A stretch of DNA of 64,000 nucleotides from the NCBI RefSeq assembly GCF_025384765.1, contig NZ_VHLL01000005.1:62001-126000 (forward strand), written 5' to 3'. Shown here piece by piece: positions 1 to 64,000 of this stretch. Below the pieces are notes generated by a model that was not told the DNA's origin, made no database searches, and was given only the letters and a program-made list of their open reading frames with translations. The translations under genes and the position numbers were made by a program. This stretch comes from Methanoculleus formosensis (lineage in GTDB: Archaea > Halobacteriota > Methanomicrobia > Methanomicrobiales > Methanoculleaceae). Each line of letters begins with the position of its first letter. Positions within the stretch are counted from its first letter, which is position 1.

Positions 1-885
1 CTCCCGGTCGTCGGCCTTGCGGAGTTCGTCGGCGGTCATCGAGCGGCAGACCCGGCAGGGGCAGGGGAGCTCCGCGAGTTCGTCTATCTTGAGGCTCCCA
101 TGCGGGGTGATGTAGCGCCCTTCCCGTGCGAATAGGGCGTATGCGGCCGAGTCGAAGAGGTCGCAGCCCATCGCGACGGCGAGGGCGAACATCGACGGGT
201 GGCCGGCGCCGAAGAGGTGGACCGCGGTCGCCGGGGAGAGACCGCGTTTGGCCGCGAGGACGACCTCGACCAGTTCCCGGTAGCGGTAATTCTCCATGAG
301 CGGCACCACGGCACCGATGGGAGCGAAGGCAAAACCGAGGTCCTGGACGGCCCGGCCCGCCTCCTCGCGGAGGTCGGGGAAGATGCCACCCTGCACCGGC
401 CCCACCAGGTTCGCGTCGGGGAAGAGGGCCTGTGCCTCCCGGATCCGCTCCATCGTGACCGCAAGTTCCCGTTCCGCCCTCTCCCTCCCCGCGTCCGGCG
501 GGGTCGGGATGTCCAGGGGGACGACGATATCGCTTCCTATCGCCTGCTGGAACTCAAGCGTGTCCTGGTTGCTCACCTCGACCTCCCCGTAGACGGAGAG
601 CTGAAACGAGCCGGAGTCGGTCATGATGACGCCGTCGAAGTCGAGGACGCCGTGAAGCCCTTCCGCTATCGCCCGGTCGCGATACGCCTCGCTCCGCCTG
701 AAGATGTAGGCGTTCGTGATCAGCGCTTCGACGCCCATCTCCTGCATCTCGCGGGGGGTGACCAGGGGGAGGTGGGGATTGACGACGGGGAGGAGCGCGG
801 GCGTCCGGACTGTTTTATCGTTCACCCTGAGCTTGCCGACCCGTCCCGCGATATCTTTGTGTATGACTTCAAACGTGATTGTCAT
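1..885 (-). CDS. tgtA: archaeosine tRNA-guanine transglycosylase, 3' part missing
   Basis: Exchanges guanine for preQ0 at position 15 of archaeal tRNAs, the first committed step of archaeosine synthesis. The frame starts at ATG 885-883 and is open for 295 codons to the left edge, so the C-terminal end (usually followed by a PUA-containing region) is outside the window. Visible family signatures are TDSGSFQ with Asp90, GPVQGG near residue 162, HLFGAGHP near 223, [10 protein letters not shown] with the likely nucleophile Asp245, and the zinc-binding cluster CPCRVC at 275-280. It is separated by only 5 nt from the end of the AMMECR1 gene upstream, so the two may be cotranscribed. Identity is secure; only the missing end is unknown. 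Confidence 0.95.
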
Positions 886-890
886 TCGGG

Positions 891-1457
891 TTAAACCGCC
901 TTTTCTTCGAATATCTGCCCCTCGAACGTCTGCAGGGCAACGTCGCCGCGCTTCCAGCACCCGGGCGGAAGCCCGGCCTTGACGCAGGTCTGGTCGAGGA
1001 ACTCCCTGCTGCTCCAGCCATACTCGGTCGGGACCTGCGGGAGGAGGAGACCTCCTCTCCCGAGGCCGCTGACGATCAGGCCGTGCTTCCCGACCTCGAC
1101 ATGGGCGGGGCGCTCCTCCGGCGGGCAGTCGAGCTTCCGGGGGAGCGTGAGCACCGTCACCTCGAGATCGAGGTCGGTGAGTTCCGACCCCGATACCGGC
1201 GGGAACCGGGGGTCCTCGATAGCCGCCGAGACGGCCGCCTCGACGATCGCGTCGCCGAGCGGTTTTACCGGGTATGGGAGGCCGATGCATCCGCGGAGAC
1301 GTTCGTGCCGCTTGATCGTGACGAAGACGCCACGCTTCTCCCTGAAGACCTCAGGGAGATCGGGCAGCACCATCCGTTCACCGTCGACGGCCTTCTCGAT
1401 GGCCTGGCGTGCCAGTCGAACTGCCGTTCTGCCTTCTTCCGGGGTCAGCATTTCCAT
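891..1457 (-). CDS. AMMECR1 domain protein
   Basis: A 188-residue protein of the AMMECR1 family, conserved in archaea and eukaryotes, whose biochemical role is not settled. The family core is clear: [20 protein letters not shown] (RGCIG signature), a DPRFPPV segment, [11 protein letters not shown], and near the end [14 protein letters not shown] followed by KAGLPPGCW. Translation most likely starts at ATG 1457 (MEMLTPEEG); the longer open frame upstream has the composition of a wrong frame and overlaps the archaellin-like gene. A TATA box at 1479-1488 lies 22 nt before this ATG, which fits a nearly leaderless mRNA. A second ATG at 1451 is an alternative start. Confidence 0.9.
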
Positions 1458-1478
1458 CAAAATGGGTCGTATGATATT

Positions 1479-1488
1479 GTATACTTTT
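1479..1488 (-). promoter_or_regulatory. TATA box of the AMMECR1 gene
   Basis: Reads aaaagtatac on the minus strand, 22 nt before ATG 1457. That places the start of transcription at or next to the start codon. It touches the stop codon of the archaellin-like gene upstream. Confidence 0.5.
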
Positions 1489-2047
1489 AGCCTTTCCCGG
1501 GGGAAGAGGAAGCGGGAGCACCGGCCGGGCCGGTGATGGAGCAGGGCGCGTTGCCCTCGGGCCGCACCAGAACGGTCACGGACTCGCCCGCGGGGATGGG
1601 GCGGTCGAGGCGGAGGAGGATCGTGCATTCTTCCCCGGCGGAAAGAAGGTTGTCGCCCCCGGGCGTTGCCGCCGACCACGTTCCCGGTTGCAGAGGGACG
1701 TCCCCGGACGGGTCGAGGATCTCGAGGTAAGTCCCTGCCATGACCGTCACGGTGGTCCGGGCAAGGTCGACCGGATCGCCTCTTCCGGTATGGGCGACGC
1801 GGACGGCGACGGTATCGACGAAGGTGCCGGAGTGCCCCGGAACCGACGAGGAGCCGGTGACCTCCCCGACCGGTTCCAGACAAGGTTCGCCTGCGGCGCA
1901 GACGGGATATATACCCAAATCGGGCGAGGAACTCCCGGTCATACCGTTCGCCCCGAGCGAGACGAACGAGAAGAGTGTGGTGACGGCAATGAGCGCCGCA
2001 AAGATCGCCGCAAGCTCCAGGTGTGTATGAGCGTCGCTTCCCCCCAT
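1487..2047 (-). CDS. archaellin-like secreted protein
   Basis: A 186-residue protein. The N-terminus (residues 7-32) has the plan of the archaellin N-terminal helix: a short polar leader, a hydrophilic HTHLE patch, then the hydrophobic run LAAIFAALIAVTTLFSFVSL. The C-terminal half also follows the archaellin beta domain, with a VDLARTTVTVM strand, a WSAATPGGDNLLSAGE segment, GECTILLRL-type strands, and IPAGESVTVLVRPEG before the end. It lacks the usual Lys/Arg-Gly prepilin peptidase site (the leader is MGGSDA), and it stands alone, with no fla/arl genes beside it. It could be a minor archaellin, an archaellum stator-type protein (FlaG/FlaF-like) or an archaellin-fold surface protein. ATG 2047 fits the TATA box at 2078-2087. 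Confidence 0.72.
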   Translation of the reverse strand: MGGSDAHTHLELAAIFAALIAVTTLFSFVSLGANGMTGSSSPDLGIYPVCAAGEPCLEPVGEVTGSSSVPGHSGTFVDTVAVRVAHTGRGDPVDLARTTVTVMAGTYLEILDPSGDVPLQPGTWSAATPGGDNLLSAGEECTILLRLDRPIPAGESVTVLVRPEGNAPCSITGPAGAPASSSPGKG

Positions 2048-2077
2048 GGTAACGCCAATGGTAAGACCCCGGAGCCG

Positions 2078-2087
2078 GTATATATGT
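2078..2087 (-). promoter_or_regulatory. TATA box of the archaellin-like gene
   Basis: Reads acatatatac on the minus strand, about 31 nt before ATG 2047, giving a leader of only a few nucleotides. No Shine-Dalgarno sequence is obvious. Confidence 0.5.
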
Positions 2088-2186
2088 CTATCTGCTACCG
2101 CGGTATGCGCGGCCGAATGGGAGCCCCCTGCAGAACGGGCGCATTTCCGGCGGCTACGGGTGGGCCCGGGCGGAACACCCGCACGG

Positions 2187-2196
2187 GTATATACTC
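2187..2196 (+). promoter_or_regulatory. TATA box of rnpB
   Basis: The sequence ggtatatact is centred about 25 nt before the inferred 5' end of RNase P RNA, the standard archaeal spacing. Confidence 0.6.
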
Positions 2197-2212
2197 CCGC
2201 GGCGGATAGTAC

Positions 2213-2573
2213 ATGGGAGAGGGAGAGTGCGGCCGACGGTGGCACATGCTTGTGCCGCTGAGGAAAGTCCTCCCACCGGCCAGACACGCAGCCGCATGCA
2301 AGTGCGGGTGGCGAGAGTCACGGCAATGACACAGAAACGACACGGCCCGCCGTCAGTGATGAAACGATCGAGCCCCCATCCGGGGGCGAGCGGCGCGGGT
2401 CTCCGCGCAACTCGTTGAACGTAGCGGCGGGAAACGATGAAACGGTGAATCCCTGCGGGTGCAAGCCAGAATCGGGCACATGGATCGTCTGGTATCCGCC
2501 CAGGTACGGCGCGTAGCTGAATGCCGCACAGAACAGAAGGAGGCTTACTCCTCCCACTCTTCACAATCGCGAG
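2213..2573 (+). ncRNA. rnpB: RNase P RNA (archaeal type)
   Basis: Catalytic RNA of RNase P, which removes 5' leaders from pre-tRNAs. Conserved elements are in order: gaggaaagtcc near 2259-2270 (CR-I / P4 5' strand), acagaaacgac near 2331-2341, gggcgagcggc and cgcaactcgttgaac in the specificity half, and agaaggaggcttac near 2535-2548 (P4 3' strand and CR-V). The 5' gggagaggg can pair with the 3' cctccc to close helix P1. Length of about 360 nt is normal for the family. Ends are estimated from P1, the upstream TATA box and the T-run at 2574; they may be off by 5-10 nt. Confidence 0.93.
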
Positions 2574-2580
2574 CTTTTTT
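2574..2580 (+). terminator. T-run terminator of rnpB
   Basis: A run of seven T follows the RNase P RNA 3' end. Archaeal termination typically uses such a tract without a required hairpin. Confidence 0.55.
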
Positions 2581-2600
2581 CGGATCTCTCAGAACTAGCC

Positions 2601-2861
2601 TCAGCCGCCTCGCGGTTTCAGGTCGATCTCCTCAAACGTCACGACGTGTGAGTCGACGATCTCGTCCCGGTCGTTCATGGATATATGGACGAAGATCTCG
2701 GCGGGCGCGTTCTCCATGGATACGACGTCGCCGTGCTCCGCCCTGACCTCGAACCCGAGGGATTCCAATTCGCTCCGGACGGCGTCCCGGGTATGGATGG
2801 TCGAGAGGATATCCCTGACCTTTGTAAGGACGGCTTGCTGTTCTTCCTCTGTTACGGCCAT
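2601..2861 (-). CDS. small conserved-looking protein of unknown function
   Basis: An 86-88 residue acidic protein with no signal peptide or membrane segment. It begins with a predicted helix (TEEEQQAVLTKVRDIL) and continues with short strands such as EIFVHIS and DSHVVTFEEIDL. I do not recognise a named family. ATG 2861 is preferred because a TATA-like ttaatatacc at 2881-2890 then has leaderless spacing; ATG 2867 would add two residues. It is transcribed towards rnpB and diverges from the CBS-domain regulator, with overlapping AT-rich promoters between them. Confidence 0.7.
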   Translation of the reverse strand: MAVTEEEQQAVLTKVRDILSTIHTRDAVRSELESLGFEVRAEHGDVVSMENAPAEIFVHISMNDRDEIVDSHVVTFEEIDLKPRGG

Positions 2862-2910
2862 ACTCACTCATGCGCCCGGGGGTATATTAACCTCTCCAGC
2901 GCCCACAGGC

Positions 2911-2920
2911 AAATATATAA
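2911..2920 (+). promoter_or_regulatory. TATA box of the XRE-CBS regulator gene
   Basis: The AT-rich aaatatataa ends 26 nt before ATG 2947, so the transcript should be leaderless. No Shine-Dalgarno sequence precedes the ATG. Confidence 0.55.
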
Positions 2921-2946
2921 GTCAAAAAATTACCTATAGTAATAAG

Positions 2947-3501
2947 ATGGAGATACCCACCCCCACTGAACTGCGCGAGAAACGGCTCCAGATGGGATTA
3001 AAACAGGCCGATGTTGCCCGTATGGCCGGAATAAGTCAATCCATGGTCGCGCGGATCGAGGCGGGGAGCGTCGACCCGAGGGTGAGCACGCTCGCCAGGA
3101 TCGTGGAGGTTCTGCGGGCAGCCGAGAACTCGGCAGTCACGGCGGCCGACGTGATGCACACCCCCGTGCTCTCTGTTGCCCCGGACGACCCTGTCAGCCG
3201 CGCCGTCGAGATCATGGGCAAGAACGGTATCTCCCAGCTGCCGGTGCTCGAGAACGCCGTACCCGTCGGGTGCATATCCGAGTCGGCGATCATGAACGCC
3301 ATGGAGGAAGGAGGGCTCCACCAGACGCACCGGAAGGTGGTGCAGGACTATATGGAGCCCGGGTTCCCGACGGTTCCGCCGACGGCGTCCATCGATACGG
3401 TCGTCCACCTCCTGCACCACAGCCACGCGGTCATCGTGATCGAGAAGGGGAAGGTGCAGGGTGTGATCACCAAGCACGACCTGATATCGTTGATAACCTG
3501 A
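2947..3501 (+). CDS. XRE-type HTH regulator with paired CBS domains
   Basis: A 184-residue putative transcription regulator that may sense adenine nucleotides or a similar ligand. Residues 8-62 form a Cro/cI helix-turn-helix (ELREKRLQMGLKQADVARMA, then GISQSMVARIEAG). Residues about 70-184 hold two CBS motifs, DVMHTPVLSVAPDDPVSRAV and DYMEPGFPTVPPTASIDTVV, each followed by a hydrophobic strand. Start ATG 2947 follows the TATA box by leaderless distance. It converges with tpiA, the two stop codons being 2 nt apart. HTH-CBS fusions are common in methanogens and Thermococcales; the target genes are unknown. Confidence 0.92.
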   Translation: MEIPTPTELREKRLQMGLKQADVARMAGISQSMVARIEAGSVDPRVSTLARIVEVLRAAENSAVTAADVMHTPVLSVAPDDPVSRAVEIMGKNGISQLPVLENAVPVGCISESAIMNAMEEGGLHQTHRKVVQDYMEPGFPTVPPTASIDTVVHLLHHSHAVIVIEKGKVQGVITKHDLISLIT

Positions 3502-3503
3502 TT

Positions 3504-4172
3504 TTAGAGCAGCGAGACCAGATCCCGGAGGACCGCCTCGGGATCCTCGGCCTTGACCACGCTTGAGGCGAGGAGGACGCCGCACGTCCCCAGGTCGATG
3601 GCGATCTTGACGCACTCGCCCGACTGGATGCCCGCTCCGGTCAGGACTTTTACATCCGGGTTCACCGCCCGGACGGCGTTGACCGACCGCTCGATGACCC
3701 CAGGGTCGGCCTTCGAGACCGAGACCCCGCTCCCGATCAGTTCCGGGGGCTCGACCGCCACGTAGTCGGGCTTGAGGGCTGCGGCGGCGGCGCTCGTCGC
3801 GTCGTTGTTCGTGCAGACGACCGATTCAAGGTTGAGCCTCCGGGCGGCCTGGATACAGGCGTCGATATCGGCCAGGGTGAGGCGGCGCTCGGAGTGGTTG
3901 ATCAGGGTGCCGCTTGCGCCTGCCGACCTGACCGCTTCCGGGAGGATATGGCCGGTATGGGCGCCGGGGGTGATCGCATCGATATGCTGGGCGTAGACCG
4001 GTATCGCATGATGCTGGCTCAGCGGGCGGATCTCGGTGAAGATCGGCGCGATGCCGATGACGGCTCCGCTCTCTCTCGACACGGTCTCGGCCGCAACGGC
4101 GATCCGGCGGGCGTTGTGGCCCATACCTTCCTGATAGGTCTTGAGATTGACCAGAATGAACGGGGAATCCAT
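3504..4172 (-). CDS. tpiA: triosephosphate isomerase (archaeal type)
   Basis: Interconverts glyceraldehyde 3-phosphate and dihydroxyacetone phosphate in gluconeogenesis. At about 222 residues it has the short archaeal form, which is usually tetrameric. Visible active-site motifs are NLKTY (Asn and Lys, N-terminal), INHSERR with the catalytic His, and [12 protein letters not shown] with the catalytic Glu and loop 6, then LTGAGI and [11 protein letters not shown] for phosphate binding. ATG 4172 ([13 protein letters not shown]) has GTGATG as a possible ribosome site 5 nt upstream; ATG 4178 and GTG 4181 are alternatives. Confidence 0.95.
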
Positions 4173-4242
4173 ATTCATCACTTCTGACTGATAGATTGCT
4201 CCTCCTGATATTAACTCTGATGCCGAGGGCAGGTGACGCCCC

Positions 4243-6774
4243 TCACTCCTCGATCCCCCTGACGAAATGCCCGCCAGTGATGCCCCCGAGCGCCCGCAGT
4301 TTCACCTCGTCCTTGAGCGCGGGAAGGGCGCGGACGTCTCTGTGGGCCACGGCCTCGATAGCCGTCCGGTAGAGCCGGGCCATCTCCGCTGCGTAGCGCG
4401 GTCCCCGTCCCCGTGCGTCGATGGCGACGGCATCGATGCCCATCGCGGCGATCAGGGGCAGGTGGTCGATGAGAGAGGTCTCGACGGCGTTCGCGATGTA
4501 AGTCCGCCCCTCGCCGTCGCACCGGAGCGGGAAGACGCGGTTTCTTCCGTCCCGGAGGCCCAGGAACCGGCCGCCGGGTTCTCCTCCGGTGATCGCCGCC
4601 GCGAGCCTGTCCTCGGTCACCATCGCCTCGACGTTCCCCTGGACGAGCACCTCGAGGAGGAGGATATCCCCGGCCGCTGCCGCAAGCCCGGCGAGGTCGT
4701 CGGCCGGGAGTTCGGGGGAGGCCGTGCACCGCAGAAAGAGCGGCGCGAGTTCCGCGGCGGTGCGGTGGTTCCAGAGGTTCAGCCCGACGGCGCCGTAGAG
4801 CGCCATCCGGGGCTCGGCCCGCCGCACCGCGTCCGCGGCGCCCATCCCGCTCACCATCACCCCGCGGACGCCCGCATCATAGAGCGACGGGAGGAGTGGG
4901 GTCGCCGCGTCGAGGAAGGTGCGCCGGGTGATCGACGGCCATTTCCAGACGAGGTCTGCACCCGCTTCCCGGCAGGCGGTAGCGGCCTCCTCGAGGATGC
5001 CGGAGGCGGGGGCCTCCAGGTAGACGGTGCGGGCGCCTGACCGGGCGGCGGCCTCCGCCTCTTCGAGGCTACTCGCGTAGACCGAGACCGACGGGAGCCG
5101 GGGGTTCCGGGGAGCGCCTGCCGGCCGCTCCAGCCCGGTAACTGCCGCTTCGACCCTCTCCCGGGCCGCACGCACCGCATCCTCCCCGGGGCGACGTGCG
5201 GCGAGCACGGCCTCCTCGATTTTCTCCAGAAACGTTCGCCTGACCCGGTTAAGTTCCCCAAGCGGCGCAAAGAGCCCGCCGGGGTAGCGGAGCGTCAGGT
5301 CTCGTATCGCAAACGGCGTCCCCCCGGTCTTTGTCAGCTGTTCTTCGATCTGCTCCTCGGTAAGCGGCCGGCTCCGTGCCGGCTCCATCACGAGGTCGGA
5401 GCGGTAGCGCACCCGGAGCGGCTCGCCGCCGTCCGGGTCGACGACCGCCTCCAGGCAGGGTGTCCCGTCCTCCCAGGCGACCGTTACGTCGAGCGGCAGC
5501 GGCTGCAGGTGTTTCTTCATGATCTGCTTTGCCCGCTCCTCGAGATCCGCGCTCTTCGTCAGGAAGACCCGGGCGCCGACATCGACGGGTGCGGGGACGG
5601 AGAGCCGCACCGTGCCGGAGCGGACAGGGGGGGTGCCGCGGACGACCGCCCCTACATCGCGGTCGGGGTCGTCGGAAGAGAAGGCGAGCCCATCCCCCGA
5701 ACGGGGGGCGACGTCGCCGGTGAGGCGCACGGTCGCCTCCTGCCTCCGGGGGTCGTAGCCAATGGCCGTGCCGAGCAGAACGCCCCGGTTCCCGGGCCGG
5801 TCGCGGGCCATGATATCGCGGGCGCCGAGGATGTAGCCCTCCGTGAACTCCCGGTTGAACGCAAGCGCGAGGTCGCGCATATCCCCCTGCGAGGGCGACC
5901 AGTCTTCCCCGGCGGCGATCGCGTCGAGAGCACGCCGGTAGATGGCCGTCACCATGGCGACGTACTCCACCGAGCGCATCCTCCCCTCGATCTTGAGCGA
6001 GGCCACCGGCGCACGTGCAAGGAGGTCGAGGCACGGGTATACCGAGAGGTCCCGGGTCGAGAGGAGGTAGCGATCGGTTCCCGGCACGGGGCGGAGGTCT
6101 TTTGGCCGCCCGTACTCGTCCGTCCCGGCGGTCACGAGGCGGTAGGGCTTCCGGCAGGGCTGGGCGCACATCCCGCGGTTGCCGCTCCGTCCCCCGATGA
6201 CCGAGGAGAGGAGGCACTGGCCCGAGTAGCAGTAGCAGAGCGCTCCGTGGGCAAAGACCTCGATACCGACCCCCTGCGCCCCGGCATCGGCCGCGATATC
6301 TTCGATCTCAGCGAGGGTGAGTTCCCGGGCGAGCACCACGCGGGAGAACCCCTCCCGTGCCGCCCGCGCCACGCCTTCCCGGTTGTGGATCGCCATTTGG
6401 GTCGAGGCGTGGAGGGTGAGGTCCGGGACGACCTCCCGGGCAAGCGACGCCACTCCGGCGTCCTGCACCAGAACGGCATCGACCCCGGTCTCGTAGAGCC
6501 AGAGGAGGTAGCAGGCGACGTCGGGGAGTTCGGCGTCCCGGACGAGGACGTTTACGGTGACGTAGACCCCGACTCCCCGGAGGTGCGCGTAATCGACAGC
6601 GGAGCGGAGCTCCTCGTCGGAGAAGTTCGCCGCGTAGTACCTGGCTCCGAACCGTCGCCCGGCGAGGTAGACGGCATCGGCACCGGCGGCAACCGCCGCG
6701 GCCAGGGCTTCCGGCGACCCGGCCGGCGCAAGCAGTTCCGGCAACCCGGACGTCTGATGGTGATTGTGCGGCAT
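4243..6774 (-). CDS. peptidase U32 family protein, long form
   Basis: An 843-residue protein of the U32 family. Members once called collagenases now include RlhA/TrhP-type RNA hydroxylation enzymes in bacteria; the archaeal substrate is not known. The N-terminal barrel starts with [20 protein letters not shown] and [19 protein letters not shown]. The family cysteine cluster is present in [16 protein letters not shown] and [11 protein letters not shown] (residues about 175-210), consistent with an iron-sulfur site. A beta-rich middle part (about 330-480) and a second barrel-like C-terminal part (about 565-843) follow, as in long two-module archaeal homologs. A TATA-like cctatatacc at 6801-6810 gives leaderless spacing to ATG 6774. 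Confidence 0.9.
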
Positions 6775-6872
6775 CTGTTCCGTACCGTTCGCTTCGACGG
6801 CCTATATACCCACCCCGGGGCAGAGCGGGTATCCTTTTTTGGCGGGAGAGCGACCTGGAGAGGGGCTAGCGT

Positions 6873-7673
6873 ATGGATTGTATAGGTATTATCGGCTACG
6901 GACACATGGGCAGCATGCTGGTGGACGGGTTTCTCTCGTCCGGCGTGCTCGGTATCGATGAGGTCGTGGTTACATCGAGGAGCCGGGAGAGCCGGGATGC
7001 ATGCGCCGCAGCATGGCCCGGCATCGGCATCGCTGGAACGAACAGTGAACTCGCCCGGCGGTGCCGGACGATCATCCTCGCTGTTCGGCCGCAGGAGGTG
7101 ATGGAAGTCCTCCGCGAGATCGTCCCCGTGATGGACGGCGACGAGCATATCGTCTCGCTCGCCGCGGGCATCAGCCTCGCGGAGCTTGAGGGGCTCTTCC
7201 CGGGTCAGGTCACCCGGGTCATTCCCACGATCACCTCCACGGTCGGGCAGGGGACGACGCTCGTCTGCCATGGGCGGCAGACAGGCATGCAGGACGCTTC
7301 CCGTGTGGAGGGGCTTTTTTCTTCCATCGGGAACGTGATGCTCGTCGGGGAGGAGGAGCTCCCGGCGGCCACCATACTCTCGAGTTGCGGGCCGGGGCTG
7401 CTCGCCGCAATCATCGAGGAACTGGCGGACGCGACGGCCCGTGCGAGCGGCCTTACGACGGATCGGGCGCTTAGCCTCGCAACGGAGACGACCGCGGCTA
7501 CGGCAGCCTACCTCCGAAAGACCGGCGAAGCGCCCGGTGACCTGGTCGGGCGGGTCGCAACCGGCGGCGGCGTCACGGAGGCCGGGGTGAAGAGACTCCG
7601 GGAGCGGCTGCCGGGGGTCTTCGATGAGGCGGTCGCCGCCATGCTGGAGCGTTACGGCGCGGTGGGGAAGTGA
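6873..7673 (+). CDS. proC: pyrroline-5-carboxylate reductase family protein
   Basis: Likely NAD(P)H-dependent last step of proline synthesis. The Rossmann motif GIIGYGHMG sits at residues 4-12, followed by a basic SRSRES segment suited to NADP, the strand TIILAVRPQEV and SLAAGISLAELE. The C-terminal helical domain carries GPGLLAAIIEELADA and the ProC-type stretch RVATGGGVTEAGVKRL. At 266 residues it matches family length. Start ATG 6873 follows GGAGAGG by 9 nt. It points the same way as aroD, 81 nt downstream, though aroD has its own TATA-like box. Divergent ProC homologs exist, so exact substrate is inferred. Confidence 0.9.
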   Translation: MDCIGIIGYGHMGSMLVDGFLSSGVLGIDEVVVTSRSRESRDACAAAWPGIGIAGTNSELARRCRTIILAVRPQEVMEVLREIVPVMDGDEHIVSLAAGISLAELEGLFPGQVTRVIPTITSTVGQGTTLVCHGRQTGMQDASRVEGLFSSIGNVMLVGEEELPAATILSSCGPGLLAAIIEELADATARASGLTTDRALSLATETTAATAAYLRKTGEAPGDLVGRVATGGGVTEAGVKRLRERLPGVFDEAVAAMLERYGAVGK

Positions 7674-7754
7674 CGGTGGGCCGGGACCGCTCCCGATCTT
7701 CGGGCGATCGCAGGCAGACTATTAAATGATAGGGCGGGAATACATCCGGTAACT

Positions 7755-8384
7755 ATGAAGATCGTCGTCTCTGTGGAGAATGCCGCCGCTGTTGGCGAGG
7801 TGGCGGAGTACAACCCGACGTTCATCGAGCTAAGGCTCGACCGGATGGAGGGGGACCTGCTGGACCAGGTCCGTGCTATCCGTGAGAAGACCGTCATCCC
7901 GCTGATCGCCACGCTCAGGAGCAGGGACGAGGGTGGCCGGTTTGTCGGCGATGCAGATCTCTGGGCCCGGATCGTCGGGCCGATAGCGCGCTACGTCGAT
8001 ATCGTGGACGTGGAAGCGCGCTACCGGGATCACGCGCCGTTCATCAAGAGCCAGGGTGTCCAGATCCTTGCATCGCTCCACACGAACGAGATGCCCACAC
8101 CGCCGGAGCTCGGGAGGATCGAGGAGATGCTCCGGTCATACGGCGACATTCCGAAGATCGTCGTGCACCCTAAATCCCGGGACGATCTCTTCGACCTGAT
8201 CGCCTTCACCCACCGCGCCCAGAAACCCGTTTGCACGAGCATCATGGGCGCGGAGTTCCGCTACGCCCGCGCAATCCTGCCGCTCCTCGGCTCAGAGTTC
8301 GTCTACTGCCATGCCGGCACCCCGACGGCCGAGGGGCAGTACCATATACGGGAGATGCGGCAACTTGCGGATCTGTTGAAGTGA
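7755..8384 (+). CDS. aroD: type I 3-dehydroquinate dehydratase
   Basis: Converts 3-dehydroquinate to 3-dehydroshikimate through a Schiff base. The 209-residue protein has [12 protein letters not shown] near the N-terminus, the [12 protein letters not shown] region with the catalytic His, the PKIVVHPK region with the Schiff-base Lys, [15 protein letters not shown] and a C-terminal [11 protein letters not shown]. It is the one shikimate-pathway enzyme of this locus that is not in the minus-strand operon beginning 430 nt beyond its end. attaaatg near 7721 may be its TATA box. Identity is secure. Confidence 0.95.
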
Positions 8385-8569
8385 GGGGGGACGGCCCGGC
8401 CTGGGGTGGGCTTTTGAAGATAGTGAATTTCGAGTTGAGTTCGGCAAAATGGTGAGTGTGCGAGCGCTGAGGGTGTGGGTGTGCTCGCCACGATCTTGAC
8501 TGCCATAGGTTCACGCTTGTTCTACGTAATCGAAAGACAGTTTTCCCTCCTGTCCCTTACAACGGCTTA

Positions 8570-8738
8570 CCAGGGGATATCGCCACGCACTGCCCCCGCC
8601 TTGGGGGGCGGGGGAGGAGGCCGGAGGCCGGGCGGGGTGGGGGTTACAGGAATCCCTTAGGATGTGGAGACAGGGGAGGGGGGATGCTCCCCCCTCCCCG
8701 TCAGCCCCACCCCCATGGCGATACCCCCACGGTCCACC
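8570..8738 (+). repeat. dispersed TIR element, copy 1
   Basis: About 170 bp. The left end reads ggggatatcgccacgc and the right end is its imperfect inverse, atggcgatacccccacgg. Inside are two GC-rich hairpins: cccccgcc...ggcggggg next to the left end, and a stem of aggggggg/cccccct type before the right end. It fills the gap between the 3' ends of aroD and aroC. The rest of the 8385-8817 gap shows no gene. Confidence 0.85.
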
Positions 8739-8817
8739 GTATCGGGCTTCTTCCAATATTCGGTGACCGGGCTCTCTCGATTCCACAGGGATAGCGATAC
8801 CTCGCAAGGCAGGGGTC

Positions 8818-9846
8818 CTAAAACCCTTCCCTAAAGGGACTGCCCTGCTCCCCCCCAAATCCCCGGTACTTCGCCTGCTCGAGCATCGCATCCAGAACAA
8901 CCAGTGCCATCATGCACTCCGCGACCGGGACGATCCGCGGCGCGATGCAGGGGTCGTGCCGCCCTTCGACGGAGATCTCCCGCTCCTTTCCAGTGATATC
9001 GACGGTCCGTTGCGCCTTGCGTATCGAGGGCGTCGGCTTGACGGCGAGCCGGACGACGACATCCTGCCCGGTGCTGATCCCGCCGAGGACCCCGCCCGCA
9101 CGGTTGCTCGAAAACCCGGCTTCGGTGATGGGATCGTTCATCTCGCTTCCAAACAACCGGGCGGCGCCGAACCCCTCGCCGAGCTCGATGCCCTTCACCG
9201 CACCGATCCCCATCATCGCCCCGGCGATGGCGGCGTCGAGTTTCCCGAATACCGGGTCGCCGAGCCCCGCCGGGCACCCCGACGCCGTCACCTCGACGAT
9301 CCCGCCCACGGAATCCCCCGCATCCCGGGCGGCACGGATCTCGGCCTCCATCGCTGCCGGATCCGTCGCACCATGCACCTCAAGAACTCTCCCCCGAATC
9401 GTTACGCCGCAGGGTTCGAGGCAGCGCACCGCCACCGCTCCGGCGGCGACCCGGGCAAGGGTCTCCCGGCCCGAACTCCTCCCGCCGCCGCGGTGATCGC
9501 GGAGACCGTACTTCGCCTGCCAGGTGTAGTCCGCATGCCCCGGCCGGAAGACATCCCGGAGCGCGTCGTAATCTTCCGACCGGACGTCCCGGTTCCTGAC
9601 GAGAAGCGCGATGGGAGCGCCAGTCGTCCGCCCCTCAAAGACCCCTGAGAGGATCTCCACCCGGTCGGCCTCCTGCCTCCCGGACTCAAGCGCGCTCTTC
9701 CCCGGCCGCCTCCGGTCGAGGTAGGGCTGGATATCCGCCTCCGCGAGGGGGATACCGGGCGGGCAGCCGTCGATGACCGCGCCCATCGCCGGCCCGTGGC
9801 TCTCGCCGAACGTCGTGCACCTGAAGTTTCTCCCGAACGTGTTCAT
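8818..9846 (-). CDS. aroC: chorismate synthase
   Basis: Makes chorismate from 5-enolpyruvylshikimate 3-phosphate using reduced FMN. The 342-residue protein begins [20 protein letters not shown], the first chorismate synthase signature with its catalytic His, then [22 protein letters not shown], the [17 protein letters not shown] signature, and near the end [15 protein letters not shown] with the second conserved His-Asp region. It is the last gene of the aromatic operon; its ATG overlaps the stop of the aroK-aroE gene by 4 nt (ATGA). It ends 80 nt before repeat copy 1. Confidence 0.97.
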
Positions 9847-11327
9847 GAAAGCATCTCCCGCACCAGCTCAGGCGTGACGAGAATCCCGGTGATCAGCCGG
9901 AACTGCTCCGCCGCCTGGTGGACGAACATCTCCGTGCCGGGTATCGTCTCGCACCCGGCCTCCCTCGCCGCCCGGAGAAGGGGCGTCTCCGGCGGAGTGT
10001 AGACGAGGTCGAAGACGGTCGTCTTCCGCTCGAGGGAGCAAGCGGCAATCAGGCTCCGGGTGTCGGGCTCCATCCCGACCGGGGTCGTATGCACCACAAC
10101 ATCGGCGTCGCTTCCCTTGAACCCTTCGAGGCCGCCCCACCGGCAATCGAATCGTTCTGCAAGCTTCCGCGCCGCCTCCGGCCGCCGGGCAAGCACCGTA
10201 ACCTCCATATCAAGCGTTCTGAGTGCGTAGACCGCAGCGGCCGCCGCGCCCCCGGCGCCGAGCACCACCGCCCGGGCCCCCCGCCGGTGGGCAAGCGGCG
10301 AGCGGACGCCCAGCCAGTCGGTGTTGTGGCCGTACAGCCTTCCGCCGCACCGGACGACGGTGTTCGCCGCCCCGATCGCCGCCGCGTGCTCGTCCACCTC
10401 ATCCAGGTAGCGCATCACGTCGCTCTTGAAAGGGATGGTGACGGATAAGCCCTTCAAGGGAAGGAGGGAGGCAAGGCGGATGATGGTTCCCATATCCGGC
10501 CACTCGAAGCGGGTGTAGTGGTAGTTCATCCCGAAGTGCGTAAAGAGCCGGTTGTAGAGGAGCGGGCTTCTGCTGTGGGCGCAGGGGTTCCCGGCGATGC
10601 CGCATACCATGAGGCCCGGGTCACGGTCAATCTCCTCCCGGAGGGTGGAGAGCCCAAACTGCTCAAGGAGGATATCGCGTTCATGATTTCGCGTCTTCGC
10701 GTCTTCGCGTGAAACAGGAATTTGGGGATGGGGATCAGGCCGCACGCGAAGCCGCGAAGTTCGCGAAGGGAGTGGCAGGCTGCGGGAAAACTCTGCATCT
10801 TCATGTTTCTCGTCCGGGGAGATGCCGGCTTCCCCACCGATCTCCCGGACGATCAGATCCGCGACCTCTCCCGGCGTGCGCCTCCCGGTATCGATGCAGG
10901 CGTCGGCCGCACCGAGGTAAGCCACCTTTCTCCGGAGAAGGAGCGTGCGCACCTCTTCTTTCGGTGGGAGACCGGTCAGTCCCGGCCGGTCGCTCCCGGC
11001 GATCCGCTCGTGGATGACCCCGGGCGGGGCGGTGAGGAGGAAGACCCTCCCATGCCGCCGGAGGTCGGCGACGTTTGCCGGGTCGCATACCGCCCCCCCG
11101 CCGGTTCCGATCACGCCCTCCGCATCCCGTAGCGACGCGACGATCTCCCGCTCGAGGCTGCGGAAGTGCGCCTCTCCGACCCGGCGAAAGATCTCCGGGA
11201 TCGGCATCCCTGCCCGCTGCTCGACGAGCGCATCGGTGTCGTAGAACGCCACCCCGAGGCGGTCAGCGAGGATCCGCCCGACCGAGGTCTTCCCGGTCCC
11301 CCGGAAACCGACGAGGACGACCTTCAC
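9843..11327 (-). CDS. aroK-aroE: shikimate kinase - shikimate dehydrogenase fusion
   Basis: A single 494-residue frame carrying two consecutive pathway enzymes in reverse order of use. Residues 1-165 are a bacterial-type P-loop shikimate kinase (Walker A GFRGTGKT at 7-14, FYDTD at 28-32, GTGGGAV at 74-80, SDRPGL lid at 112-117). Residues about 238-494 are shikimate dehydrogenase ([10 protein letters not shown] at 246-255, IPFKSD with catalytic Lys301, GHNTDWLG with Asp337, NADP-binding [11 protein letters not shown]). The 60-70 residue linker is low-complexity, Arg/Pro/Ser-rich and coincides with a palindromic repeat at 10688-10767. Most archaea use an unrelated GHMP-type shikimate kinase, so the N-terminal domain suggests transfer from bacteria. 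Start GTG 11327 overlaps the aroA stop (GTGA) and follows GAGGGG. Confidence 0.93.
10688..10767. repeat. palindromic repeat inside the AroK-AroE linker
   Basis: Two arms in inverted orientation: ttcgcgtcttcgcgtcttcg begins at 10688 and cgcgaagccgcgaagttcgc lies at about 10745-10764, with a spacer of roughly 31 nt. Each arm is itself built of short cgcgaag-type units. The repeat stays in frame with the fusion gene and encodes [12 protein letters not shown]. Comparable cgcgaag-rich palindromes are common dispersed repeats in many microbial genomes, so insertion into the linker is likely. Confidence 0.7.
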
Positions 11328-12592
11328 AGCAGCCCCTCCCCGTAGAGCGCCTCCCAGAACCCGGGGAAGGACTTCTCCACGCATTCGGGGTCACGGATCG
11401 CCATCCCGCCGACCGCGAGCCCGAGCACGGCAAACGCCATCGCCGTCCGGTGGTCGTCGTGCGGGTCGACGGCCACCCCGTGGAGGGGACCGGGCGTGAT
11501 CGTGAGGGAGTCCTCCGTCACCTCGACCCCCGCACCCATCCTCCGAAGGGTCTCCGCCGTCACCCCGACGCGGTCGCTCTCCTTGTACTGCAGGTGCGCC
11601 GTTCCCGTGATCCTCGTCGGCGACCCTGCCGTCGCCGCCACCGCCGCGAGCGTCTGGACGGTGTCGGGGGACGAGGACATATCGATCTCGATCCCGCGGA
11701 GGTCTCCCGTCCGCTCCACCGTCACCGCTTCTCTCCCGGCGGTCACCCGGCACCCCATCGCCTCGAGGGCGTCGAGGAACCGGCGGTCGCCCTGGACGGA
11801 ATCCGGGGAGAGGCCCGTGACCGCGACCCTCCCGCCGCAGACGGCCGCGACCGCGAAGAGGTAGGAGGCCGAGGAGTAGTCGCCCTCGACGGGATAGTCC
11901 CTCCCCCGGTAGGCTCTCCCGCTCTCAACCCGGAACCAGTCGTACCCGCGCCGTTCTATGCGGGCACCGAACCCGAGCATCACGTCCGCGGTCACGTCGA
12001 GATACGACCGTGAGGCCGGGGCCGCCGGGAGCGTGAGTTCCACGTCCTCCTCAGCGTAAGGCGCCGCCATCAGGATGGACGAGACGAACTGGCTGCTGAT
12101 GCTCCCGTCGATCTCCGTCCTTCCGCCCCGGAGCCTGCCGGAGATGCAGATAGGAGGATAGCCAGGCTGGCCGACAAACGCGACGTCGCCGCCGAGTGTG
12201 CGGAGCGCCCCGGCAAGGGGGCCGACCGGCCGTTCGAGCATCCTCTGGTTCCCCGTCAGCACCACCGGGTGCCGGGAGAGGAGCGCCGCTGAGGTGAGGA
12301 GCCGCAGCGTCGTCCCGGAGTTCCCGCAGTCGATCGTCACCTCCCCCGGTGCGGGGAAGGTGCCGCTGCAGCCGGCGACGGCGATCTCCCCCGGCAGCCA
12401 CTCGAGCGGCACCCCGAGGCTCTCGAGCCCCCGGGCGGTCAGTTCCGTATCGGCCGCCCGGAGCGGCCTCGTGATCCGTGTTCTCCCTGAGGCGAGCGCT
12501 CCCGCGATCAGCGCCCGGTGGGTGTAACTTTTCGACGGCGGCGCTTCGAACCTCGCGTCGACCGGGCCGATCCGGGAGACCCTGACGATCAT
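11324..12592 (-). CDS. aroA: 3-phosphoshikimate 1-carboxyvinyltransferase (EPSP synthase)
   Basis: Transfers enolpyruvyl from PEP to shikimate 3-phosphate. The 422-residue protein has APPSKSYTHRALIAGALASG near residue 20, GNSGTTLRLL near 89, a LTGNQRMLERPVGPL region, DGSISSQFVSSILMAAPYA, EGDYSSASYLFA, and KESDRVGVTAETLRRMG near the C-terminal hinge, all EPSP synthase signatures. ATG 12592 overlaps the pheA stop by 4 nt. An open frame continues upstream of this ATG, but that part is the shadow of pheA. Confidence 0.97.
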   Translation of the reverse strand: MIVRVSRIGPVDARFEAPPSKSYTHRALIAGALASGRTRITRPLRAADTELTARGLESLGVPLEWLPGEIAVAGCSGTFPAPGEVTIDCGNSGTTLRLLTSAALLSRHPVVLTGNQRMLERPVGPLAGALRTLGGDVAFVGQPGYPPICISGRLRGGRTEIDGSISSQFVSSILMAAPYAEEDVELTLPAAPASRSYLDVTADVMLGFGARIERRGYDWFRVESGRAYRGRDYPVEGDYSSASYLFAVAAVCGGRVAVTGLSPDSVQGDRRFLDALEAMGCRVTAGREAVTVERTGDLRGIEIDMSSSPDTVQTLAAVAATAGSPTRITGTAHLQYKESDRVGVTAETLRRMGAGVEVTEDSLTITPGPLHGVAVDPHDDHRTAMAFAVLGLAVGGMAIRDPECVEKSFPGFWEALYGEGLL

Positions 12593-13383
12593 AGCCCCGG
12601 CACCTCCATACGGGCGTAACACCCGAGTTCTCTGACGGTGGTCATGCTCTTGAGTTCCTCCTTTGCCTCCCGCCACCCTTCGGCGGTCTCCATATCGATG
12701 AAGAAGAGGTACCTCCCCATGCCCCGGCGGGACGGCCGCGACTCGATCCGGGTCAGGTTGATCCCGCGCCGGGCGAAGACCGCGAGGATATCGGCAAGGA
12801 GGCCGACCCGGTCGAGTTCGGGATCGACGATGAGGCTGCACTTCGTGGTTCCCGCGCTCCCGCGGGGGAGAGCAGATATCTCGATGAACCGGGTGGTGTT
12901 ACCCTCGCTGTTCTGGACGTCCCGCTCGGCAACCGGGAGGCCGTAAACCGCCGCCGCCGTCTCCGAGATGACTGCGCCGGAGCGCTCGTCCTTCTGCATC
13001 GCCATCGCGCTTGCCGCATTGCTGCTCGTGTGCACGACCTCCACCCCGAGACGATCGAGGAGGACGGAGCACTGCTCATGCGTCTGCGGGTGCGCGTAGA
13101 TGACCGAGAGGCGTCCGGGATCTCCCCGGGCCGCGAGGTGGTGCCGGACGGGCATATAGGCTTCAGCGGTGATCGAGACATCGAACTCCAGGAGCCCCTG
13201 GAGCGTCTCCCCAACGCCGCCGGCCTCCGAGTTCTCTATCGGGACGAGCCCCTTTGCTCCGCCGGCCGCCACGCGCTTGATGATGCTGCGGATCGTCGGC
13301 AGGAGTTCGATATCGTCCCCGTAGAGCCTGACCGCGAGTTCGTGGCTGAACGTTCCCGCCGGCCCGAGCGTTACGACGATCAT
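12589..13383 (-). CDS. pheA: prephenate dehydratase
   Basis: Decarboxylates and dehydrates prephenate to phenylpyruvate. The 264-residue protein has the catalytic domain (TLGPAGTFSHELA at 5-17, GLVPIENSEAGGV near 45, NTTRFIEI near 165 with the Thr-Arg-Phe motif) and a C-terminal ACT domain (GLLADILAVFARRGINLTRI then ESRPSR) for phenylalanine feedback. No chorismate mutase domain is fused. It overlaps tyrA upstream and aroA downstream by 4 nt each. Confidence 0.95.
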   Translation of the reverse strand: MIVVTLGPAGTFSHELAVRLYGDDIELLPTIRSIIKRVAAGGAKGLVPIENSEAGGVGETLQGLLEFDVSITAEAYMPVRHHLAARGDPGRLSVIYAHPQTHEQCSVLLDRLGVEVVHTSSNAASAMAMQKDERSGAVISETAAAVYGLPVAERDVQNSEGNTTRFIEISALPRGSAGTTKCSLIVDPELDRVGLLADILAVFARRGINLTRIESRPSRRGMGRYLFFIDMETAEGWREAKEELKSMTTVRELGCYARMEVPGL

Positions 13384-14213
13384 CGGTTCACCACATGGCT
13401 GATGAGGTCGTCCGTCTCTTCCGTCGCCGCCCCGAGGTACGAGGCATAATGTCCGGCATTCTCGGCAAAGAATGCCCCGAACCGTTCGTCGTCCCCGGAC
13501 TCGACGATCTCGCGAAGCATCCGGACAGCCTCCTCGAACCTCCCGAGCACCTCCGGCACGGCCGGGTTCATCTGGAGGATGTCGCCGTAGAGCCCCGCAT
13601 CCTGGGCGAGGAGCCGCCCGACGAGGCCCATCTCGATCCGGTAGATGGGGCTCGTGAACGTGAGGGTCTCTCCGACATCGGCGCCGGTCCGGCGGATGGC
13701 TTCCGCCTTTGCGAGCGTCCCGAAGTGGGTGAGCCCCTGGATCACCGCCATCATCCGGTCGTGGTCTTCCGGCGTCGAGAGGGTGATCGCTGCCCCCTGG
13801 TCGCGGAAGACGGAGAGGAGCCCTTCAAGGGTCTCCTGGCTGCACCGGGCCGGTGTCGCGACGATCGTCTGGCCCTGGAGCGACGCAGCACCCGGCCCGA
13901 ACATCGGGTGGAGCCCGATCACCTCCGCGCGGGATGTGAGCATCGCCCGGACGGGCTCGACCTTGAGGGAGGTGAGGTCACAGATGACCTGCTCCTCCGA
14001 GAGGAGCGGTGCAACCTCGCGGATCACCCCGACGGTGGCGCGGATCGGCACCGAGACCATCACGAGATCCGCCATCTCCGCGACGTCCCGGTTGGAAAGC
14101 GACGTCTCCGTCCCGGAGACGATCGTCTCCCACCCAGCGGTCTCAAAGACCTCCGCAAAGAACCGGCCCATCTGCCCCGTGCCGCCGATGATGCCTGCAA
14201 GCATTAATGTCAC
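13380..14213 (-). CDS. tyrA: prephenate dehydrogenase
   Basis: Oxidative decarboxylation of prephenate to 4-hydroxyphenylpyruvate for tyrosine. The 277-residue protein opens with the nucleotide-binding GIIGGTGQMGRFFAEV, then VMVSVPI, DLTSLKVEPV, and the prephenate-site stretch VIGLHPMFGPGAASLQGQ. It resembles the archaeal TyrA form that lacks a fused mutase. The start is GTG 14213, whose bases overlap the stop of DHQ synthase II (GTGA), with a SD-like GGAGAAG just before it. Confidence 0.93.
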   Translation of the reverse strand: MTLMLAGIIGGTGQMGRFFAEVFETAGWETIVSGTETSLSNRDVAEMADLVMVSVPIRATVGVIREVAPLLSEEQVICDLTSLKVEPVRAMLTSRAEVIGLHPMFGPGAASLQGQTIVATPARCSQETLEGLLSVFRDQGAAITLSTPEDHDRMMAVIQGLTHFGTLAKAEAIRRTGADVGETLTFTSPIYRIEMGLVGRLLAQDAGLYGDILQMNPAVPEVLGRFEEAVRMLREIVESGDDERFGAFFAENAGHYASYLGAATEETDDLISHVVNR

Positions 14214-15196
14214 TTCTCCAGGATCGTCTCTTTGACGGCGATGCCGAAGTGCCGCCCGCCCTCCGCGACGCTGCCGAGCACCCTATCCCCGACCGCGAGG
14301 GCGGCGACCGATACGGCCGTCCCGTCCTCCCGGACGAGCCGGATCGTCTCGGCGTTCTGGAGAACCAGGCTCACCGCTCTGTCGCCCGCTCTTGCCTCGA
14401 CGAGGAGGAGCGGGCGGCGCTCGATCTTCACCCTGCCGACGACCGCCTCGTGGGTCGTGCCGGTATGCTCCGCGACGAGCACCTTATCGCCCACCGCGAG
14501 GTCGGCGAGGTACGCGGTCTTCCCGTCCGGGAGGAGGGTGTAGGCGTGTACCGCCCCGGCATTCACCCGGAACGGGCGCGGCGCCACGTAGGGGTTCTCC
14601 AGGGTCTCGGGGTGCACCATCAGGAACGCCGAGGAGGTGTTGCCGACGAGCATCCCTTCACCGTCGGCGAGGATCGAACAGGTGTCGACGCAGACCCGGT
14701 CACCCATCCCGACGGGGACGATCCGGGTCACCTCGAACGGGACGAGGGAAACAGGCGCGCCGGCGCCGGCGATCGTCTTCGCGACCCGCCGGATCTCCAC
14801 CGGATCGTCGGTCGAGAGGAGGACCCCTGCCGCTCCGCGTTCGAGGACGGTCAGGGCGACCTTCGCCTCGTCGGCGCTTCCGACCGCGGCGATGATCCGG
14901 TCGGACTGCGCGACGAGGTTCTCGAGCGGGATGACCGTCCAGTCCCGCGTCCGGACGATGACGTAGCCCTCGCGGGAGAGCCGGAGCGCCTCCTCCTCGG
15001 ACTCCTTGTCGACGATCTCGACCTCGAAGGCGTCCTTTCCGGGGACGAGGTCGCCGTTCTCTGCGACCGTCGTCACCCGGCCGAGTTCCCGCACGCGCTC
15101 TGCGTCGTCCACGACCAGGGCATCGGCACCGCTCTCGATCGCGGTTGTCGCGAGGTCTTTTTGCCACGGCCGGAGGTCGACCCAGAACCGTTTCAT
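14210..15196 (-). CDS. aroB': 3-dehydroquinate synthase II (archaeal)
   Basis: Converts 2-amino-3,7-dideoxy-D-threo-hept-6-ulosonate to 3-dehydroquinate with oxidative deamination, replacing bacterial AroB. The 328-residue protein begins [20 protein letters not shown]; further family segments are VIVRTRDWTVIPLENLVAQ, RVCVDTCSILADGEGMLVGN, PRPFRVNAGAVHAYTLLPDG and a C-terminal GGRHFGIAVKETILEK. It overlaps the ADTH synthase gene and tyrA by 4 nt on either side. Confidence 0.96.
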   Translation of the reverse strand: MKRFWVDLRPWQKDLATTAIESGADALVVDDAERVRELGRVTTVAENGDLVPGKDAFEVEIVDKESEEEALRLSREGYVIVRTRDWTVIPLENLVAQSDRIIAAVGSADEAKVALTVLERGAAGVLLSTDDPVEIRRVAKTIAGAGAPVSLVPFEVTRIVPVGMGDRVCVDTCSILADGEGMLVGNTSSAFLMVHPETLENPYVAPRPFRVNAGAVHAYTLLPDGKTAYLADLAVGDKVLVAEHTGTTHEAVVGRVKIERRPLLLVEARAGDRAVSLVLQNAETIRLVREDGTAVSVAALAVGDRVLGSVAEGGRHFGIAVKETILEK

Positions 15197-15987
15197 CGCT
15201 CAGTCTCCAGGGCCTCGGACGCACTCTTACCCTCGTGCACCACCCGGGAGATCGCGGCGATGAACCCGGCGGGGTCGTCGCGCTGGAAGGCGTTTCGTCC
15301 CATGCAGACGCCTGCTGCGCCCGCATCGATCGCGTCCCGGATGGTCGTGAGCGTCTCCGTATCCCCGCCCTTCTCACCGCCGGCGATCATCACCGGCACC
15401 GAGCAGGCGGCGGTTATCCGCCGGAACGTCTCCGGGTTCCCGGTGTAGTTCGTCTTGATCAGGTCGGCCCCGAGCTCTTCCGCCACACGGACACAGTGCC
15501 CGATCGCCTGCGGCGAGGTGGGATCGATCCCCTTGCCGCGGGGGTAGATCATGATCAGGAGCGGTATCCCCCAGCGGTTGCAGTCCCGCACCACCTCGCC
15601 GGCCGATTCGAGCATTCGCGACTCATTCGGCGCGCCGAGGTTTATGTGGATCGAGACCGCATCGCCACCGAGCGCGACCGCCTCCTCCACGGTGCAGACG
15701 AGCACTTTGTCGTTCGGGTCCGGATTCATCGATGTGCTTGCGGAGAGGTGCACGATGAGGCCGATATCCTTTCCGCTCTTTCTGTGCCCTCCCTTCACCA
15801 TCCCTTTGTGGAGGACGATGGCGTTTGCTCCCCCTTCGCTCACCGCGTTGACGGTCTCGGTCATGGTGCAGAGCCCTTCGATCTGGCCCATCGTGAACCC
15901 GTGGTCCATGGGAATGATCACGGCGCGGCCGGTGTTCCTGTCCATTATCTGCTCAAGGCGGATCTCTTTTCCTATCATATCCATCAC
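15193..15987 (-). CDS. aroA': ADTH synthase (DhnA-type aldolase), downstream paralog
   Basis: Class I aldolase-fold enzyme that condenses a 6-deoxy-5-ketofructose phosphate with L-aspartate semialdehyde, the archaeal entry to the shikimate pathway. In its roughly 264 residues are [14 protein letters not shown] (catalytic Asp), [27 protein letters not shown] (Tyr) and [13 protein letters not shown] (Schiff-base Lys), then [12 protein letters not shown] and CMGRNAFQ for phosphate binding. Adjacency to DHQ synthase II supports this role. The start is uncertain: GTG 15987, ATG 15984 or ATG 15978 ([13 protein letters not shown]); the last matches the paralog best. Confidence 0.9.
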
Positions 15988-16781
15988 GTCCTGAGAATCT
16001 CCATCGCTTCCTCTGCCGATCGCCCTTCATGAATGATCAGTGCAGCGGCACGGATAAGGCGATTGGGCGCCGGGTGCTGGAAGGCGTTCCTCCCGATCGA
16101 TATCCCGGCGGCACCCCCCTCCATCGCGCCCTCGATCAGGTCGAGGATCGCCCGCTCATCGGTCTTCGAACCGCCCGCGACCACGACCGGCACCGGGCAC
16201 CCTCTCGTCACCTCCCGGAACGAGTCGGGGTCGCCGGTGTAGACGGTCTTGACGATATCGGCACCGAACTCCGCCGCCACCCGTGCGGAGAGTTTGACAC
16301 ACTCGAGGTCGTGCTCGTCCGCGACCTTCCTGCCGCGCGGGTACATCATCGCGAGGAGCGGCATCCCCCACTCCATGCACGTGACCGCGACCCGGCCCAG
16401 GTCTTCAAGCATCCGCGCCTCGGACTCGGCGCCGACGTTGATATGCACCGATACGCCGTCGGCGCCCATCTTCAGGGCGTTCGTGACGGTGTTCACGAGC
16501 ACCTTGTCGTTCGGGTCGGGTCCGATGCTGGTGCTCGCCGAGAGGTGCATGATGAGGCCGACATCCTGCCCGTGCCCCCTGTGCCCGTGCAATGCAAGCC
16601 CCACGTGGCCGATCACCGCGTTCGCTCCACCCTCGGCGACCAGGTCGATGGTCTTTCCCATATCGACCAGCCCCGGGATGGGGCCGAGCGTCACCCCGTG
16701 ATCGAGCGGCACGATGATCGTCCTGCCGGTGTTCCGATCCATGATACGTTCCAGGCGAATCTCTTTTCCTCTCATAACCAT
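15984..16781 (-). CDS. DhnA-type class I aldolase / ADTH synthase paralog, operon promoter-proximal
   Basis: A 265-residue paralog of the next gene: both have [15 protein letters not shown] at the N-terminus, a DHG motif ([14 protein letters not shown] here), [17 protein letters not shown]-like text, YPRG, and the Schiff-base segment [14 protein letters not shown]. jannaschii uses two related aldolases in this pathway, MJ0400 as ADTH synthase and MJ1585 for making the deoxyketohexose phosphate from fructose bisphosphate and methylglyoxal. A division of labour between the tandem pair here is a plausible inference; sequence alone does not say which is which. GGGGAGG precedes ATG 16781 by 3 nt and ATG 16775 by 9 nt, so the second may be the true start. 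Confidence 0.85.
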
Positions 16782-17090
16782 AGTCCTCCCCGGATTTTGA
16801 TGATGTAGTCTTTCCGGGAGTGATTAAAACTGGATAAACCAGGCAAAATAGCGATAGAACGCTGCCGCTCCACTGTTACGGATGTCGGCTGTCAAAAACT
16901 CGCAGATCGCTTCTGCGCACGTGATGGCTACTCCGTTAACCGAGATAAAAGCGGTCACCGGCGAAAAAACATCCACCACGCATTGGAAGTACCGTTACCG
17001 TGTTTTTGTATAAATATATACCGGATTTGCACGCGGGAGAAGGATCCGGGGCGGGAGATGGGCCGGCGAAAAAAGATATGGCGGTTTGTC
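16782..17090. other. intergenic gap upstream of the aromatic operon
   Basis: No gene seen. It must hold the operon promoter; a weak TATA candidate (gttttaat read on the minus strand) lies near 16827-16834. A strong plus-strand TATA-like tataaatatatac at 17012-17024 has no convincing gene after it, since it faces the 3' end of the aMBF1 gene. A T-run on the minus strand near 17072-17077 may terminate aMBF1. Confidence 0.4.
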
Positions 17091-17582
17091 TTATTTCCGG
17101 CTCTTCTTGAACGATATGACGTCGCCGACGGTCATGGTCACCCGGCCGGGTCCGCCTGTGGAGGCACCGTCTTCGGCCGAGTCGATCAGCCTGATATTGA
17201 GTGCTCTCTCGAGTTTCTTCCGGACGTCGTCTTCGGGGATGAGGTCGCCCTTCTCGATCTTCTTGACCAGGATCTCACGCTCCTTGATCTCCTGTGCAAG
17301 ATCGAGCGTGGACCACTCTTTCTCCTCCCGGGCTGCCCGGATACGGTCGGCGTAATCTTCGACGAGTTCTCCTTCCATCAGGTCAAAGACGTCCCGGCCC
17401 CTCCTCCGGGGGGCCTGGGGGGCGGCAATTCCTGGCTTTGCCTGCGGAGCACCTCTTCGGCGCGATTGCTGGACTTCTGTACCGTGTTTCGCACATCGAA
17501 CGCAGACACAGAGTTCTGCACCCTCGATCTGGATAGTTTTCGACGGCCCCGTGATAGGAACGCCGCATAGTTCGCACTGCAT
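17091..17582 (-). CDS. archaeal multiprotein bridging factor 1 (aMBF1)
   Basis: A 163-residue ribosome-associated and transcription-related factor of the MBF1 family. The N-terminal zinc ribbon is MQCELCG (Cys3, Cys6) with CVCVRC later, followed by a basic linker (SRRRG, PRRRGRD) and a C-terminal Cro-type HTH (RIRAAREEKEWSTLDLAQEI then KEREILVKKIEKGDLIP). ATG 17582 is chosen because aMBF1 proteins start at this zinc ribbon and because a TATA box at 17615-17625 places transcription about 12 nt upstream; the frame is open for nine more codons. It diverges from the first PAN gene over 57 nt. Confidence 0.92.
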   Translation of the reverse strand: MQCELCGVPITGPSKTIQIEGAELCVCVRCAKHGTEVQQSRRRGAPQAKPGIAAPQAPRRRGRDVFDLMEGELVEDYADRIRAAREEKEWSTLDLAQEIKEREILVKKIEKGDLIPEDDVRKKLERALNIRLIDSAEDGASTGGPGRVTMTVGDVISFKKSRK

Positions 17583-17597
17583 AAGTCTCGCAAACAA

Positions 17598-17625
17598 TTT
17601 TATATTCATTTTAACCTATATAATT
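17598..17625. promoter_or_regulatory. interleaved divergent promoters of aMBF1 and PAN-1
   Basis: Two TATA-like boxes lie within 28 nt: ttttatatt at 17598-17606 for the plus-strand PAN gene, and aattatatagg (minus strand, 17615-17625) for aMBF1. Each box lies between the other box and its start of transcription, so both initiation complexes could hardly form at once. A GAGGAGA ribosome site at 17629-17635 serves PAN-1. Confidence 0.5.
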
Positions 17626-17639
17626 AATCGAGGAGACCC

Positions 17640-18878
17640 ATGGGAGATATCGCTCGGCAGGCACCAGAGAAGGATACCGGTGAAGACATCTACCAGTATC
17701 TCCTGGAACGGATTACGAACCTCGAAAACCGGAACCTGGAGCTACGCGAGCAGTTCCGCCAGATGGAGTCCGAAAAACGATACGTTGAGACCCAGAAGAT
17801 CCGCTACGAGCGGGAACTCAGGAAACTCAAGAGCGAGATCGAGCAGCTCAGAAGCCCTCCTCTCGTGATCGGAACAGTTACCGACGTTATCGACAACAGC
17901 CGCGTGATCGTGCGAAGCAGCGCAGGGCCGCGGTTCCTGGTCCGTACGTCCCAGCTCATCGACCCCGATCTCCTCAAACCGGGTGTGCGCTGTACGCTCA
18001 ACCAGCAGTCCCTCGCCATCGTGGACGTGCTCCCCACGAGCTACGACGCGCAGATCTACGGCATGGAACTGGTGGAGTCCCCCGAGGAGAACTACGAGAA
18101 CATCGGCGGCCTTGAAGCGCAGATCGAGGAGATCCGGGAAGCCGTCGAGCTCCCCCTGACAAAGCCGCAGCTCTTTGAGAAGGTCGGCATCTCCCCGCCG
18201 AAGGGCGTTCTCCTCTACGGCCCGCCCGGCACGGGGAAGACCCTCCTCGCGCGGGCAGTGGCCCACCAGACGAACGCGCACTTCCTCCGCGTGGTCGGCT
18301 CGGAACTGGTGCAGAAGTACATCGGGGAGGGCGCCCGCCTGGTCAGGGAACTCTTCGACCTTGCGAAGCAGAAAGCGCCGTCGATCATCTTCATCGACGA
18401 GATCGACGCGATCGGCGCGCACCGGAACGACTCGACCACCTCCGGCGACCGCGAGGTCCAGCGGACGCTGATGCAGCTCCTGGCCGAGATGGACGGCTTC
18501 GACAACCGGGGCGACGTCAAGATCGTCGCGGCGACGAACCGGATCGATATCCTCGACCGCGCCCTCCTCCGCCCGGGCCGGTTCGACCGGATGATCGAGA
18601 TCCCGCTCCCCGATCACCAGGGGAGGCTCGCGATCTTGAAGATCCACACCCAGCACATGAGCATCGGCGAGGACGTCAACCTCGCGGAGGTTTCAAGGCT
18701 CACCGAGGGCAAGAACGGCGCCGACCTCCGGGCGATATGCATGGAGGCAGGGATGTTCGCCATCAGGATGGAGCGCGATACGGTCAACAGCGAAGACTTC
18801 CTGAAGGCGATCGACAAACTCTCGGTGGACTTCGACCGCCACCACTTCCATACCACCTTCGGCGAGATGTTCGCCTGA
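17640..18878 (+). CDS. pan: proteasome-activating nucleotidase PAN-1
   Basis: Hexameric AAA+ unfoldase that feeds substrates to the 20S proteasome. Of 412 residues, about 20-75 form a coiled coil ([20 protein letters not shown]), about 76-135 the OB-like subunit domain ([20 protein letters not shown]), and 150-412 the AAA+ module with Walker A GPPGTGKT, Walker [12 protein letters not shown], sensor AATNR and arginine fingers RPGRFDR. The C-terminus is GEMFA: the proteasome-docking HbYX motif would need Tyr as the penultimate residue, and here it is Phe. The second PAN at 20978-22150 ends in MYL, a proper HbYX. Confidence 0.95.
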
Positions 18879-18879
18879 A

Positions 18880-18894
18880 GGACACCTCTTTTTT
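18880..18894 (+). terminator. T-run terminator after PAN-1
   Basis: The tract cctcttttttg directly follows the stop codon of PAN-1, with no strong hairpin. Confidence 0.45.
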
Positions 18895-18941
18895 GAATGA
18901 CAGTTTTGCCGCGATCCTTTCGTCGATTGCACCCCAAACAC

Positions 18942-19113
18942 GGATTCCGAAAGATATCCCACGTACGGTCCCTGCCCCTGCAGGAAGGGGGAGGAGGGCG
19001 GAAGCCGGGCGGGGTGAGGGCTAGTGTTTTCCTTGAATCAGGTGGAGACAGGGGAGGGGGCCTGCTCCCTCCCCGTCGGCCCCACCCCCAGTGGCGATAC
19101 CCCCACGGTCCAC
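18942..19113 (+). repeat. dispersed TIR element, copy 2 (degenerate left end)
   Basis: The right half is typical: ggagacaggggaggggg, then a GC hairpin, then gtggcgatacccccacggtcc. The left terminal repeat is decayed (cggattccgaaagatatccc), and the left hairpin is also changed (cctgcccctgcagg). It lies after the PAN-1 terminator. Confidence 0.75.
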
Positions 19114-19165
19114 TGCACGGGGAGATTCTGGGGAAGAACGAGATTTCGGGTCGCTCCCGGGACAC

Positions 19166-19250
19166 GGCTTCCCACTGGGTATCGCCATGACTGCCCCCGC
19201 CCCGAGGGGCGGGGTGGGGGGCTACAGTCATCCAGGACAGGTAGAGGTGA
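19166..19250 (+). repeat. dispersed TIR element, copy 3 (left half only)
   Basis: Left terminal repeat and first hairpin only: cccactgggtatcgccatga, then ctgcccccgccccgaggggc and a degraded remainder ending near the acetyltransferase gene. It follows copy 2 by about 50 nt in the same orientation, so the two could be a tandem insertion or a rearranged pair. No gene is present in 18879-19307. Confidence 0.7.
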
Positions 19251-19307
19251 CCTTCTGAACCGAAACAGGGATCCGACAGGGGCGGTATATCCGTGCATGG
19301 TCAGCCA

Positions 19308-19904
19308 TCATGCCGCTGTGAACGTCTCCCCCAGTCTCGAAAGACGTTCCGGGGCAAGATCGCTCGCGAGGAGGCCGAATATCACGCGGTCGTAATACCC
19401 GCCCCCGGCATGCCAGTACTGCCTCTGGACACCCTCCTGGACAAAGCCGCACCTCTCCATCACCCGCCGCGATGCCGTGTTATCGGCAACGGTGTCGCCG
19501 TTCAGCCGGTAACCGCCGAGGACGGTGAACGCGAAGTAGACCAGAAAGGTGCAGGCCAGGGTGCCGTAGCCTCTTCTCCAGCAGGTATCGTCGAGCTGGT
19601 AGCCGATCAGGTACGATCCCGGGCTGAAGTCGACCGGCAGGAGTGCGCACTGCCCGACGAACTCCCCGGAATGCTTCAGTCGTATCGTGAAGACATGATC
19701 TTCCGGCGTCCTCCCCTCTGCGAGCGCCTCCTGTATCTCCTCGATCAGGGGGAGGAAGTAAGACCGGGTCTCCTCTTCCGTGTTCGGCCCGAAGAAGAGC
19801 CACCTGCAGACCGACTCCTTTGCGAGCATCCGGGATATCTCGGGAAGGTCGTGCTCGGTGCAGTAGGAGAACCTCAGGTCTGCGCCGATCCAGCTCAACT
19901 GCAT
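19308..19904 (-). CDS. GNAT-family N-acetyltransferase (RimJ/RimL-like)
   Basis: A 198-residue acetyl-CoA-dependent transferase. Family features are the beta4 strand region LLPVDFSPGSYLIGYQLDD, the acetyl-CoA loop WRRGYGTLACTFLVYFAF (motif A, R-x-x-G-Y-G), and GDTVADNTASRRVMERCGFV (motif B, N-x-x-S-x-x-x-x-E-x-x-G-F), then a C-terminal YYDRVIFGLLASD. Substrate is unknown. ATG 19904 is preferred because a TATA-like cttatatg lies about 30 nt upstream; an in-frame ATG at 19952 would add 16 residues. Confidence 0.85.
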   Translation of the reverse strand: MQLSWIGADLRFSYCTEHDLPEISRMLAKESVCRWLFFGPNTEEETRSYFLPLIEEIQEALAEGRTPEDHVFTIRLKHSGEFVGQCALLPVDFSPGSYLIGYQLDDTCWRRGYGTLACTFLVYFAFTVLGGYRLNGDTVADNTASRRVMERCGFVQEGVQRQYWHAGGGYYDRVIFGLLASDLAPERLSRLGETFTAA

Positions 19905-20111
19905 GTACCTGTCTTCGAGCTCCCCGCATATAAGGGCACGATACCCGGGCACCGATATTCATGAAGGCCGAATATCAACCGGGATTCCACGCGCCGGGCA
20001 GCATCACGATCACGCCTTCGGGGCATACGCGGGAGCAGAGGCGGGCATACGGCCCTTGCTACCTGCCTTGCTGCCTGGCGCGGGTGCCGACGGCAATCAA
20101 CCTTCGCCGTC

Positions 20112-20555
20112 CTACTTTTCCGGGTACTCCTCTTCGGTGCACCAGACCTCGAGCACCGTATCCTCAGGCTCCGTCCGGTCGGCATACGCCTCCTGTGTCG
20201 CGCCCTCGTCCATCCATATAGTGTCGATCATCCGGTCGCCCGCGATCCGGCAGAGACAGCGGTATGCCCACGGCTCCGCGGGCATCACATCCCGCTCGTA
20301 GATCTGCCGGGCAAGCCCGGACGAACAGAATATGCCTTCCACGGGCTCGAAGAGAACTTCCTCAACGTAGCGCTGGATGTACCACCGGAGCTCGGAGACG
20401 AGAGCAAGAGCGCTCCCGAGCGATGCCGTTCTGATGCGTATGCCGTATTCCAGCCGATCAGGCTGATAAAAACGAAGAACGCCTCTGCTGGTCTCGGACT
20501 TGAGCAGGGTGGCGTAGAGGTCAACACCCTCCGACTGAATGAGGAGGACGTTCAT
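20112..20555 (-). CDS. uncharacterised soluble protein
   Basis: A 147-residue acidic protein starting MNVLLIQSEGVDLYATLLKS. It contains strands such as RGVLRFYQPD, a helix-rich GSALALVSELRWYIQRYVEE, and an acidic C-terminus with EDTVLEVWCTEEEYPEK. No signal peptide or membrane helix. I do not recognise the family with confidence; codon use and G+C match neighbours, so it is very probably a real gene. The 159 nt between it and the acetyltransferase show no further gene. Confidence 0.75.
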   Translation of the reverse strand: MNVLLIQSEGVDLYATLLKSETSRGVLRFYQPDRLEYGIRIRTASLGSALALVSELRWYIQRYVEEVLFEPVEGIFCSSGLARQIYERDVMPAEPWAYRCLCRIAGDRMIDTIWMDEGATQEAYADRTEPEDTVLEVWCTEEEYPEK

Positions 20556-20670
20556 TGCATTATTGTAGGCGCGCGAGGTCGATAAGGTTTCCTTCGAGAT
20601 CTGCCCGGGGCTTCGTCGGTGGGAGTCTGAGAGAAATTAAGTCATAAACTATGGTAAAGCCCGGTACGCT

Positions 20671-20828
20671 GGACCATGGGGATATCGCCATGCACTGCCC
20701 CCGCCCCTTGGGCGGGCCGAAGGCCGGGTGGGGTGGGGCTTACAGATACTCCCTATGAGGTAGAGACAGGGGGGGAGACCCCCCTCCCCGCGAGCCGCCT
20801 CCCCAATGGCGATACTCCCTCGGAATCC
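20671..20828 (+). repeat. dispersed TIR element, copy 4
   Basis: Starts ggaccatggggatatcgcca and ends aatggcgatactccctcgga. Both internal GC hairpins are present (cccccgccccttgggcggg, and gggggagacccccctcccc). It lies in the gap 20556-20977, which otherwise holds no gene, between the 3' end of PAN-2 and the start of the 147-residue protein gene. Confidence 0.85.
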
Positions 20829-20977
20829 ATGTATCATGCCTGCAACTGGCAGAACTTTGGATTTCGATATGCGAGCAGCCCGGAAATCCTCGAACCCGTT
20901 CGGCATCCGGATGCCCCCTTTCATACTCCGGCGGCAGGTTGCGGACAAAAAAGATTGGCGGGGAAGAGTGGTTCCCC

Positions 20978-22150
20978 TCAGAGATACATCCGGCTGTCCG
21001 GCGCCGCAACCTCGCGCTTCACCTTCTTTATCGCCGCGAGGAAGTCTTCGCGCTCGACGGCATCGCCGTCCCGCCGGATCGCCATCATCCCGGCCTCACG
21101 GCAGATCGCCTGCAACTCGGCGCCGGTGGTGTTCTCGGCGAGTTCCGCGATCTCGAAGAGGTCAACGCTCTCGGCGAGCGTCATCTTCGCGGTGTGGATC
21201 TTCAGGATCTCAAGGCGCGCTCCGGCATCCGGCAGCTGGACCTGGATGATCCGGTCGAACCGGCCGGGGCGCAGAAGCGCCGGGTCGAGCATATCGATCC
21301 GGTTCGTCGCCGCCATGATCCGGACGTTGCCGCGGTTCCCGAACCCGTCCATCTCGGCCAGGAGTTGCATCAGCGTCCGCTGGACCTCGGCGCTTCCGGA
21401 GGTCCCGTCGTTCGTCCGCATGCTCCCGATCGCGTCGATCTCGTCGATGAAGACGATCGCCGGGGCGCGCTCCCGGGCGAGGATGAAGAGTTCGCGCACG
21501 AGCTGCGCGCCCTCCCCGATGTACTTGTGGACGAGCTCGCTCCCGGACATCCTGATGAACCGGGCCTTCGACTGGCGGGCAACCGCCTTCGCGATCAGGG
21601 TCTTCCCCGTGCCGGGCGGGCCGTAGAGGAGGATGCCCTTCGGGGGCTCCACGCCCACACGTTCGTAGATCTCGGGCTTCGTGAGCGGGTATTCGACCGC
21701 TTCCCGGACCTCCTCAATCTCCTCCTTCAGGCCGCCGACCTGCTCGAACGTCACGCTCGGTTGCTCGTCGAGTTCCATGACCCTGACCCTGGCATCGAAG
21801 GTGTTGCCGATCGTCTTGACGATGGAGAGGGTGTTGTTCACCGCGACCTTCATTCCGGGTTTGAGGGTGCGATGGAGCTTCTCGTTGACCGTGGTCACGT
21901 ATTCCTGGTTGTTGCCCTGCTGCCGGAGATAGACTTCGCCGTTCTCAAGTACATCGACCACAGCGGCAACAAACAGCGGCACCCGCTTTAACTGGGCGTT
22001 CTCTTTTCGAAGCTGCAGGAGCTCCTTCTCCAGCAACTCGTTCTTGAGTTTGTAGTCCAGGATCTGCGCCTTCAGGTCCTGGATCTGGAGAGTAAGCATG
22101 TCGTGCTCACTGCCGGGAGTGCTGCCAATGGTTTCGTCCATGTCACTCAT
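20978..22150 (-). CDS. pan: proteasome-activating nucleotidase PAN-2
   Basis: Second PAN-type AAA+ unfoldase, 390 residues. Residues about 15-60 are a leucine-rich coiled coil (LQIQDLKAQILDYKLKNELL), about 62-125 an OB-like domain (VAAVVDVLENGEVYLRQQGN), then the AAA+ module with [27 protein letters not shown] and RPGRFDR. It ends in SRMYL, a hydrophobic-Tyr-X tail of the kind that opens the 20S gate. It is only about 57 percent similar in plan to PAN-1 outside the ATPase core by eye, so the pair is not a recent duplication. TATA and palindrome at 22163-22186 lie just upstream. Confidence 0.95.
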   Translation of the reverse strand: MSDMDETIGSTPGSEHDMLTLQIQDLKAQILDYKLKNELLEKELLQLRKENAQLKRVPLFVAAVVDVLENGEVYLRQQGNNQEYVTTVNEKLHRTLKPGMKVAVNNTLSIVKTIGNTFDARVRVMELDEQPSVTFEQVGGLKEEIEEVREAVEYPLTKPEIYERVGVEPPKGILLYGPPGTGKTLIAKAVARQSKARFIRMSGSELVHKYIGEGAQLVRELFILARERAPAIVFIDEIDAIGSMRTNDGTSGSAEVQRTLMQLLAEMDGFGNRGNVRIMAATNRIDMLDPALLRPGRFDRIIQVQLPDAGARLEILKIHTAKMTLAESVDLFEIAELAENTTGAELQAICREAGMMAIRRDGDAVEREDFLAAIKKVKREVAAPDSRMYL

Positions 22151-22162
22151 ATAGTTGGTTCT

Positions 22163-22186
22163 CCAATCACATTATAATGTGGTTGG
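22163..22186. promoter_or_regulatory. 24-bp palindrome containing the PAN-2 TATA box
   Basis: A perfect 14-bp palindrome, cacattataatgtg (22168-22181), flanked by ccaat and gttgg that extend the symmetry to 24 bp with one mismatch pair. The attataat core is 22-29 nt before the PAN-2 start at 22150, the right distance for a leaderless TATA box. It ends 2 nt before the phosphomevalonate dehydratase start codon at 22188, whose own TATA may be catatag near 22148. A dimeric repressor bound here would block both genes. Confidence 0.5.
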
Positions 22187-22187
22187 T

Positions 22188-22592
22188 ATGATCGTGCACG
22201 GCAGAAGCATATCCCGGGGTATCGGAACCGGAGAACTCCTCGTCTCGTCCGAACCCATATCGTTCCTCTCGGGCGTCGACCCCGAGACCGGCATCGTCGT
22301 CGAGCACGGCCACCCGCTCGAAGGCCAATCCGTCGCCGGGCGGGTGCTGGCCTTCCCGTACGGGAAGGGCTCGACGGTCGGATCCTACGTGATCTACGCG
22401 CTGAAGCAGAACGGGCTCGCTCCTGCGGCGATCATCAACGCCGAGGCCGAACCGATCATCGCGGTCGGTGCGATCATCGCGGAGATCCCCATGGTCGACC
22501 GCCTCCCGGGGGAGTTCTCCCGCCTCCCGCCCGGCACCACGGTGACGGTGAACGGGGATGCGGGCGAGGTCTCCTGCGACGAAGTTTCGTGA
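22188..22592 (+). CDS. phosphomevalonate dehydratase small subunit (DUF126)
   Basis: Swivel-domain small subunit of the aconitase-X-type enzyme that dehydrates mevalonate 5-phosphate in the archaeal modified mevalonate pathway. The 134-residue protein has MIVHGRSISRGIGTGELLVS, then PISFLSGVDPETGIVVEHGHPLEGQSVAGR, the GKGSTVGSYVIYAL motif typical of the family, and PAAIINAEAEPIIAVGAIIA. The catalytic large subunit is not in this window. The J-domain gene follows after 6 nt and is probably cotranscribed. (For motif text longer than shown, see residues 17-47.). Confidence 0.9.
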   Translation: MIVHGRSISRGIGTGELLVSSEPISFLSGVDPETGIVVEHGHPLEGQSVAGRVLAFPYGKGSTVGSYVIYALKQNGLAPAAIINAEAEPIIAVGAIIAEIPMVDRLPGEFSRLPPGTTVTVNGDAGEVSCDEVS

Positions 22593-22598
22593 GGCGCC

Positions 22599-23027
22599 AT
22601 GGAGACGCACTACGATATCCTGGGTCTCTCTCCCGACGCTGCGCCCGACGAGATCCGGGCTGCCTACCGGAGGCTTGCCAAACAGTATCACCCGGACATA
22701 AACCACGACCCGGACGCGGGCGAGCGGTTCATCGCGATCCAGCAGGCCTATGAGACGCTGATCGACCCCGATGCCCGGGCGCGCTACGACCTCGCTCTCC
22801 GTGGCGGCATAGCCGGGCCGCATGACCCGTTCCAGCGGTACCGCCCCGACGGGCAGACTGTCTGGACGCAAGGGTTCTCGTGGAGCGGGCAGACACCGAC
22901 TTCCTGGACAGGCAGGCTCGGCGTCGCGCTTATCCTCTTTCTCGGGGGAGTCCTGATCGCCTTCATCCTCGTCCTGTCGCTCCTCGTTCGTGTCGTATCA
23001 GGAAGCAGACGACGGCACGACTCCTGA
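22599..23027 (+). CDS. J-domain protein with C-terminal membrane anchor
   Basis: A 142-residue DnaJ-like co-chaperone that should stimulate an Hsp70 at the membrane. Residues 3-66 are the J domain, with the HPD motif in AKQYHPDINHD and the DPDARARYD end. Gly/Phe zinc-finger and substrate domains of true DnaJ are absent. Residues about 107-132 form one hydrophobic helix (LGVALILFLGGVLIAFILVL) followed by a short basic tail. The gene begins 6 nt after the dehydratase subunit. Some methanogens lack DnaK, so the partner cannot be named from this window. Confidence 0.85.
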   Translation: METHYDILGLSPDAAPDEIRAAYRRLAKQYHPDINHDPDAGERFIAIQQAYETLIDPDARARYDLALRGGIAGPHDPFQRYRPDGQTVWTQGFSWSGQTPTSWTGRLGVALILFLGGVLIAFILVLSLLVRVVSGSRRRHDS

Positions 23028-23176
23028 AAACCATTTTTATCGGGCTATCCCCTCCGGGAGAGGATCGGCATCGCATACAGCGATGAGCGGATGATCCAGA
23101 GAGACCCCGTCGAACCACGGGAAACCTTATCAGGTAAAACCGCCTTCGTCCGGGTAACGAGCCTGAGGTGAACGTG

Positions 23177-23569
23177 ATGCCGATGGAGAAAGTGAAGCGA
23201 TACCGCTGCAAGTATTGCAACTACATCTACTCCCCCCTCCGGGGCGAACCCCACCGCGGCACTCCGGCGGGTACCGCGTTTGAAGACCTGCCGGAGGACT
23301 ACGTATGCCCGGTCTGCGGCGCGACCGGAAAGGGGCAGATCGGGAAGTGGGGATTCGAACTCTGGGAGCCGACCAGGTACGTCTGCAAGATCTGCGGTTA
23401 CGTCTACGACAACAGGCGCGGCGAACCGCTCCGCGGTTATCCGAAGGGCACCGCATTCGAGGATCTGCCGGAAGATTACGTATGCCCGATCTGCGGGATG
23501 GACCCGCAGATCACGAGTTTCCATGGGCCGGTCGGCAAAGCGCAGTTCGAACCCATCCTGGACGTCTGA
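23177..23569 (+). CDS. tandem rubredoxin (two-domain)
   Basis: A 130-residue electron carrier built of two rubredoxin domains. Domain 1 has [11 protein letters not shown] and VCPVCGATG, domain 2 has [11 protein letters not shown] and VCPICGMDP; each supplies the Cys-x-x-Cys pair twice for one Fe(Cys)4 site. Both also share the spacer [17 protein letters not shown] 23177 lies 5 nt after GAGGTGA. Likely partners are a rubrerythrin, peroxiredoxin or flavodiiron protein; the ferritin-like protein and peroxiredoxin of this window are candidates but not neighbours. Confidence 0.93.
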
Positions 23570-23869
23570 CGGGGCAGGGAGACCCTCTCCCCTCTCTCCC
23601 GGAGCCGAACCGTGCCGGCCGAGGTCCCACGATCTGCAAGGGGATCCGGCACCCCGGCACGATACCGGATTTTTGCGGCAGTACTCTTTTATGAATCCCC
23701 GACACCCATTATACCCTGAGTCAGTCCGTTCACTCACAACCGGCCCTTTCAAATACCGGCCGGCGCACCAACGTTAGAAGAGGCCGGCTGCCTCCGTTAC
23801 GGGCAGCCCCCACGGAGAATGTGGCGTTGAACGATCGCGTATCAAACGAGCAGCGGCAGATGATCTTGG
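23570..23869. other. 300-bp gap before the TPR gene
   Basis: No gene or TIR element is seen. TATA-like boxes occur at about 23687-23694 (cttttatg) and 23711-23717 (attatac), pointing at the TPR gene, which would leave a leader of more than 100 nt. Confidence 0.35.
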
Positions 23870-26800
23870 ATGGATTTCTTCAGTAATATTCTGGGGCAGG
23901 GGAAGAATGCAAACCCCTCGATACAGCAGGGAACCTCTCAGTTCGAGGCCGGAAACTACGGCGAGGCGGTGAAGAGCTTCGAGAAGGCGCTCAAGATAGA
24001 ACCTGAAAATACCTTCGCCCGGTTGCATATGGGGCGGGCGCTCGCCGGTCTCGGCAGGGACAGTGAAGCCGCCGGGTGGCTGAGGAAGGCCCTCGAGGCG
24101 GATCCCGGCGATGCCGGGACGCTCCGGATGCTGGGGCATATCCTCGCCAGAACCGGCGAGTACGAGGAGGCGGCCGGGTGTTTCGCGCGGATCGTCGAAG
24201 CGAATCCCGCGGACGCGAATGCCTCATACTGGCAGGGGGAGATGCTTGAGAGGCTCGGGCGGTATGCCGACGCGGCATCGGCCTACACGCGGGCACTGGC
24301 GGGAGACCCGGAAAACATCGTCCTGCGGGAGAGGTGCGGGAGGATGTTCGAGCGGGCCGGCGACTACCGGGAAGCGGTGGCATGCCTTGAGAAGGTCGTC
24401 AGGGCGAAACCCGGCGGCACCGATATGCTCGCCCGCATCGGGGCGGCATACCTCGACCAGGGCGATTACTCGAAAGCCGCCGGCATCTTCGACCGGGTGC
24501 TCGATACGGAACCGGAAAAGATCGACGCGCTCTACGGCAAGGCCCGGGCGCTCGAACAACTCGGCCAATACCAGGAGGCCGCCGGCTGTTATGCCGGGAT
24601 CGTTGCCCTCGAGCCCGGGAACACCCCGGCCTGGTACCACCGGGGTTCGATGCTTCTCCGCGCAGGAAAGCACGCCGATGCCCTGGAATGCTTCGAGAAA
24701 GTCGCTCTCGCCGACCCGGATCACCTTCCGGTGCGCTACTCCATGGGGATGGTCTACGACACCCTCGGCCGCTACGACCGGGCGGTGAAGAGTTTCGACC
24801 ATATCCTGAAGCACGACCAGGGTCAGGTCCAGGTCTGGTACTCCCGTGGCATGGCGCTCTTCTGCCTCGGCCAGTATGCCGAGGCGATCCGGTCGTTCGA
24901 CCGCGTGCTCGATAGCAGGGCGACGACCGGGATGAAGTGGATCGGGAGCGAGAGCGACCTTGCGCTCTTCGAGCGGGACGGAACAGGAGCGCCCCGGAAG
25001 CAGAAACCGCTGAAGTTCGATACGCTCAACGAACTCGTCTATACCTGCCGGGGAACCGCGCTCCTCCACCTCGGGCGATATGCTGAGGCGCAGAAGGACT
25101 TCGAGCGCCTCCTTGAGGCTGATCCCAAAAACATCTCCGTCCTGCAACGGAGCGGCACCGCGCTCCTCCACCTCGGCAGGTATGAGGAGGCCGCCCGCTG
25201 CCTGAATGCGGTTCTCGAGGAAGAACCGCACAACACCGTCGTCGGGTCGATGAAAGCGGACGCGCTCGTGAACCTCGGCAGGTACGACGATGCGCTGGCA
25301 GGCCTCGATTCGGTGCAGGGAGCCGGGGACGAACCCCATCTCCTCTACCGGAAGGGTGAGATCCTCCTCGCCCTCGCCCGCTATACGGAGGCGGCAGAGA
25401 CGTTCAAAGCCCTCCTCAACGTCAATCCCACCGATGTGGCAGGAGGAATCGGCAGGGGAGAGGCGCTCATGCACCTCGGGCGCTACGAGGAGGCGCTCGC
25501 CTGCTATGACGGGGCGCTCTCGGTCTACCCGGTCGACCGTGCCGCTCTGCTCGGCCGGAGCACGGCGCTCGAACGCCTCGGGCGCTACGAAGAGGCGCTC
25601 GGGTCCATCGACCGGCTGAAGAGTCCCAATGAGGCCGGGACGCTGCTCCGGAAGGCGCGGATCCTCGAGGCCCTCGGCCGCTATGACGCAGCCGCCGGAT
25701 GTTACGAAGACCTCCTTGCGGCCGACCCGAAAGCCGGGGGATACCCGGTAAACCTCGGGTTTGTTCTCACCGTGCTCGGGCGGTACGAAGAGGCCGCCGG
25801 ACGGTTCGAGGAGGCCACGCTTGCCGACCCGGAGAACTTCTTTGCCTGGTTCAACCGGGGCAGGGCTCTGGAGAGGATGGGGCAGTATGCGGATGCAGCG
25901 GAGTGCTACGCAAAAGTCGCCGAAGGCCGGCCGGAAGACACCGGCGCCTGCTTCGCGCTCGCGGTCGCGCTCGCGCGGCTCGGAAGGCACCAGAAGGCGA
26001 TCGAGTGCTGCGACCGGGTGCTCGCCGCCGACGCCTCGAACGCCACGGTCGCAAGGCTCAGGGCGGATATGCTCGAAGCTGTCGGCAGGCACGAAGAGGC
26101 GGCGGCAGCATACGAGCGTTATCTGAAGAACTCGGCTGACGACCGCGACGCCAGGATGGCGTTCGGTATGGCGCTCGAACGGGACGGGAGGTTCGGCGAC
26201 GCGATCAAACAGTACGCACTGGTGCTCGAAGGCGACGAACGCGACACCGAAGCATGGTACACCCTCGAGAGCGCCCTCCTGCGCATGGGGCGCTACGAGG
26301 AGGCACTCCAGTGTTCCGACAGCATCGTCGAGGCGAGCCCGGAGAACCGGGCTGCCTGGCAGCGGCGCGGCGAGATCTTCATGTGGCTCGGCCGCTACGC
26401 CGACGCGGTGGGGTGCTTCGAGAAGGTGATCAAGGCCGATCCGGCCGACGTTCTCACCCTGCGAAGGCTCGGTGAGGCCCACGAGAAGGCCGGCAGGTAC
26501 GAGGATGCCCTTGCCGCCTACACGCGGGTTCTCGACCGGGAACCGACCAGCATCGAGACCCTCCACGCCCGCTCGTCGGCCCTCATCCACCTCGGGCGCT
26601 ATGAGGAGGCGGTCAGGTCGATCGACAAGATCATCGTCCTTCAGGACAGGAATCCCGCCGCGCTCTTCATGCGGGGGGCGGTGCTCGAGAAGGTGGGCAG
26701 GTACGACGACGCCCTCGCGAGCTACGAGAAAGCGCTCTCGATCGACCCGAAGAACGCAGCCGTCTGGAGCGCGGCCGGGGTACTCAAGGATGCGCTGGGA

Positions 26801-27064
26801 CGACACGAAGATGCCGTCAAAGCGTTCGACCGGGCCGTCGAACTGGGCGGAGGAGACCTGCATGCCTGGCTCGCGAAGGGGCTCGCTCTCGGCCACCTCG
26901 GCAAACCCGACCGGGCGGCCGAGTGCTTCGATCGCGTTCTCGATGCCGAACCCCGTCACGCCCGGGCATGGTATCTGAAAGGGAGAGCACTTGATAAGCA
27001 GGGCAGGTTTGCCGATGCGGTGGAGTGTTTCAAGACGGCGCTCGATAACGGAGGGAAAGAATGA
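23870..27064 (+). CDS. giant TPR-repeat protein
   Basis: A 1064-residue protein made almost entirely of tetratricopeptide repeats, about 30 units of 34 residues with the pattern LGRYEEAL.CFD..L...P.N. It should form a long superhelical scaffold for protein binding. Residues about 349-386 interrupt the repeats with a non-TPR insert (TGMKWIGSESDLALFERDGT and a basic PRKQKPLKF). No signal peptide or membrane segment is present. The final codon overlaps the ATG of the FKBP gene (ATGA at 27061-27064), so the two products are translationally coupled. Repeats are highly similar at DNA level, which invites copy-number variation. Confidence 0.92.
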   Translation: MDFFSNILGQGKNANPSIQQGTSQFEAGNYGEAVKSFEKALKIEPENTFARLHMGRALAGLGRDSEAAGWLRKALEADPGDAGTLRMLGHILARTGEYEEAAGCFARIVEANPADANASYWQGEMLERLGRYADAASAYTRALAGDPENIVLRERCGRMFERAGDYREAVACLEKVVRAKPGGTDMLARIGAAYLDQGDYSKAAGIFDRVLDTEPEKIDALYGKARALEQLGQYQEAAGCYAGIVALEPGNTPAWYHRGSMLLRAGKHADALECFEKVALADPDHLPVRYSMGMVYDTLGRYDRAVKSFDHILKHDQGQVQVWYSRGMALFCLGQYAEAIRSFDRVLDSRATTGMKWIGSESDLALFERDGTGAPRKQKPLKFDTLNELVYTCRGTALLHLGRYAEAQKDFERLLEADPKNISVLQRSGTALLHLGRYEEAARCLNAVLEEEPHNTVVGSMKADALVNLGRYDDALAGLDSVQGAGDEPHLLYRKGEILLALARYTEAAETFKALLNVNPTDVAGGIGRGEALMHLGRYEEALACYDGALSVYPVDRAALLGRSTALERLGRYEEALGSIDRLKSPNEAGTLLRKARILEALGRYDAAAGCYEDLLAADPKAGGYPVNLGFVLTVLGRYEEAAGRFEEATLADPENFFAWFNRGRALERMGQYADAAECYAKVAEGRPEDTGACFALAVALARLGRHQKAIECCDRVLAADASNATVARLRADMLEAVGRHEEAAAAYERYLKNSADDRDARMAFGMALERDGRFGDAIKQYALVLEGDERDTEAWYTLESALLRMGRYEEALQCSDSIVEASPENRAAWQRRGEIFMWLGRYADAVGCFEKVIKADPADVLTLRRLGEAHEKAGRYEDALAAYTRVLDREPTSIETLHARSSALIHLGRYEEAVRSIDKIIVLQDRNPAALFMRGAVLEKVGRYDDALASYEKALSIDPKNAAVWSAAGVLKDALGRHEDAVKAFDRAVELGGGDLHAWLAKGLALGHLGKPDRAAECFDRVLDAEPRHARAWYLKGRALDKQGRFADAVECFKTALDNGGKE

Positions 27065-27570
27065 GAGACAGGCGGATATTCGGCGTCCTGATGCTGATAG
27101 CGTGTATCCTTTCTTCGGGCTGCATTGCAGGCGGCGACGAAGCGGCCCGGGTGAAACCCGGCGATATCGTGAAGGTCCACTACACCGGCACCTTCGAGAA
27201 CGGAACGGTCTTTGACAGTTCCGCCGGGGGCGAGCCGCTCCGGTTCACCGTCGGTGCCGGTGCGATGATCCGGGGGTTCGATGAGGGTGTCGTCGGGATG
27301 CAGGTCGGAGAGGAGAAGACCCTCCATGTTCCTGTAGACCGGGCCTACGGGCCGTACCGCGAAGACCTCGTCTTTGCCCTCGACCCTGCCGGGATTGACG
27401 GCGTGGAGAGCCTGAAGGTCGGGGATCAGGTCCGGCTGTCCCTGCAGGGCGGGCAGGCGCTGCCCGCAAGGGTCGTCGCCATATCGGCAGATGCGGTCAC
27501 CGTCGATGCGAACCACCGCCTTGCCGGCATCGACCTCACGTTCACCGTCAGCCTCGTCGAGATCGTGTAG
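27061..27570 (+). CDS. FKBP-type peptidyl-prolyl isomerase lipoprotein
   Basis: A 169-residue isomerase outside the membrane. The N-terminus is a lipoprotein signal (basic RDRR, hydrophobic core, lipobox SSGC with Cys21). The FKBP domain follows: VKPGDIVKVHYTGTFENGTV, FDSS, FTVGAGAMIRGFDEGVVGM and RAYGPYRED, then an insert-in-flap region (residues about 98-150) as in SlyD-type archaeal FKBPs. It overlaps the upstream TPR gene by 4 nt. The gene pair mixes a cytoplasmic-looking scaffold with an extracellular foldase, so the link is not obvious. Confidence 0.92.
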   Translation: MRDRRIFGVLMLIACILSSGCIAGGDEAARVKPGDIVKVHYTGTFENGTVFDSSAGGEPLRFTVGAGAMIRGFDEGVVGMQVGEEKTLHVPVDRAYGPYREDLVFALDPAGIDGVESLKVGDQVRLSLQGGQALPARVVAISADAVTVDANHRLAGIDLTFTVSLVEIV

Positions 27571-27734
27571 GGATCACTCAACATTTTTTGGAACTCTCTC
27601 TGGAGCGTCGTCCCAGGAACGAACTTCACTTTTCTCCGCCCACACCGGCACGGATATCAAGGAGACTGCGCATCTTGCATCTCCGGTGCTGGTGTTACCC
27701 CCTTCAAATCTGCTGAGTCCTCGTGATATAGCAC

Positions 27735-27910
27735 GGTTTCCGTGGGAGTATCGCCATGGGGGTGGGGCCGACGACGGGGAGGGGGTGCAGCCCCTCCCCT
27801 GTCTCCATCCCTTAAGGAAGGACGCGTGTAACCCCCCACCGCCCGCGCTTCGCGCTCCTCCCGCCCCCCCAGGGGGGCGGGCAGTGCGTGGCGATATCCC
27901 CATGAAATCC
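27735..27910 (-). repeat. dispersed TIR element, copy 5
   Basis: Opposite orientation to copies 1-4: starts ttccgtgggagtatcgccat and ends gtggcgatatccccatgaaa. The internal hairpins are ggggagggggtgcagcccct and a ccgcccccccaggggggcgg stem. It sits between the converging FKBP and CNNM genes. Nothing else is seen in 27571-28063. Confidence 0.85.
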
Positions 27911-28063
27911 GTGCGAATGCTATGTGAGCACGACTGGCCGAAGGTGCGACGGGCAATGTCCGAAGTATATGAAGCCGTCAGGTGCGAGTCGTGCAGTCCC
28001 CCCGACCCTGTGTCCGGGACGCAATCAACGGCTTTCCAGAGAGGATTTCTATGAGGCCAAAAG

Positions 28064-29380
28064 TCACTCTTCCATCTCTTTTCCGGCACCCGCGGGGGTC
28101 ACGAGCACCTTATCGACCCGGTGACCGTCCATATCAACGACCTCAAACCGGAGATCGTTCCAGGTGAACCAATCTCCGGTGTTCGGCGTCCGCTCAAGAT
28201 ACATCATCACGAACCCGCCGAGCGTCTGGTAGTACCCGCGTCCTTCTCCGGGCAGCGTTCTTGCATCAAAGAGGTCATGGAACTCATCGATCGGGAGCAG
28301 CCCATCGAGCAGCCACGAACCGTCTTCACGGAGAACCGCCGCGCCCTCCGGCGGGTACTCTGCCGACGGGATATCCCCGACGATCGACTCCATGATGTCG
28401 TGGATGGTGACCAGTCCCTGGATGCTCCCGTACTCATCGGTGACAAGGGCGATTCGTGCTCTGGAGGTCTTGAGTCTTTCAAGGACCGTGAGTGCAAGGA
28501 CGCTCTCAGGCACGAAGAGAGCAGGTTTGATCGCCTTTGCGAGGTCGGGAAGCTCGCCCGAGATCGTCCGTGCCCAGAGGTCGCGGACGGAGACGATGCC
28601 GAGCAGGTTATCCAGGTGCTCGCGGTAGACCGGGAAGTAGATATGCCCGGATTCCTCCATGATCTCCCAGTTCTCTGCGGCCGGGTCCTCCACGTCCAGG
28701 GCCACGATATCGGGCCGCGGGGTCATCAGCACGCTGACCCGCCGGTCGGCGAGGCGGAAGACGCTCTCCACCATATCCTGTTCCGCCTCCTGGAAGATGC
28801 CGGCCCGGGTGGCCTGACCGAGCAGGACCCTGACGTCTTCCTCGGTGACCTCCGGCCCGGAGGGCGTGCGCACCCGGAGCGCCGTAAGGACCGCCTCGGT
28901 CGATATGCTCAGCACCCTGACGATGGGGGTGACGACCAGGGAGAGGAGCCGTATCGGGCGCGAGACCGCCGATGCGATCCGCTCGGCGTTGGTCATGGCC
29001 ACCCTTTTTGGTACCAGTTCGCCGATCACAAGCGTCAGATAGGTGATGGCGGCGACGACGGTTACGCCCGCAAGCGGGCCGCTGTATGGGGCAAGCAGGG
29101 GAACACCGGCAAAGATCTCTGCAAGGGGTCCCGCGAGGGTTGCCCCGCCGAAAGCCCCGGAGATGATCCCTATGGTGGTGATGCCGACCTGGATAGTGGA
29201 GAGGAACTGTGTCGGGTCCTCGGCAAGGTCGAGGGCGGTTGCAGCCCCGAGATCGCCGTCCGCCGCCTTCTTCTCCAGGCGCGATTTTTTAACAGAGACT
29301 ATTGCGAATTCCGTCATCGCAAAGAAGCCGTTTGCAAGTATCAGCAGGACGATGATCGCGATATCGGTGGCCAGAGGCAT
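28064..29380 (-). CDS. CNNM/CorC (HlyC/TlyC) family membrane protein
   Basis: A 438-residue membrane protein of the CNNM/CorC family, associated with magnesium or cobalt transport in bacteria. Residues 1-180 are the CNNM membrane domain (about four helices, with ANGFFAMTEFAIVSV and LVIGELVPKRVAM). Residues about 205-330 hold two CBS domains (VSVLMTPRPDIVALDVEDPA, DEYGSIQGLVTIHDIMESIV). Residues about 345-430 are the CorC_HlyC domain (DGSWLLDGLLPIDEFHDLFD). The start ATG 29380 follows a leader with a short G/A-rich sequence. Transport direction is not predictable from sequence. Confidence 0.92.
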   Translation of the reverse strand: MPLATDIAIIVLLILANGFFAMTEFAIVSVKKSRLEKKAADGDLGAATALDLAEDPTQFLSTIQVGITTIGIISGAFGGATLAGPLAEIFAGVPLLAPYSGPLAGVTVVAAITYLTLVIGELVPKRVAMTNAERIASAVSRPIRLLSLVVTPIVRVLSISTEAVLTALRVRTPSGPEVTEEDVRVLLGQATRAGIFQEAEQDMVESVFRLADRRVSVLMTPRPDIVALDVEDPAAENWEIMEESGHIYFPVYREHLDNLLGIVSVRDLWARTISGELPDLAKAIKPALFVPESVLALTVLERLKTSRARIALVTDEYGSIQGLVTIHDIMESIVGDIPSAEYPPEGAAVLREDGSWLLDGLLPIDEFHDLFDARTLPGEGRGYYQTLGGFVMMYLERTPNTGDWFTWNDLRFEVVDMDGHRVDKVLVTPAGAGKEMEE

Positions 29381-29491
29381 TGTAATACCCTCTACCGGCA
29401 GGAGTCTTAAACCTGCGGACTTCCCGGCAGAGAGAGGGGCGTTCGCAGGAAATATTTATCGTCGCCGGGGCGGAGTCCCGTCCGGTGATAC

Positions 29492-29986
29492 ATGGTGATC
29501 GAACTCGGAGAGCAGGCCAGGGATTTCTCGATGCCGGACCAGAACGGGAACACCGTCCGCTTGTCGGGCTTTTCGGGGAGACGGGTTGTCCTCTCGTTTC
29601 ATCCGCTGGCATGGACCCGGATCTGTGCTGAACAGATGAAGGCGCTCGAAGTAAACAGGGAGGCGTTCGAGGAACTTGGTGCCGTTGCCCTCGGCATCAG
29701 CGTGGACTCCGTCCCCTGCAAACGGGCGTGGGCAGGGAGCCTCAGTATCAAGAAGACCCTGCTCCTTGCGGATTTCTGGCCGCACGGTGAGGTGGCGCAG
29801 ATGTATGACGTCTTCGACGGCACAAAGGGCTACGCCCGGCGGGCGAACATCGTCATCGACGAGGTTGGACGCGTCATATTCGCCGCGGAATATCCGGCGA
29901 CGACGATGCCCGATATGCAGGATGTCAAGGGCGCCCTCCAGGCGCACGAGAGGAGCAGGCGGGAAGAGGAGATGCCGCTGGCGTAG
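29492..29986 (+). CDS. peroxiredoxin (AhpC/TSA family)
   Basis: A 164-residue thiol peroxidase. The thioredoxin-fold starts LGEQARDFSMPDQNG; the peroxidatic cysteine is in the PxxxTxxC motif PLAWTRICAEQMKAL (Cys45), and Arg and Trp positions typical of the pocket follow in ISVDSVPCKRAW, whose Cys may act as resolving residue. The protein suits peroxide defence in a strict anaerobe. A TATA-like aaatattta near 29450 lies about 35 nt before the ATG. It diverges from the CNNM gene and converges with the transporter. Confidence 0.92.
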   Translation: MVIELGEQARDFSMPDQNGNTVRLSGFSGRRVVLSFHPLAWTRICAEQMKALEVNREAFEELGAVALGISVDSVPCKRAWAGSLSIKKTLLLADFWPHGEVAQMYDVFDGTKGYARRANIVIDEVGRVIFAAEYPATTMPDMQDVKGALQAHERSRREEEMPLA

Positions 29987-29998
29987 CCCGGCGTTACG

Positions 29999-31294
29999 TC
30001 ATCCCGCAACCAAAAAGAGGCTCCCGATGAGCGTGATCACAAGGACCGCCGGAACGGCGTAGCGGATGAGCGCCATATAGGCTCTCTGCTGCCACTCGCA
30101 TCCGCCGATCTCCGTGCAGATCCGGGTGCGGCTCATGAACCATCCTCCGACGACGCTCACGATCAGCCCGGCGACGATGAGGCCGATTGTCCCGAATGCA
30201 TAGTCGGCGAGGTCGAGGAAGGGCATTCCGAAGACCTCGAGGTTCAGGGCGGTGTAACTGAGAGCGGGCGGGAGCCCGAGGAGCAGGATCGCGGCGAAGA
30301 CGAGGAGCGTGGCGCGCTTCCGGGGGTAGCCGTAGGAGTCCATCAGCGTCGCCACCGGGACTTCGAGCATGGAGACCGCTGATGTGAGCGCCGCAGCAAA
30401 GAGCATCACGAAGAAGAGCGCTCCGAGCAGCATGCCATACTGGATCTCCATAAAGGCCGCAGGAAGGGTGATGAACGCGAGGTTCACCCCGGCCGCGGGG
30501 TCAAGGCCCGCGGTGAAGACGAGAGGGAAGATCGCGAGCCCGGCAAGGACTGCAACCAGTATATCAGCGACGGCTATGATGGTGGCGTTCCGAAAGAGCG
30601 GCCCTTTCCCGAGATAACTCCCGAAGGCGATCATGATGCCCATACCAACAGAGAGCGAGAAGAAGGCCTGCCCGAAGGCCGCGATCCAGACCCCGGGGTC
30701 GGCCAGCCTCGAGAAGTCGGGGGAGAGGTAGAACTCGATCCCCTCGGCCGCTCCGGGCTCTGTGAGCGAGAAGACCACGAGGAAGAGGAGGATCGCGAAG
30801 AGGGCCGGGATGAGATACTGGGAGAGTCTCTCGATCCCCTCCCTGACCCCGGAACGCACCGTCACGTAGACCGCGAGCCCCGAGAGGAGGAAGAAGATGA
30901 GCGGGAGGTAGGAGCCGGTGAACGCACCGAACTCCACCGGCCGGCCGAGAGTGAAGAAGAAGGCGTACGCGAGCACCCAGCCCGCGATCACGATGTAGTA
31001 GCCGAGGATCAGGCTGACGACGGCGACGATGAAGAGGCCTGCCGCGGCGAATCGCTGCTGTATCGAGCGGAAGGCAGAGACGACCGAGTTCCCTGTCGAA
31101 CGGCCGATGGCAAGTTCCAGCACCATCAAGGGGAGGCCGAAGAGGAAGACAGTTATCAGGTACGGGACAAGGAACGCGCCGCCTCCGTTCTCGCCCACGA
31201 TGTAGGGGAACCGCCATATGTTCCCTATACCCACAGCCGAGCCGATGCTGGCGAGGATGAACCCCGGGGTTGACGACCACTGCTCCCGTTCCAT
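29999..31294 (-). CDS. NSS-family sodium-dependent transporter
   Basis: A 431-residue secondary transporter of the neurotransmitter:sodium symporter family; prokaryotic members import amino acids or related compounds. TM1 has the family signature SIGSAVGIGNIWRFPYIVGE with its unwound Na+ site, followed by NGGGAFLVPYLITVFLFGLP. About eleven hydrophobic segments are visible, ending in ALIRYAVPAVLVITLIGSLF. ATG 31294 is chosen because GGTGA lies 5 nt upstream and because family members begin just before this TM1; a longer open frame upstream looks non-coding. Substrate is not predictable. Confidence 0.93.
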   Translation of the reverse strand: MEREQWSSTPGFILASIGSAVGIGNIWRFPYIVGENGGGAFLVPYLITVFLFGLPLMVLELAIGRSTGNSVVSAFRSIQQRFAAAGLFIVAVVSLILGYYIVIAGWVLAYAFFFTLGRPVEFGAFTGSYLPLIFFLLSGLAVYVTVRSGVREGIERLSQYLIPALFAILLFLVVFSLTEPGAAEGIEFYLSPDFSRLADPGVWIAAFGQAFFSLSVGMGIMIAFGSYLGKGPLFRNATIIAVADILVAVLAGLAIFPLVFTAGLDPAAGVNLAFITLPAAFMEIQYGMLLGALFFVMLFAAALTSAVSMLEVPVATLMDSYGYPRKRATLLVFAAILLLGLPPALSYTALNLEVFGMPFLDLADYAFGTIGLIVAGLIVSVVGGWFMSRTRICTEIGGCEWQQRAYMALIRYAVPAVLVITLIGSLFLVAG

Positions 31295-31468
31295 ATCACT
31301 CACCGTTTGGAGACGGTCTCCTCCAGGGTAAGAAGGCGCTCCGCCTTTATATGCATCTGTGCCGGCACCGCGACCACTGCACTTTTGTAGCGGGTGCCCC
31401 CATACGAATGTGGTCGAAAGTCGCATGAGCGTCGGTTCCCAGAGAGACCCCGGCAGGGAGGAGCGAGC

Positions 31469-32260
31469 GTGAACGGCAGGTACCCGTTCCTCGTCTCGAT
31501 CCCCCACGGCGGCACCGTCGTTCCGCCCGAACTCCGCGGTCTCATCAACCTCACGCGAAAGGAGATCGTCTTCAATAGCGATCCTCATACCCGCTGCATC
31601 TACGGGTTCGACGATAGGGTGGAGGCGCTGGTCGACTTCGATGTCTCAAGAGTCTTCGTCGATACCAACCGGGCGCCCTACGACTACCCGCCGCGGGCCC
31701 AGGATGGCGTGGTCAAGGTCATCACGCAGGATGGAACCCCGGTCTTCAAGAACGGGCAGACGCCCGACAGGGAACTGATAGGAACCCTCCTGCAGAACTA
31801 CTACCACCCCTTCCACAAACGGCTGGCCGGGGTGCTCGATACCCGGCCGATCGGGGTCGCCTTCGACTGCCACAGCATGCTGCCGAGATCGCCGCCGGTC
31901 AGGATGGACGCCGGACGCCCCCGCCCGCTCTTCTGCCTGAGCAACCGGGGCGATCGGAACGGGAGACCGAAGAGGCCGGGCGGTCTTGTGACCTGCCCCC
32001 CGGAGTGGCTCCAGGCGCTTGCCCGGTCGTTTCAGGCGGAGTTCGACGGCGAGGGCCGGGTTGCGATGAACGACCCCTTCCGGGGCGGGTTCATATCGGT
32101 GGCGCACTATCGCCAACGGCGGGTTCCCTGGGTTCAGGTCGAGATCAACCGCGGCCTCTACGAGACCGAAGAGCGCGAGGCCGACGAGGCAGACCTCGCC
32201 GAACTCCGGGAGAGGATCTTCTCAGCCCTCACCGGGTTCTGGGACGTGGTTTCGGGGTGA
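31469..32260 (+). CDS. N-formylglutamate amidohydrolase-like protein
   Basis: A 263-residue protein of the FGase (HutG-type) fold, a zinc-dependent amidohydrolase superfamily. Features are FLVSIPHGGTVVPPEL, the DFDVSRVFVDTNR region, a AFDCHSM motif with likely metal His, and PWVQVEINRGLY near the C-terminus with the family Glu. The substrate may differ from N-formylglutamate, as no histidine-degradation genes are nearby. Start is GTG 31469, 7 nt after GGGAGG; the ORF opens further upstream without coding character. Confidence 0.87.
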   Translation: MNGRYPFLVSIPHGGTVVPPELRGLINLTRKEIVFNSDPHTRCIYGFDDRVEALVDFDVSRVFVDTNRAPYDYPPRAQDGVVKVITQDGTPVFKNGQTPDRELIGTLLQNYYHPFHKRLAGVLDTRPIGVAFDCHSMLPRSPPVRMDAGRPRPLFCLSNRGDRNGRPKRPGGLVTCPPEWLQALARSFQAEFDGEGRVAMNDPFRGGFISVAHYRQRRVPWVQVEINRGLYETEEREADEADLAELRERIFSALTGFWDVVSG

Positions 32261-32302
32261 GAAACTGCCGAATCAGGCCAGATTTTTCCGGCCGAAGATA
32301 CT

Positions 32303-33589
<1,287 letters not shown>

Positions 33590-33677
33590 AACACCGGGAC
33601 ATTCCGTCCTCCTCTTCCTCCTGTGAAAGAAACATCTATTACCGGGATGGTAGCATGAGCATTCACGGAGCTTGGTC

Positions 33678-33899
33678 ATGAAAAGATTAACCCGTTCGAC
33701 GACCGACCGGTGGATAGCCGGGATATGCGGCGGCATAGGAGAGTATCTTGAGATCGACCCGAACGTCATCCGGGTGATCTGGATCATCTTCACCGTGCCC
33801 ACAGGATTCTTCCCAGGGATCATCATCTACATCCTGCTCTGGATTCTCCTGCCCGAGGAGGGGCAGGCGCGGCCGGTGGGGACGTTCGGCGAAGCGTAG
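33678..33899 (+). CDS. PspC-domain small membrane protein
   Basis: A 73-residue protein of the PspC family. The sequence KRLTRSTTDRWIAGICGGIG then EYLEIDPNVIRVIWIIF is the family signature; one long hydrophobic segment (FFPGIIIYILLWILLPEE) follows. PspC proteins are linked to membrane-stress responses in bacteria, and the small stand-alone archaeal form is uncharacterised. ATG 33678 lies 7 nt after GGAG. A short hairpin repeat and a T-run (33991-33996) follow. Confidence 0.85.
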   Translation: MKRLTRSTTDRWIAGICGGIGEYLEIDPNVIRVIWIIFTVPTGFFPGIIIYILLWILLPEEGQARPVGTFGEA

Positions 33900-33914
33900 A
33901 GCGACGGGCCGAAG

Positions 33915-33996
33915 GGTCGGAGTTTGAGTGGCGAGGTTCCGCAGGAACTGAGCCTGAGCACCGTCAGGTACAAGAACAGACATTTGAGAGGCTGCG
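33915..33996 (+). repeat. small hairpin repeat (family 2), copy a, ending in a T-run
   Basis: Carries two short inverted repeats, ggttccgcaggaac and gcaccgtcaggtac, separated by a ctgagcctga-like spacer. The same arrangement recurs at 42486-42530 as ggttcgtagaacc and gcaccgataggtgc. The element ends before a run of six T at 33991-33996 that may terminate the PspC transcript. Confidence 0.55.
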
Positions 33997-34077
33997 CCCG
34001 TTTTTTCCGCTGAGGGGAGCAGGCCGTGCGTGCCGGTGATGCGGGACTCACCTCCGGAGTTTAAAGCCCAATACAGT

Positions 34078-34250
34078 GGACCGTGGGAGCATCGCCACCG
34101 GGGGTGGGGCTGACGGGGAGGGGGGAGCATCCCCCCTCCCCTGTCTCTACCACGTAAGGTTGACCCGTGATCCCCACCCCGCCCGGCCTCCGGCCTCCTC
34201 CCCCGCCCCTGCGGGGCGGGGGCAGTGCGTGGCGATAACCACTGGAAAGC
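34078..34250 (-). repeat. dispersed TIR element, copy 6
   Basis: Starts ggaccgtgggagcatcgcca and ends gtggcgataaccactggaaa. Both GC hairpins are intact, ggggggagcatcccccctcc and ccccgcccctgcggggcggg. It lies between the PspC gene and the 3' end of uvrB. The remainder of 33997-34380 has no gene. Confidence 0.87.
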
Positions 34251-34380
34251 CGTGTACGGACGAACGCCCGATGGAACCTTGACACCTCCCGGTGCGTCAG
34301 TTTCACTCACCAGCGGAAGGCGATTGCTTCCTTCACCATCACAGCCCTTATACAGTCTGTGGCTTCGACGGTCTGCCCCT

Positions 34381-36312
34381 CTACCGTCCCTTCCCCTCCT
34401 GCAGCCTCTTGATCATATCCCGCAGCGCTATCGCCCGCTCGAACTCCAGGCGCTCCGCCGCCTCCCGCATATCGGCCTCGAGCTCGATGATCAGGTTCGG
34501 GACTTCGGACTTCGGGACATGCTTGATATCGGTAATATCGACCTCTTTCTCGCGGATCGGCTTTCTGATCGTCTGCGGTGTGATCCCGTGCTCTGCGTTG
34601 TACGCAAGCTGCATCGCCCGCCGCCGCCCGGTCTCGGCCATCGCCTTCTTGATCGAGTCGGTCATGGTGTCGGCGTAGAGCACGACCTTCGCGTTGACGT
34701 TCCGGGCGGCCCGGCCGATGGTCTGGACGAGGCTCCTCGCGTCGCGGAGGAACCCCTCCTTGTCGGCGTCGAGGATACCGACGAACCCGACCTCGGGGAT
34801 GTCGAGCCCCTCCCGCAGGAGGTTGATCCCCACGAGAACGTCGTACTTCCCGAGCCGGAGCTGCCGGATGATCTCCGTCCGCTCGATGGTCTCGATCTCC
34901 GAGTGGAGGTAGCGGGTCTTGATCCCCTGGTCGGCGAGATACTCCGAGAGTTCCTCGGCGAGCCGTTTCGTGAGGGTCGTCAGCAGTATACGGTCGCCGC
35001 GATCGATCGTGGCCCGGATCTCCGCCATCACGTTCGGGATCTGCCCCTCGATCGGCCGGATCTCGACCGCAGGATCGACGAGCCCCGTCGGCCGGATGAT
35101 CTGCTCCGCGACGCTCGAACGCTTCAGTTCGTAGTCGCCGGGGGTCGCCGAGACGAAGATAGCGCTTCTCATGTAGCCCGCCGAGAACTCGTCGAACTTC
35201 AGCGGCCGGTTGTCGAAGGCCGACGGCAGCCGGAACCCGTACTCCACGAGCGACTTCTTCCGCGAGTAGTCGCCGTTGTACATCCCCCTGACCTGGGGCA
35301 GGGTCTGGTGGCTCTCATCGATCACCATCAGGAAGTCCTCGGGGAAGTAGTCTAGCAGGCAGTAGGGCTTCTCCCCGGCCTTTCGCCCGTCGAAGTGGCG
35401 GGAGTAGTTCTCGATCCCCTTGCAGGTCCCGGTCTCGCGGATCATATCGATGTCGTAGAGCGTCCGCTGCCGGAGGCGGTGTGCCTCGAGCATGCCGAGG
35501 TTCGGGAGCCACTCCTCGAGTTCCTGCTCGATCGAGACGATCGCCCGCTCCTTCACCTCGTCGGGGGCGACGAAGTGGCGGGCAGGGTAGACGAAGAAGT
35601 AGTCCATCGCCTCGAGCCGCTCTCCCGAGTTCTTGTCGATCTCGCTGATCCGGTCGATCTCGTTCCCGAAGAGTTCGACACGGATGATGTTGTTGAAGTA
35701 GCCGGGGATGATATCGATGGTGTCGCCCTTCACGCGGAACCGGCCCGGCATGAGTTCCATCTCGTTTCGCTCGAACTGGATATCGATGAGCCTCCGAATA
35801 ATATCGTCCCGCCGCATCCGGTCCCCGACCTTCACCTCGAACCCCATCCCCTGGAAGTTCGCGGGGTTCCCGAGGCCGTAGATGCAGGAGACCGAGGCGA
35901 CGATGATGGTGTCGGGACGGGAGAGGACCGACGCGGTGGCCGCAAGCCGCATCTGCTCGATCTTCGGATTGATCTGGGCATCCTTCTCGATGTAGAGGTC
36001 GCGCTTCGCGATGTAGGACTCGGGCTGGTAGTAGTCGTAGTAGGAGACGAAGTACTCCACCCGGTTCTCCGGGAAGAAGGATCTGAACTCGTTGTAGAGC
36101 TGCGCGGCGAGCGTCTTGTTGTGCGCGATGACGAGGGTGGGTTTCTGGACCTCCTCGACGACGTTTGCTATCGTGAACGTTTTCCCTGAGCCCGTGACCC
36201 CGAGGAGAGTCTGGAACTGCTCGCCCCGGGCGAGCCCGTCGCTGAGTTTCCGGATCGCGTCGGGCTGCGATCCGGTCGGCTTGAACTCCGCCTTCAGTTG
36301 AAATGCCGTCAT
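34381..36312 (-). CDS. uvrB: excinuclease ABC subunit B
   Basis: Damage-verifying helicase-like subunit of nucleotide excision repair, 643 residues, normal length. Walker A TLLGVTGSGKTFTIANVV near residue 37, the beta-hairpin region SYYDYYQPESYI, DEAD-type VIDESHQTL, motif VI QTIGRAARNVNAKVVLYAD and the C-terminal UVR domain for UvrC contact (ELEADMREAAERLEFERAIA) are all present. It is the last of three overlapping genes; ATG 36312 overlaps the uvrC stop by 4 nt. The bacterial-type UvrABC set in methanogens is generally viewed as horizontally acquired. Confidence 0.97.
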   Translation of the reverse strand: MTAFQLKAEFKPTGSQPDAIRKLSDGLARGEQFQTLLGVTGSGKTFTIANVVEEVQKPTLVIAHNKTLAAQLYNEFRSFFPENRVEYFVSYYDYYQPESYIAKRDLYIEKDAQINPKIEQMRLAATASVLSRPDTIIVASVSCIYGLGNPANFQGMGFEVKVGDRMRRDDIIRRLIDIQFERNEMELMPGRFRVKGDTIDIIPGYFNNIIRVELFGNEIDRISEIDKNSGERLEAMDYFFVYPARHFVAPDEVKERAIVSIEQELEEWLPNLGMLEAHRLRQRTLYDIDMIRETGTCKGIENYSRHFDGRKAGEKPYCLLDYFPEDFLMVIDESHQTLPQVRGMYNGDYSRKKSLVEYGFRLPSAFDNRPLKFDEFSAGYMRSAIFVSATPGDYELKRSSVAEQIIRPTGLVDPAVEIRPIEGQIPNVMAEIRATIDRGDRILLTTLTKRLAEELSEYLADQGIKTRYLHSEIETIERTEIIRQLRLGKYDVLVGINLLREGLDIPEVGFVGILDADKEGFLRDARSLVQTIGRAARNVNAKVVLYADTMTDSIKKAMAETGRRRAMQLAYNAEHGITPQTIRKPIREKEVDITDIKHVPKSEVPNLIIELEADMREAAERLEFERAIALRDMIKRLQEGKGR

Positions 36313-37859
36313 GGTGCCACCGTCTTCTTCCGCAGGGTTCTGTGATACGTGATCGCGAACCGGTGCGCCTCGTCGCGGATCTCCTGGAGGAAGAGCGACG
36401 CCTTCTCGTGCCGCTCAAGCGGCAGGGGGTGGGAGAAGCCCGGCACGAAGATCTCCTCCTCGCGCTTCGCGATCGCCGCGATCGGGACTCTGATCCCGAG
36501 GTCTCTCAGCACGGTGGTTGCCGCCGCAAGCTGCCCCTTCCCGCCGTCGGTCAGGATCAGGTCGGGGAGTTCGCCCCCCTCCTTCTGGAGCCGCGAGTAG
36601 CGGCGCCTGACCACCTCGGCGATGGCCGCGAAGTCGTCGATACCCTCGACCGTCCGTATCCGGAAGCGCCGGTAGTTCCGTTTGTCGGGCTTCCCCCAGA
36701 GGAACCGGACCATCGAGCCCACCATCGCCGTCCCGGAGAGGTGAGAGATATCGAAGCACTCGATCGCGACCGGGAGGTTCGGGAGGTGCAACCGGCGTTT
36801 GAGTTCGTCCAGTTTGATCCGGTCGCCGAAGAACGCGATCTCCACGTTCTTCCTGACCAGGTCGAGCAGGTTCTTCTTCTCGCCCCGCTGCGGCACGACC
36901 ACCCGGACCTTGCCGCCCCGGAGGTGCGAGAGGTAGCCGGCGACGGCGTCGTCGACCGGAACGGGCAGGATCACCTCCTGCGGCGGTTCGTGGTCGGCGT
37001 AGTAGCGGGCGAGGAACTCCTCGAGAAACCCCTCCGTCTCGTCGAAGGTGTACTCGCGCTTCCCCGAGAGCGTTCCCCGGTCGACGTTGAAGAGCATCAG
37101 AAAGACGGTTCCTTCGCTCACGATATAGTTGACGATATCCTCGTTGTAGGTCTTCTGCCGGTCGACGTGCTGGCGTTCGCGCAGCCCCTCGAGTGCCGCG
37201 ATCTGGTCGCGGAGTTCCATCGCCCGCTCATATTCCTGCCGCTCTGCCAAGGCTGCCATCTCCTCGCGGAGCGTCCGGATGAGCCCGGCGATATCCCCTT
37301 TCAGGACGGCCTCCGCCCTTCTCGCCCGCTCCCGGTACTCGTCCTCGCCGATTCTTCCCGTGCAGGGGGCGCTGCACGAACCGATATGCGCACGGAGGCA
37401 CGGGCGGCGGGGGAGGCGCCGGCACGACCGGAGCCCGAAGAGCGTCTTCAAGAGCCGAAGGAGGTCCTCGCGCTCCCGTGCGGAGACGAACGGCCCGTAG
37501 TAGCGGCCGTTCTCGTCGGGCTGGCGGACGGTGTGAATCCGTGGATAGGTCTCGTCGGTGACGTGGATGTAGGCGTACCGCTTCGCGTCCTTCAAGTCGA
37601 TGTTGTACTTCGGCTGGTGCTTCTTGATCAGGGTGTTCTCGAGGATGAACGCCTCAACCTCGGTGTCGGTGACGATGAAGTCGATTGAGGCGATCGCGGC
37701 GACGAGGCATCGCGTCTTCGGGTCGAGGTCGTGCCGGGAGAAGTAGCTCGATACGCGCCGCTTCAGGTTCTTCGCCTTCCCGACGTAGATGATGGTGCCC
37801 TCATCATCCGAAAAAAGGTAGCATCCGGGCTCGGTTGGAAGACTCTGGGGGTCGATCAT
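36309..37859 (-). CDS. uvrC: excinuclease ABC subunit C, without C-terminal HhH domain
   Basis: Makes both incisions in nucleotide excision repair. The 516-residue protein has the GIY-YIG domain ([20 protein letters not shown] then KAKNLKRR), a UVR domain ([20 protein letters not shown]), and the RNase H-like nuclease ([29 protein letters not shown] and [12 protein letters not shown]). It stops 11 residues after [12 protein letters not shown], so the tandem helix-hairpin-helix domain found in bacterial UvrC of about 600 residues is absent. The stop lies in the uvrB ATG overlap, not at a degraded end. ATG 37859 overlaps the uvrA stop. Confidence 0.95.
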
Positions 37860-40660
37860 GGTTTCTTGAGGATCTCCTTTAAGAACGCACCCGTGTGACT
37901 CCCTTCAACCAGAGCGACCTCCTCGGGGGTCCCCGTCGCGACGACCTCACCGCCGGCATCCCCACCCTCGGGGCCGAGATCGATGATGTGGTCGGCGGAC
38001 TTGATGACGTCCAGGTTGTGCTCGATCACCACCATCGTGTTCCCCCGCGCCACAAGGTCGTCGAGGACGGCGATCAGGTTCTTCACGTCGTGGAAGTGCA
38101 GCCCGGTCGTCGGTTCGTCGAGGAGGTAGATCGTCTTCCCCGTGGCCCGCTTTGCAAGTTCGCGGGTCAGTTTGATCCGCTGCGCCTCGCCGCCCGAGAG
38201 GGTGGTGGAACTCTGGCCGAGTTTGATGTAACCGAGCCCGACCCGTGCAAGGGTATCGAGTTTGTTCCTGATCGAGGGGACGTTCTCGAAGAGGGCCAGC
38301 GCCTCCTCGACGCTCATGTCGAGGACGTCGGCGATGGACTTGCCCCGGTACTTCACCTCGAGGGTCTCGCGGTTGTAGCGCGCCCCCTTGCACTCCTCGC
38401 ACTCGACGTAAACGTCGGGGAGGAAGTTCATCTCGATCTTGATGAGACCTTCACCCTGGCAGGCCTCGCACCGCCCGCCCTTGACGTTGAACGAGAACCG
38501 GCCGGGCTTGTAGCCCCGGACCTTCGCTTCCTTCGTCTCGGCAAAGACCTTCCGGATCTCATCGAAGACCTTGGTGTAGGTCGCCGGGTTCGAGCGCGGC
38601 GTCCGCCCGATGGGGCTCTGGTCGATGACGATCACCTTGTCCAGGTCGTCGTCGAAGACGAGGCTGTCGTGCTTCCCCGGAAGTTCCCGTGAACCGTGGA
38701 GTTTCTGCATCAGCGCTCGGTAAAGCGTCTCGTAGATGAGCGTGGACTTCCCCGATCCCGAGACACCGGTGATGACCGTCAGGACGCCGATGGGGATCTT
38801 CGCATCGATGCCCTTGAGGTTGTTCTCCCGGCAGCCCGAGAGCCTGATGAACCGGTCGCTCCTCCGACGAGAAGCAGGAACCTCGATCCTGAGATCGCCG
38901 GAGAGGTAGCGGCCGGTGATCGATGCCGGGTTTGCCGCGATGGCGTCCGGCGGCCCTTCCGCGACGATGTCGCCGCCGTGGAGCCCGGCTCCGGGCCCCA
39001 TGTCCACGACCCAGTCGGCGCTCCGGATGGTATCCTCGTCGTGCTCCACCACGACGAGGGTGTTGCCGAGGTCGCGGAGGTGCTGCAGGGTCTCGAGGAG
39101 TTTCCGGTTGTCGCGCTGGTGCAGCCCGATGGAGGGCTCGTCGAGGACATAGAGCACCCCCGTGAGGTTCGACCCGATCTGCGTCGCGAGGCGTATCCGC
39201 TGCGCTTCCCCGCCCGAGAGGCTGCCTGCGCTCCGCGAGAGGGTCAGGTAGCCGACGCCGACCTGCTCCAGGAACTCGAGCCGGGCGGCGATCTCCTTCA
39301 AGACCTGTTTTGCGATCTCGCGCTCGGTCTCGGTGAGGTCCAGCGTCCGGAAGAACGAGCGCGCTCCCGTGACCGAGAGGTCGGTGACCTCGACGATGGA
39401 CTTCCCGGCGACCTTCACGGCAAGCACCTTCTCTTTGAGCCTCCTGCCCTCGCACTTCGGGCAGGGGAGGATCCTCATGAACTTCTCGAGTTCATGGCGG
39501 CGATACTCCGACTGGGTCTGGTGGTAGAGCCGTTCGGCCTGCGGGGCGAGGCCCTCCCACGTCCCGGAGTGCGACCATGAGTCCCCGTTCCGGGTTTGCA
39601 TCGAGAGGCGGAGGTGCTCCGGTGAGCCGAACATCAGGGCGTTGTACTGCTGCTCGGTGAGATCCTTGATCGGCGTCAGGACCGAGAACCCGAAGTGTTT
39701 CGCGACGGCGCCGAGGTACTGGCTCCGGTAGCCGTCGAGGAAGTTCCGGTAGAGCATGACGGCGCCTTCGGCGATCGACTTGCTCTTGTCCGGAATGATC
39801 AGGTCCGGATCGAACTCCATCCTGAACCCAAGCCCGTTGCACTCCTCGCACGCGCCGAACGGGCTGTTGAAAGAGAACATCCGGGGCTGGAGTTCCTCGA
39901 ATGCAATCCCACAGATCGGGCAGGCCATGAGCGCCGAGCAGGTCTCCTCGTTGCCGTCCTCGTCGACGACGATGACGAGCCCTTCGGACTTTGCAAGGGC
40001 GTTCTCGATCGCCTCGACGAGTCTTGAGCGCTCGTCGACGGAGAGGCGGTCGATGACCACGTCGATGTCGTGCTTGCGGTAGCGCTCGAGGGTGATCTCC
40101 TCGTCCGTCCGGTGGATATCCCCATTGACCCGGACCCGGGCGTAGCCCTCCCGGTTGAGGTCTTTGAAGACCTGCTGGTAGGTTCCCTTCTTCTGCCGGA
40201 TGACCGGGGCGAGAATGGTGACTGTCCCTGCCATCGTGGAGACGATATGGTCGGCGATCTTCTCCGGTGACTGCGCCTCGATGGGGATATGGTGCTCCGG
40301 GCAGAACGGCGTCCCTATCCGGGCGAAGAGGAGCCGCAGGTAGTCGTAGATCTCTGTGACCGTGCCGACGGTGCTCCGGGGGTTCTTCGACGTCGTCTTC
40401 TGCTCGATGGAGATGGCGGGCGAGAGCCCGTCGATGCTGTCGACGTCCGGTTTCTGCATCAGCCCGAGGAACTGCCGTGCATAAGCGGAGAGCGACTCCA
40501 CGTAGCGCCGCTGCCCCTCGGCGTAGATGGTATCGAAGGCAAGCGTGGATTTCCCCGACCCGGAGACGCCGGTGAGGACGATGAGCCGGTCGCGCGGGAG
40601 TTCGACGGTGATATTGTTGAGGTTGTGCTCCCGCGCCCCCTTGATGACGATCTTCTTCAT
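37856..40660 (-). CDS. uvrA: excinuclease ABC subunit A
   Basis: DNA-damage sensor ATPase of nucleotide excision repair, 934 residues, normal length. Two ABC modules: Walker [20 protein letters not shown] in the N-terminal half and [20 protein letters not shown] in the C-terminal half, each with an ABC signature ([31 protein letters not shown]). Zinc sites are visible as CPICGIAF...[16 protein letters not shown] and CEACQGEG...CEECKGARY. It is the first gene of the uvrA-uvrC-uvrB operon. A TATA box at 40715-40724 is 55-60 nt upstream of ATG 40660. Confidence 0.97.
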
Positions 40661-40714
40661 TTTCCTGCCCTGATAAATTGATCTTCTGAGCTCATAGCCG
40701 TTTGTGATCCAAAA

Positions 40715-40724
40715 TTTTTAAATA
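40715..40724 (-). promoter_or_regulatory. TATA box of the uvrACB operon
   Basis: Reads tatttaaaaa on the minus strand, 55 nt before ATG 40660, implying a leader of about 30 nt. Confidence 0.5.
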
Positions 40725-40838
40725 CTAACTTGACGTTTCGCCCGGGATCGGGACCGTCCCGGTGAGAGAGAACAAGCTCTGTTCGGACCCGCCCTGTGAG
40801 GAGAGGTGATGTAAAAGGGTGTTGTGAGGCGGTGGCGA

Positions 40839-41294
40839 TTACCACGCCTCGGGGTATGCCATATTCGTGTAGATATCTTCGAGCCGTGCCTTGTGACCCA
40901 TCTCCATGTTTGCAAGCTGGACAAAGACCATCTTCTGTTCTGCATCCGCGGAGGCGGCGCCAAGCTGCTTGTACATCTGGGCGGCCTGCAGTTCCTTCTT
41001 GATGGCGAGTAACAGACCGTCGAGCGGCTTCATGTCGACCGAGAGCGTGGGTGCATCGATGGAGTCGGTGATCTTGTAGTCTTTGGCCGCGACAAAGTGC
41101 ATCTGCTTTGCGTCACGGAGCAGCAGGGCCTGAAGGTACTCCCGGTGCCCCTTCTCTTCATCAGCAAGGTCGAGGAAGATCGTCCTCAGGTTTGCATCCT
41201 TCGCCCTGTCGGCGACCGACTTGTAGAAGGTATACGACTCTACTTCGCTGTCGATGGCGTTTGTGATAATATTCTGGAATTCTTTGGAATCCAT
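40839..41294 (-). CDS. ferritin-like / rubrerythrin-type diiron protein
   Basis: A 151-residue four-helix-bundle protein with the diiron carboxylate pattern: helix 1 NAIDSEVESYTFYKSVADRA, helix 2 IFLDLADEEKGHREYLQALL (ExxxH), helix 3 DGLLLAIKKELQAAQMYKQL and helix 4 VFVQLANMEMGHKARLEDIY (ExxxH). The rubredoxin-like tail of full rubrerythrin is missing. It could detoxify peroxide or store iron, possibly with the double rubredoxin at 23177 as donor. ATG 41294 follows GAGGAG by about 9 nt; ATG 41303 is an alternative. An 8-bp inverted repeat lies about 54 nt upstream. Confidence 0.9.
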   Translation of the reverse strand: MDSKEFQNIITNAIDSEVESYTFYKSVADRAKDANLRTIFLDLADEEKGHREYLQALLLRDAKQMHFVAAKDYKITDSIDAPTLSVDMKPLDGLLLAIKKELQAAQMYKQLGAASADAEQKMVFVQLANMEMGHKARLEDIYTNMAYPEAW

Positions 41295-41347
41295 ATTTTT
41301 CATCTCCTCTTTTGTTGAGAAATGCGGCCACGGGACCGGCTGCACAC

Positions 41348-41371
41348 TTAGTTCGCGATTTAACGAACTAA
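41348..41371. promoter_or_regulatory. inverted-repeat operator candidate before the ferritin-like gene
   Basis: ttagttcg (41348-41355) and cgaactaa (41364-41371) form perfect 8-bp inverted arms around an AT-rich 8-nt centre, cgatttaa. It sits 54-77 nt before ATG 41294, close to or over the promoter. The symmetry fits binding of a dimeric regulator, such as a redox- or metal-responsive one. Confidence 0.55.
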
Positions 41372-41619
41372 ACTTAATTGGGAATACGGGCATTTATACT
41401 TTCCCTCTAACCCGGCTTCTGGCTGCACCAGCGCTCCCGTGGGCGAAAGGGGCATCAGGAGAGCCTTCATGATGCGGTTCTCCACCGCATCTGCCGGTGC
41501 GCTCCCGGGTGCGATCCGCATCTTCTGGGCCCGGGGCAATCCGGACACCAACCCTTGAAGGGGAGAGGTTTTTGCAATTCCCGGTCCAACCTTCTATCTA
41601 CGATGGGGGAGGTTTTTTC

Positions 41620-42345
41620 ATGCAGGAGGAACGGATAGTGCGGGGAGGAGGCGCTCCCCGGCGGGTCGTCGAGGTCGTGCAGGACCGGCACGGGAACCCG
41701 ATCGAGATATTCGACCCGCCGTTCTACCGCAACGAGTTCGAGGACGCCTACCGGTTCATCATCGACGACTACGTCGTTGCGCCAAGAGAGATCGGCCTCT
41801 TCCTCCCCTGTGCCGTGCGGAAACCCTACAGCCAGAGCCCGAGCCACAAGCTCTTCCGGCGGATCATCGACGGCGTCCTTGCCCCGGCGGACTACCATAT
41901 CGTCATCTTCGGGACCTGCGGGACAGTTCCCGCGGAGCTCGAGTGCATGTACCCCTACCGGAACTACCACTACATGCTCGGCAAGGCCACGGACGAGCGA
42001 ATCCGGCGGGACTTCCACCGGATCGAGGTCTACCGGCTGAAGGGTTACCTCGAGAAGACCCGGGAGACCTACCGCCACCGGCTCGCCTACTGCATCGGGC
42101 CGTTCCGAAAAGCCATGGTCGAGGCCTCGAAAGCGACCGGGATCGCCGTCGACCTGCTCCCCTCCGACCCCATGATCGAACGGCTCTACGATATCGACTG
42201 CCCCTTCCCGGAGGGCAGCCTCTCGATGCAGGGCTATATCGACGAGTTCCGCGAGGGGCTTGAGGAACTGGCGGGGGAGATACGCGCCGGGGACACGACG
42301 GCTCTGGAAGGCTGCCCGGAGCGGCGGGGGCCGGCGAGGGCGTGA
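41620..42345 (+). CDS. DUF5591-like protein (ArcS-related domain)
   Basis: A 241-residue protein that resembles the DUF5591 domain found in archaeosine synthase ArcS and in related stand-alone proteins. Supporting segments are VAPREIGLFLPCAVRKPYSQ, SPSHKLFRRII, IFGTCGTVPAELECMYPYRN and YHYMLGKATDERIRRDF. Only this domain is present, without the PUA or TGT-like parts of ArcS, so the function is open: RNA modification is a guess from the domain. ATG 41620 lies 7 nt after GGGGAGG. It diverges from the ferritin-like gene across a 325-nt gap holding the inverted repeat. Confidence 0.75.
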   Translation: MQEERIVRGGGAPRRVVEVVQDRHGNPIEIFDPPFYRNEFEDAYRFIIDDYVVAPREIGLFLPCAVRKPYSQSPSHKLFRRIIDGVLAPADYHIVIFGTCGTVPAELECMYPYRNYHYMLGKATDERIRRDFHRIEVYRLKGYLEKTRETYRHRLAYCIGPFRKAMVEASKATGIAVDLLPSDPMIERLYDIDCPFPEGSLSMQGYIDEFREGLEELAGEIRAGDTTALEGCPERRGPARA

Positions 42346-42440
42346 TTTGGGAAAGAGGGTGCGGGTCTCCCTGCCTCGCGCCTAACGGTGCTCGCACCAG
42401 CACCACTCATGCGTGACCTTCTGATTGCGTCTCAGGTATG

Positions 42441-42698
42441 ATTTCGTGGGGCTATCACCCCGGGGAAGGGGCTGACGGGGAGTACGACGGTTCGTAGAAC
42501 CGGAGCTTGAGCACCGATAGGTGCGAGTGCGATCTTCCGACAGGAACGGAGCACGAGAAGCCGTTAGGCTTTGAAGAGGGCACACTCCCTCCCCCGCCTC
42601 TATCTCATAAATAACCATGTAACCCCCACCCCACCCGGCGGCCTCCTCCCCCGCCCCCAGGGGCGGGGGCAGTGCGTGGCGATATCCCCACGGAATCC
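42441..42698 (-). repeat. dispersed TIR element, copy 7, split by a nested repeat
   Basis: Outer ends match the family: gtggggctatcaccccgggg on the left and gtggcgatatccccacggaa on the right, with the ccgcccccaggggcgggggc hairpin. About 100 nt (42481-42580) interrupts the left half after ctgacgggg; the interrupted text resumes at gggcacactccctcccccgc. Confidence 0.78.
42482..42580 (+). repeat. small hairpin repeat (family 2), copy b, nested in TIR copy 7
   Basis: Contains cggttcgtagaaccg and gagcaccgataggtgc, matching the hairpins at 33915-33996 in order and spacing. It sits inside a TIR element, so it probably arrived later than the host copy. Confidence 0.55.
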
Positions 42699-42869
42699 GC
42701 GCATGCGATCTCGACTGGCGGAGGGTGCGAGCTACAATCCTACAACCCGAGTTTCAGAACAATGACGCCCCATGCAGCATTGCTTCAAGTCACACCGGCA
42801 AAAGCAGTGGTTGGAATGGGTTGCAGGAGAACCCAAACCTGGTTTCTCCTAAGTTGTCCCCGTGCAGTG

Positions 42870-42950
42870 GACCGCGGGAGTATCGCCACGCGGGGAGGGG
42901 CTGACGGGGAGGGGGGAGCATCCCCCTCCCCTGTCTCAACACCAGAGCCA
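42870..42950 (-). repeat. dispersed TIR element, copy 8 (truncated)
   Basis: Holds only the terminal repeat gtggaccgcgggagtatcgc, the ctgacggggaggggggagca hairpin and cccctcccctgtctcaacac, then loses similarity. The rest of 42346-43042 holds no gene that I can support. Confidence 0.75.
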
Positions 42951-43042
42951 TGCAGTTCATCATGATCAAGTGGTGCGAGATCACCATACGAACACGGATA
43001 GGTCGGCATTCAATATTCCGAGCTGGAATTCCAAACCCTTCC

Positions 43043-44335
43043 TCACTTCGGCTTATGATACCCCCACTTCTCCAGCGCCTCCCGGAGTGCCGTGGCCTTC
43101 TTCGCCTTCTCGTCGAGTGTCTCGCCGTTTTTCCAGGCCTCGATCGCCTGCATCACGGCCTCTGCGCCCGCCCGCGTGCCCTTCGGGTGGCCGTGGATGC
43201 CGCCGCTCACCAGGAGGACGAGTTCGGTGCCGTAGATATCGAGCACGTCCGGCACGAGGCCGGGGTGGAGCCCGCCTGAGGAGACCGGGAACGCGCTCTT
43301 GATACTGCCCCAGTCCTGGTCGAGGGCCATCTGGTCGACGGCGTTCGTGCGCTTCTCCCGGAGCACGTCCGCAAGCACCGTGGCTTCCGCCCGGGTACCG
43401 ACCAGCTTCCCCACAGCGGTTCCGGTATGGATCTGCGAGACACCGACAAGGCGCATCATCTTCGCCAGGAACTGCATCGTGACCCCGTGCTTCTCGTCCC
43501 GATCGAAGGCCGCGTGCATCGCCCGGTGGGCGTGGATGGCAAGCCCGAGATCGGAGCAGTAGTCCCGGAGAGTCGCGACGGCCGCCGTCCCGGTGACCAC
43601 GACATCGATCATCGCGTAGTTCCAGCCGTAGTCAGCGAGCATCTTTGCCCGCTGCTTCATGACCTCCGTCTCGGCCGTGATGTTGATGAACGCGGACTTC
43701 ACGTCGCCGGTCTCCTTCTCGGCCTTATCCCGCATCTTCGCCATCGCGCGGACGCGGTCCTCGAACCGGTTGAACGGCTGGGACGTCAGGTTCTCGTCGT
43801 CCTTGACGAAGTCGAATCCACCCATCCAGGTCTCGTAGCTGACCTCAGCGTGCTCCTCCGCGGTGAAACCCACCTTCGGCTTTGGGACCGCGCCCGTGAG
43901 CGGCCGGCCGCGGACATTCATCATATCCCGGATCCCCTCCATGCCGAAGTGCGGCCCCTTGAAGTGCCGGAGGTATTCGGCAGGGAGCGAGGCGTCGATC
44001 AGCCGGAGACGGTCGAGTGCCTTCATCCCGAAGATGTTCCCGGCGATCCCGCTCAGGAGCTGGGGTGCGTTCCCCTCCTCCCAGAGGGCGAGCGGGTATG
44101 CGATCTTCACGTAGTTCCCCTCGATCTCGAACGCCTTCGCCTGGAGGTCACGCATCCGGGGCGGCAGGGTGAAGAGCGTCGTCCAGGTTCCGGTCGAACT
44201 CTCCGACGCGATCCTCCCGACCGCCTCCTCCCTGCTGATCCCCTCCGCAGGCTCGAAGTAGTAGAGGGCTACGAGTTCGTCCGCACCGGGGGTGTGGTTC
44301 AGGTCAACAAACTCTTCGTACCAGTCAATTGCCAT
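43043..44335 (-). CDS. rbcL: ribulose-bisphosphate carboxylase, form III
   Basis: Archaeal RuBisCO of 430 residues, acting in nucleotide (AMP) salvage or a reductive hexulose-phosphate cycle in methanogens. Catalytic and binding motifs are GAVPKPKVGF (Lys152, Lys154), MGGFDFVKDDENL with the carbamylated Lys178 and metal ligands Asp180/Glu181, the AIHAHRAMHAAF segment, HTGTAVGKL (loop 6 Lys) and VSSGGLHPG. Small-subunit and other Calvin-type genes are absent here. ATG 44335 has GAGGTGA 5 nt upstream; the extra N-terminal residues in the open frame look non-coding. It diverges from the alpha/beta hydrolase gene over 140 nt. Confidence 0.96.
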   Translation of the reverse strand: MAIDWYEEFVDLNHTPGADELVALYYFEPAEGISREEAVGRIASESSTGTWTTLFTLPPRMRDLQAKAFEIEGNYVKIAYPLALWEEGNAPQLLSGIAGNIFGMKALDRLRLIDASLPAEYLRHFKGPHFGMEGIRDMMNVRGRPLTGAVPKPKVGFTAEEHAEVSYETWMGGFDFVKDDENLTSQPFNRFEDRVRAMAKMRDKAEKETGDVKSAFINITAETEVMKQRAKMLADYGWNYAMIDVVVTGTAAVATLRDYCSDLGLAIHAHRAMHAAFDRDEKHGVTMQFLAKMMRLVGVSQIHTGTAVGKLVGTRAEATVLADVLREKRTNAVDQMALDQDWGSIKSAFPVSSGGLHPGLVPDVLDIYGTELVLLVSGGIHGHPKGTRAGAEAVMQAIEAWKNGETLDEKAKKATALREALEKWGYHKPK

Positions 44336-44475
44336 CAAATCACCTCTTGAAGGAAGGAACTCGCGGGTAGAAAAACCTTCCATTCTGAACAGGGTATAGA
44401 ATGCCGGAATCACTTTCTCCCCGCAGGCGCCAGGTTTATCCGCCGGCGGGTCGAGAGGAGAGCAGAAGGAGTCTT

Positions 44476-45312
44476 ATGGAACGAACTGCCGATAATTTGC
44501 GCCCGATTTTCGATTACGATGCAGAAAGACCTCCCGCGATCGAGATTGCCGGCACCGGCGTCTCGGTCAGCGACCTGACCTACCGGACTGCACCGGAACG
44601 GGGGGTTCGGGCCTACCTGGTGGCCCCGGCAGAAGTTGACCGGCCGAAACGCTCCGCTGCCATTCTCTTCCTCCACCCGGGACTTGGTTCCCGCGCCACG
44701 TTCCTCGCCGAGGCCGTGGCCCTTGCCGGGATGGGTGCGGCCTCCCTGCTCGTCGACGCCCCCTGGGCCGCCGATACGGCAGCAGCCTGGGGTCAGGCAG
44801 TCACGGATCCCGAGGAGGCCGTGAGGGAGTATACCCGGACGGTGATCGACCTTCGCCGGGGGATAGATCTCCTCGTAGCGCAGCCAACCGTCGATCCGGA
44901 CCGGATCGGGTTCGTGGGCCACAGTGTCGGGGCGCTTTTCGGGGCGGTGCTCGCCGGCGTCGATCGGAGGGTGAAGGCCGCGGTCCTGATGGCGGGCACC
45001 GGGAGGTTTGTCGACGTTGCCGCCGTGAACCTGCCCGACCTGCAGGGCGAGGAATTCGAGCATTACCGCCGGACGCTCGCGGAACTCGACCCTGCCGTCT
45101 GGATCGGCCGTGCCGCACCCACCCCGCTCTTCTTCCAGGCCGCTCTTCGCGACGAGTTCTTCACGGAGGAGCAGGCCCGGGAGTTCTTCGAGCAGGCGGG
45201 CGATCCAAAGTCGCTCAAATGGTACGACGCGGGCCATTCTCTGAACGAAGCGGCCCGCCGCGACCGCATCGCATGGCTGGCTGATCGGCTCTCGCTGGAC
45301 GGTTCCCGGTAG
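44476..45312 (+). CDS. alpha/beta hydrolase (dienelactone-hydrolase-like)
   Basis: A 278-residue serine hydrolase. The nucleophile elbow is FVGHSVGALFG (Ser in GHSVG), the oxyanion region is LFLHPGLGSRATF, the acid is probably in FFQAALRDEFFTEEQ, and the His is in DAGHSLNEAARRD. Ester or thioester hydrolysis is likely, substrate unknown. Start ATG 44476 lies 5 nt after AAGGAG. It is divergent from RuBisCO, so a shared promoter region is possible. Confidence 0.88.
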   Translation: MERTADNLRPIFDYDAERPPAIEIAGTGVSVSDLTYRTAPERGVRAYLVAPAEVDRPKRSAAILFLHPGLGSRATFLAEAVALAGMGAASLLVDAPWAADTAAAWGQAVTDPEEAVREYTRTVIDLRRGIDLLVAQPTVDPDRIGFVGHSVGALFGAVLAGVDRRVKAAVLMAGTGRFVDVAAVNLPDLQGEEFEHYRRTLAELDPAVWIGRAAPTPLFFQAALRDEFFTEEQAREFFEQAGDPKSLKWYDAGHSLNEAARRDRIAWLADRLSLDGSR

Positions 45313-45394
45313 CGGGAAAGAAAGGATTATTGCTACAAATACATTCTTTTGTCATAAAAGGTAAACATTATAACATACTTGATTCTTACTAATA

Positions 45395-45493
45395 CATGGC
45401 CAGGCATCATGCGCGATGGAACCCTGCCTGCGCCTCGTCTTTCATAGTCCGTAGCGTGTTACTGCACGTCCTACCTGTACCCAACCATTTTTT
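45395..45493 (+). ncRNA. candidate small RNA
   Basis: An attataac TATA-like box near 45369-45376 is followed at about 25 nt by a 100-nt stretch with no coding frame of its own. The stretch has a likely stem (ccaggc with gcctgc-type pairing) and ends in a run of six T at 45487-45492. The gene on the other strand ends at 45499. Expression is unknown. Confidence 0.3.
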
Positions 45494-45498
45494 GGCGC

Positions 45499-45834
45499 TC
45501 ACTCGGAGATCCCGTCGAGAACCTTCTCGATCCTGTCCACCTTCGCCTCGATCCGCTCCAGCGACTGCCGCAGCATCTGGAGTTCCGCGCCGGCATCCTT
45601 CTGTTCGGCGACATTCGCCACCTGCCTCTCGATCCACTCCTTGATCCTTACGGCGATGATGAAGAGCAGCGTCAGGACGCCGAGATTTACAATAACTATG
45701 AAGGATCCGGCGAGCACGGCATTCAAGGAGTTCGAACCGCCGAGCAAGCCGGCAATAAGGCCGCTGATCACGAGCAACGCAACAACGGCGCCCCATAGTG
45801 CCTTCAGGTAGAGTTTCCACCTATCCTGTTTCAT
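45499..45834 (-). CDS. small membrane protein with C-terminal coiled coil
   Basis: A 111-residue protein with two hydrophobic helices (WGAVVALLVISGLIAGLLGG; LAGSFIVIVNLGVLTLLFII) and a C-terminal heptad coiled coil (MLRQSLERIEAKVDRIEKVL). No family name recognised. ATG 45834 lies 5 nt after GAGGTC and overlaps the end of the ArsR-type gene by 14 nt, so the two are cotranscribed. In context it could be the sensor or effector partner of the regulator. Confidence 0.8.
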   Translation of the reverse strand: MKQDRWKLYLKALWGAVVALLVISGLIAGLLGGSNSLNAVLAGSFIVIVNLGVLTLLFIIAVRIKEWIERQVANVAEQKDAGAELQMLRQSLERIEAKVDRIEKVLDGISE

Positions 45835-46141
45835 CCTTTGACCTCTGTAGCGATGTAATGACATCCAGGTTCAGCACCACCTCAAAAGGCACCGCCCGAT
45901 AGTACCTCCGGAGGTACGGCGGCTCGTCCGATGTCCGGCTGACCGCCTCCGCGAGACCGAGTTTCTCGAGCTGCCGGAGATAAATGGCAGCCAGCGGCCG
46001 CGATATGCCGAGCTCTTCGGCAATCTCGCGGGCATACTTCTCTTCGACCGCGATCGCCCCGAGTACCGCAAGCCGCTGCTCGTTCCCGAACAGGGAGAGC
46101 AGCCGCGCCAGTTCGGGGAGAGTGCTGAAAGACAATGTCAA
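45821..46141 (-). CDS. ArsR-type winged-helix regulator
   Basis: A 106-residue DNA-binding protein with an ArsR-like core: LPELARLLSLFGNEQRLAVL then AREIAEELGISRPLAAIYLR (recognition helix region) and QLEKLGLAEAVSR wing. The Cys metal-binding motif of classic ArsR (ELCVCDL) is absent. The start is probably TTG 46141, as no in-frame ATG precedes the domain; a TTG at 46135 is an alternative. It leads a two-gene operon with the membrane protein. Confidence 0.83.
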   Translation of the reverse strand: MTLSFSTLPELARLLSLFGNEQRLAVLGAIAVEEKYAREIAEELGISRPLAAIYLRQLEKLGLAEAVSRTSDEPPYLRRYYRAVPFEVVLNLDVITSLQRSKDETG

Positions 46142-46682
46142 CAGGTGTTAACTATTTTTTACACATATCGATCTTACCATACGAAGCCCCGCACGAGAAA
46201 GGAGATCGACCGGGAGAAGTGCGCCCTGAAGGTGCTCCGCGGAGGTTCGTCGGCCGATCGCGCTAAGGCGGCCCTTCGTGCAGTAGATACGTGGAACCGG
46301 TAGCGGTCGGGGAGAACTTCCGGAGGGACGTGCCCCCCGGAATCGTCCGGTGGATCAGGATAGGTGGGTGTAGGAGAGCCACATCGCACGTTCTCCCCGC
46401 CGGCATCGGATCCGACCATTGTTCGATGGCATCTGCGTGGGCATCGCCAGGATCCGGTGCATTCAGGGCAATCACAGTACATGCTTGTGTGGTTTCGGCC
46501 GTGGATCTTCTCCGGCCCGCGGCACATGCCGGAAGCACGGCGGCTGCCGGGAAGAACCGCTTCCGGCCCGATCAACGCATTGCCCCTGCGGTGGGAATGG
46601 TTCCGCACCGACGTACAGGAAGTCGGCCCGGACGGCGATATATTGCTACGGCGGCCACGGTAGGATCGTTGAACCGCGCGGT
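46142..46682. other. 541-bp gap with no supported gene
   Basis: Long open frames exist on both strands (for example 46174-46686 minus and 46291-46836 plus), but their products are rich in Arg, Ser, Pro and Cys with no domain-like pattern, and they contradict each other. A decayed gene is possible. No TIR element is present. Confidence 0.4.
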
Positions 46683-47336
46683 TCAATGCTTCCCGGGGAG
46701 ATCCCTGATGTATTCGAGCGCGAGCAGCGCGTCCTCGCGTTTCTGGTCGACGGCATGCTCCCCGGCAAATGCCGCGAACCGGGCGAGTTCATCCGGGTCA
46801 GCCTTCCCTTCCGCCGACTCGACGACCGCATCGTAAGTCCGGTCGGGGAAGTAGAGCCCCCGGGCGGCCTCGAGGAGCGCCCCTGCCGCGTCGGCACCGA
46901 TCACCCCGGACGCGAGCGCCTCCTGCAGGGTCGCCCGGATGTTCACGAGCGGTTCGGAGAGCGGCACGAACGTCTCGGGGTCAAAGAGGAGCGCCACCTC
47001 GTCGTCGGCGACGAGCCTCCCCTCACGGTAGGCCAGGTAGATCTCCCCGACCCCTTCCATCCCGAGGCTGTCGAGTTCCGCGGCCCGGAGCGCTCCCATG
47101 CTCGAAGCACCGACGACCCGCACCCCGGCCCGGAGGGCGGCGAGGACCTCCCGGTGGGCTACGGCACAGTCCTGGAAGAAGACACCGTCGATGAGCCCGA
47201 TGATCCGGGCCCCGGCGCGTGCGGCCTCCAGGACGTCGCCCCGTTTTGCCGGCGGGCGGTAATTGGCGTCGAGGATTGCCCGGGCAGTCTCGCGGTCACA
47301 GCTGGGACCGAGGAAGACGACGACTTCGTGCGTCAC
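46683..47336 (-). CDS. tfuA: TfuA-like protein
   Basis: A 217-residue partner of YcaO. In methanogens this pair installs the thioglycine in the alpha subunit of methyl-coenzyme M reductase. It starts VTHEVVVFLGPSCDRETARA and has GLIDGVFFQDCAVAHREVLA, then VGASSMGALRAAEL and GVGEIYLAYREGRLVADDEV, matching the TfuA family. GTG 47336 lies 5 nt after GGAGG and overlaps the ycaO end by 41 nt, so coupled translation is expected. Confidence 0.92.
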   Translation of the reverse strand: MTHEVVVFLGPSCDRETARAILDANYRPPAKRGDVLEAARAGARIIGLIDGVFFQDCAVAHREVLAALRAGVRVVGASSMGALRAAELDSLGMEGVGEIYLAYREGRLVADDEVALLFDPETFVPLSEPLVNIRATLQEALASGVIGADAAGALLEAARGLYFPDRTYDAVVESAEGKADPDELARFAAFAGEHAVDQKREDALLALEYIRDLPGKH

Positions 47337-48510
47337 GGCACCTCCTGCCCATCCGGTCCTGGTCCATCGCGTACATCTCGAGCCCCGGCACGATAACCCG
47401 GACGACAGGGATACCGATCTCCGGCCGGGTGAGGTCGACCACGACCACCCGGGAGAGCCCGGCAGCACCAAGCCGGTCGACGACGTGCTGGATGTCGGTG
47501 AGGAAGTCGTCGCTGTCAAACGACGGCATCTCCGGGAACCGGACAGTCTCGCTCTCCGCGAACCAGTGCCGGTTCAGCCGCTTCGTCCGCTCGTAGCCGA
47601 TCCTCTTTCTGACGTCCGCCGTATCGGTATCCTCTCTCGCGCCGTGGATCTGGGTCAGCCTGCTCTGGGCGACCTCTGTCAACGCCCGCAGAACCGCGAT
47701 GGAGGCCGAGGTGTGCGACCCCATCCCGATCGTGAGAAGCGTCGGGTCCCTGAGGACGACGTCGTCGGCGACCGCGGCCACCGTGGGGATCCCGATATCG
47801 CTCGTGATCTCCTTGAGCGTCACCTCGACGCCGGCAGCCCCGAACTTCCCGAGCAGGTCGGCGGCGAGCCCGTCCTCGATCCCCTCGATCCGGGGGCCGG
47901 TGTTCCGGGTCACCTCCACGAGCGACCAGGCGTCGCGCTCGACCACCTCCATCAGGGCGTGGAAGGTCGCCTCCTCAATGGTGTTTCCAGACGCAAGCCC
48001 GTTGGTGTTGGTCCGAAAGAGGCGCCCGCAGGTCACCGGGAGAGGGTGGTAGACCGCGTGGGCGGGGACGAGCACCTCCTCCTCCCCGACGATATCGTAG
48101 CCCTCGACCCAGGGGACGGCTATATCGGCCGGAACCCGCTCGGGGAGGATCAGGTCAGCGGGGTCGATGGCGGCTCTCCCGGCCGAGACCTCGCTATACC
48201 GCCCGACGACCGTCTCCCGGCCGTCCATCTCGCCCGAGTAGCGCTCGATCCCCTCCATCACGGCGGAGACCTCCGCCTCGATAGGGGTGGCGCCTTTCCC
48301 GTTGTAGACCGATATCGCTCCCGCCCCGGCGGTCGGTCGGATGCTCGAGAAGACCGGGATCCCGATCCGGTCGAGGTTCGTGATATCGGCGACCCTGGTG
48401 ATCCCCGCCACCGGAAGCCGTGCCCGGGCACGGGCAAGCGTCTCCTCAGGCGGGACCGTCCGCTGGGTCTCCTTCGCGTAGGCCTTCCGGCACGACTGCA
48501 GCCGGATCAC
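47296..48510 (-). CDS. ycaO: YcaO-domain ATP-dependent cyclodehydratase
   Basis: A 404-residue ATP-dependent enzyme that activates a peptide amide. With TfuA it thioamidates an McrA glycine in methanogens; that assignment here rests on the pair and on the organism. ATP-binding motifs are GKGATPIEAEVSAVMEGIER, RTNTNGLASGNTIEEATFHA, LMEVVERDAWSL and RALTEVAQSRLTQIHGARED. The C-terminal 18 residues after YAMDQDRMG are Arg-rich and lie in the overlap with tfuA. GTG 48510 overlaps the moaE stop (GTGA). Confidence 0.93.
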   Translation of the reverse strand: MIRLQSCRKAYAKETQRTVPPEETLARARARLPVAGITRVADITNLDRIGIPVFSSIRPTAGAGAISVYNGKGATPIEAEVSAVMEGIERYSGEMDGRETVVGRYSEVSAGRAAIDPADLILPERVPADIAVPWVEGYDIVGEEEVLVPAHAVYHPLPVTCGRLFRTNTNGLASGNTIEEATFHALMEVVERDAWSLVEVTRNTGPRIEGIEDGLAADLLGKFGAAGVEVTLKEITSDIGIPTVAAVADDVVLRDPTLLTIGMGSHTSASIAVLRALTEVAQSRLTQIHGAREDTDTADVRKRIGYERTKRLNRHWFAESETVRFPEMPSFDSDDFLTDIQHVVDRLGAAGLSRVVVVDLTRPEIGIPVVRVIVPGLEMYAMDQDRMGRRCRDARSRRLPRSQL

Positions 48511-48923
48511 GCGTCGCCCCCGTGCGACTCGCCCGGCACCCAGCGCTCGCCCCCCTCTCCGATCTCCTTCTTCCAGATCGGCACGCTCTCCTTGATCCGT
48601 TCAAGGATGTGCTCGCAGGCGTCAAATGCCTCTTTCCGGTGGCCGGCACCGACGACGATGAGGAGGATGTTCTCCCCGACCCGGAGCCTGCCTATCCGGT
48701 GGATGATCTCAACGGCCATGATAGGGAACCGTTCAAACGCCTCATCCCGGATCGCCTCCATCTCCCTCACCGCGACCTCCTCATAGGCCTCGAGTTCCAT
48801 CACGTCGATTCCGCCGTCGTCCCGGACAACGCCGAGAAAGGTGACGAGAGCCCCCATATCGGGCCTTCTCACCCGGCCAATCACCTCGTTCACATCAAAA
48901 TCGTCTCGCGTTATGCTGATCAT
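48507..48923 (-). CDS. moaE: molybdopterin synthase catalytic subunit
   Basis: With thiocarboxylated MoaD it adds the dithiolene sulfurs to precursor Z, making molybdopterin or tungstopterin. Family features in 138 residues are ALVTFLGVVRDD, MELEAYEEVAVREMEAIRDE, IIHRIGRLRVGENILLIVV, GHRKEAFDACEHILERIKES and VPIWKKEI with the active-site Lys. ATG 48923 (MISITRDDFD) is preferred for its GGAGGAG site 6 nt upstream; ATG 48941 would overlap the moaD stop by 4 nt. Both starts keep it in the moaD-moaE-ycaO-tfuA operon. Confidence 0.93.
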   Translation of the reverse strand: MISITRDDFDVNEVIGRVRRPDMGALVTFLGVVRDDGGIDVMELEAYEEVAVREMEAIRDEAFERFPIMAVEIIHRIGRLRVGENILLIVVGAGHRKEAFDACEHILERIKESVPIWKKEIGEGGERWVPGESHGGDA

Positions 48924-48937
48924 TCCATTCTCCTCCG

Positions 48938-49216
48938 TCATCCCCCCGCCACCGGCGGGAAGAGCGCGACCTCGTCCCCGTCGGCGAGCGTGAGCGTCGT
49001 GGTCTCCGCATGCCGCACGCGCCTGCCGTTGTGCATCAGTATCACGTATCCCCGGAGTTCGCCGTTCTCCTCAAAGAGCGCCTCCTCTGCCTGCTCAGAG
49101 GTCTCCCCGACCGCTGCGAGCAGCATGCTCACCGTCGCTCCGGCGGGAACCTCCAGCATGAGATCGCCCCCGATCGCCTCCCGCAACCGGGCAAAAGCCC
49201 TGACCCGAACCTGCAT
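48938..49216 (-). CDS. moaD: MoaD/ThiS-family sulfur carrier protein
   Basis: A 92-residue ubiquitin-fold sulfur carrier. It starts MQVRVRAFARLREAIGG and ends in DGDEVALFPPVAGG, with the C-terminal Gly-Gly that is adenylated and thiocarboxylated. ATG 49216 has GGAGGAGAG directly upstream; the 11 extra residues of the open frame are unlikely. An E1-like activating enzyme is needed; the remains of one precede this gene at 49231-49379. Confidence 0.92.
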   Translation of the reverse strand: MQVRVRAFARLREAIGGDLMLEVPAGATVSMLLAAVGETSEQAEEALFEENGELRGYVILMHNGRRVRHAETTTLTLADGDEVALFPPVAGG

Positions 49217-49230
49217 CTCTCCTCCTTGCC

Positions 49231-49379
49231 TCACCGATCGATCCCGCACACGCTACAGCCTTCCTGCCGCTCGACCGGGAGGGTCGTCGTCGTGGCGGCC
49301 CGCCAGTGCCGGCGATATACTTGATCGCCTCGTTTGCCGGGATGAGCCGGGAGAGGCAAACGTCCGCTTCCGCAGTTGA
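49231..49379 (-). pseudogene. remnant of a ThiF/MoeB/HesA-type adenylyltransferase gene
   Basis: Just 14 nt upstream of moaD, one minus-strand frame ends TTTLPVERQEGCSVCGIDR and stop (49233-49231), the typical C-terminus of MoeB/HesA-like E1 enzymes with the last Cys pair. A second frame a few codons upstream reads SRLIPANEAIKYIAGTGG, the typical EAIKYI...G helix that comes 25-30 residues before that end. The two pieces are in different frames and the segment between them is about 15 residues too short. The rest of the gene is not found upstream to 49580. Confidence 0.65.
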
Positions 49380-49513
49380 ATACGCAATTGATGTGGTATC
49401 CCCGGCAATTTGAACGTTGTGATTCCACGAAAATTCCTCCCGGCCCGGGATCTCTCCCGCCGGTCACGTGGGGAAACCCGGTATCCACCGCGAGCCACTC
49501 CCATCCCGGGAAA

Positions 49514-49523
49514 CGTATATATC
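49514..49523 (+). promoter_or_regulatory. TATA box of the FemAB-like gene
   Basis: cgtatatatc lies 58-67 nt before ATG 49581, implying a leader of 30-40 nt; AGGGAG precedes the ATG by about 7 nt. Confidence 0.45.
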
Positions 49524-49580
49524 GTTGGGGAGGGATAGTCCGGAAGACCCTGCAGGCGAACCGGAGCAGGGAGTGAGAGC

Positions 49581-50609
49581 ATGACGATAGGGCTTATCGA
49601 TGATGGAAGCGCCTGGGACACATTCATAGACGAAAGTGCCACCGGCCGCCTCTTCCACAAGTGGGACTTCATGAGGATAACGCAGAAGCATACCGGCTTT
49701 CGATTTCTCCCCTACGGGGTCTTCAAGGGCAACGAGCTGATCGCCGTCATGCCGCTCTTCCAGAGACAGTCACACGGGATCAACATCCTCCTCTCCCCGC
49801 CACCGCTCCAGTCGGTGGTGCCGTACCTCGGGTTCGTCATGGGCAGCCGTTACGACACCGCCAAGCAGAGCAAGAAGGAATCACTGCTCAAACTGGTCGG
49901 TGACAGCCTGGAGGGCGAGTTTGCGGCCCTGGCCCCGAACTACCTCTCCATAACCCAGGTCCCGGGTTTCATCGATGTCCGACGGTTTCTCAGGGATGGG
50001 TACCAGACCCGGCTCCATTTCACCTATCTGATCGCCCTCGATCCGCCGCTCGAAGAGATCTGGAACAGTTTCTCCTCCAACCTCCGGACCAAACTGCGAA
50101 AGGTCGAGAAGAACGGCTACCGCATCGAGAAGAGCACCGACATATCGATCTTCTACTCCACGGTCGCGGAGCGGTTCAGCGACCCCGAGATGAACATCCC
50201 CATGATCAGCCGCGCCTACTTCGAGGAGCTCTTCCGGGCATATCCCACCGAACTCGGGCTCTACTACCTCTACGACGATGAAGATGCCGTAACGGGCGTC
50301 CAGGCGACCCAGGAGTACAAGGCCTTCACCCTCTGGATGGGAGCCCCGAAGATGACCGCGATGCCCGGCAACGAGTTCCTGCAGTGGCTGCTTCTCCAAC
50401 GGGCAAAGGAGGCGGGATACCGCCACATGGAGAACGTCGGCGCGAACAACGAGAACCTGAACCTCTTCAAGTCCAAGTTCAACCCCTCCCTCACCCTCTT
50501 CTTAGAGGTGAGCCAGGAGGACATCCTCGGCAGGGTTGCCCGATGGGCCTACAGCACCATTGCGAGCAAGGGTCCGATGAAACGCAAAGTCCTCTCCTAC
50601 ATCGAATGA
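49581..50609 (+). CDS. FemAB/GNAT-fold acyltransferase-like protein
   Basis: A 342-residue protein with two tandem GNAT-like halves, as in FemAB and BioF2-type transferases. The first half has LFHKWDFMRITQKHTGFRFL and LPYGVFKGNELIAVMPLF, then SPPPLQSVVPYLGFV; the second has FSSNLRTKLRKVEKNGYRIE, TLWMGAPKMTAMPGNEFLQW and RHMENVGANNENLNLFKSKF. Members of the family act in cell-envelope or polysaccharide modification; the substrate here is unknown. ATG 49581 follows AGGGAG. It stands alone between divergent neighbours. Confidence 0.83.
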   Translation: MTIGLIDDGSAWDTFIDESATGRLFHKWDFMRITQKHTGFRFLPYGVFKGNELIAVMPLFQRQSHGINILLSPPPLQSVVPYLGFVMGSRYDTAKQSKKESLLKLVGDSLEGEFAALAPNYLSITQVPGFIDVRRFLRDGYQTRLHFTYLIALDPPLEEIWNSFSSNLRTKLRKVEKNGYRIEKSTDISIFYSTVAERFSDPEMNIPMISRAYFEELFRAYPTELGLYYLYDDEDAVTGVQATQEYKAFTLWMGAPKMTAMPGNEFLQWLLLQRAKEAGYRHMENVGANNENLNLFKSKFNPSLTLFLEVSQEDILGRVARWAYSTIASKGPMKRKVLSYIE

Positions 50610-51080
50610 CGGGCCGTGCCTATCGTCGATCCGTCTATTCCCGGCCTTATGCTGGACGAACTCGCCGCCGGTAGCATCCGTACCCGCGCATCTGAAAGAT
50701 TGCCGGGAAGTCTGCGGCGGGATAGCGTTGCAGACACTTTCTGGATAACCATAGACGATTGACGGCAGGCGAAGTTCGTCTGCCTCCCGCCTTCGTGCGC
50801 CGCCCGCGATCGGTTGCAGAGGAACTCGTCAGCCGTAGAGTTCAAGGAAGAGATCCGTATACATCCGTACGGAAGCCATGCCATCCCCGGATGAGGATGC
50901 GAGGCCTGGTACCGATCTTCGGGGTACCGGTGCCGTATTCGGATAATGTAGAGAGCCTCCGGATACATGGCATCGCCCGGAGATCAAAAAATTTCCTTTT
51001 CTTTCCGGAAATGCCAGTATCAATACCGAATCACAATGCTTAAGAATTATATTATCCTTCACTTCATAAAGGGGTGGTGC
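50610..51080. other. 471-bp gap upstream of the histidine kinase
   Basis: No supported gene. A TATA box (aattatattat, about 51045-51055) lies 25 nt before the kinase ATG at 51081. A minus-strand frame ends with VRMYTDLFLELYG near 50829, which looks protein-like but cannot be assigned. Confidence 0.4.
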
Positions 51081-53873
51081 ATGTATCGTATTCTTGTGGT
51101 CGACGATGAACCGGTGCTTCTCGAGCTGAATCGGATCTACCTGACGCAGTCCGGGGAGATGCGGGTCGAGACGACGACATCGTCACTACAGGCTCTCGAT
51201 ATGCTCTCGAAAGCCCCATACGACGCCATCGTTTCCGACTACGAGATGCCGGAGATGGACGGCATCACGCTCTTAAAGGAGATCCGCGGCAGAGGCCTTA
51301 TTATACCGTTCATCATCTTCTCCGGCCGCGGCCGCGAGGAGATCATCATCGAGGCGCTCAATAGCGGGGCGGACTTCTACCTCCAGAAAGGCGGCAACCC
51401 TTCTGCCCAGTTTGCCGAACTCCGGAACATGATCCTCCAGGCAGTCCGGGGGAGATGGGCTGAGGAGGAGATGCAGCGGGCCAGAGATCTGTACCGGAGT
51501 GTCTTCGAACATACCGGTTCCGCCACCCTCATCATCGAGGGCGACATGACAATCTCCCTCATAAACAGCGAGGCCGCCCGCCTCTCCGGCTACTCACGAG
51601 AAGAAGTGGAAGGGAAGATCTCCTGGACGACCTTCGTCGCCCCACACGACCTGAAACGGCTGGCGGACTACCACCGGCAGCGGCGGGCGAAATCTGACTC
51701 GGTGCCGGGGACGTACGAGTTTCAGATGGTCGACCGACAGGGCAGACGGAGAGATATGCACCTGACGATCGGCATCATCCCGGGAACGGATCGCTCTGTT
51801 GCGTCGATGATCGATGTCACCGACCGGAAACGGTTCGAGGAAGACCTGAACGCAGCGCACGAGGAGATGACCGCGGCGTTCGAGGAGGCGAAAGCGGGTC
51901 AGGAGACGCTCGAAGCGCAGTGCCGCGAGATGGAGGATTACCAGGCAAACCTGCGGGGCATCATAGATTTTCTCCCCGATCCGACGTTCGTGCTCGACCG
52001 CGAAGGAAAGATAATCATCTGGAACCAGGCAATCGAGGAGATGACCGGGCTCATGAAAAGCCGTATCGTCGGGGCGGGATTGGAAACCGTCTGCAGGGCG
52101 GTGCCCGGACTCCAGTCCCCGCTGGTGGCGGAGACCGTCCTCTCCCGGGGGGGCGGCGAGAGTGTCACCCGGGAGGTTCGTATCACTTCACCCCGCACGG
52201 GGGAGGAGATCTGCCTCTGGGCAAGAGCGTCGCCGCTCTACGATGCACAGGGGCGACTCTCCGGGGCGATCGAGTCATTGCGCGATATCACCGAGTCGAA
52301 GCGGATGGAGGCGCAGATCCAGCACCGGATGGAATCCGAGCAGATAGTGAGGTCAATCTCCACGCGGTTCATCGGCCTCGATCCGGCAGATCTCGAAGAT
52401 GCTCTCGAGGAGACGCTCCGGGTGCTCGGGTCGTTCCTCGATCTCGACCGGAGTTATATCTTCCGCTTCTCAGCCGACCTCACCCGCGCTGAGAACACCC
52501 ACGAGTGGTGTGCGGAGGGGATAGAACCACAGATAGACGTGCTGCAGAATCTCCCCACCAATGTGGTCTCCTGGGGAATGGCGCAACTCGAGAGCAGGAG
52601 ACCGATCTGCATCTCCGATATGGCTGAACTCCCCGAAGAGGCGACGGCGGAGCGTGAGTTCCTCCAGAAGCACGGGGTCCGGTCGATCGCCCTCATGCCG
52701 ATAGCAACCGTTGATGTGTTCCACGGGGTCATCGGGTTCGAGACCACCCACAAGGCGCGGGTATGGTCGGAAGAGGACGTCACGCTGCTTGAGATCGTCG
52801 GCAACCTCTTTTCCGATCTTTTCTCCCGGATTCGCGCCCAGGAGCGACTACGCGAGAGCGAGGAGCGGTTCAGGAGCCTCGTGGAGCGGTCGCACGACTG
52901 CTACATCCGTACTACGACAGATCTGCAGACGATCGAGTATATCAGCCCCTCGTGCGAGAACCTGACCGGGTACGCCCGGGAGGTGTTCCAGGATGAACAG
53001 GATTTCATCAGGCAGCTGATCCATTTCGACGACCGGAAGATATTCTCTGCCCTGTGTGACGAACGGGGTGCATGCGCCCACCAGCCCTATGCCTTCCGGG
53101 TTCGCCAGAAAGATGGGCGTTACGTCTGGATTGAAGTCTGCACGATCCCGGTCTACGGAAATGACGGGCGTCCGGTCGCAATCGACTACGCAGTCCATGA
53201 CATCGATGCCTGGAAACAGACCGAGGCGGCGCTCATCCAGGCAAATAAGAAACTTACCCTGATGAACAGTATCGTGCGGCACGACATCCTGAACCAGATC
53301 ACAGTGGTGCTCGGTCATATCGCTCTCCTCCGGGACCGGCCGCTCGATCCGGCCGTCGCCGCCGCCCTCGATAAGCAGCAGATCGCCGCCGAGATAATAA
53401 AGTCGCAGATCGAATTCACGCGGGACTATCAGGATCTCGGCGTCCGGGCTCCCCAATGGTTCCCCGTCGAACCACTAATCGCCGGTGCCTCAAAAGCCCT
53501 TCGACCGAGCGGTATCCGGATCTCCACCGACCTCAACGGGCTCTCCGTCTATGCCGACCCACTCCTCTCGTCCGTCTTCTTCAACCTTCTGGAGAACACC
53601 GTCCGGCACGGGAAGACCGTGACCGAGATCCGTGTCACGGCCGTGCCGGACGGCGGCGGGGCCCGGATCGTCTGGGAGGATAACGGCGTCGGCGTCCCAA
53701 AAGAGAACAAGGAGCGGATATTTGATCGGGGTTTTGGGAACCACACAGGACTCGGGCTCTTCCTGGTGAAAGAGGTTCTCTCGATCACCGGGATTGTCAT
53801 CCGGGAGACGGGCGAACCCGGGAAGGGGGCGCGGTTCGAGATGGCGGTATCCAAGGGCAATGTCCGGTTTTAA
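51081..53873 (+). CDS. REC-PAS-PAS-GAF-PAS sensor histidine kinase
   Basis: A 930-residue soluble sensor kinase. Residues 1-120 form a receiver domain (RILVVDDEP, phosphoacceptor Asp in IVSDYEMPEMDGITLL, Lys in FYLQKG). Then come PAS (about 140-265, FEHTGSATLIIEGDMTISLI), PAS (310-420, IIDFLPDPTFVLDREGKIII), GAF (about 430-590), PAS/PAC (595-715, RSHDCYIRTTTDLQTIEYIS) and a kinase core with H-box MNSIVRHDILNQ (His), N-box FFNLLENTVRHG, G1 WEDNGVGVP and G2 GLGLFLVKEV. No transmembrane segments occur, so signals are cytoplasmic. No response regulator gene is adjacent. ATG 51081 fits the TATA box. Confidence 0.92.
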   Translation: MYRILVVDDEPVLLELNRIYLTQSGEMRVETTTSSLQALDMLSKAPYDAIVSDYEMPEMDGITLLKEIRGRGLIIPFIIFSGRGREEIIIEALNSGADFYLQKGGNPSAQFAELRNMILQAVRGRWAEEEMQRARDLYRSVFEHTGSATLIIEGDMTISLINSEAARLSGYSREEVEGKISWTTFVAPHDLKRLADYHRQRRAKSDSVPGTYEFQMVDRQGRRRDMHLTIGIIPGTDRSVASMIDVTDRKRFEEDLNAAHEEMTAAFEEAKAGQETLEAQCREMEDYQANLRGIIDFLPDPTFVLDREGKIIIWNQAIEEMTGLMKSRIVGAGLETVCRAVPGLQSPLVAETVLSRGGGESVTREVRITSPRTGEEICLWARASPLYDAQGRLSGAIESLRDITESKRMEAQIQHRMESEQIVRSISTRFIGLDPADLEDALEETLRVLGSFLDLDRSYIFRFSADLTRAENTHEWCAEGIEPQIDVLQNLPTNVVSWGMAQLESRRPICISDMAELPEEATAEREFLQKHGVRSIALMPIATVDVFHGVIGFETTHKARVWSEEDVTLLEIVGNLFSDLFSRIRAQERLRESEERFRSLVERSHDCYIRTTTDLQTIEYISPSCENLTGYAREVFQDEQDFIRQLIHFDDRKIFSALCDERGACAHQPYAFRVRQKDGRYVWIEVCTIPVYGNDGRPVAIDYAVHDIDAWKQTEAALIQANKKLTLMNSIVRHDILNQITVVLGHIALLRDRPLDPAVAAALDKQQIAAEIIKSQIEFTRDYQDLGVRAPQWFPVEPLIAGASKALRPSGIRISTDLNGLSVYADPLLSSVFFNLLENTVRHGKTVTEIRVTAVPDGGGARIVWEDNGVGVPKENKERIFDRGFGNHTGLGLFLVKEVLSITGIVIRETGEPGKGARFEMAVSKGNVRF

Positions 53874-53921
53874 GCGAATGGAAGCCGCCGGCCGCGGGAA
53901 AAAATAAGCAGCGGTGTGATC

Positions 53922-55340
53922 TTACCGCCGCCCGTACTTCCTGAACATGTACCAGAGCCCTGCGCCAACCCCGGCCATCACCAGAAGGCCGAGCACCGCG
54001 ACGTAGGACTGTTCCTTCACCACGATCCGGTACTCGTCCTCCTCTTCGTCCTGGTCGCATTTGGCCAGCGCGATGACCTTGTATTCACCGGCAACGATAT
54101 CGGCGGGCGGGATAACCGTCACCTGCACCGTCGCCCGTTCGCCGGCCTCAAGGCTCGCGACCGACGCCGGGTCGACGGTCACCCGCCACCCTTCCGGTGC
54201 GCTCATATTGATCCCGATGTTCGTCAGCGCTCCCCCAACGCCGGCATTCGTAACTGTCATGTCGAACGTAAGCGTGTCGCCGCGGTTGATCTCGTGACGG
54301 TAACTCTTCGCGTAGGTCCGCAGATCATACGAGCCACGGAGCCGGAGCGTCAGGTTCTCCTCGTACTCCCGGGCAGAGGACCCGATCACCGCCGTGAAGT
54401 TGTACTCGCCGACGTTCACCGAGTAGGGCGGGATGAGATCGAGGTAGAGGGTCTTCTCCTCACCGGACGGGACGTAGATCTCCGAGACCTCTTCGGTAGC
54501 GCCGCTGCTCTCCTTGAACCGGGCGTACCACTGTTCGGGGAGGCCCTGGACGGCAAGGGTATAGGTATCGTCGTTTCTGCCGGCGTTCTTCAGGGTCATC
54601 TCATACTGCGGGCTGGCGCCAATCGCCGAGACCCGGGACGGGGACTTCACCTGAACCTCGGCAAAGAAGTTCTCTTTTTCGAGCGGCACGATCCCGAGGT
54701 CGACCGTCTGGCCGATCCGGATCTCGACGTTCTTCTTCTCCCATGGCCGGTACCCGGGCCGGGTGACCTTTACGGTGTAGGTGCCCATCGGGGCGCCGAT
54801 GGAGACCTTGCCCTCGGCGGTCGCGAGCATCCCCTCGATCCTGGTGTCACGGTCATAGAGACCAACATCGGCGCCCTTCACCACGTTACCTTCCTTGTCC
54901 ACCACGGTGGCTTCAAGCGTTCCCGCTTCGCCGCTGTGCGTCTTCGTGACCTTGACGTAGACCCAGATCGTGCCTTCGCCGATGCCCACCCGGATGGGAT
55001 ACTCCCCCACGGCGGCATGGCCGGATGTCTCGGCCACCAGGCGGACGGTCTTCGTCTCGCCGGCCGGGATCAGCATCCGATATACCTCGCGGTCGTCGGC
55101 CTCGAACCGGATCTTCCAGTTGTCGGTCCCGCGGAACGTCCAGTAGTTGAGGAGACACGTCCCGGTATCGCCGCGGTTCGTGACCGCAAGATCGAAGACA
55201 GCGGTGTCGCCGGCTTCGATCATCTCGCCGGGGAAGTCGCACCGGATCTCCGTCTGCATCGTCCCGCCCTGTGCGGCGGTCGCTCCCGGGACTGCCAGCG
55301 CCGCGATAAGGAGGATTACGAGGATTTTTCTGTCGATCAT
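53922..55340 (-). CDS. secreted NEW3-domain membrane-anchored protein
   Basis: A 472-residue envelope protein. It starts with a signal peptide (MIDRKILVILLIAALAVPGA), followed by Ig-like NEW3 domains (for example FDLAVTNRGDTGTCLLNYW and FDMTVTNAGVGGALTNIGIN), a central carboxypeptidase-regulatory/PEGA-like repeat (APMGTYTVKVTRPGYRPWEK), and a C-terminal helix with a basic tail (LGLLVMAGVGAGLWYMFRKY). It is the third gene of an operon behind an ABC ATPase and permease, 4 nt after the permease stop. Such proteins are probably the external partner of the exporter. Confidence 0.88.
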   Translation of the reverse strand: MIDRKILVILLIAALAVPGATAAQGGTMQTEIRCDFPGEMIEAGDTAVFDLAVTNRGDTGTCLLNYWTFRGTDNWKIRFEADDREVYRMLIPAGETKTVRLVAETSGHAAVGEYPIRVGIGEGTIWVYVKVTKTHSGEAGTLEATVVDKEGNVVKGADVGLYDRDTRIEGMLATAEGKVSIGAPMGTYTVKVTRPGYRPWEKKNVEIRIGQTVDLGIVPLEKENFFAEVQVKSPSRVSAIGASPQYEMTLKNAGRNDDTYTLAVQGLPEQWYARFKESSGATEEVSEIYVPSGEEKTLYLDLIPPYSVNVGEYNFTAVIGSSAREYEENLTLRLRGSYDLRTYAKSYRHEINRGDTLTFDMTVTNAGVGGALTNIGINMSAPEGWRVTVDPASVASLEAGERATVQVTVIPPADIVAGEYKVIALAKCDQDEEEDEYRIVVKEQSYVAVLGLLVMAGVGAGLWYMFRKYGRR

Positions 55341-55344
55341 TGTC

Positions 55345-56430
55345 TCACCTGATATCCATCCGCATGAACTTCACATAGGTCGCTGCGAAGAAGGCCGACG
55401 GGAAGACGATGAGCGCGGCGATGTTCATCCAGACCCGGCCGAGAGCACCGGCAAGGCCGGCCGTCTCTTCCGTCGCCGTGTCGTAAGGCGACGCGATCAT
55501 CGAGGAAAGCTGTGGGTTCGTCACCGCTATCGCGACGGTGTAGTAGTTCATCTGCGGCGAGAGGAGGTTCGAGACGTCGCTGATGAGCCTCCGTTTCTCG
55601 ATATAGGTCTTCATCTCCTCTTCGTATGCCTTCCACTCCGGGTCTTCGGTTCCGCCGTATACCACACTCTGCGCAACGGTGGTAGTGGAATACCCATTGC
55701 TGCTCGCGACCCGCACGACTTCTTTGGGCATGGGGCCCATCTCGGGCGGGTCGCCTGCAAAAGCGCCTGCGGCCATCGCCCCGAACATGGGAAGGAGCGA
55801 GGAGACAGCGAAGAATATGACGAGGGTGTAGATCAGCGCGTTTCCGCTCTCTTTTGCGACCGTCGACATCGTGAGCGCGACGGCGAAGTAGGCGAGCAGG
55901 AACCCAAGCGTTACCGCCCCGAAGATCAGGATGGCGGCAAACTCCTCCAGTGTCGGGACGACCGAGAAGAGGAGGAGCATGGCGACGGCGATGGCAAGGG
56001 CGAGCGCCATGGCGAACCCGAGCGCACCGATGCCCCCGAGTGCCTTGCCATTGATGATCTCGTCGCGGTAGACCGGGTGGGAGAGGAGCGACTTCAGCGA
56101 TCGGGTCTCCTTCTCTTTTGAGACCAGGTCGAACCCGATGGCGATGGCAAGGATGCCGCCGAGCATCGTCATGTAACTCATCATGGAGATGAAGACGTAC
56201 ATGATCGTGGGTTTCTGTGGCATCCAGTTCCTGTACGGGTCATCGAACTCCTCCATCTGCCGGAGTTGCTCGGTATACGCCTCCAGGCTGTTGTTATAGT
56301 TCTCGATACCGTCGTAGATGCTGATCGTCGATATCACGAGGAGCAGGCCGAGAATGATGACAAAGCGCCTGCTGGTGATGTGGTCGGAGAACTCTTTTCT
56401 TGCTACGTTGAGCAATCGATCGAGTGCCAT
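55345..56430 (-). CDS. ABC-2 type transporter permease
   Basis: A 361-residue permease of the ABC-2 / NatB type. It begins MALDRLLNVARKEFSDHITS, has one N-terminal helix (FVIILGLLLVISTISIYDGI), a large extracellular loop, and a C-terminal bundle of about five helices. The EKETRSLKSLLSHPVYRDEI coupling segment is typical of the family. ATG 56430 lies 5 nt after GGAGGTGA; the longer open frame upstream is the shadow of the ATPase gene. It works with the ATPase encoded 4 nt upstream. Confidence 0.92.
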   Translation of the reverse strand: MALDRLLNVARKEFSDHITSRRFVIILGLLLVISTISIYDGIENYNNSLEAYTEQLRQMEEFDDPYRNWMPQKPTIMYVFISMMSYMTMLGGILAIAIGFDLVSKEKETRSLKSLLSHPVYRDEIINGKALGGIGALGFAMALALAIAVAMLLLFSVVPTLEEFAAILIFGAVTLGFLLAYFAVALTMSTVAKESGNALIYTLVIFFAVSSLLPMFGAMAAGAFAGDPPEMGPMPKEVVRVASSNGYSTTTVAQSVVYGGTEDPEWKAYEEEMKTYIEKRRLISDVSNLLSPQMNYYTVAIAVTNPQLSSMIASPYDTATEETAGLAGALGRVWMNIAALIVFPSAFFAATYVKFMRMDIR

Positions 56431-56434
56431 CGTC

Positions 56435-57340
56435 TCACCTCCGGTAGGCCGCCATGAAGACGTCCTCGATCTCGGGCTCCTCAAGACGCATCTCCCGGAC
56501 GTGCAGCCCCTGATCGAAGAGGGATGCGGCAAGCCGGTCCCGGATATCGGCCTTCGCCCGGACAACCGCACGGTTTCCGTTCCCTTCGACGGAGATGATC
56601 GCGGGATCGTCGATTGCAGGCAGATGCTCCCGGGTCTCGACGACGATCCGGACCATATCCCCGTCGGGGGACGCGAGCGCCCGGGCGACCTCTTCGAGCG
56701 TCCCCTGCGCCATCAGTCTTCCTTTTGCGAGCAGCCCCACAGTCCGGCAGACCTCCCTGACCTCGGAGAGGATGTGCGAGGAGACGAAGACCGTCTTTCC
56801 TTCGTCTGCAAGGTGCGTGACGAGTTCGCGGTACTCCCTGACGCCCTCGGGGTCGAGGTTTGCCGTCGGCTCGTCGAGGAAGAGCACTTTTGGGTCGTTG
56901 ATCAGCGCCTGGGCGAGCCCGAGCCGCTGTTTCATCCCACGGGAGTACTCTCCGGCCTTCTGGGTGACACCGTCGAGGTGGACAAGTTCGAGCAGTTCGG
57001 CGATCCGCTCCTTCCGCTTCCTCGCGTCCATCCCGTAGAACCGGGCGAAGTAGTCCAGGTTCTGCTCGCCGGTCATGTTCCCGTAGAACCCGACGTCTTC
57101 GGGGAGGTAGCCGATGATCTCCTTCACCTTCAGCGGGTCTTTCGCGACCTCGATCCCGTCGACCAGGCACCGGCCCCCGGTGGGCTCGATCATGCCGGTG
57201 AGCATCAGGATCGTCGTGCTCTTCCCTGCTCCGTTCGGGCCGAGGAAGCCGAATATATCGCCTTCCCCGACCTCGAGGTCCAGGCCGTCGACGGCCGCTT
57301 TTCCATTATATATCTTCGTGAGGTTCTCCGTTCGTATCAT
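56435..57340 (-). CDS. ABC transporter ATPase
   Basis: A 301-residue ATPase of an export-type ABC system. Walker A is GPNGAGKSTTILMLTG, the ABC signature is YSRGMKQRLGLAQALI, and Walker B with the catalytic Glu is VLFLDEPTANLD; an H-loop is in VFVSSHILSEV. A C-terminal 70-residue domain (DMVRIVVETREHLPAIDDPA) is typical of DRA/NatA-type proteins. It is the first gene of the ATPase-permease-NEW3 operon. Confidence 0.95.
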   Translation of the reverse strand: MIRTENLTKIYNGKAAVDGLDLEVGEGDIFGFLGPNGAGKSTTILMLTGMIEPTGGRCLVDGIEVAKDPLKVKEIIGYLPEDVGFYGNMTGEQNLDYFARFYGMDARKRKERIAELLELVHLDGVTQKAGEYSRGMKQRLGLAQALINDPKVLFLDEPTANLDPEGVREYRELVTHLADEGKTVFVSSHILSEVREVCRTVGLLAKGRLMAQGTLEEVARALASPDGDMVRIVVETREHLPAIDDPAIISVEGNGNRAVVRAKADIRDRLAASLFDQGLHVREMRLEEPEIEDVFMAAYRR

Positions 57341-57823
57341 TTTACACTCCCACCAGGGCCTTTTGGCGGCGTCCTACTGCAGACTACGACACCCTCTTAT
57401 TATCGTTTTCTGTGACAATCGTCTACACTTCAGGTGATGATCGTGATTCCGGTGTCTAAGACGTCAAGATTATTCCGGCAGAGTCCCAAGATGCGTTGTG
57501 AATCGGGCACTGGACTGCGTATCGGCCCTCGCGCGGCACCAATCATAAGTCCTGCAGCGGCGTCTCCCGAGGATACAGGCCATGCTCGTACCCCCTTTCG
57601 GTGTTCGGCGAGAGAGTATAGGGAGGATTGGGAGATAAGGCGATGGTAAACTACGAAAAAAATCGAACCTACCAAAGGCAGGTATTCGGGCATCGGCAGG
57701 GCCAGGAACTTCGATAACGGATATCCACAGCCTCTCGACCGCCCTTCTTCTTCAAGACCCTCGGAGCCGGGCCGCAATGCAAAAACCTTTTCTCTCCCTG
57801 GCCTGAAGGTTCTCCTGATAGGC
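57341..57823. other. 483-bp gap with divergent promoters
   Basis: No gene seen. It separates the exporter operon from the lipoprotein gene. A 71-codon frame at 57434-57649 (plus) lacks a clear ribosome site and protein-like pattern. AT-rich ctcttattatcg near 57391-57402 may serve the exporter operon. Confidence 0.35.
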
Positions 57824-58813
57824 ATGAGAAGGTTACTCGGTGCGGTCGTGGTGCTCCTCTTCCTGGTGCTCGCGGCCGGGTGCATCTCGTCCCAGCCCCC
57901 GGCGGGCTACGTGACGATCCGGAGCGTCGATGTCAGCATCCCGGACGGCCAGCCGCCGTCGAACGTCACCCGGGTCGTTGCGGTCCCCTACCTCGACGCG
58001 GTCTACGCGGATGTGAATGGCGTCGACCTGCAGGTCGTTGCAAAAGAGGCCGGGACGGATATCGTCGTCGAGGAGACGGTTCGCTCCATCGGCACCCTGG
58101 TCTCGGGGAAGACGGCGAAGGAGGAGGTCACGCTCACGCTCGAGAACGGCCGGGGGTACGATGTCTGGGTGACGGTATGGCAGGACGGGCGCATGCGGGA
58201 GAAAGGATCGGTGAATGTCTTCCTCCCCGACAGGACGGTCGCTACGCAACGACTGGCCTACTCGCTCCTCACCGTCTCCGCGATCGACGTCATGACCCCG
58301 GATCTCGACGCCGACCCGATCACGCTCGAGATCATCACCGCGATTCTGAATAGCGGCAGTTCGTCCGGGAACCTCGCGATGGAGATCCGGGCGGTCAACC
58401 TCCAGACCGGGATCACGGCCGTCCGCGAGTCCCGGCCGCTCGGGACGGTCCCCGAAGGTTCGGACGGCGAGAAGAGGGTGAGCATCACGGTGCCGAACGG
58501 CTACGATTACGAGATCCGCATCCGGCTCGTCGAGAACGGCGCGGCCTTCGCGACCAGCACCGGCCGGATCACCCTGGCACCGCCGCCGCAGGTGATCCTC
58601 GCCGACGGTGCGGTCTTCAGCCCCGCGAAGAGCACGTCGCCGGTCGCTCTCTCGACACCGGCCCCTACCCCGGGGAAGCCGTCCTCCGCACAGGTAGGCC
58701 AGTTCAGGGTGCAGAGCAGCGGTGCGCCGACGCCGACGTACTCACCCGGGTTTACCGTCGCGCTCGCCGCCGCCGGGCTCTTCGGCGCCGGGTTTTTGAG
58801 ACGGAGGAGGTAG
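57824..58813 (+). CDS. lipoprotein with PGF-CTERM sorting signal
   Basis: A 329-residue surface protein with signals at both ends. The N-terminus is a lipobox (RRLLGAVVVLLFLVLAAGC, Cys20). The body has beta-rich repeats of about 100 residues (VTLTLENGRGYDVWVTVWQD and VSITVPNGYDYEIRIRLVEN are related). A Pro/Thr/Ser linker (STPAPTPGKPSSAQ) leads to a C-terminal SPGFTVALAAAGLFGAGFLR-type tail: PGF, hydrophobic helix and an arginine cluster, the archaeosortase A recognition type. The 81-residue membrane protein follows 2 nt after the stop. Confidence 0.87.
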   Translation: MRRLLGAVVVLLFLVLAAGCISSQPPAGYVTIRSVDVSIPDGQPPSNVTRVVAVPYLDAVYADVNGVDLQVVAKEAGTDIVVEETVRSIGTLVSGKTAKEEVTLTLENGRGYDVWVTVWQDGRMREKGSVNVFLPDRTVATQRLAYSLLTVSAIDVMTPDLDADPITLEIITAILNSGSSSGNLAMEIRAVNLQTGITAVRESRPLGTVPEGSDGEKRVSITVPNGYDYEIRIRLVENGAAFATSTGRITLAPPPQVILADGAVFSPAKSTSPVALSTPAPTPGKPSSAQVGQFRVQSSGAPTPTYSPGFTVALAAAGLFGAGFLRRRR

Positions 58814-58815
58814 GC

Positions 58816-59061
58816 GTGGTGCCTGAGGGTCTCACCGCGTGGAGGGTTTACCTCTACGCCGTCTCGTTCATCGCGCTCATCGTCGCGATCGCGGGTGCCG
58901 TGAACCTCATCGCGATCGCAATCGAGGTCTTCATATATCCGCCGCCCCAGCCCTACCCGGTGCCGCAGTACTATCCCGAACTTCCCGGGAGCGTGGCGCA
59001 GGTCGTGGTGGGGCTCGTCGTCTGGGGCTACCACTGGATGCTGCTTAAAAAAGAGCACTGA
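58816..59061 (+). CDS. small two-helix membrane protein
   Basis: An 81-residue protein with two hydrophobic helices (YAVSFIALIVAIAGAVNLIA; VAQVVVGLVVWGYHWMLLKK) joined by a Pro/Tyr-rich loop (PPPQPYPVPQYYPELPG). It starts at GTG 58816, or GTG 58819, directly after the lipoprotein gene, so it is very probably cotranscribed. No family recognised. Confidence 0.78.
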   Translation: MVPEGLTAWRVYLYAVSFIALIVAIAGAVNLIAIAIEVFIYPPPQPYPVPQYYPELPGSVAQVVVGLVVWGYHWMLLKKEH

Positions 59062-59068
59062 AGAGGAT

Positions 59069-59782
59069 TCATCTCTTTTCGAGGGATCTCGCGGCAACCA
59101 GCAGTCCTGCGGCCGCCACCGCCGCCCCGAATCCGGGGAGAGAAGTGGGCACCGTCTCCGCCGGGAGGGAGGAGGTGTTCGGCGTCACCGAGACGGAGAA
59201 GTGAGGTGCCGGCTGCACCCGGGTGTAGACGTGAACCGTCCCTCCCGGCGGCGGCAGGGGCGGGAGCTGACATCGCGACATCGTCCCTCTATCCTTATTC
59301 CTGCAGACAAACTCTTCCGGAGGCGGGAGTGTGGTGTTTACCGCGACCCGGAGGGTCCCGCCTTCGACGACGCCCGCGAACGTGTTGTCGATGTAAATCT
59401 CCTCCCCATCCGGCTCGTAGATCAGGTACCAGCCGGTCTCGCTCACCTCCGCGCCCGGGGCGGGCTGCTCGACCTGGTAGCGTTGCGGGAAGAGGTCGAT
59501 CGTCTCCCCGGCGGCCGGGGCCTTCTCGATGAAACCGGTGTACATCAGGCGCTCTCCCCTCCAGACGGTATACTCCCGTGCGGGCGGGGCCGAGGGGTCG
59601 GCAGCCACGGTAAGTTCGGTCTCGGCGATCGTCCCCCTGTACTCGCCGTCGAAGTAGACCTCCGCACCGTCGCCGTTGAACCAGTGGACGACATATCGCC
59701 CGGCATCCTCTGCTCCGACAGCAGCAGCAGCCGGGAAGGACGCGGCAAGGAGGAGGATACATACGAGATAGAAGGGTCTCAT
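59069..59782 (-). CDS. secreted protein with PGF-CTERM-like tail
   Basis: A 237-residue protein with a signal peptide (MRPFYLVCILLLAASFPAAA) and two related beta units (VVHWFNGDGAEVYFDGEYRG and LIYEPDGEEIYIDNTFAGVV, PEGA-like). It ends in LPGFGAAVAAAGLLVAARSL followed by EKR, a PGF-CTERM-like tail. ATG 59782 lies 4 nt after GGAGGTG; an in-frame ATG at 59806 would add 8 residues before the signal peptide. It converges with the small membrane protein gene, stops being 7 nt apart. Confidence 0.85.
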   Translation of the reverse strand: MRPFYLVCILLLAASFPAAAAVGAEDAGRYVVHWFNGDGAEVYFDGEYRGTIAETELTVAADPSAPPAREYTVWRGERLMYTGFIEKAPAAGETIDLFPQRYQVEQPAPGAEVSETGWYLIYEPDGEEIYIDNTFAGVVEGGTLRVAVNTTLPPPEEFVCRNKDRGTMSRCQLPPLPPPGGTVHVYTRVQPAPHFSVSVTPNTSSLPAETVPTSLPGFGAAVAAAGLLVAARSLEKR

Positions 59783-59878
59783 CGCACCTCCGGCTGAACA
59801 GTACATAAGAGAAGAGAGGAGAGAGCACCATATATCGTTTCTGTGCCGTCGGTCAACTCTCCGGCAGACCCATCGCCG

Positions 59879-60391
59879 TCACGCACTCTGCGCCACGCCG
59901 TAGACGGTCCCGTTCCATTCGCAGAGAGCATACTTCGCGAGAATCCGCCGCATCTCCTCTGTTGTTATGCGGAGCGAACTGCACTTTTCATGTTCTTTTC
60001 CGAACGGGCTATACGAAGAACGGGGGTCGACCCAGAGAAGTGCATCGAACAGGGGGCCTTTCGAGACCAGGATACGCTTCCCATCGAGGATCAGCGCGCC
60101 GAGCGCCGGGTGCTCCCGGAAGTCAGCTTCGGTGAGGTGCGTCACGGAAGCGGCGTCAACAGCCCCTTCTCGGGGGAACGCAGCAAGGTGTGTCTCGTCA
60201 ATCAGGTTGTTCCAGTGGAAGAACCCGACGGCGACGATGCACGATACGGCAAGAATGAGAAGGATGCCGATGACGGGGTCTCTCCACGGTGCCCTACCTT
60301 CCGCCGCCCCGGCGTCCGTCCGATCCTCGTTGTGCGCCGCCATGCCGTTCCGCTGCAGGCCAGTCCGACCCTTACCGTGTCTTCCTGCCAT
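59879..60391 (-). CDS. single-helix membrane protein of unknown function
   Basis: A protein of up to 170 residues with one hydrophobic helix (DPVIGILLILAVSCIVAVGF) after a polar N-terminus, and a C-terminal domain with strands such as LGALILDGKRILVSKGPLFD and KYALCEWNGTVYGVAQS. The N-terminal start is uncertain: ATG 60343 (MAAHNEDRTD) is more compact than ATG 60391, and neither has a strong ribosome site. No family recognised. Confidence 0.68.
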   Translation of the reverse strand: MAGRHGKGRTGLQRNGMAAHNEDRTDAGAAEGRAPWRDPVIGILLILAVSCIVAVGFFHWNNLIDETHLAAFPREGAVDAASVTHLTEADFREHPALGALILDGKRILVSKGPLFDALLWVDPRSSYSPFGKEHEKCSSLRITTEEMRRILAKYALCEWNGTVYGVAQSA

Positions 60392-60608
60392 CCTGGATTA
60401 TCTAAGTGCTCGTTGTCATGTAACTCTATGAATTTCCTTTCCCGCCCTTCGCATCTCTCACGGCCTGCCTTCAGTGTGGGACCATATCCCGATCTGCACC
60501 ATGGATTGCTTCACGCGAAGCTACGAAATTTCAGTTCTGTTGAATAGGGCATGAATAGGGAAGCATAGACCCGGGATGAGGAATCACCCCGGGCATGCCC
60601 CTGCAAGT

Positions 60609-60778
60609 GGACCGTGGGAATATCGCCTCGCGGGGGTGGGGCCGACGGGGAGGGGGTCTCCCCCTCCCCTGTCTCTACTGCCGAATGGGATACCCGTAAC
60701 CCCCATCCCGCCCGGCCTCCGGCCTCCTCCCCCGCCCCGGGGCGGGGGCAGTCATGGCGATACCCGGTGGAAAACCGT
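60609..60778 (-). repeat. dispersed TIR element, copy 9
   Basis: Starts ggaccgtgggaatatcgcct and ends catggcgatacccggtggaa. Both hairpins are present (ggggagggggtctccccctc; ccgccccggggcgggggcag). It lies in the gap 60392-60927 between the unknown membrane protein gene and the giant surface protein gene, with no other gene in the gap. Confidence 0.86.
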
Positions 60779-60927
60779 GCTCTGGAGTGCGACCATAGCA
60801 CCCGCCCCCACACGCTAAAATTTCTAACATAAAGTGACAGGATGCACTAGCCGGAGAAAAGTAAGCCGAACGTGGTTTCTGAGAGTTCCGTCCCGGTAGT
60901 CCCGGGATCCAAAAAAGAGTGGGAGAA

Positions 60928-63900
60928 TTACTTCTTCATTACGAAGAAGTAGTATCCCGCTGCTGCGATGATGGCGATGATAACGATAGCGAAGACGATC
61001 GTCGTCATGGGCAGGCCTTCAGCGGGCGGCTCTCCAGTCGGCGTCGTGGTGGTCGTCGTCGGGACGGTGGTCGCCGTCTCGGTCGGGGTGACCGGCGTCG
61101 TCCCCGGCTCGGTGAAGAGCGCGTAGGTGCTGAAGTGCGTTACCGTTGCCGTCACGGTCTTCGATCCCGGCGAGATGGTTGCCTGGACTTCCTCCCAGAG
61201 ACCGCTCTCCTGGTTGTACCACATCAGCGTCAGCTGGTTGTTGGTGAGATCGAGCGAGTTCCAGAAGTCATCCGGGGGAGTCAGCGTCAGGGTGATGCCC
61301 GGCTCGAAGGTGGCGCCTGCAGGCCCGGCCTCGTAGGCGTAGCCGGCAAACTTGAAGACCGCTCCGGTCGGGACCGCCGGAACCACGCTTCCCGTGATGG
61401 GATCGATGGAGATGGTGGTGAGCGGGTTGCCATTTGCATCGAGCGCCTTCGTGCCGATCGGGACGAACAGGCTGCCCACGTTGTCGTCGGCGCTGACTAT
61501 GACGGACTTAAGGACGGTGCCCGAACTGCCGGTCAACAGGGTGCCTGTCGAGGTGTAGGTGCTGGTGCTGCTGCCGCTGCTGCCGCCGCCTCCACCGCCA
61601 CCGCCACCGGTGGGGCTCAGGGTAAAGTGGACCGCAACGGTCTGGTTGGCCACGACCGTCACCTGCGAGGAGGCAGAGTTATACCCGGACCGCGTCACCA
61701 TGACGGTGTGGTTCCCGACAGGAACATTGTTCAGGGTACCATCCGTCACAACGCCCGTGCTCGTTCCGTCGAGGTAGATTGCCGCACCCGTGGGGACGGA
61801 CGTTACGCTGATGCTCCCAACCGGGGTGAGAGCGAAGTGAACCGCAGCGGTCTGGCCGGCAACGACCGTCACCTGCGAGGAGGCTGGGGCATACCCGGCC
61901 AGCGTCACCGTGACGTTATGGTTCCCTGCCGGAACGCAGTTCAGGGTCCCGTTCGTCACCATGCCCGTATCGGCTCCGTCGAGGGAGATTGCCGCACCTG
62001 CGGGGACGGACGTGACGGTAATGCTTCCACCGGGGGTGATCTGGAGCGTGTGCTGACCGTAGGCCTGCATCGTTCCGTTCGCACTCTGCCCAACCATGTA
62101 GACACGGTAGGTGCCGGCATCCAGTCCCGACGTCGAGACTGTGGCCTGGCTTGTGTTCGCCACCACATACTTCCCGCTGCTCGGGCTGACGTAGACGTTG
62201 CCGATGAGCTTCTGGGTCGCGGGAATACCGTTGTAGGTAAGGTTCAGGTGGAGGGACTCTTTATCGAGCTTCGCCGCATCGATGAGCGCAGTGCCGTTAT
62301 AGGTGACGTCACGGAGCAGGATCACGCCGAGGTGCTCGCAGGGGGTCGTGAACTGTGCGGTGAAGGTTCCTCCCTGCACCACAGTCGTGTTGGAGATCGA
62401 ACCCAGATCGCCGCTCTCCAGGTACATGACCGGCATCGCGCCGAGGAGACCCATCCGGTCGCCGTCCATAGCGATTGCGGCAAGCACATAGTCACCGGAA
62501 GCGGGCGTGATTGCCGTCAGGCCCTGCGTGCTCAGCCGGTAGCCGGTGTGCAGGTCCACCTGGTTTGCAGGGTGGCGGAGGGTCGCAGAGATGTTGCCTG
62601 CGTTGGTGATGGGGGTTCCGGACTGTGCGTCCATCGAGAGCGTGCCGTCGTCAGCCACCGTGACCTTCGTCCAGCCGCCCTCGATGAAGATGTAGGCGGT
62701 TCTCTTGATGAGTTCGGTGTAGTTGACCGAGTGCATGCCGCCGCTTCCGCCGGAGATCAGGTCGGCGATGTAGGACTCGTTCGCCTCCGCGAGGACGAGG
62801 ACGGCCTTGTGGGCGTGCGGCACTCCCACCGAGAAGTCAAGAGCCACGCCGGGGTCAAGGACCCAGACGTTCCGGTAGGTCTCGCTGCCGGAAAGAGTCC
62901 TGTTTGCGTTCACATCGACGGTCACGTAGGTGTCAGGAGTAACCTGGCCGACGTTCGTAACCGTTCTCTCCAGTGTGTTCAGGGTGGGGAGGGTTACCGT
63001 GCACCCGTAGAGGGTGATGGAGCTTACCGCGGTCCTGCTGAAGTCCTTCATCGCGGTATAGGTCGTGTCGATGCCGGCGATCTCGCCCATCTTGGTCGAG
63101 TTCATCCAGATCATGTAGTCGTAGTAGAGGTGGAACCCGCGGCTGTCGGAGTTGCGCGCGTAGTCATAGGCACGGAACGCGAGGTCGCGGTTTCCATCGA
63201 GGATCAGGGTTGTAGCAGTTCCGGAGATGCTGCTGCTGGACCAGACTTCCTGGCCGGTCACCGTGTCGACAAGGGCGACGTGGTCGAAGTTCGGGTCGGC
63301 GGCGACGTTCCACGCCAGGTGGAGGTTCTCGCCGGCCTCGATGTAGCCGTCACCGTCGCTGTCGGTGATAGTGAAGGTGTTGATCACCGGTGCGGTAGTG
63401 TCGAGCGTGAAGGTCCAGTTCAGGTACCGTCCGGTGCCGAAGTTGTCGGTTCCGCTGACGTTCACCCAGTACTCGCCGTCAACGAGATCGTTGGGCAGGT
63501 TGCCCTTCGCGTAGTCGGTGGTGGTATCGAGGGGCAGCAGTGTCGGCCCGTCGGTCGCAGAGCCGAGGTACATCGTGATGGGCTCGGTCTTGTCTATCTG
63601 GGACATGAACGCCTGGGCCTGGGCCGGGGTGGCATTGATGTAACCGGTCGGCTCGGGATTCGAGAAACCGACATCCACGACGTTGATGACCTGTGACGAG
63701 GTGTTGGTGTTCCCTGCGTCATCGGTCGCGGTGACCGTCAGGGTGACGCCGTCCTCAATCGGCCAGGTGACCTGTTCGCTGAAGGTATAGGTCGGGGCCA
63801 ATCCGTTGAGCGTGAGATCGTACGTGACCGCTGCATGGGTCGTGTTCTTCAGGGTTGCCTGCGCGGTGCCCATCCCACCGACATCGTAGATCGTCCCGGC

Positions 63901-64000
63901 GATGTTGAACGTGGGCGAGACAGTCACCGGCGTGGTGATATTGATCACCGGGAGCACTTCATCCTTGGTGGAGAAGGTGCCGTTGATAACAGAGACTGTT
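60928..64000 (-). CDS. giant PEGA-containing surface protein, N-terminus outside window
   Basis: The last 1024 codons of a very large extracellular protein; the frame is open to the right edge, and the apparent GTG at 63957 is internal. From N to C: Ig-like domains (for example DTTAPVINTFTITDSDGDGY, with a Ca-binding-like DSDGDGYIEAGE), a domain of about 430 residues like those of methanogen extracellular proteins (RGFHLYYDYMIWMNSTKMGE), two tandem PEGA repeats (GSITVTSVPAGAAISLDGAD; GSISVTSVPTGAAIYLDGTS), a Gly9 linker, a domain ending VTATVTHFSTYALF, a Thr-rich linker (TPTETATTVPTTTTTTPTG) and a membrane helix with KK tail. S-layer or adhesin role is inferred. Confidence 0.9.
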   Translation of the reverse strand, partial: TVSVINGTFSTKDEVLPVINITTPVTVSPTFNIAGTIYDVGGMGTAQATLKNTTHAAVTYDLTLNGLAPTYTFSEQVTWPIEDGVTLTVTATDDAGNTNTSSQVINVVDVGFSNPEPTGYINATPAQAQAFMSQIDKTEPITMYLGSATDGPTLLPLDTTTDYAKGNLPNDLVDGEYWVNVSGTDNFGTGRYLNWTFTLDTTAPVINTFTITDSDGDGYIEAGENLHLAWNVAADPNFDHVALVDTVTGQEVWSSSSISGTATTLILDGNRDLAFRAYDYARNSDSRGFHLYYDYMIWMNSTKMGEIAGIDTTYTAMKDFSRTAVSSITLYGCTVTLPTLNTLERTVTNVGQVTPDTYVTVDVNANRTLSGSETYRNVWVLDPGVALDFSVGVPHAHKAVLVLAEANESYIADLISGGSGGMHSVNYTELIKRTAYIFIEGGWTKVTVADDGTLSMDAQSGTPITNAGNISATLRHPANQVDLHTGYRLSTQGLTAITPASGDYVLAAIAMDGDRMGLLGAMPVMYLESGDLGSISNTTVVQGGTFTAQFTTPCEHLGVILLRDVTYNGTALIDAAKLDKESLHLNLTYNGIPATQKLIGNVYVSPSSGKYVVANTSQATVSTSGLDAGTYRVYMVGQSANGTMQAYGQHTLQITPGGSITVTSVPAGAAISLDGADTGMVTNGTLNCVPAGNHNVTVTLAGYAPASSQVTVVAGQTAAVHFALTPVGSISVTSVPTGAAIYLDGTSTGVVTDGTLNNVPVGNHTVMVTRSGYNSASSQVTVVANQTVAVHFTLSPTGGGGGGGGGSSGSSTSTYTSTGTLLTGSSGTVLKSVIVSADDNVGSLFVPIGTKALDANGNPLTTISIDPITGSVVPAVPTGAVFKFAGYAYEAGPAGATFEPGITLTLTPPDDFWNSLDLTNNQLTLMWYNQESGLWEEVQATISPGSKTVTATVTHFSTYALFTEPGTTPVTPTETATTVPTTTTTTPTGEPPAEGLPMTTIVFAIVIIAIIAAAGYYFFVMKK

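Follow-up and report, generated by a model that had tools for sequence, protein, structure and literature searches.

The locus lies on the minus strand of a 64,000-nucleotide stretch of the Methanoculleus formosensis genome (the window; contig NZ_VHLL01000005.1, positions 62,001 to 126,000), where the remains of thiF1, a gene for an E1-type enzyme, stand directly before the gene for a ubiquitin-like sulfur carrier. E1 enzymes activate the C-terminus of such carriers. The features are as follows.

46683 to 47327, minus strand: tfuA (NF033432, 282.5 bits against a cut-off of 235.2); family match from about 47327, start codon approximate, frame end at 46683
47296 to 48510, minus strand: ycaO-A, a YcaO of the McrA-glycine thioamidation type (TIGR03266, 505 bits against a cut-off of 365)
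48507 to 48941, minus strand: moaE1, of the molybdopterin synthase catalytic subunit type (PF02391, E = 5.4e-36)
48938 to 49213, minus strand: moaD1, a ubiquitin-like sulfur carrier of the MoaD/SAMP1 type with the tail FPPVAGG (PF02597, E = 1.8e-14)
49231 to 49305, minus strand: thiF1 remnant piece 2, the C-terminal end (TTLPVERQEGCSVCGIDR) and stop codon, in another frame than piece 1
49306 to 49350, minus strand: thiF1 remnant piece 1 (the LIPANEAIKYIAGTG region), aligned to positions 1052-1096 of the relative's locus L003
49351 to 49430, minus strand: retained operon leader, from an alignment of 10 upstream regions
49581 to 50609, plus strand: divergent neighbour, Acetyltransf_6/FemAB-like (PF13480)

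In relatives with an intact operon, the genes are arranged in the order thiF1-moaD1-moaE1-ycaO-tfuA. MoaD1 joins a beta-grasp family match to a C-terminal Gly-Gly and scores above the cut-offs of NF041918 (SAMP1) and TIGR01687; MoaE1 scores under the NCBIfam MoaE equivalog cut-offs. The tfuA gene overlaps the end of ycaO-A, and both products pass the equivalog models for McrA-glycine thioamidation. YcaO-A of the window is related to MJ1094 (6pe3), and its TfuA is homologous to a solved structure, 6xp8 (E = 7e-55). In Methanosarcina acetivorans, the thioglycine of McrA was shown by gene deletion to depend on both YcaO and TfuA (PMC5589413); McrA is the likely target of the pair in the window. 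The ycaO-tfuA continuation of the operon was absent from the initial annotation, and since the operon runs into these two genes, thioamidation, besides molybdopterin, is a likely destination of the sulfur. Also on the minus strand of the window, at 43043-44413, is a gene for a RuBisCO large-chain-type protein (PF00016, PF02788).

The nearest relative is represented by L003 (genome G004); L063, from Methanoculleus chikugoensis, is identical to it in ThiF1 and match percentages, and the two apparently stem from one genome. The intact thiF1 of L003 sits between a divergent acetyltransferase-like gene and moaD, so that the corresponding neighbour in the window marks the synteny; such a neighbour lies divergently 5′ of type-1 thiF at 13 of the 18 listed loci of this kind in the genus. 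The segments EAIKYIAGTG and LPVERQEGCSVCG share one frame in L003 and are 57 nt apart, whereas on the minus strand of the window they occupy 49331-49302 and 49281-49243, with a gap of 20 nt and a change of frame between them, in agreement with the initial annotation, which had called them out of frame and too close together. A global alignment to L003 accounts for this arrangement by two deletions: one of about 599 bp (L003 453-1051) that includes the start codon (L003 477), and one of 37 bp (L003 1097-1133), not a multiple of three, because of which the two segments stand in different frames. In alignments to two further relatives the deletion ends agree within a few bases; in one of them, a short stretch within the large gap aligns by chance. 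Piece 1 corresponds to about residues 192-206 of the relative's intact ThiF1 (13 of 15 residues identical in tblastn), and piece 2 aligns from L003 1134 toward the thiF1 stop codon. The start codon and about 190 codons are deleted, and roughly 120 bp of coding sequence is left, at about 49350-49231. The remnant had first been drawn at 49231-49379; its gene-derived part is borne out, and positions 49351-49379 align instead with the relative's non-coding leader 5′ of thiF1.

Both scraps came up in tblastn with the relative's ThiF1 as the query, over 15 and 22 residues (E = 3e-10), and in blastn at 91% and 90% identity. Synteny and homology thus show the remnant to derive from a MoeB/ThiF-type E1 gene directly before moaD, as was originally proposed; synteny and alignment also rule out a chance similarity of two short motifs. 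The C-terminal tail agrees with the relative's ThiF1 at 15 of 18 residues and with ThiF2, the E1 encoded elsewhere in the same genome, at 6 of 18; judged by this tail, the remnant is of type thiF1 and not thiF2. Because the start codon, the nucleotide-binding part and an internal stretch are deleted, the remnant is unable to make an enzyme, a complete Rossmann/ATP-binding domain in an open frame being absent.

A base-call frameshift is ruled out, as the damage consists of two deletions. It is highly improbable that thiF1 is intact in the organism and was damaged only in sequencing or assembly: the evidence comes from one assembly of the species, but both deletions have clean flanks, 85-90% identical to the relative, and the 14 substitutions from L003 among 117 aligned positions are distributed 3:6:5 over the ancestral codon positions, without concentration at the third, unlike base-call error. 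Still less credible is a remnant expressed as a small functional protein. An open frame of 85 codons (49488-49231) is present; however, most of it corresponds to non-coding leader in the relatives, and the in-frame match to thiF1 is confined to the 22 codons at its end. A block of this leader at about 49381-49421 is conserved 5′ of thiF1 in the relatives (10 regions aligned), has a few window-specific changes, and presumably serves as the promoter; the 599-bp deletion starts downstream of it.

The four genes beyond the remnant are open and look to be under purifying selection. In pairwise comparisons, which mix both lineages, dN/dS of moaD1 is 0.124 against L063 (17 synonymous and 7 non-synonymous differences) and 0.15 and 0.27 against two further relatives; the values against L063 are 0.138 for moaE1, 0.169 for ycaO-A, and 0.217 for tfuA. 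The range of 0.12-0.22 against the nearest relative gives no support to the idea of a decaying operon. The two deletions have broken thiF1, and the leader and the four downstream genes have been kept.

The initial annotation had suggested counting the ThiF-family genes that are left. A search of the whole M. formosensis genome (G000, rated 99.17% complete) gave a single match to PF00899, a model that may miss the second E1-like family of archaea (PMC2948915), for which a link to ubiquitin-like carriers is considered unlikely in that paper. The match is the following gene, located on another contig in a thiF2-moaD2-moaE2 cluster.

G000:C1:417618-418301: ThiF2 (PF00899, 255 bits over all 238 positions)

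The translation carries GAGGLGC, which we take to be the glycine-rich loop, and CLEC and CPAC, presumably the CxxC...CxxC motifs, so that a full E1 domain with its characteristic elements is present; since ThiF2 stays under cut-off in the MoeB, ThiF, and UbaA models of NCBIfam, it is assigned at the family level, with no subtype. PF02597 matches two carriers, MoaD1 and MoaD2, against the one PF00899 match. The C-terminal tail of a carrier is the part gripped by E1, and the tails of MoaD1 and MoaD2 are nearly identical (ADGDEVALFPPVAGG and ADGDEVAIFPPVAGG, respectively). PF02391 has three matches in the genome, namely moaE1, moaE2, and a MobB-MoaE fusion (L120 1480-2235, minus strand), the MoaE part of which stops before the C-terminal WKKE-like stretch of MoaE1; a similar distant MoaE match occurs in 32 of 35 genomes of the genus.

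These 35 Methanoculleus genomes, M. formosensis included, allow the loss to be placed among relatives. The ycaO-A gene is found in 24 of them and tfuA adjoins it in the same 24 (a family-level count over 40 genomes, five more than the genus sample, gave TfuA in 29). ThiF is kept 5′ in the operon in 20 of the 24, as type 1 in 18 (the frameshifted copy of G027 included) and as type 2 in two (G002 and G003), and the local E1 has been lost from the operon in four, G000, G015, G017, and G034. The leftovers differ: two C-terminal pieces of thiF1 in G000, N-terminal, middle, and C-terminal pieces in G015, and the first 16 and last 41 residues of ThiF1 in G034, while the operon of G017 yielded no thiF1 scrap with tblastn support. 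All four genomes carry a thiF2 cluster elsewhere. An extra ThiF is present in 4 of 4 genomes that lost the local E1 versus 2 of 20 that kept it (G002 and G018; Fisher p = 0.0014), and in 3 of 3 versus 2 of 17 when the four genomes less than 90% complete are dropped (p = 0.009), tests that count genomes as independent and contain only four losses.

In a tree of ycaO-A and ycaO-B, the four fall into separate clades, with support values of 100 for G000 with G004 and G003 (99 for G004 with G003), 100 for G017 with G018, 99 for G034 with G028, and 100 for G015 with G002; these were taken from an unrooted tree with several weak deep nodes, built from two genes and no species marker set, in which ycaO-A is missing for 11 genomes and ycaO-B for G027. 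The pairs G017/G018 and G034/G028 receive 69 and 73 from ycaO-A alone and 100 and 100 from ycaO-B alone. Because the breakpoints differ and each of the four has a sister with ThiF at the operon, the losses are considered separate, and a single ancestral loss behind the four operons was rejected. G018, the sister of G017, holds both E1 genes (thiF1 and cluster 2) and thus shows the intermediate state. In G003 (L025) and G002 (L035), the set immediately preceding ycaO-A is a thiF-moaD-moaE of type 2 instead of type 1; therefore, type 2 can replace type 1. G002 also contains an orphan type-1 set with no ycaO adjoining it.

Several loci deserve separate mention. The thiF1 of G027 is frameshifted, and no other ThiF was found in this 83%-complete genome, which may mean that the operon has no E1, that a base was miscalled, or that a gene is missing. 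In G015, thiF2 has a run of N within it and is only presumptively intact; the notion that both E1 genes are broken in this genome was not upheld. In G025, ycaO-A (L092, G025:C6:122636-123847) contains one in-frame TAG, attributable to a base-call error, a pseudogene, or readthrough. In G016 (L134 3408-4273), a genome without ycaO-A and tfuA, the moaD2 after thiF2 gives a match confined to its first part, and no moaE2 match was found at this thiF2.

A second YcaO, YcaO-B, of about 45% identity, is encoded in 34 of the 35 genomes (G000:C2:576360-577508 in M. formosensis) and was not found in the 83%-complete G027. The 24 genomes have one tfuA match apiece, located at ycaO-A, which leaves the second YcaO without an adjoining TfuA. 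The one copy tested, that of G019, also exceeds the TIGR03266 cut-off.

Across the order, the presence of TfuA follows that of an E1. Among 129 Methanomicrobiales genomes, evenly drawn from a larger group and each at least 90% complete, TfuA was found in 110 (109 above the family cut-off), all 110 of which have at least one ThiF. By contrast, TfuA occurs in none of the six ThiF-less genomes (G007, G012, G055, G072, G080, and G086; p = 5e-6, a value that overstates the number of independent cases because the genomes are related). ThiF without TfuA is seen in 13 genomes, and ThiF therefore has other uses. In several other lineages, such as G088, G091, G094, G122, and G125, ThiF stands immediately beside TfuA. 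This purely genomic pattern lends support to the published proposal that the sulfur used by TfuA has to come from a charged carrier protein. It also bears on the suggestion that MoaD1 works without any E1, for instance by direct sulfur uptake in a sulfide-rich habitat, so that the loss of E1 was neutral. Such a route would have precedents in the methanogens M. jannaschii and M. kandleri, which are described as having neither ubiquitin-like carriers nor a MoeB/ThiF-type E1 (PMC2948915) and as having thioglycine without TfuA (PMC5589413), and the operon of G027 may likewise be without a working E1. Nevertheless, no TfuA-containing genome of the order sample is without ThiF, and the four clear losses occurred only where a spare E1 is present, which makes an E1-free MoaD1 quite unlikely.

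The reading preferred here, to which we assign a probability of roughly 0.7, is that the local E1 became redundant and was lost, and that ThiF2 charges MoaD1 in trans, the sulfur passing to MoaE1 and/or TfuA. That another ThiF-type enzyme now activates MoaD1 was already supposed in the initial annotation, and we infer the same, with good comparative support. The loss of the local E1 would be tolerated because a second E1 makes thiF1 redundant. ThiF2 would most likely adenylate both MoaD1 and MoaD2 at the C-terminal Gly-Gly; the charged MoaD1 would be converted to a thiocarboxylate, which could give its sulfur to MoaE1 for molybdopterin and/or to TfuA; and TfuA would hydrolyse the thiocarboxylated MoaD1 and pass sulfide to YcaO for peptide thioamidation. 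The roles in this relay are taken from published work on homologues, from which the choice of partners in Methanoculleus, including a putative partnership of carrier and TfuA, is extrapolated.

The operon's own MoaD may not be the carrier in use, and it is conceivable, at rather low probability, that MoaD1 is idle, uncharged, and on its way out, with the ThiF2-MoaD2 pair supplying both TfuA and MoaE1. In G010 and G030, the operon keeps thiF1 and yet gave no moaD match in the PF02597 search, so that another carrier must suffice there; the MoaD encoded in the operon is thus not the working carrier in every case. These operons (L023 and L022, respectively) retain thiF1, moaE1, and ycaO, and thiF and moaE nearly abut in L023. 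The idle-carrier account would also fit the operon MoaD of G034 (L016 1212-1487), which, in an alignment by eye, is type-2-like in its N-terminal half and type-1-like in its C-terminal half and looks like a recombinant of the two types. On the other hand, all four E1-less operons hold an open, conserved moaD, and moaD1 of the window combines its low dN/dS against the nearest relative with an intact tail.

It is tempting to speculate further that a second E1 cluster was gained, that its E1 became a shared hub for both relays, and that the operon E1 was then repeatedly lost, while YcaO-A with its TfuA forms a carrier-fed, low-sulfide route on top of a near-universal YcaO-B that has no adjoining TfuA and uses free sulfide; this extended scenario is possible but tentative. 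The four Methanoculleus lineages that keep a TfuA-YcaO operon without its own E1 constitute a natural gene-loss experiment, and the prediction drawn from them is that two different carriers are charged by a single E1. By comparing sister lineages that have kept or lost the local E1, the sulfur supply for the modification of methyl-coenzyme M reductase could be tested.

The sharing of E1 among carriers is already reported in archaea (PMC11323500). A search of the literature by title and the beginning of the abstract, which is not proof of absence, found no paper on the loss of E1 in such operons among those listed. The present case adds the repeated loss of a dedicated E1 from a thioamidation operon, placed on a tree, together with the order-wide pattern in which TfuA goes with E1. 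It would represent a small but clear instance of one enzyme becoming shared between two sulfur relays.

The closest known loci are the ycaO-tfuA loci of methanogens described by Nayak et al. (2017; PMC5589413), where thiF, moaD, moaE, and moeB are noted near ycaO-tfuA in several instances. The neighbourhood is of the same kind, ycaO and tfuA overlap, and the products here exceed the TIGR03266 and NF033432 cut-offs; taxa with two ycaO genes and one tfuA, as in M. formosensis, also appear in a figure legend of that paper. In contrast to those loci, the operon E1 is a remnant here, and E1 loss is not a topic in the available portion of that paper. The predicted relay resembles that of Liu et al. 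(2021; cited via PMC8153245, PMC13063428, PMC13185837, and PMC8939145), in which an archaeal TfuA is said to hydrolyse thiocarboxylated ThiS and supply YcaO with sulfide, and TfuA of the window is a homologue of 6xp8; however, the candidate carrier here is of the MoaD/SAMP1 type and lies in an operon with moaE, in place of a ThiS-type carrier. Finally, Thermococcus kodakarensis is described as having a single E1/MoeB/ThiF homologue, TK2117, the presumed activator of its three ubiquitin-like carriers, one of which is encoded in the TK2117 operon, and several reports are said to have shown one E1-type enzyme activating several carriers (PMC11323500). As in M. formosensis, one E1 is presumed to serve several carriers. 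In T. kodakarensis, however, the single E1 is the state as found, whereas in Methanoculleus a dedicated E1 was present and then lost, and the step is visible in the relatives.
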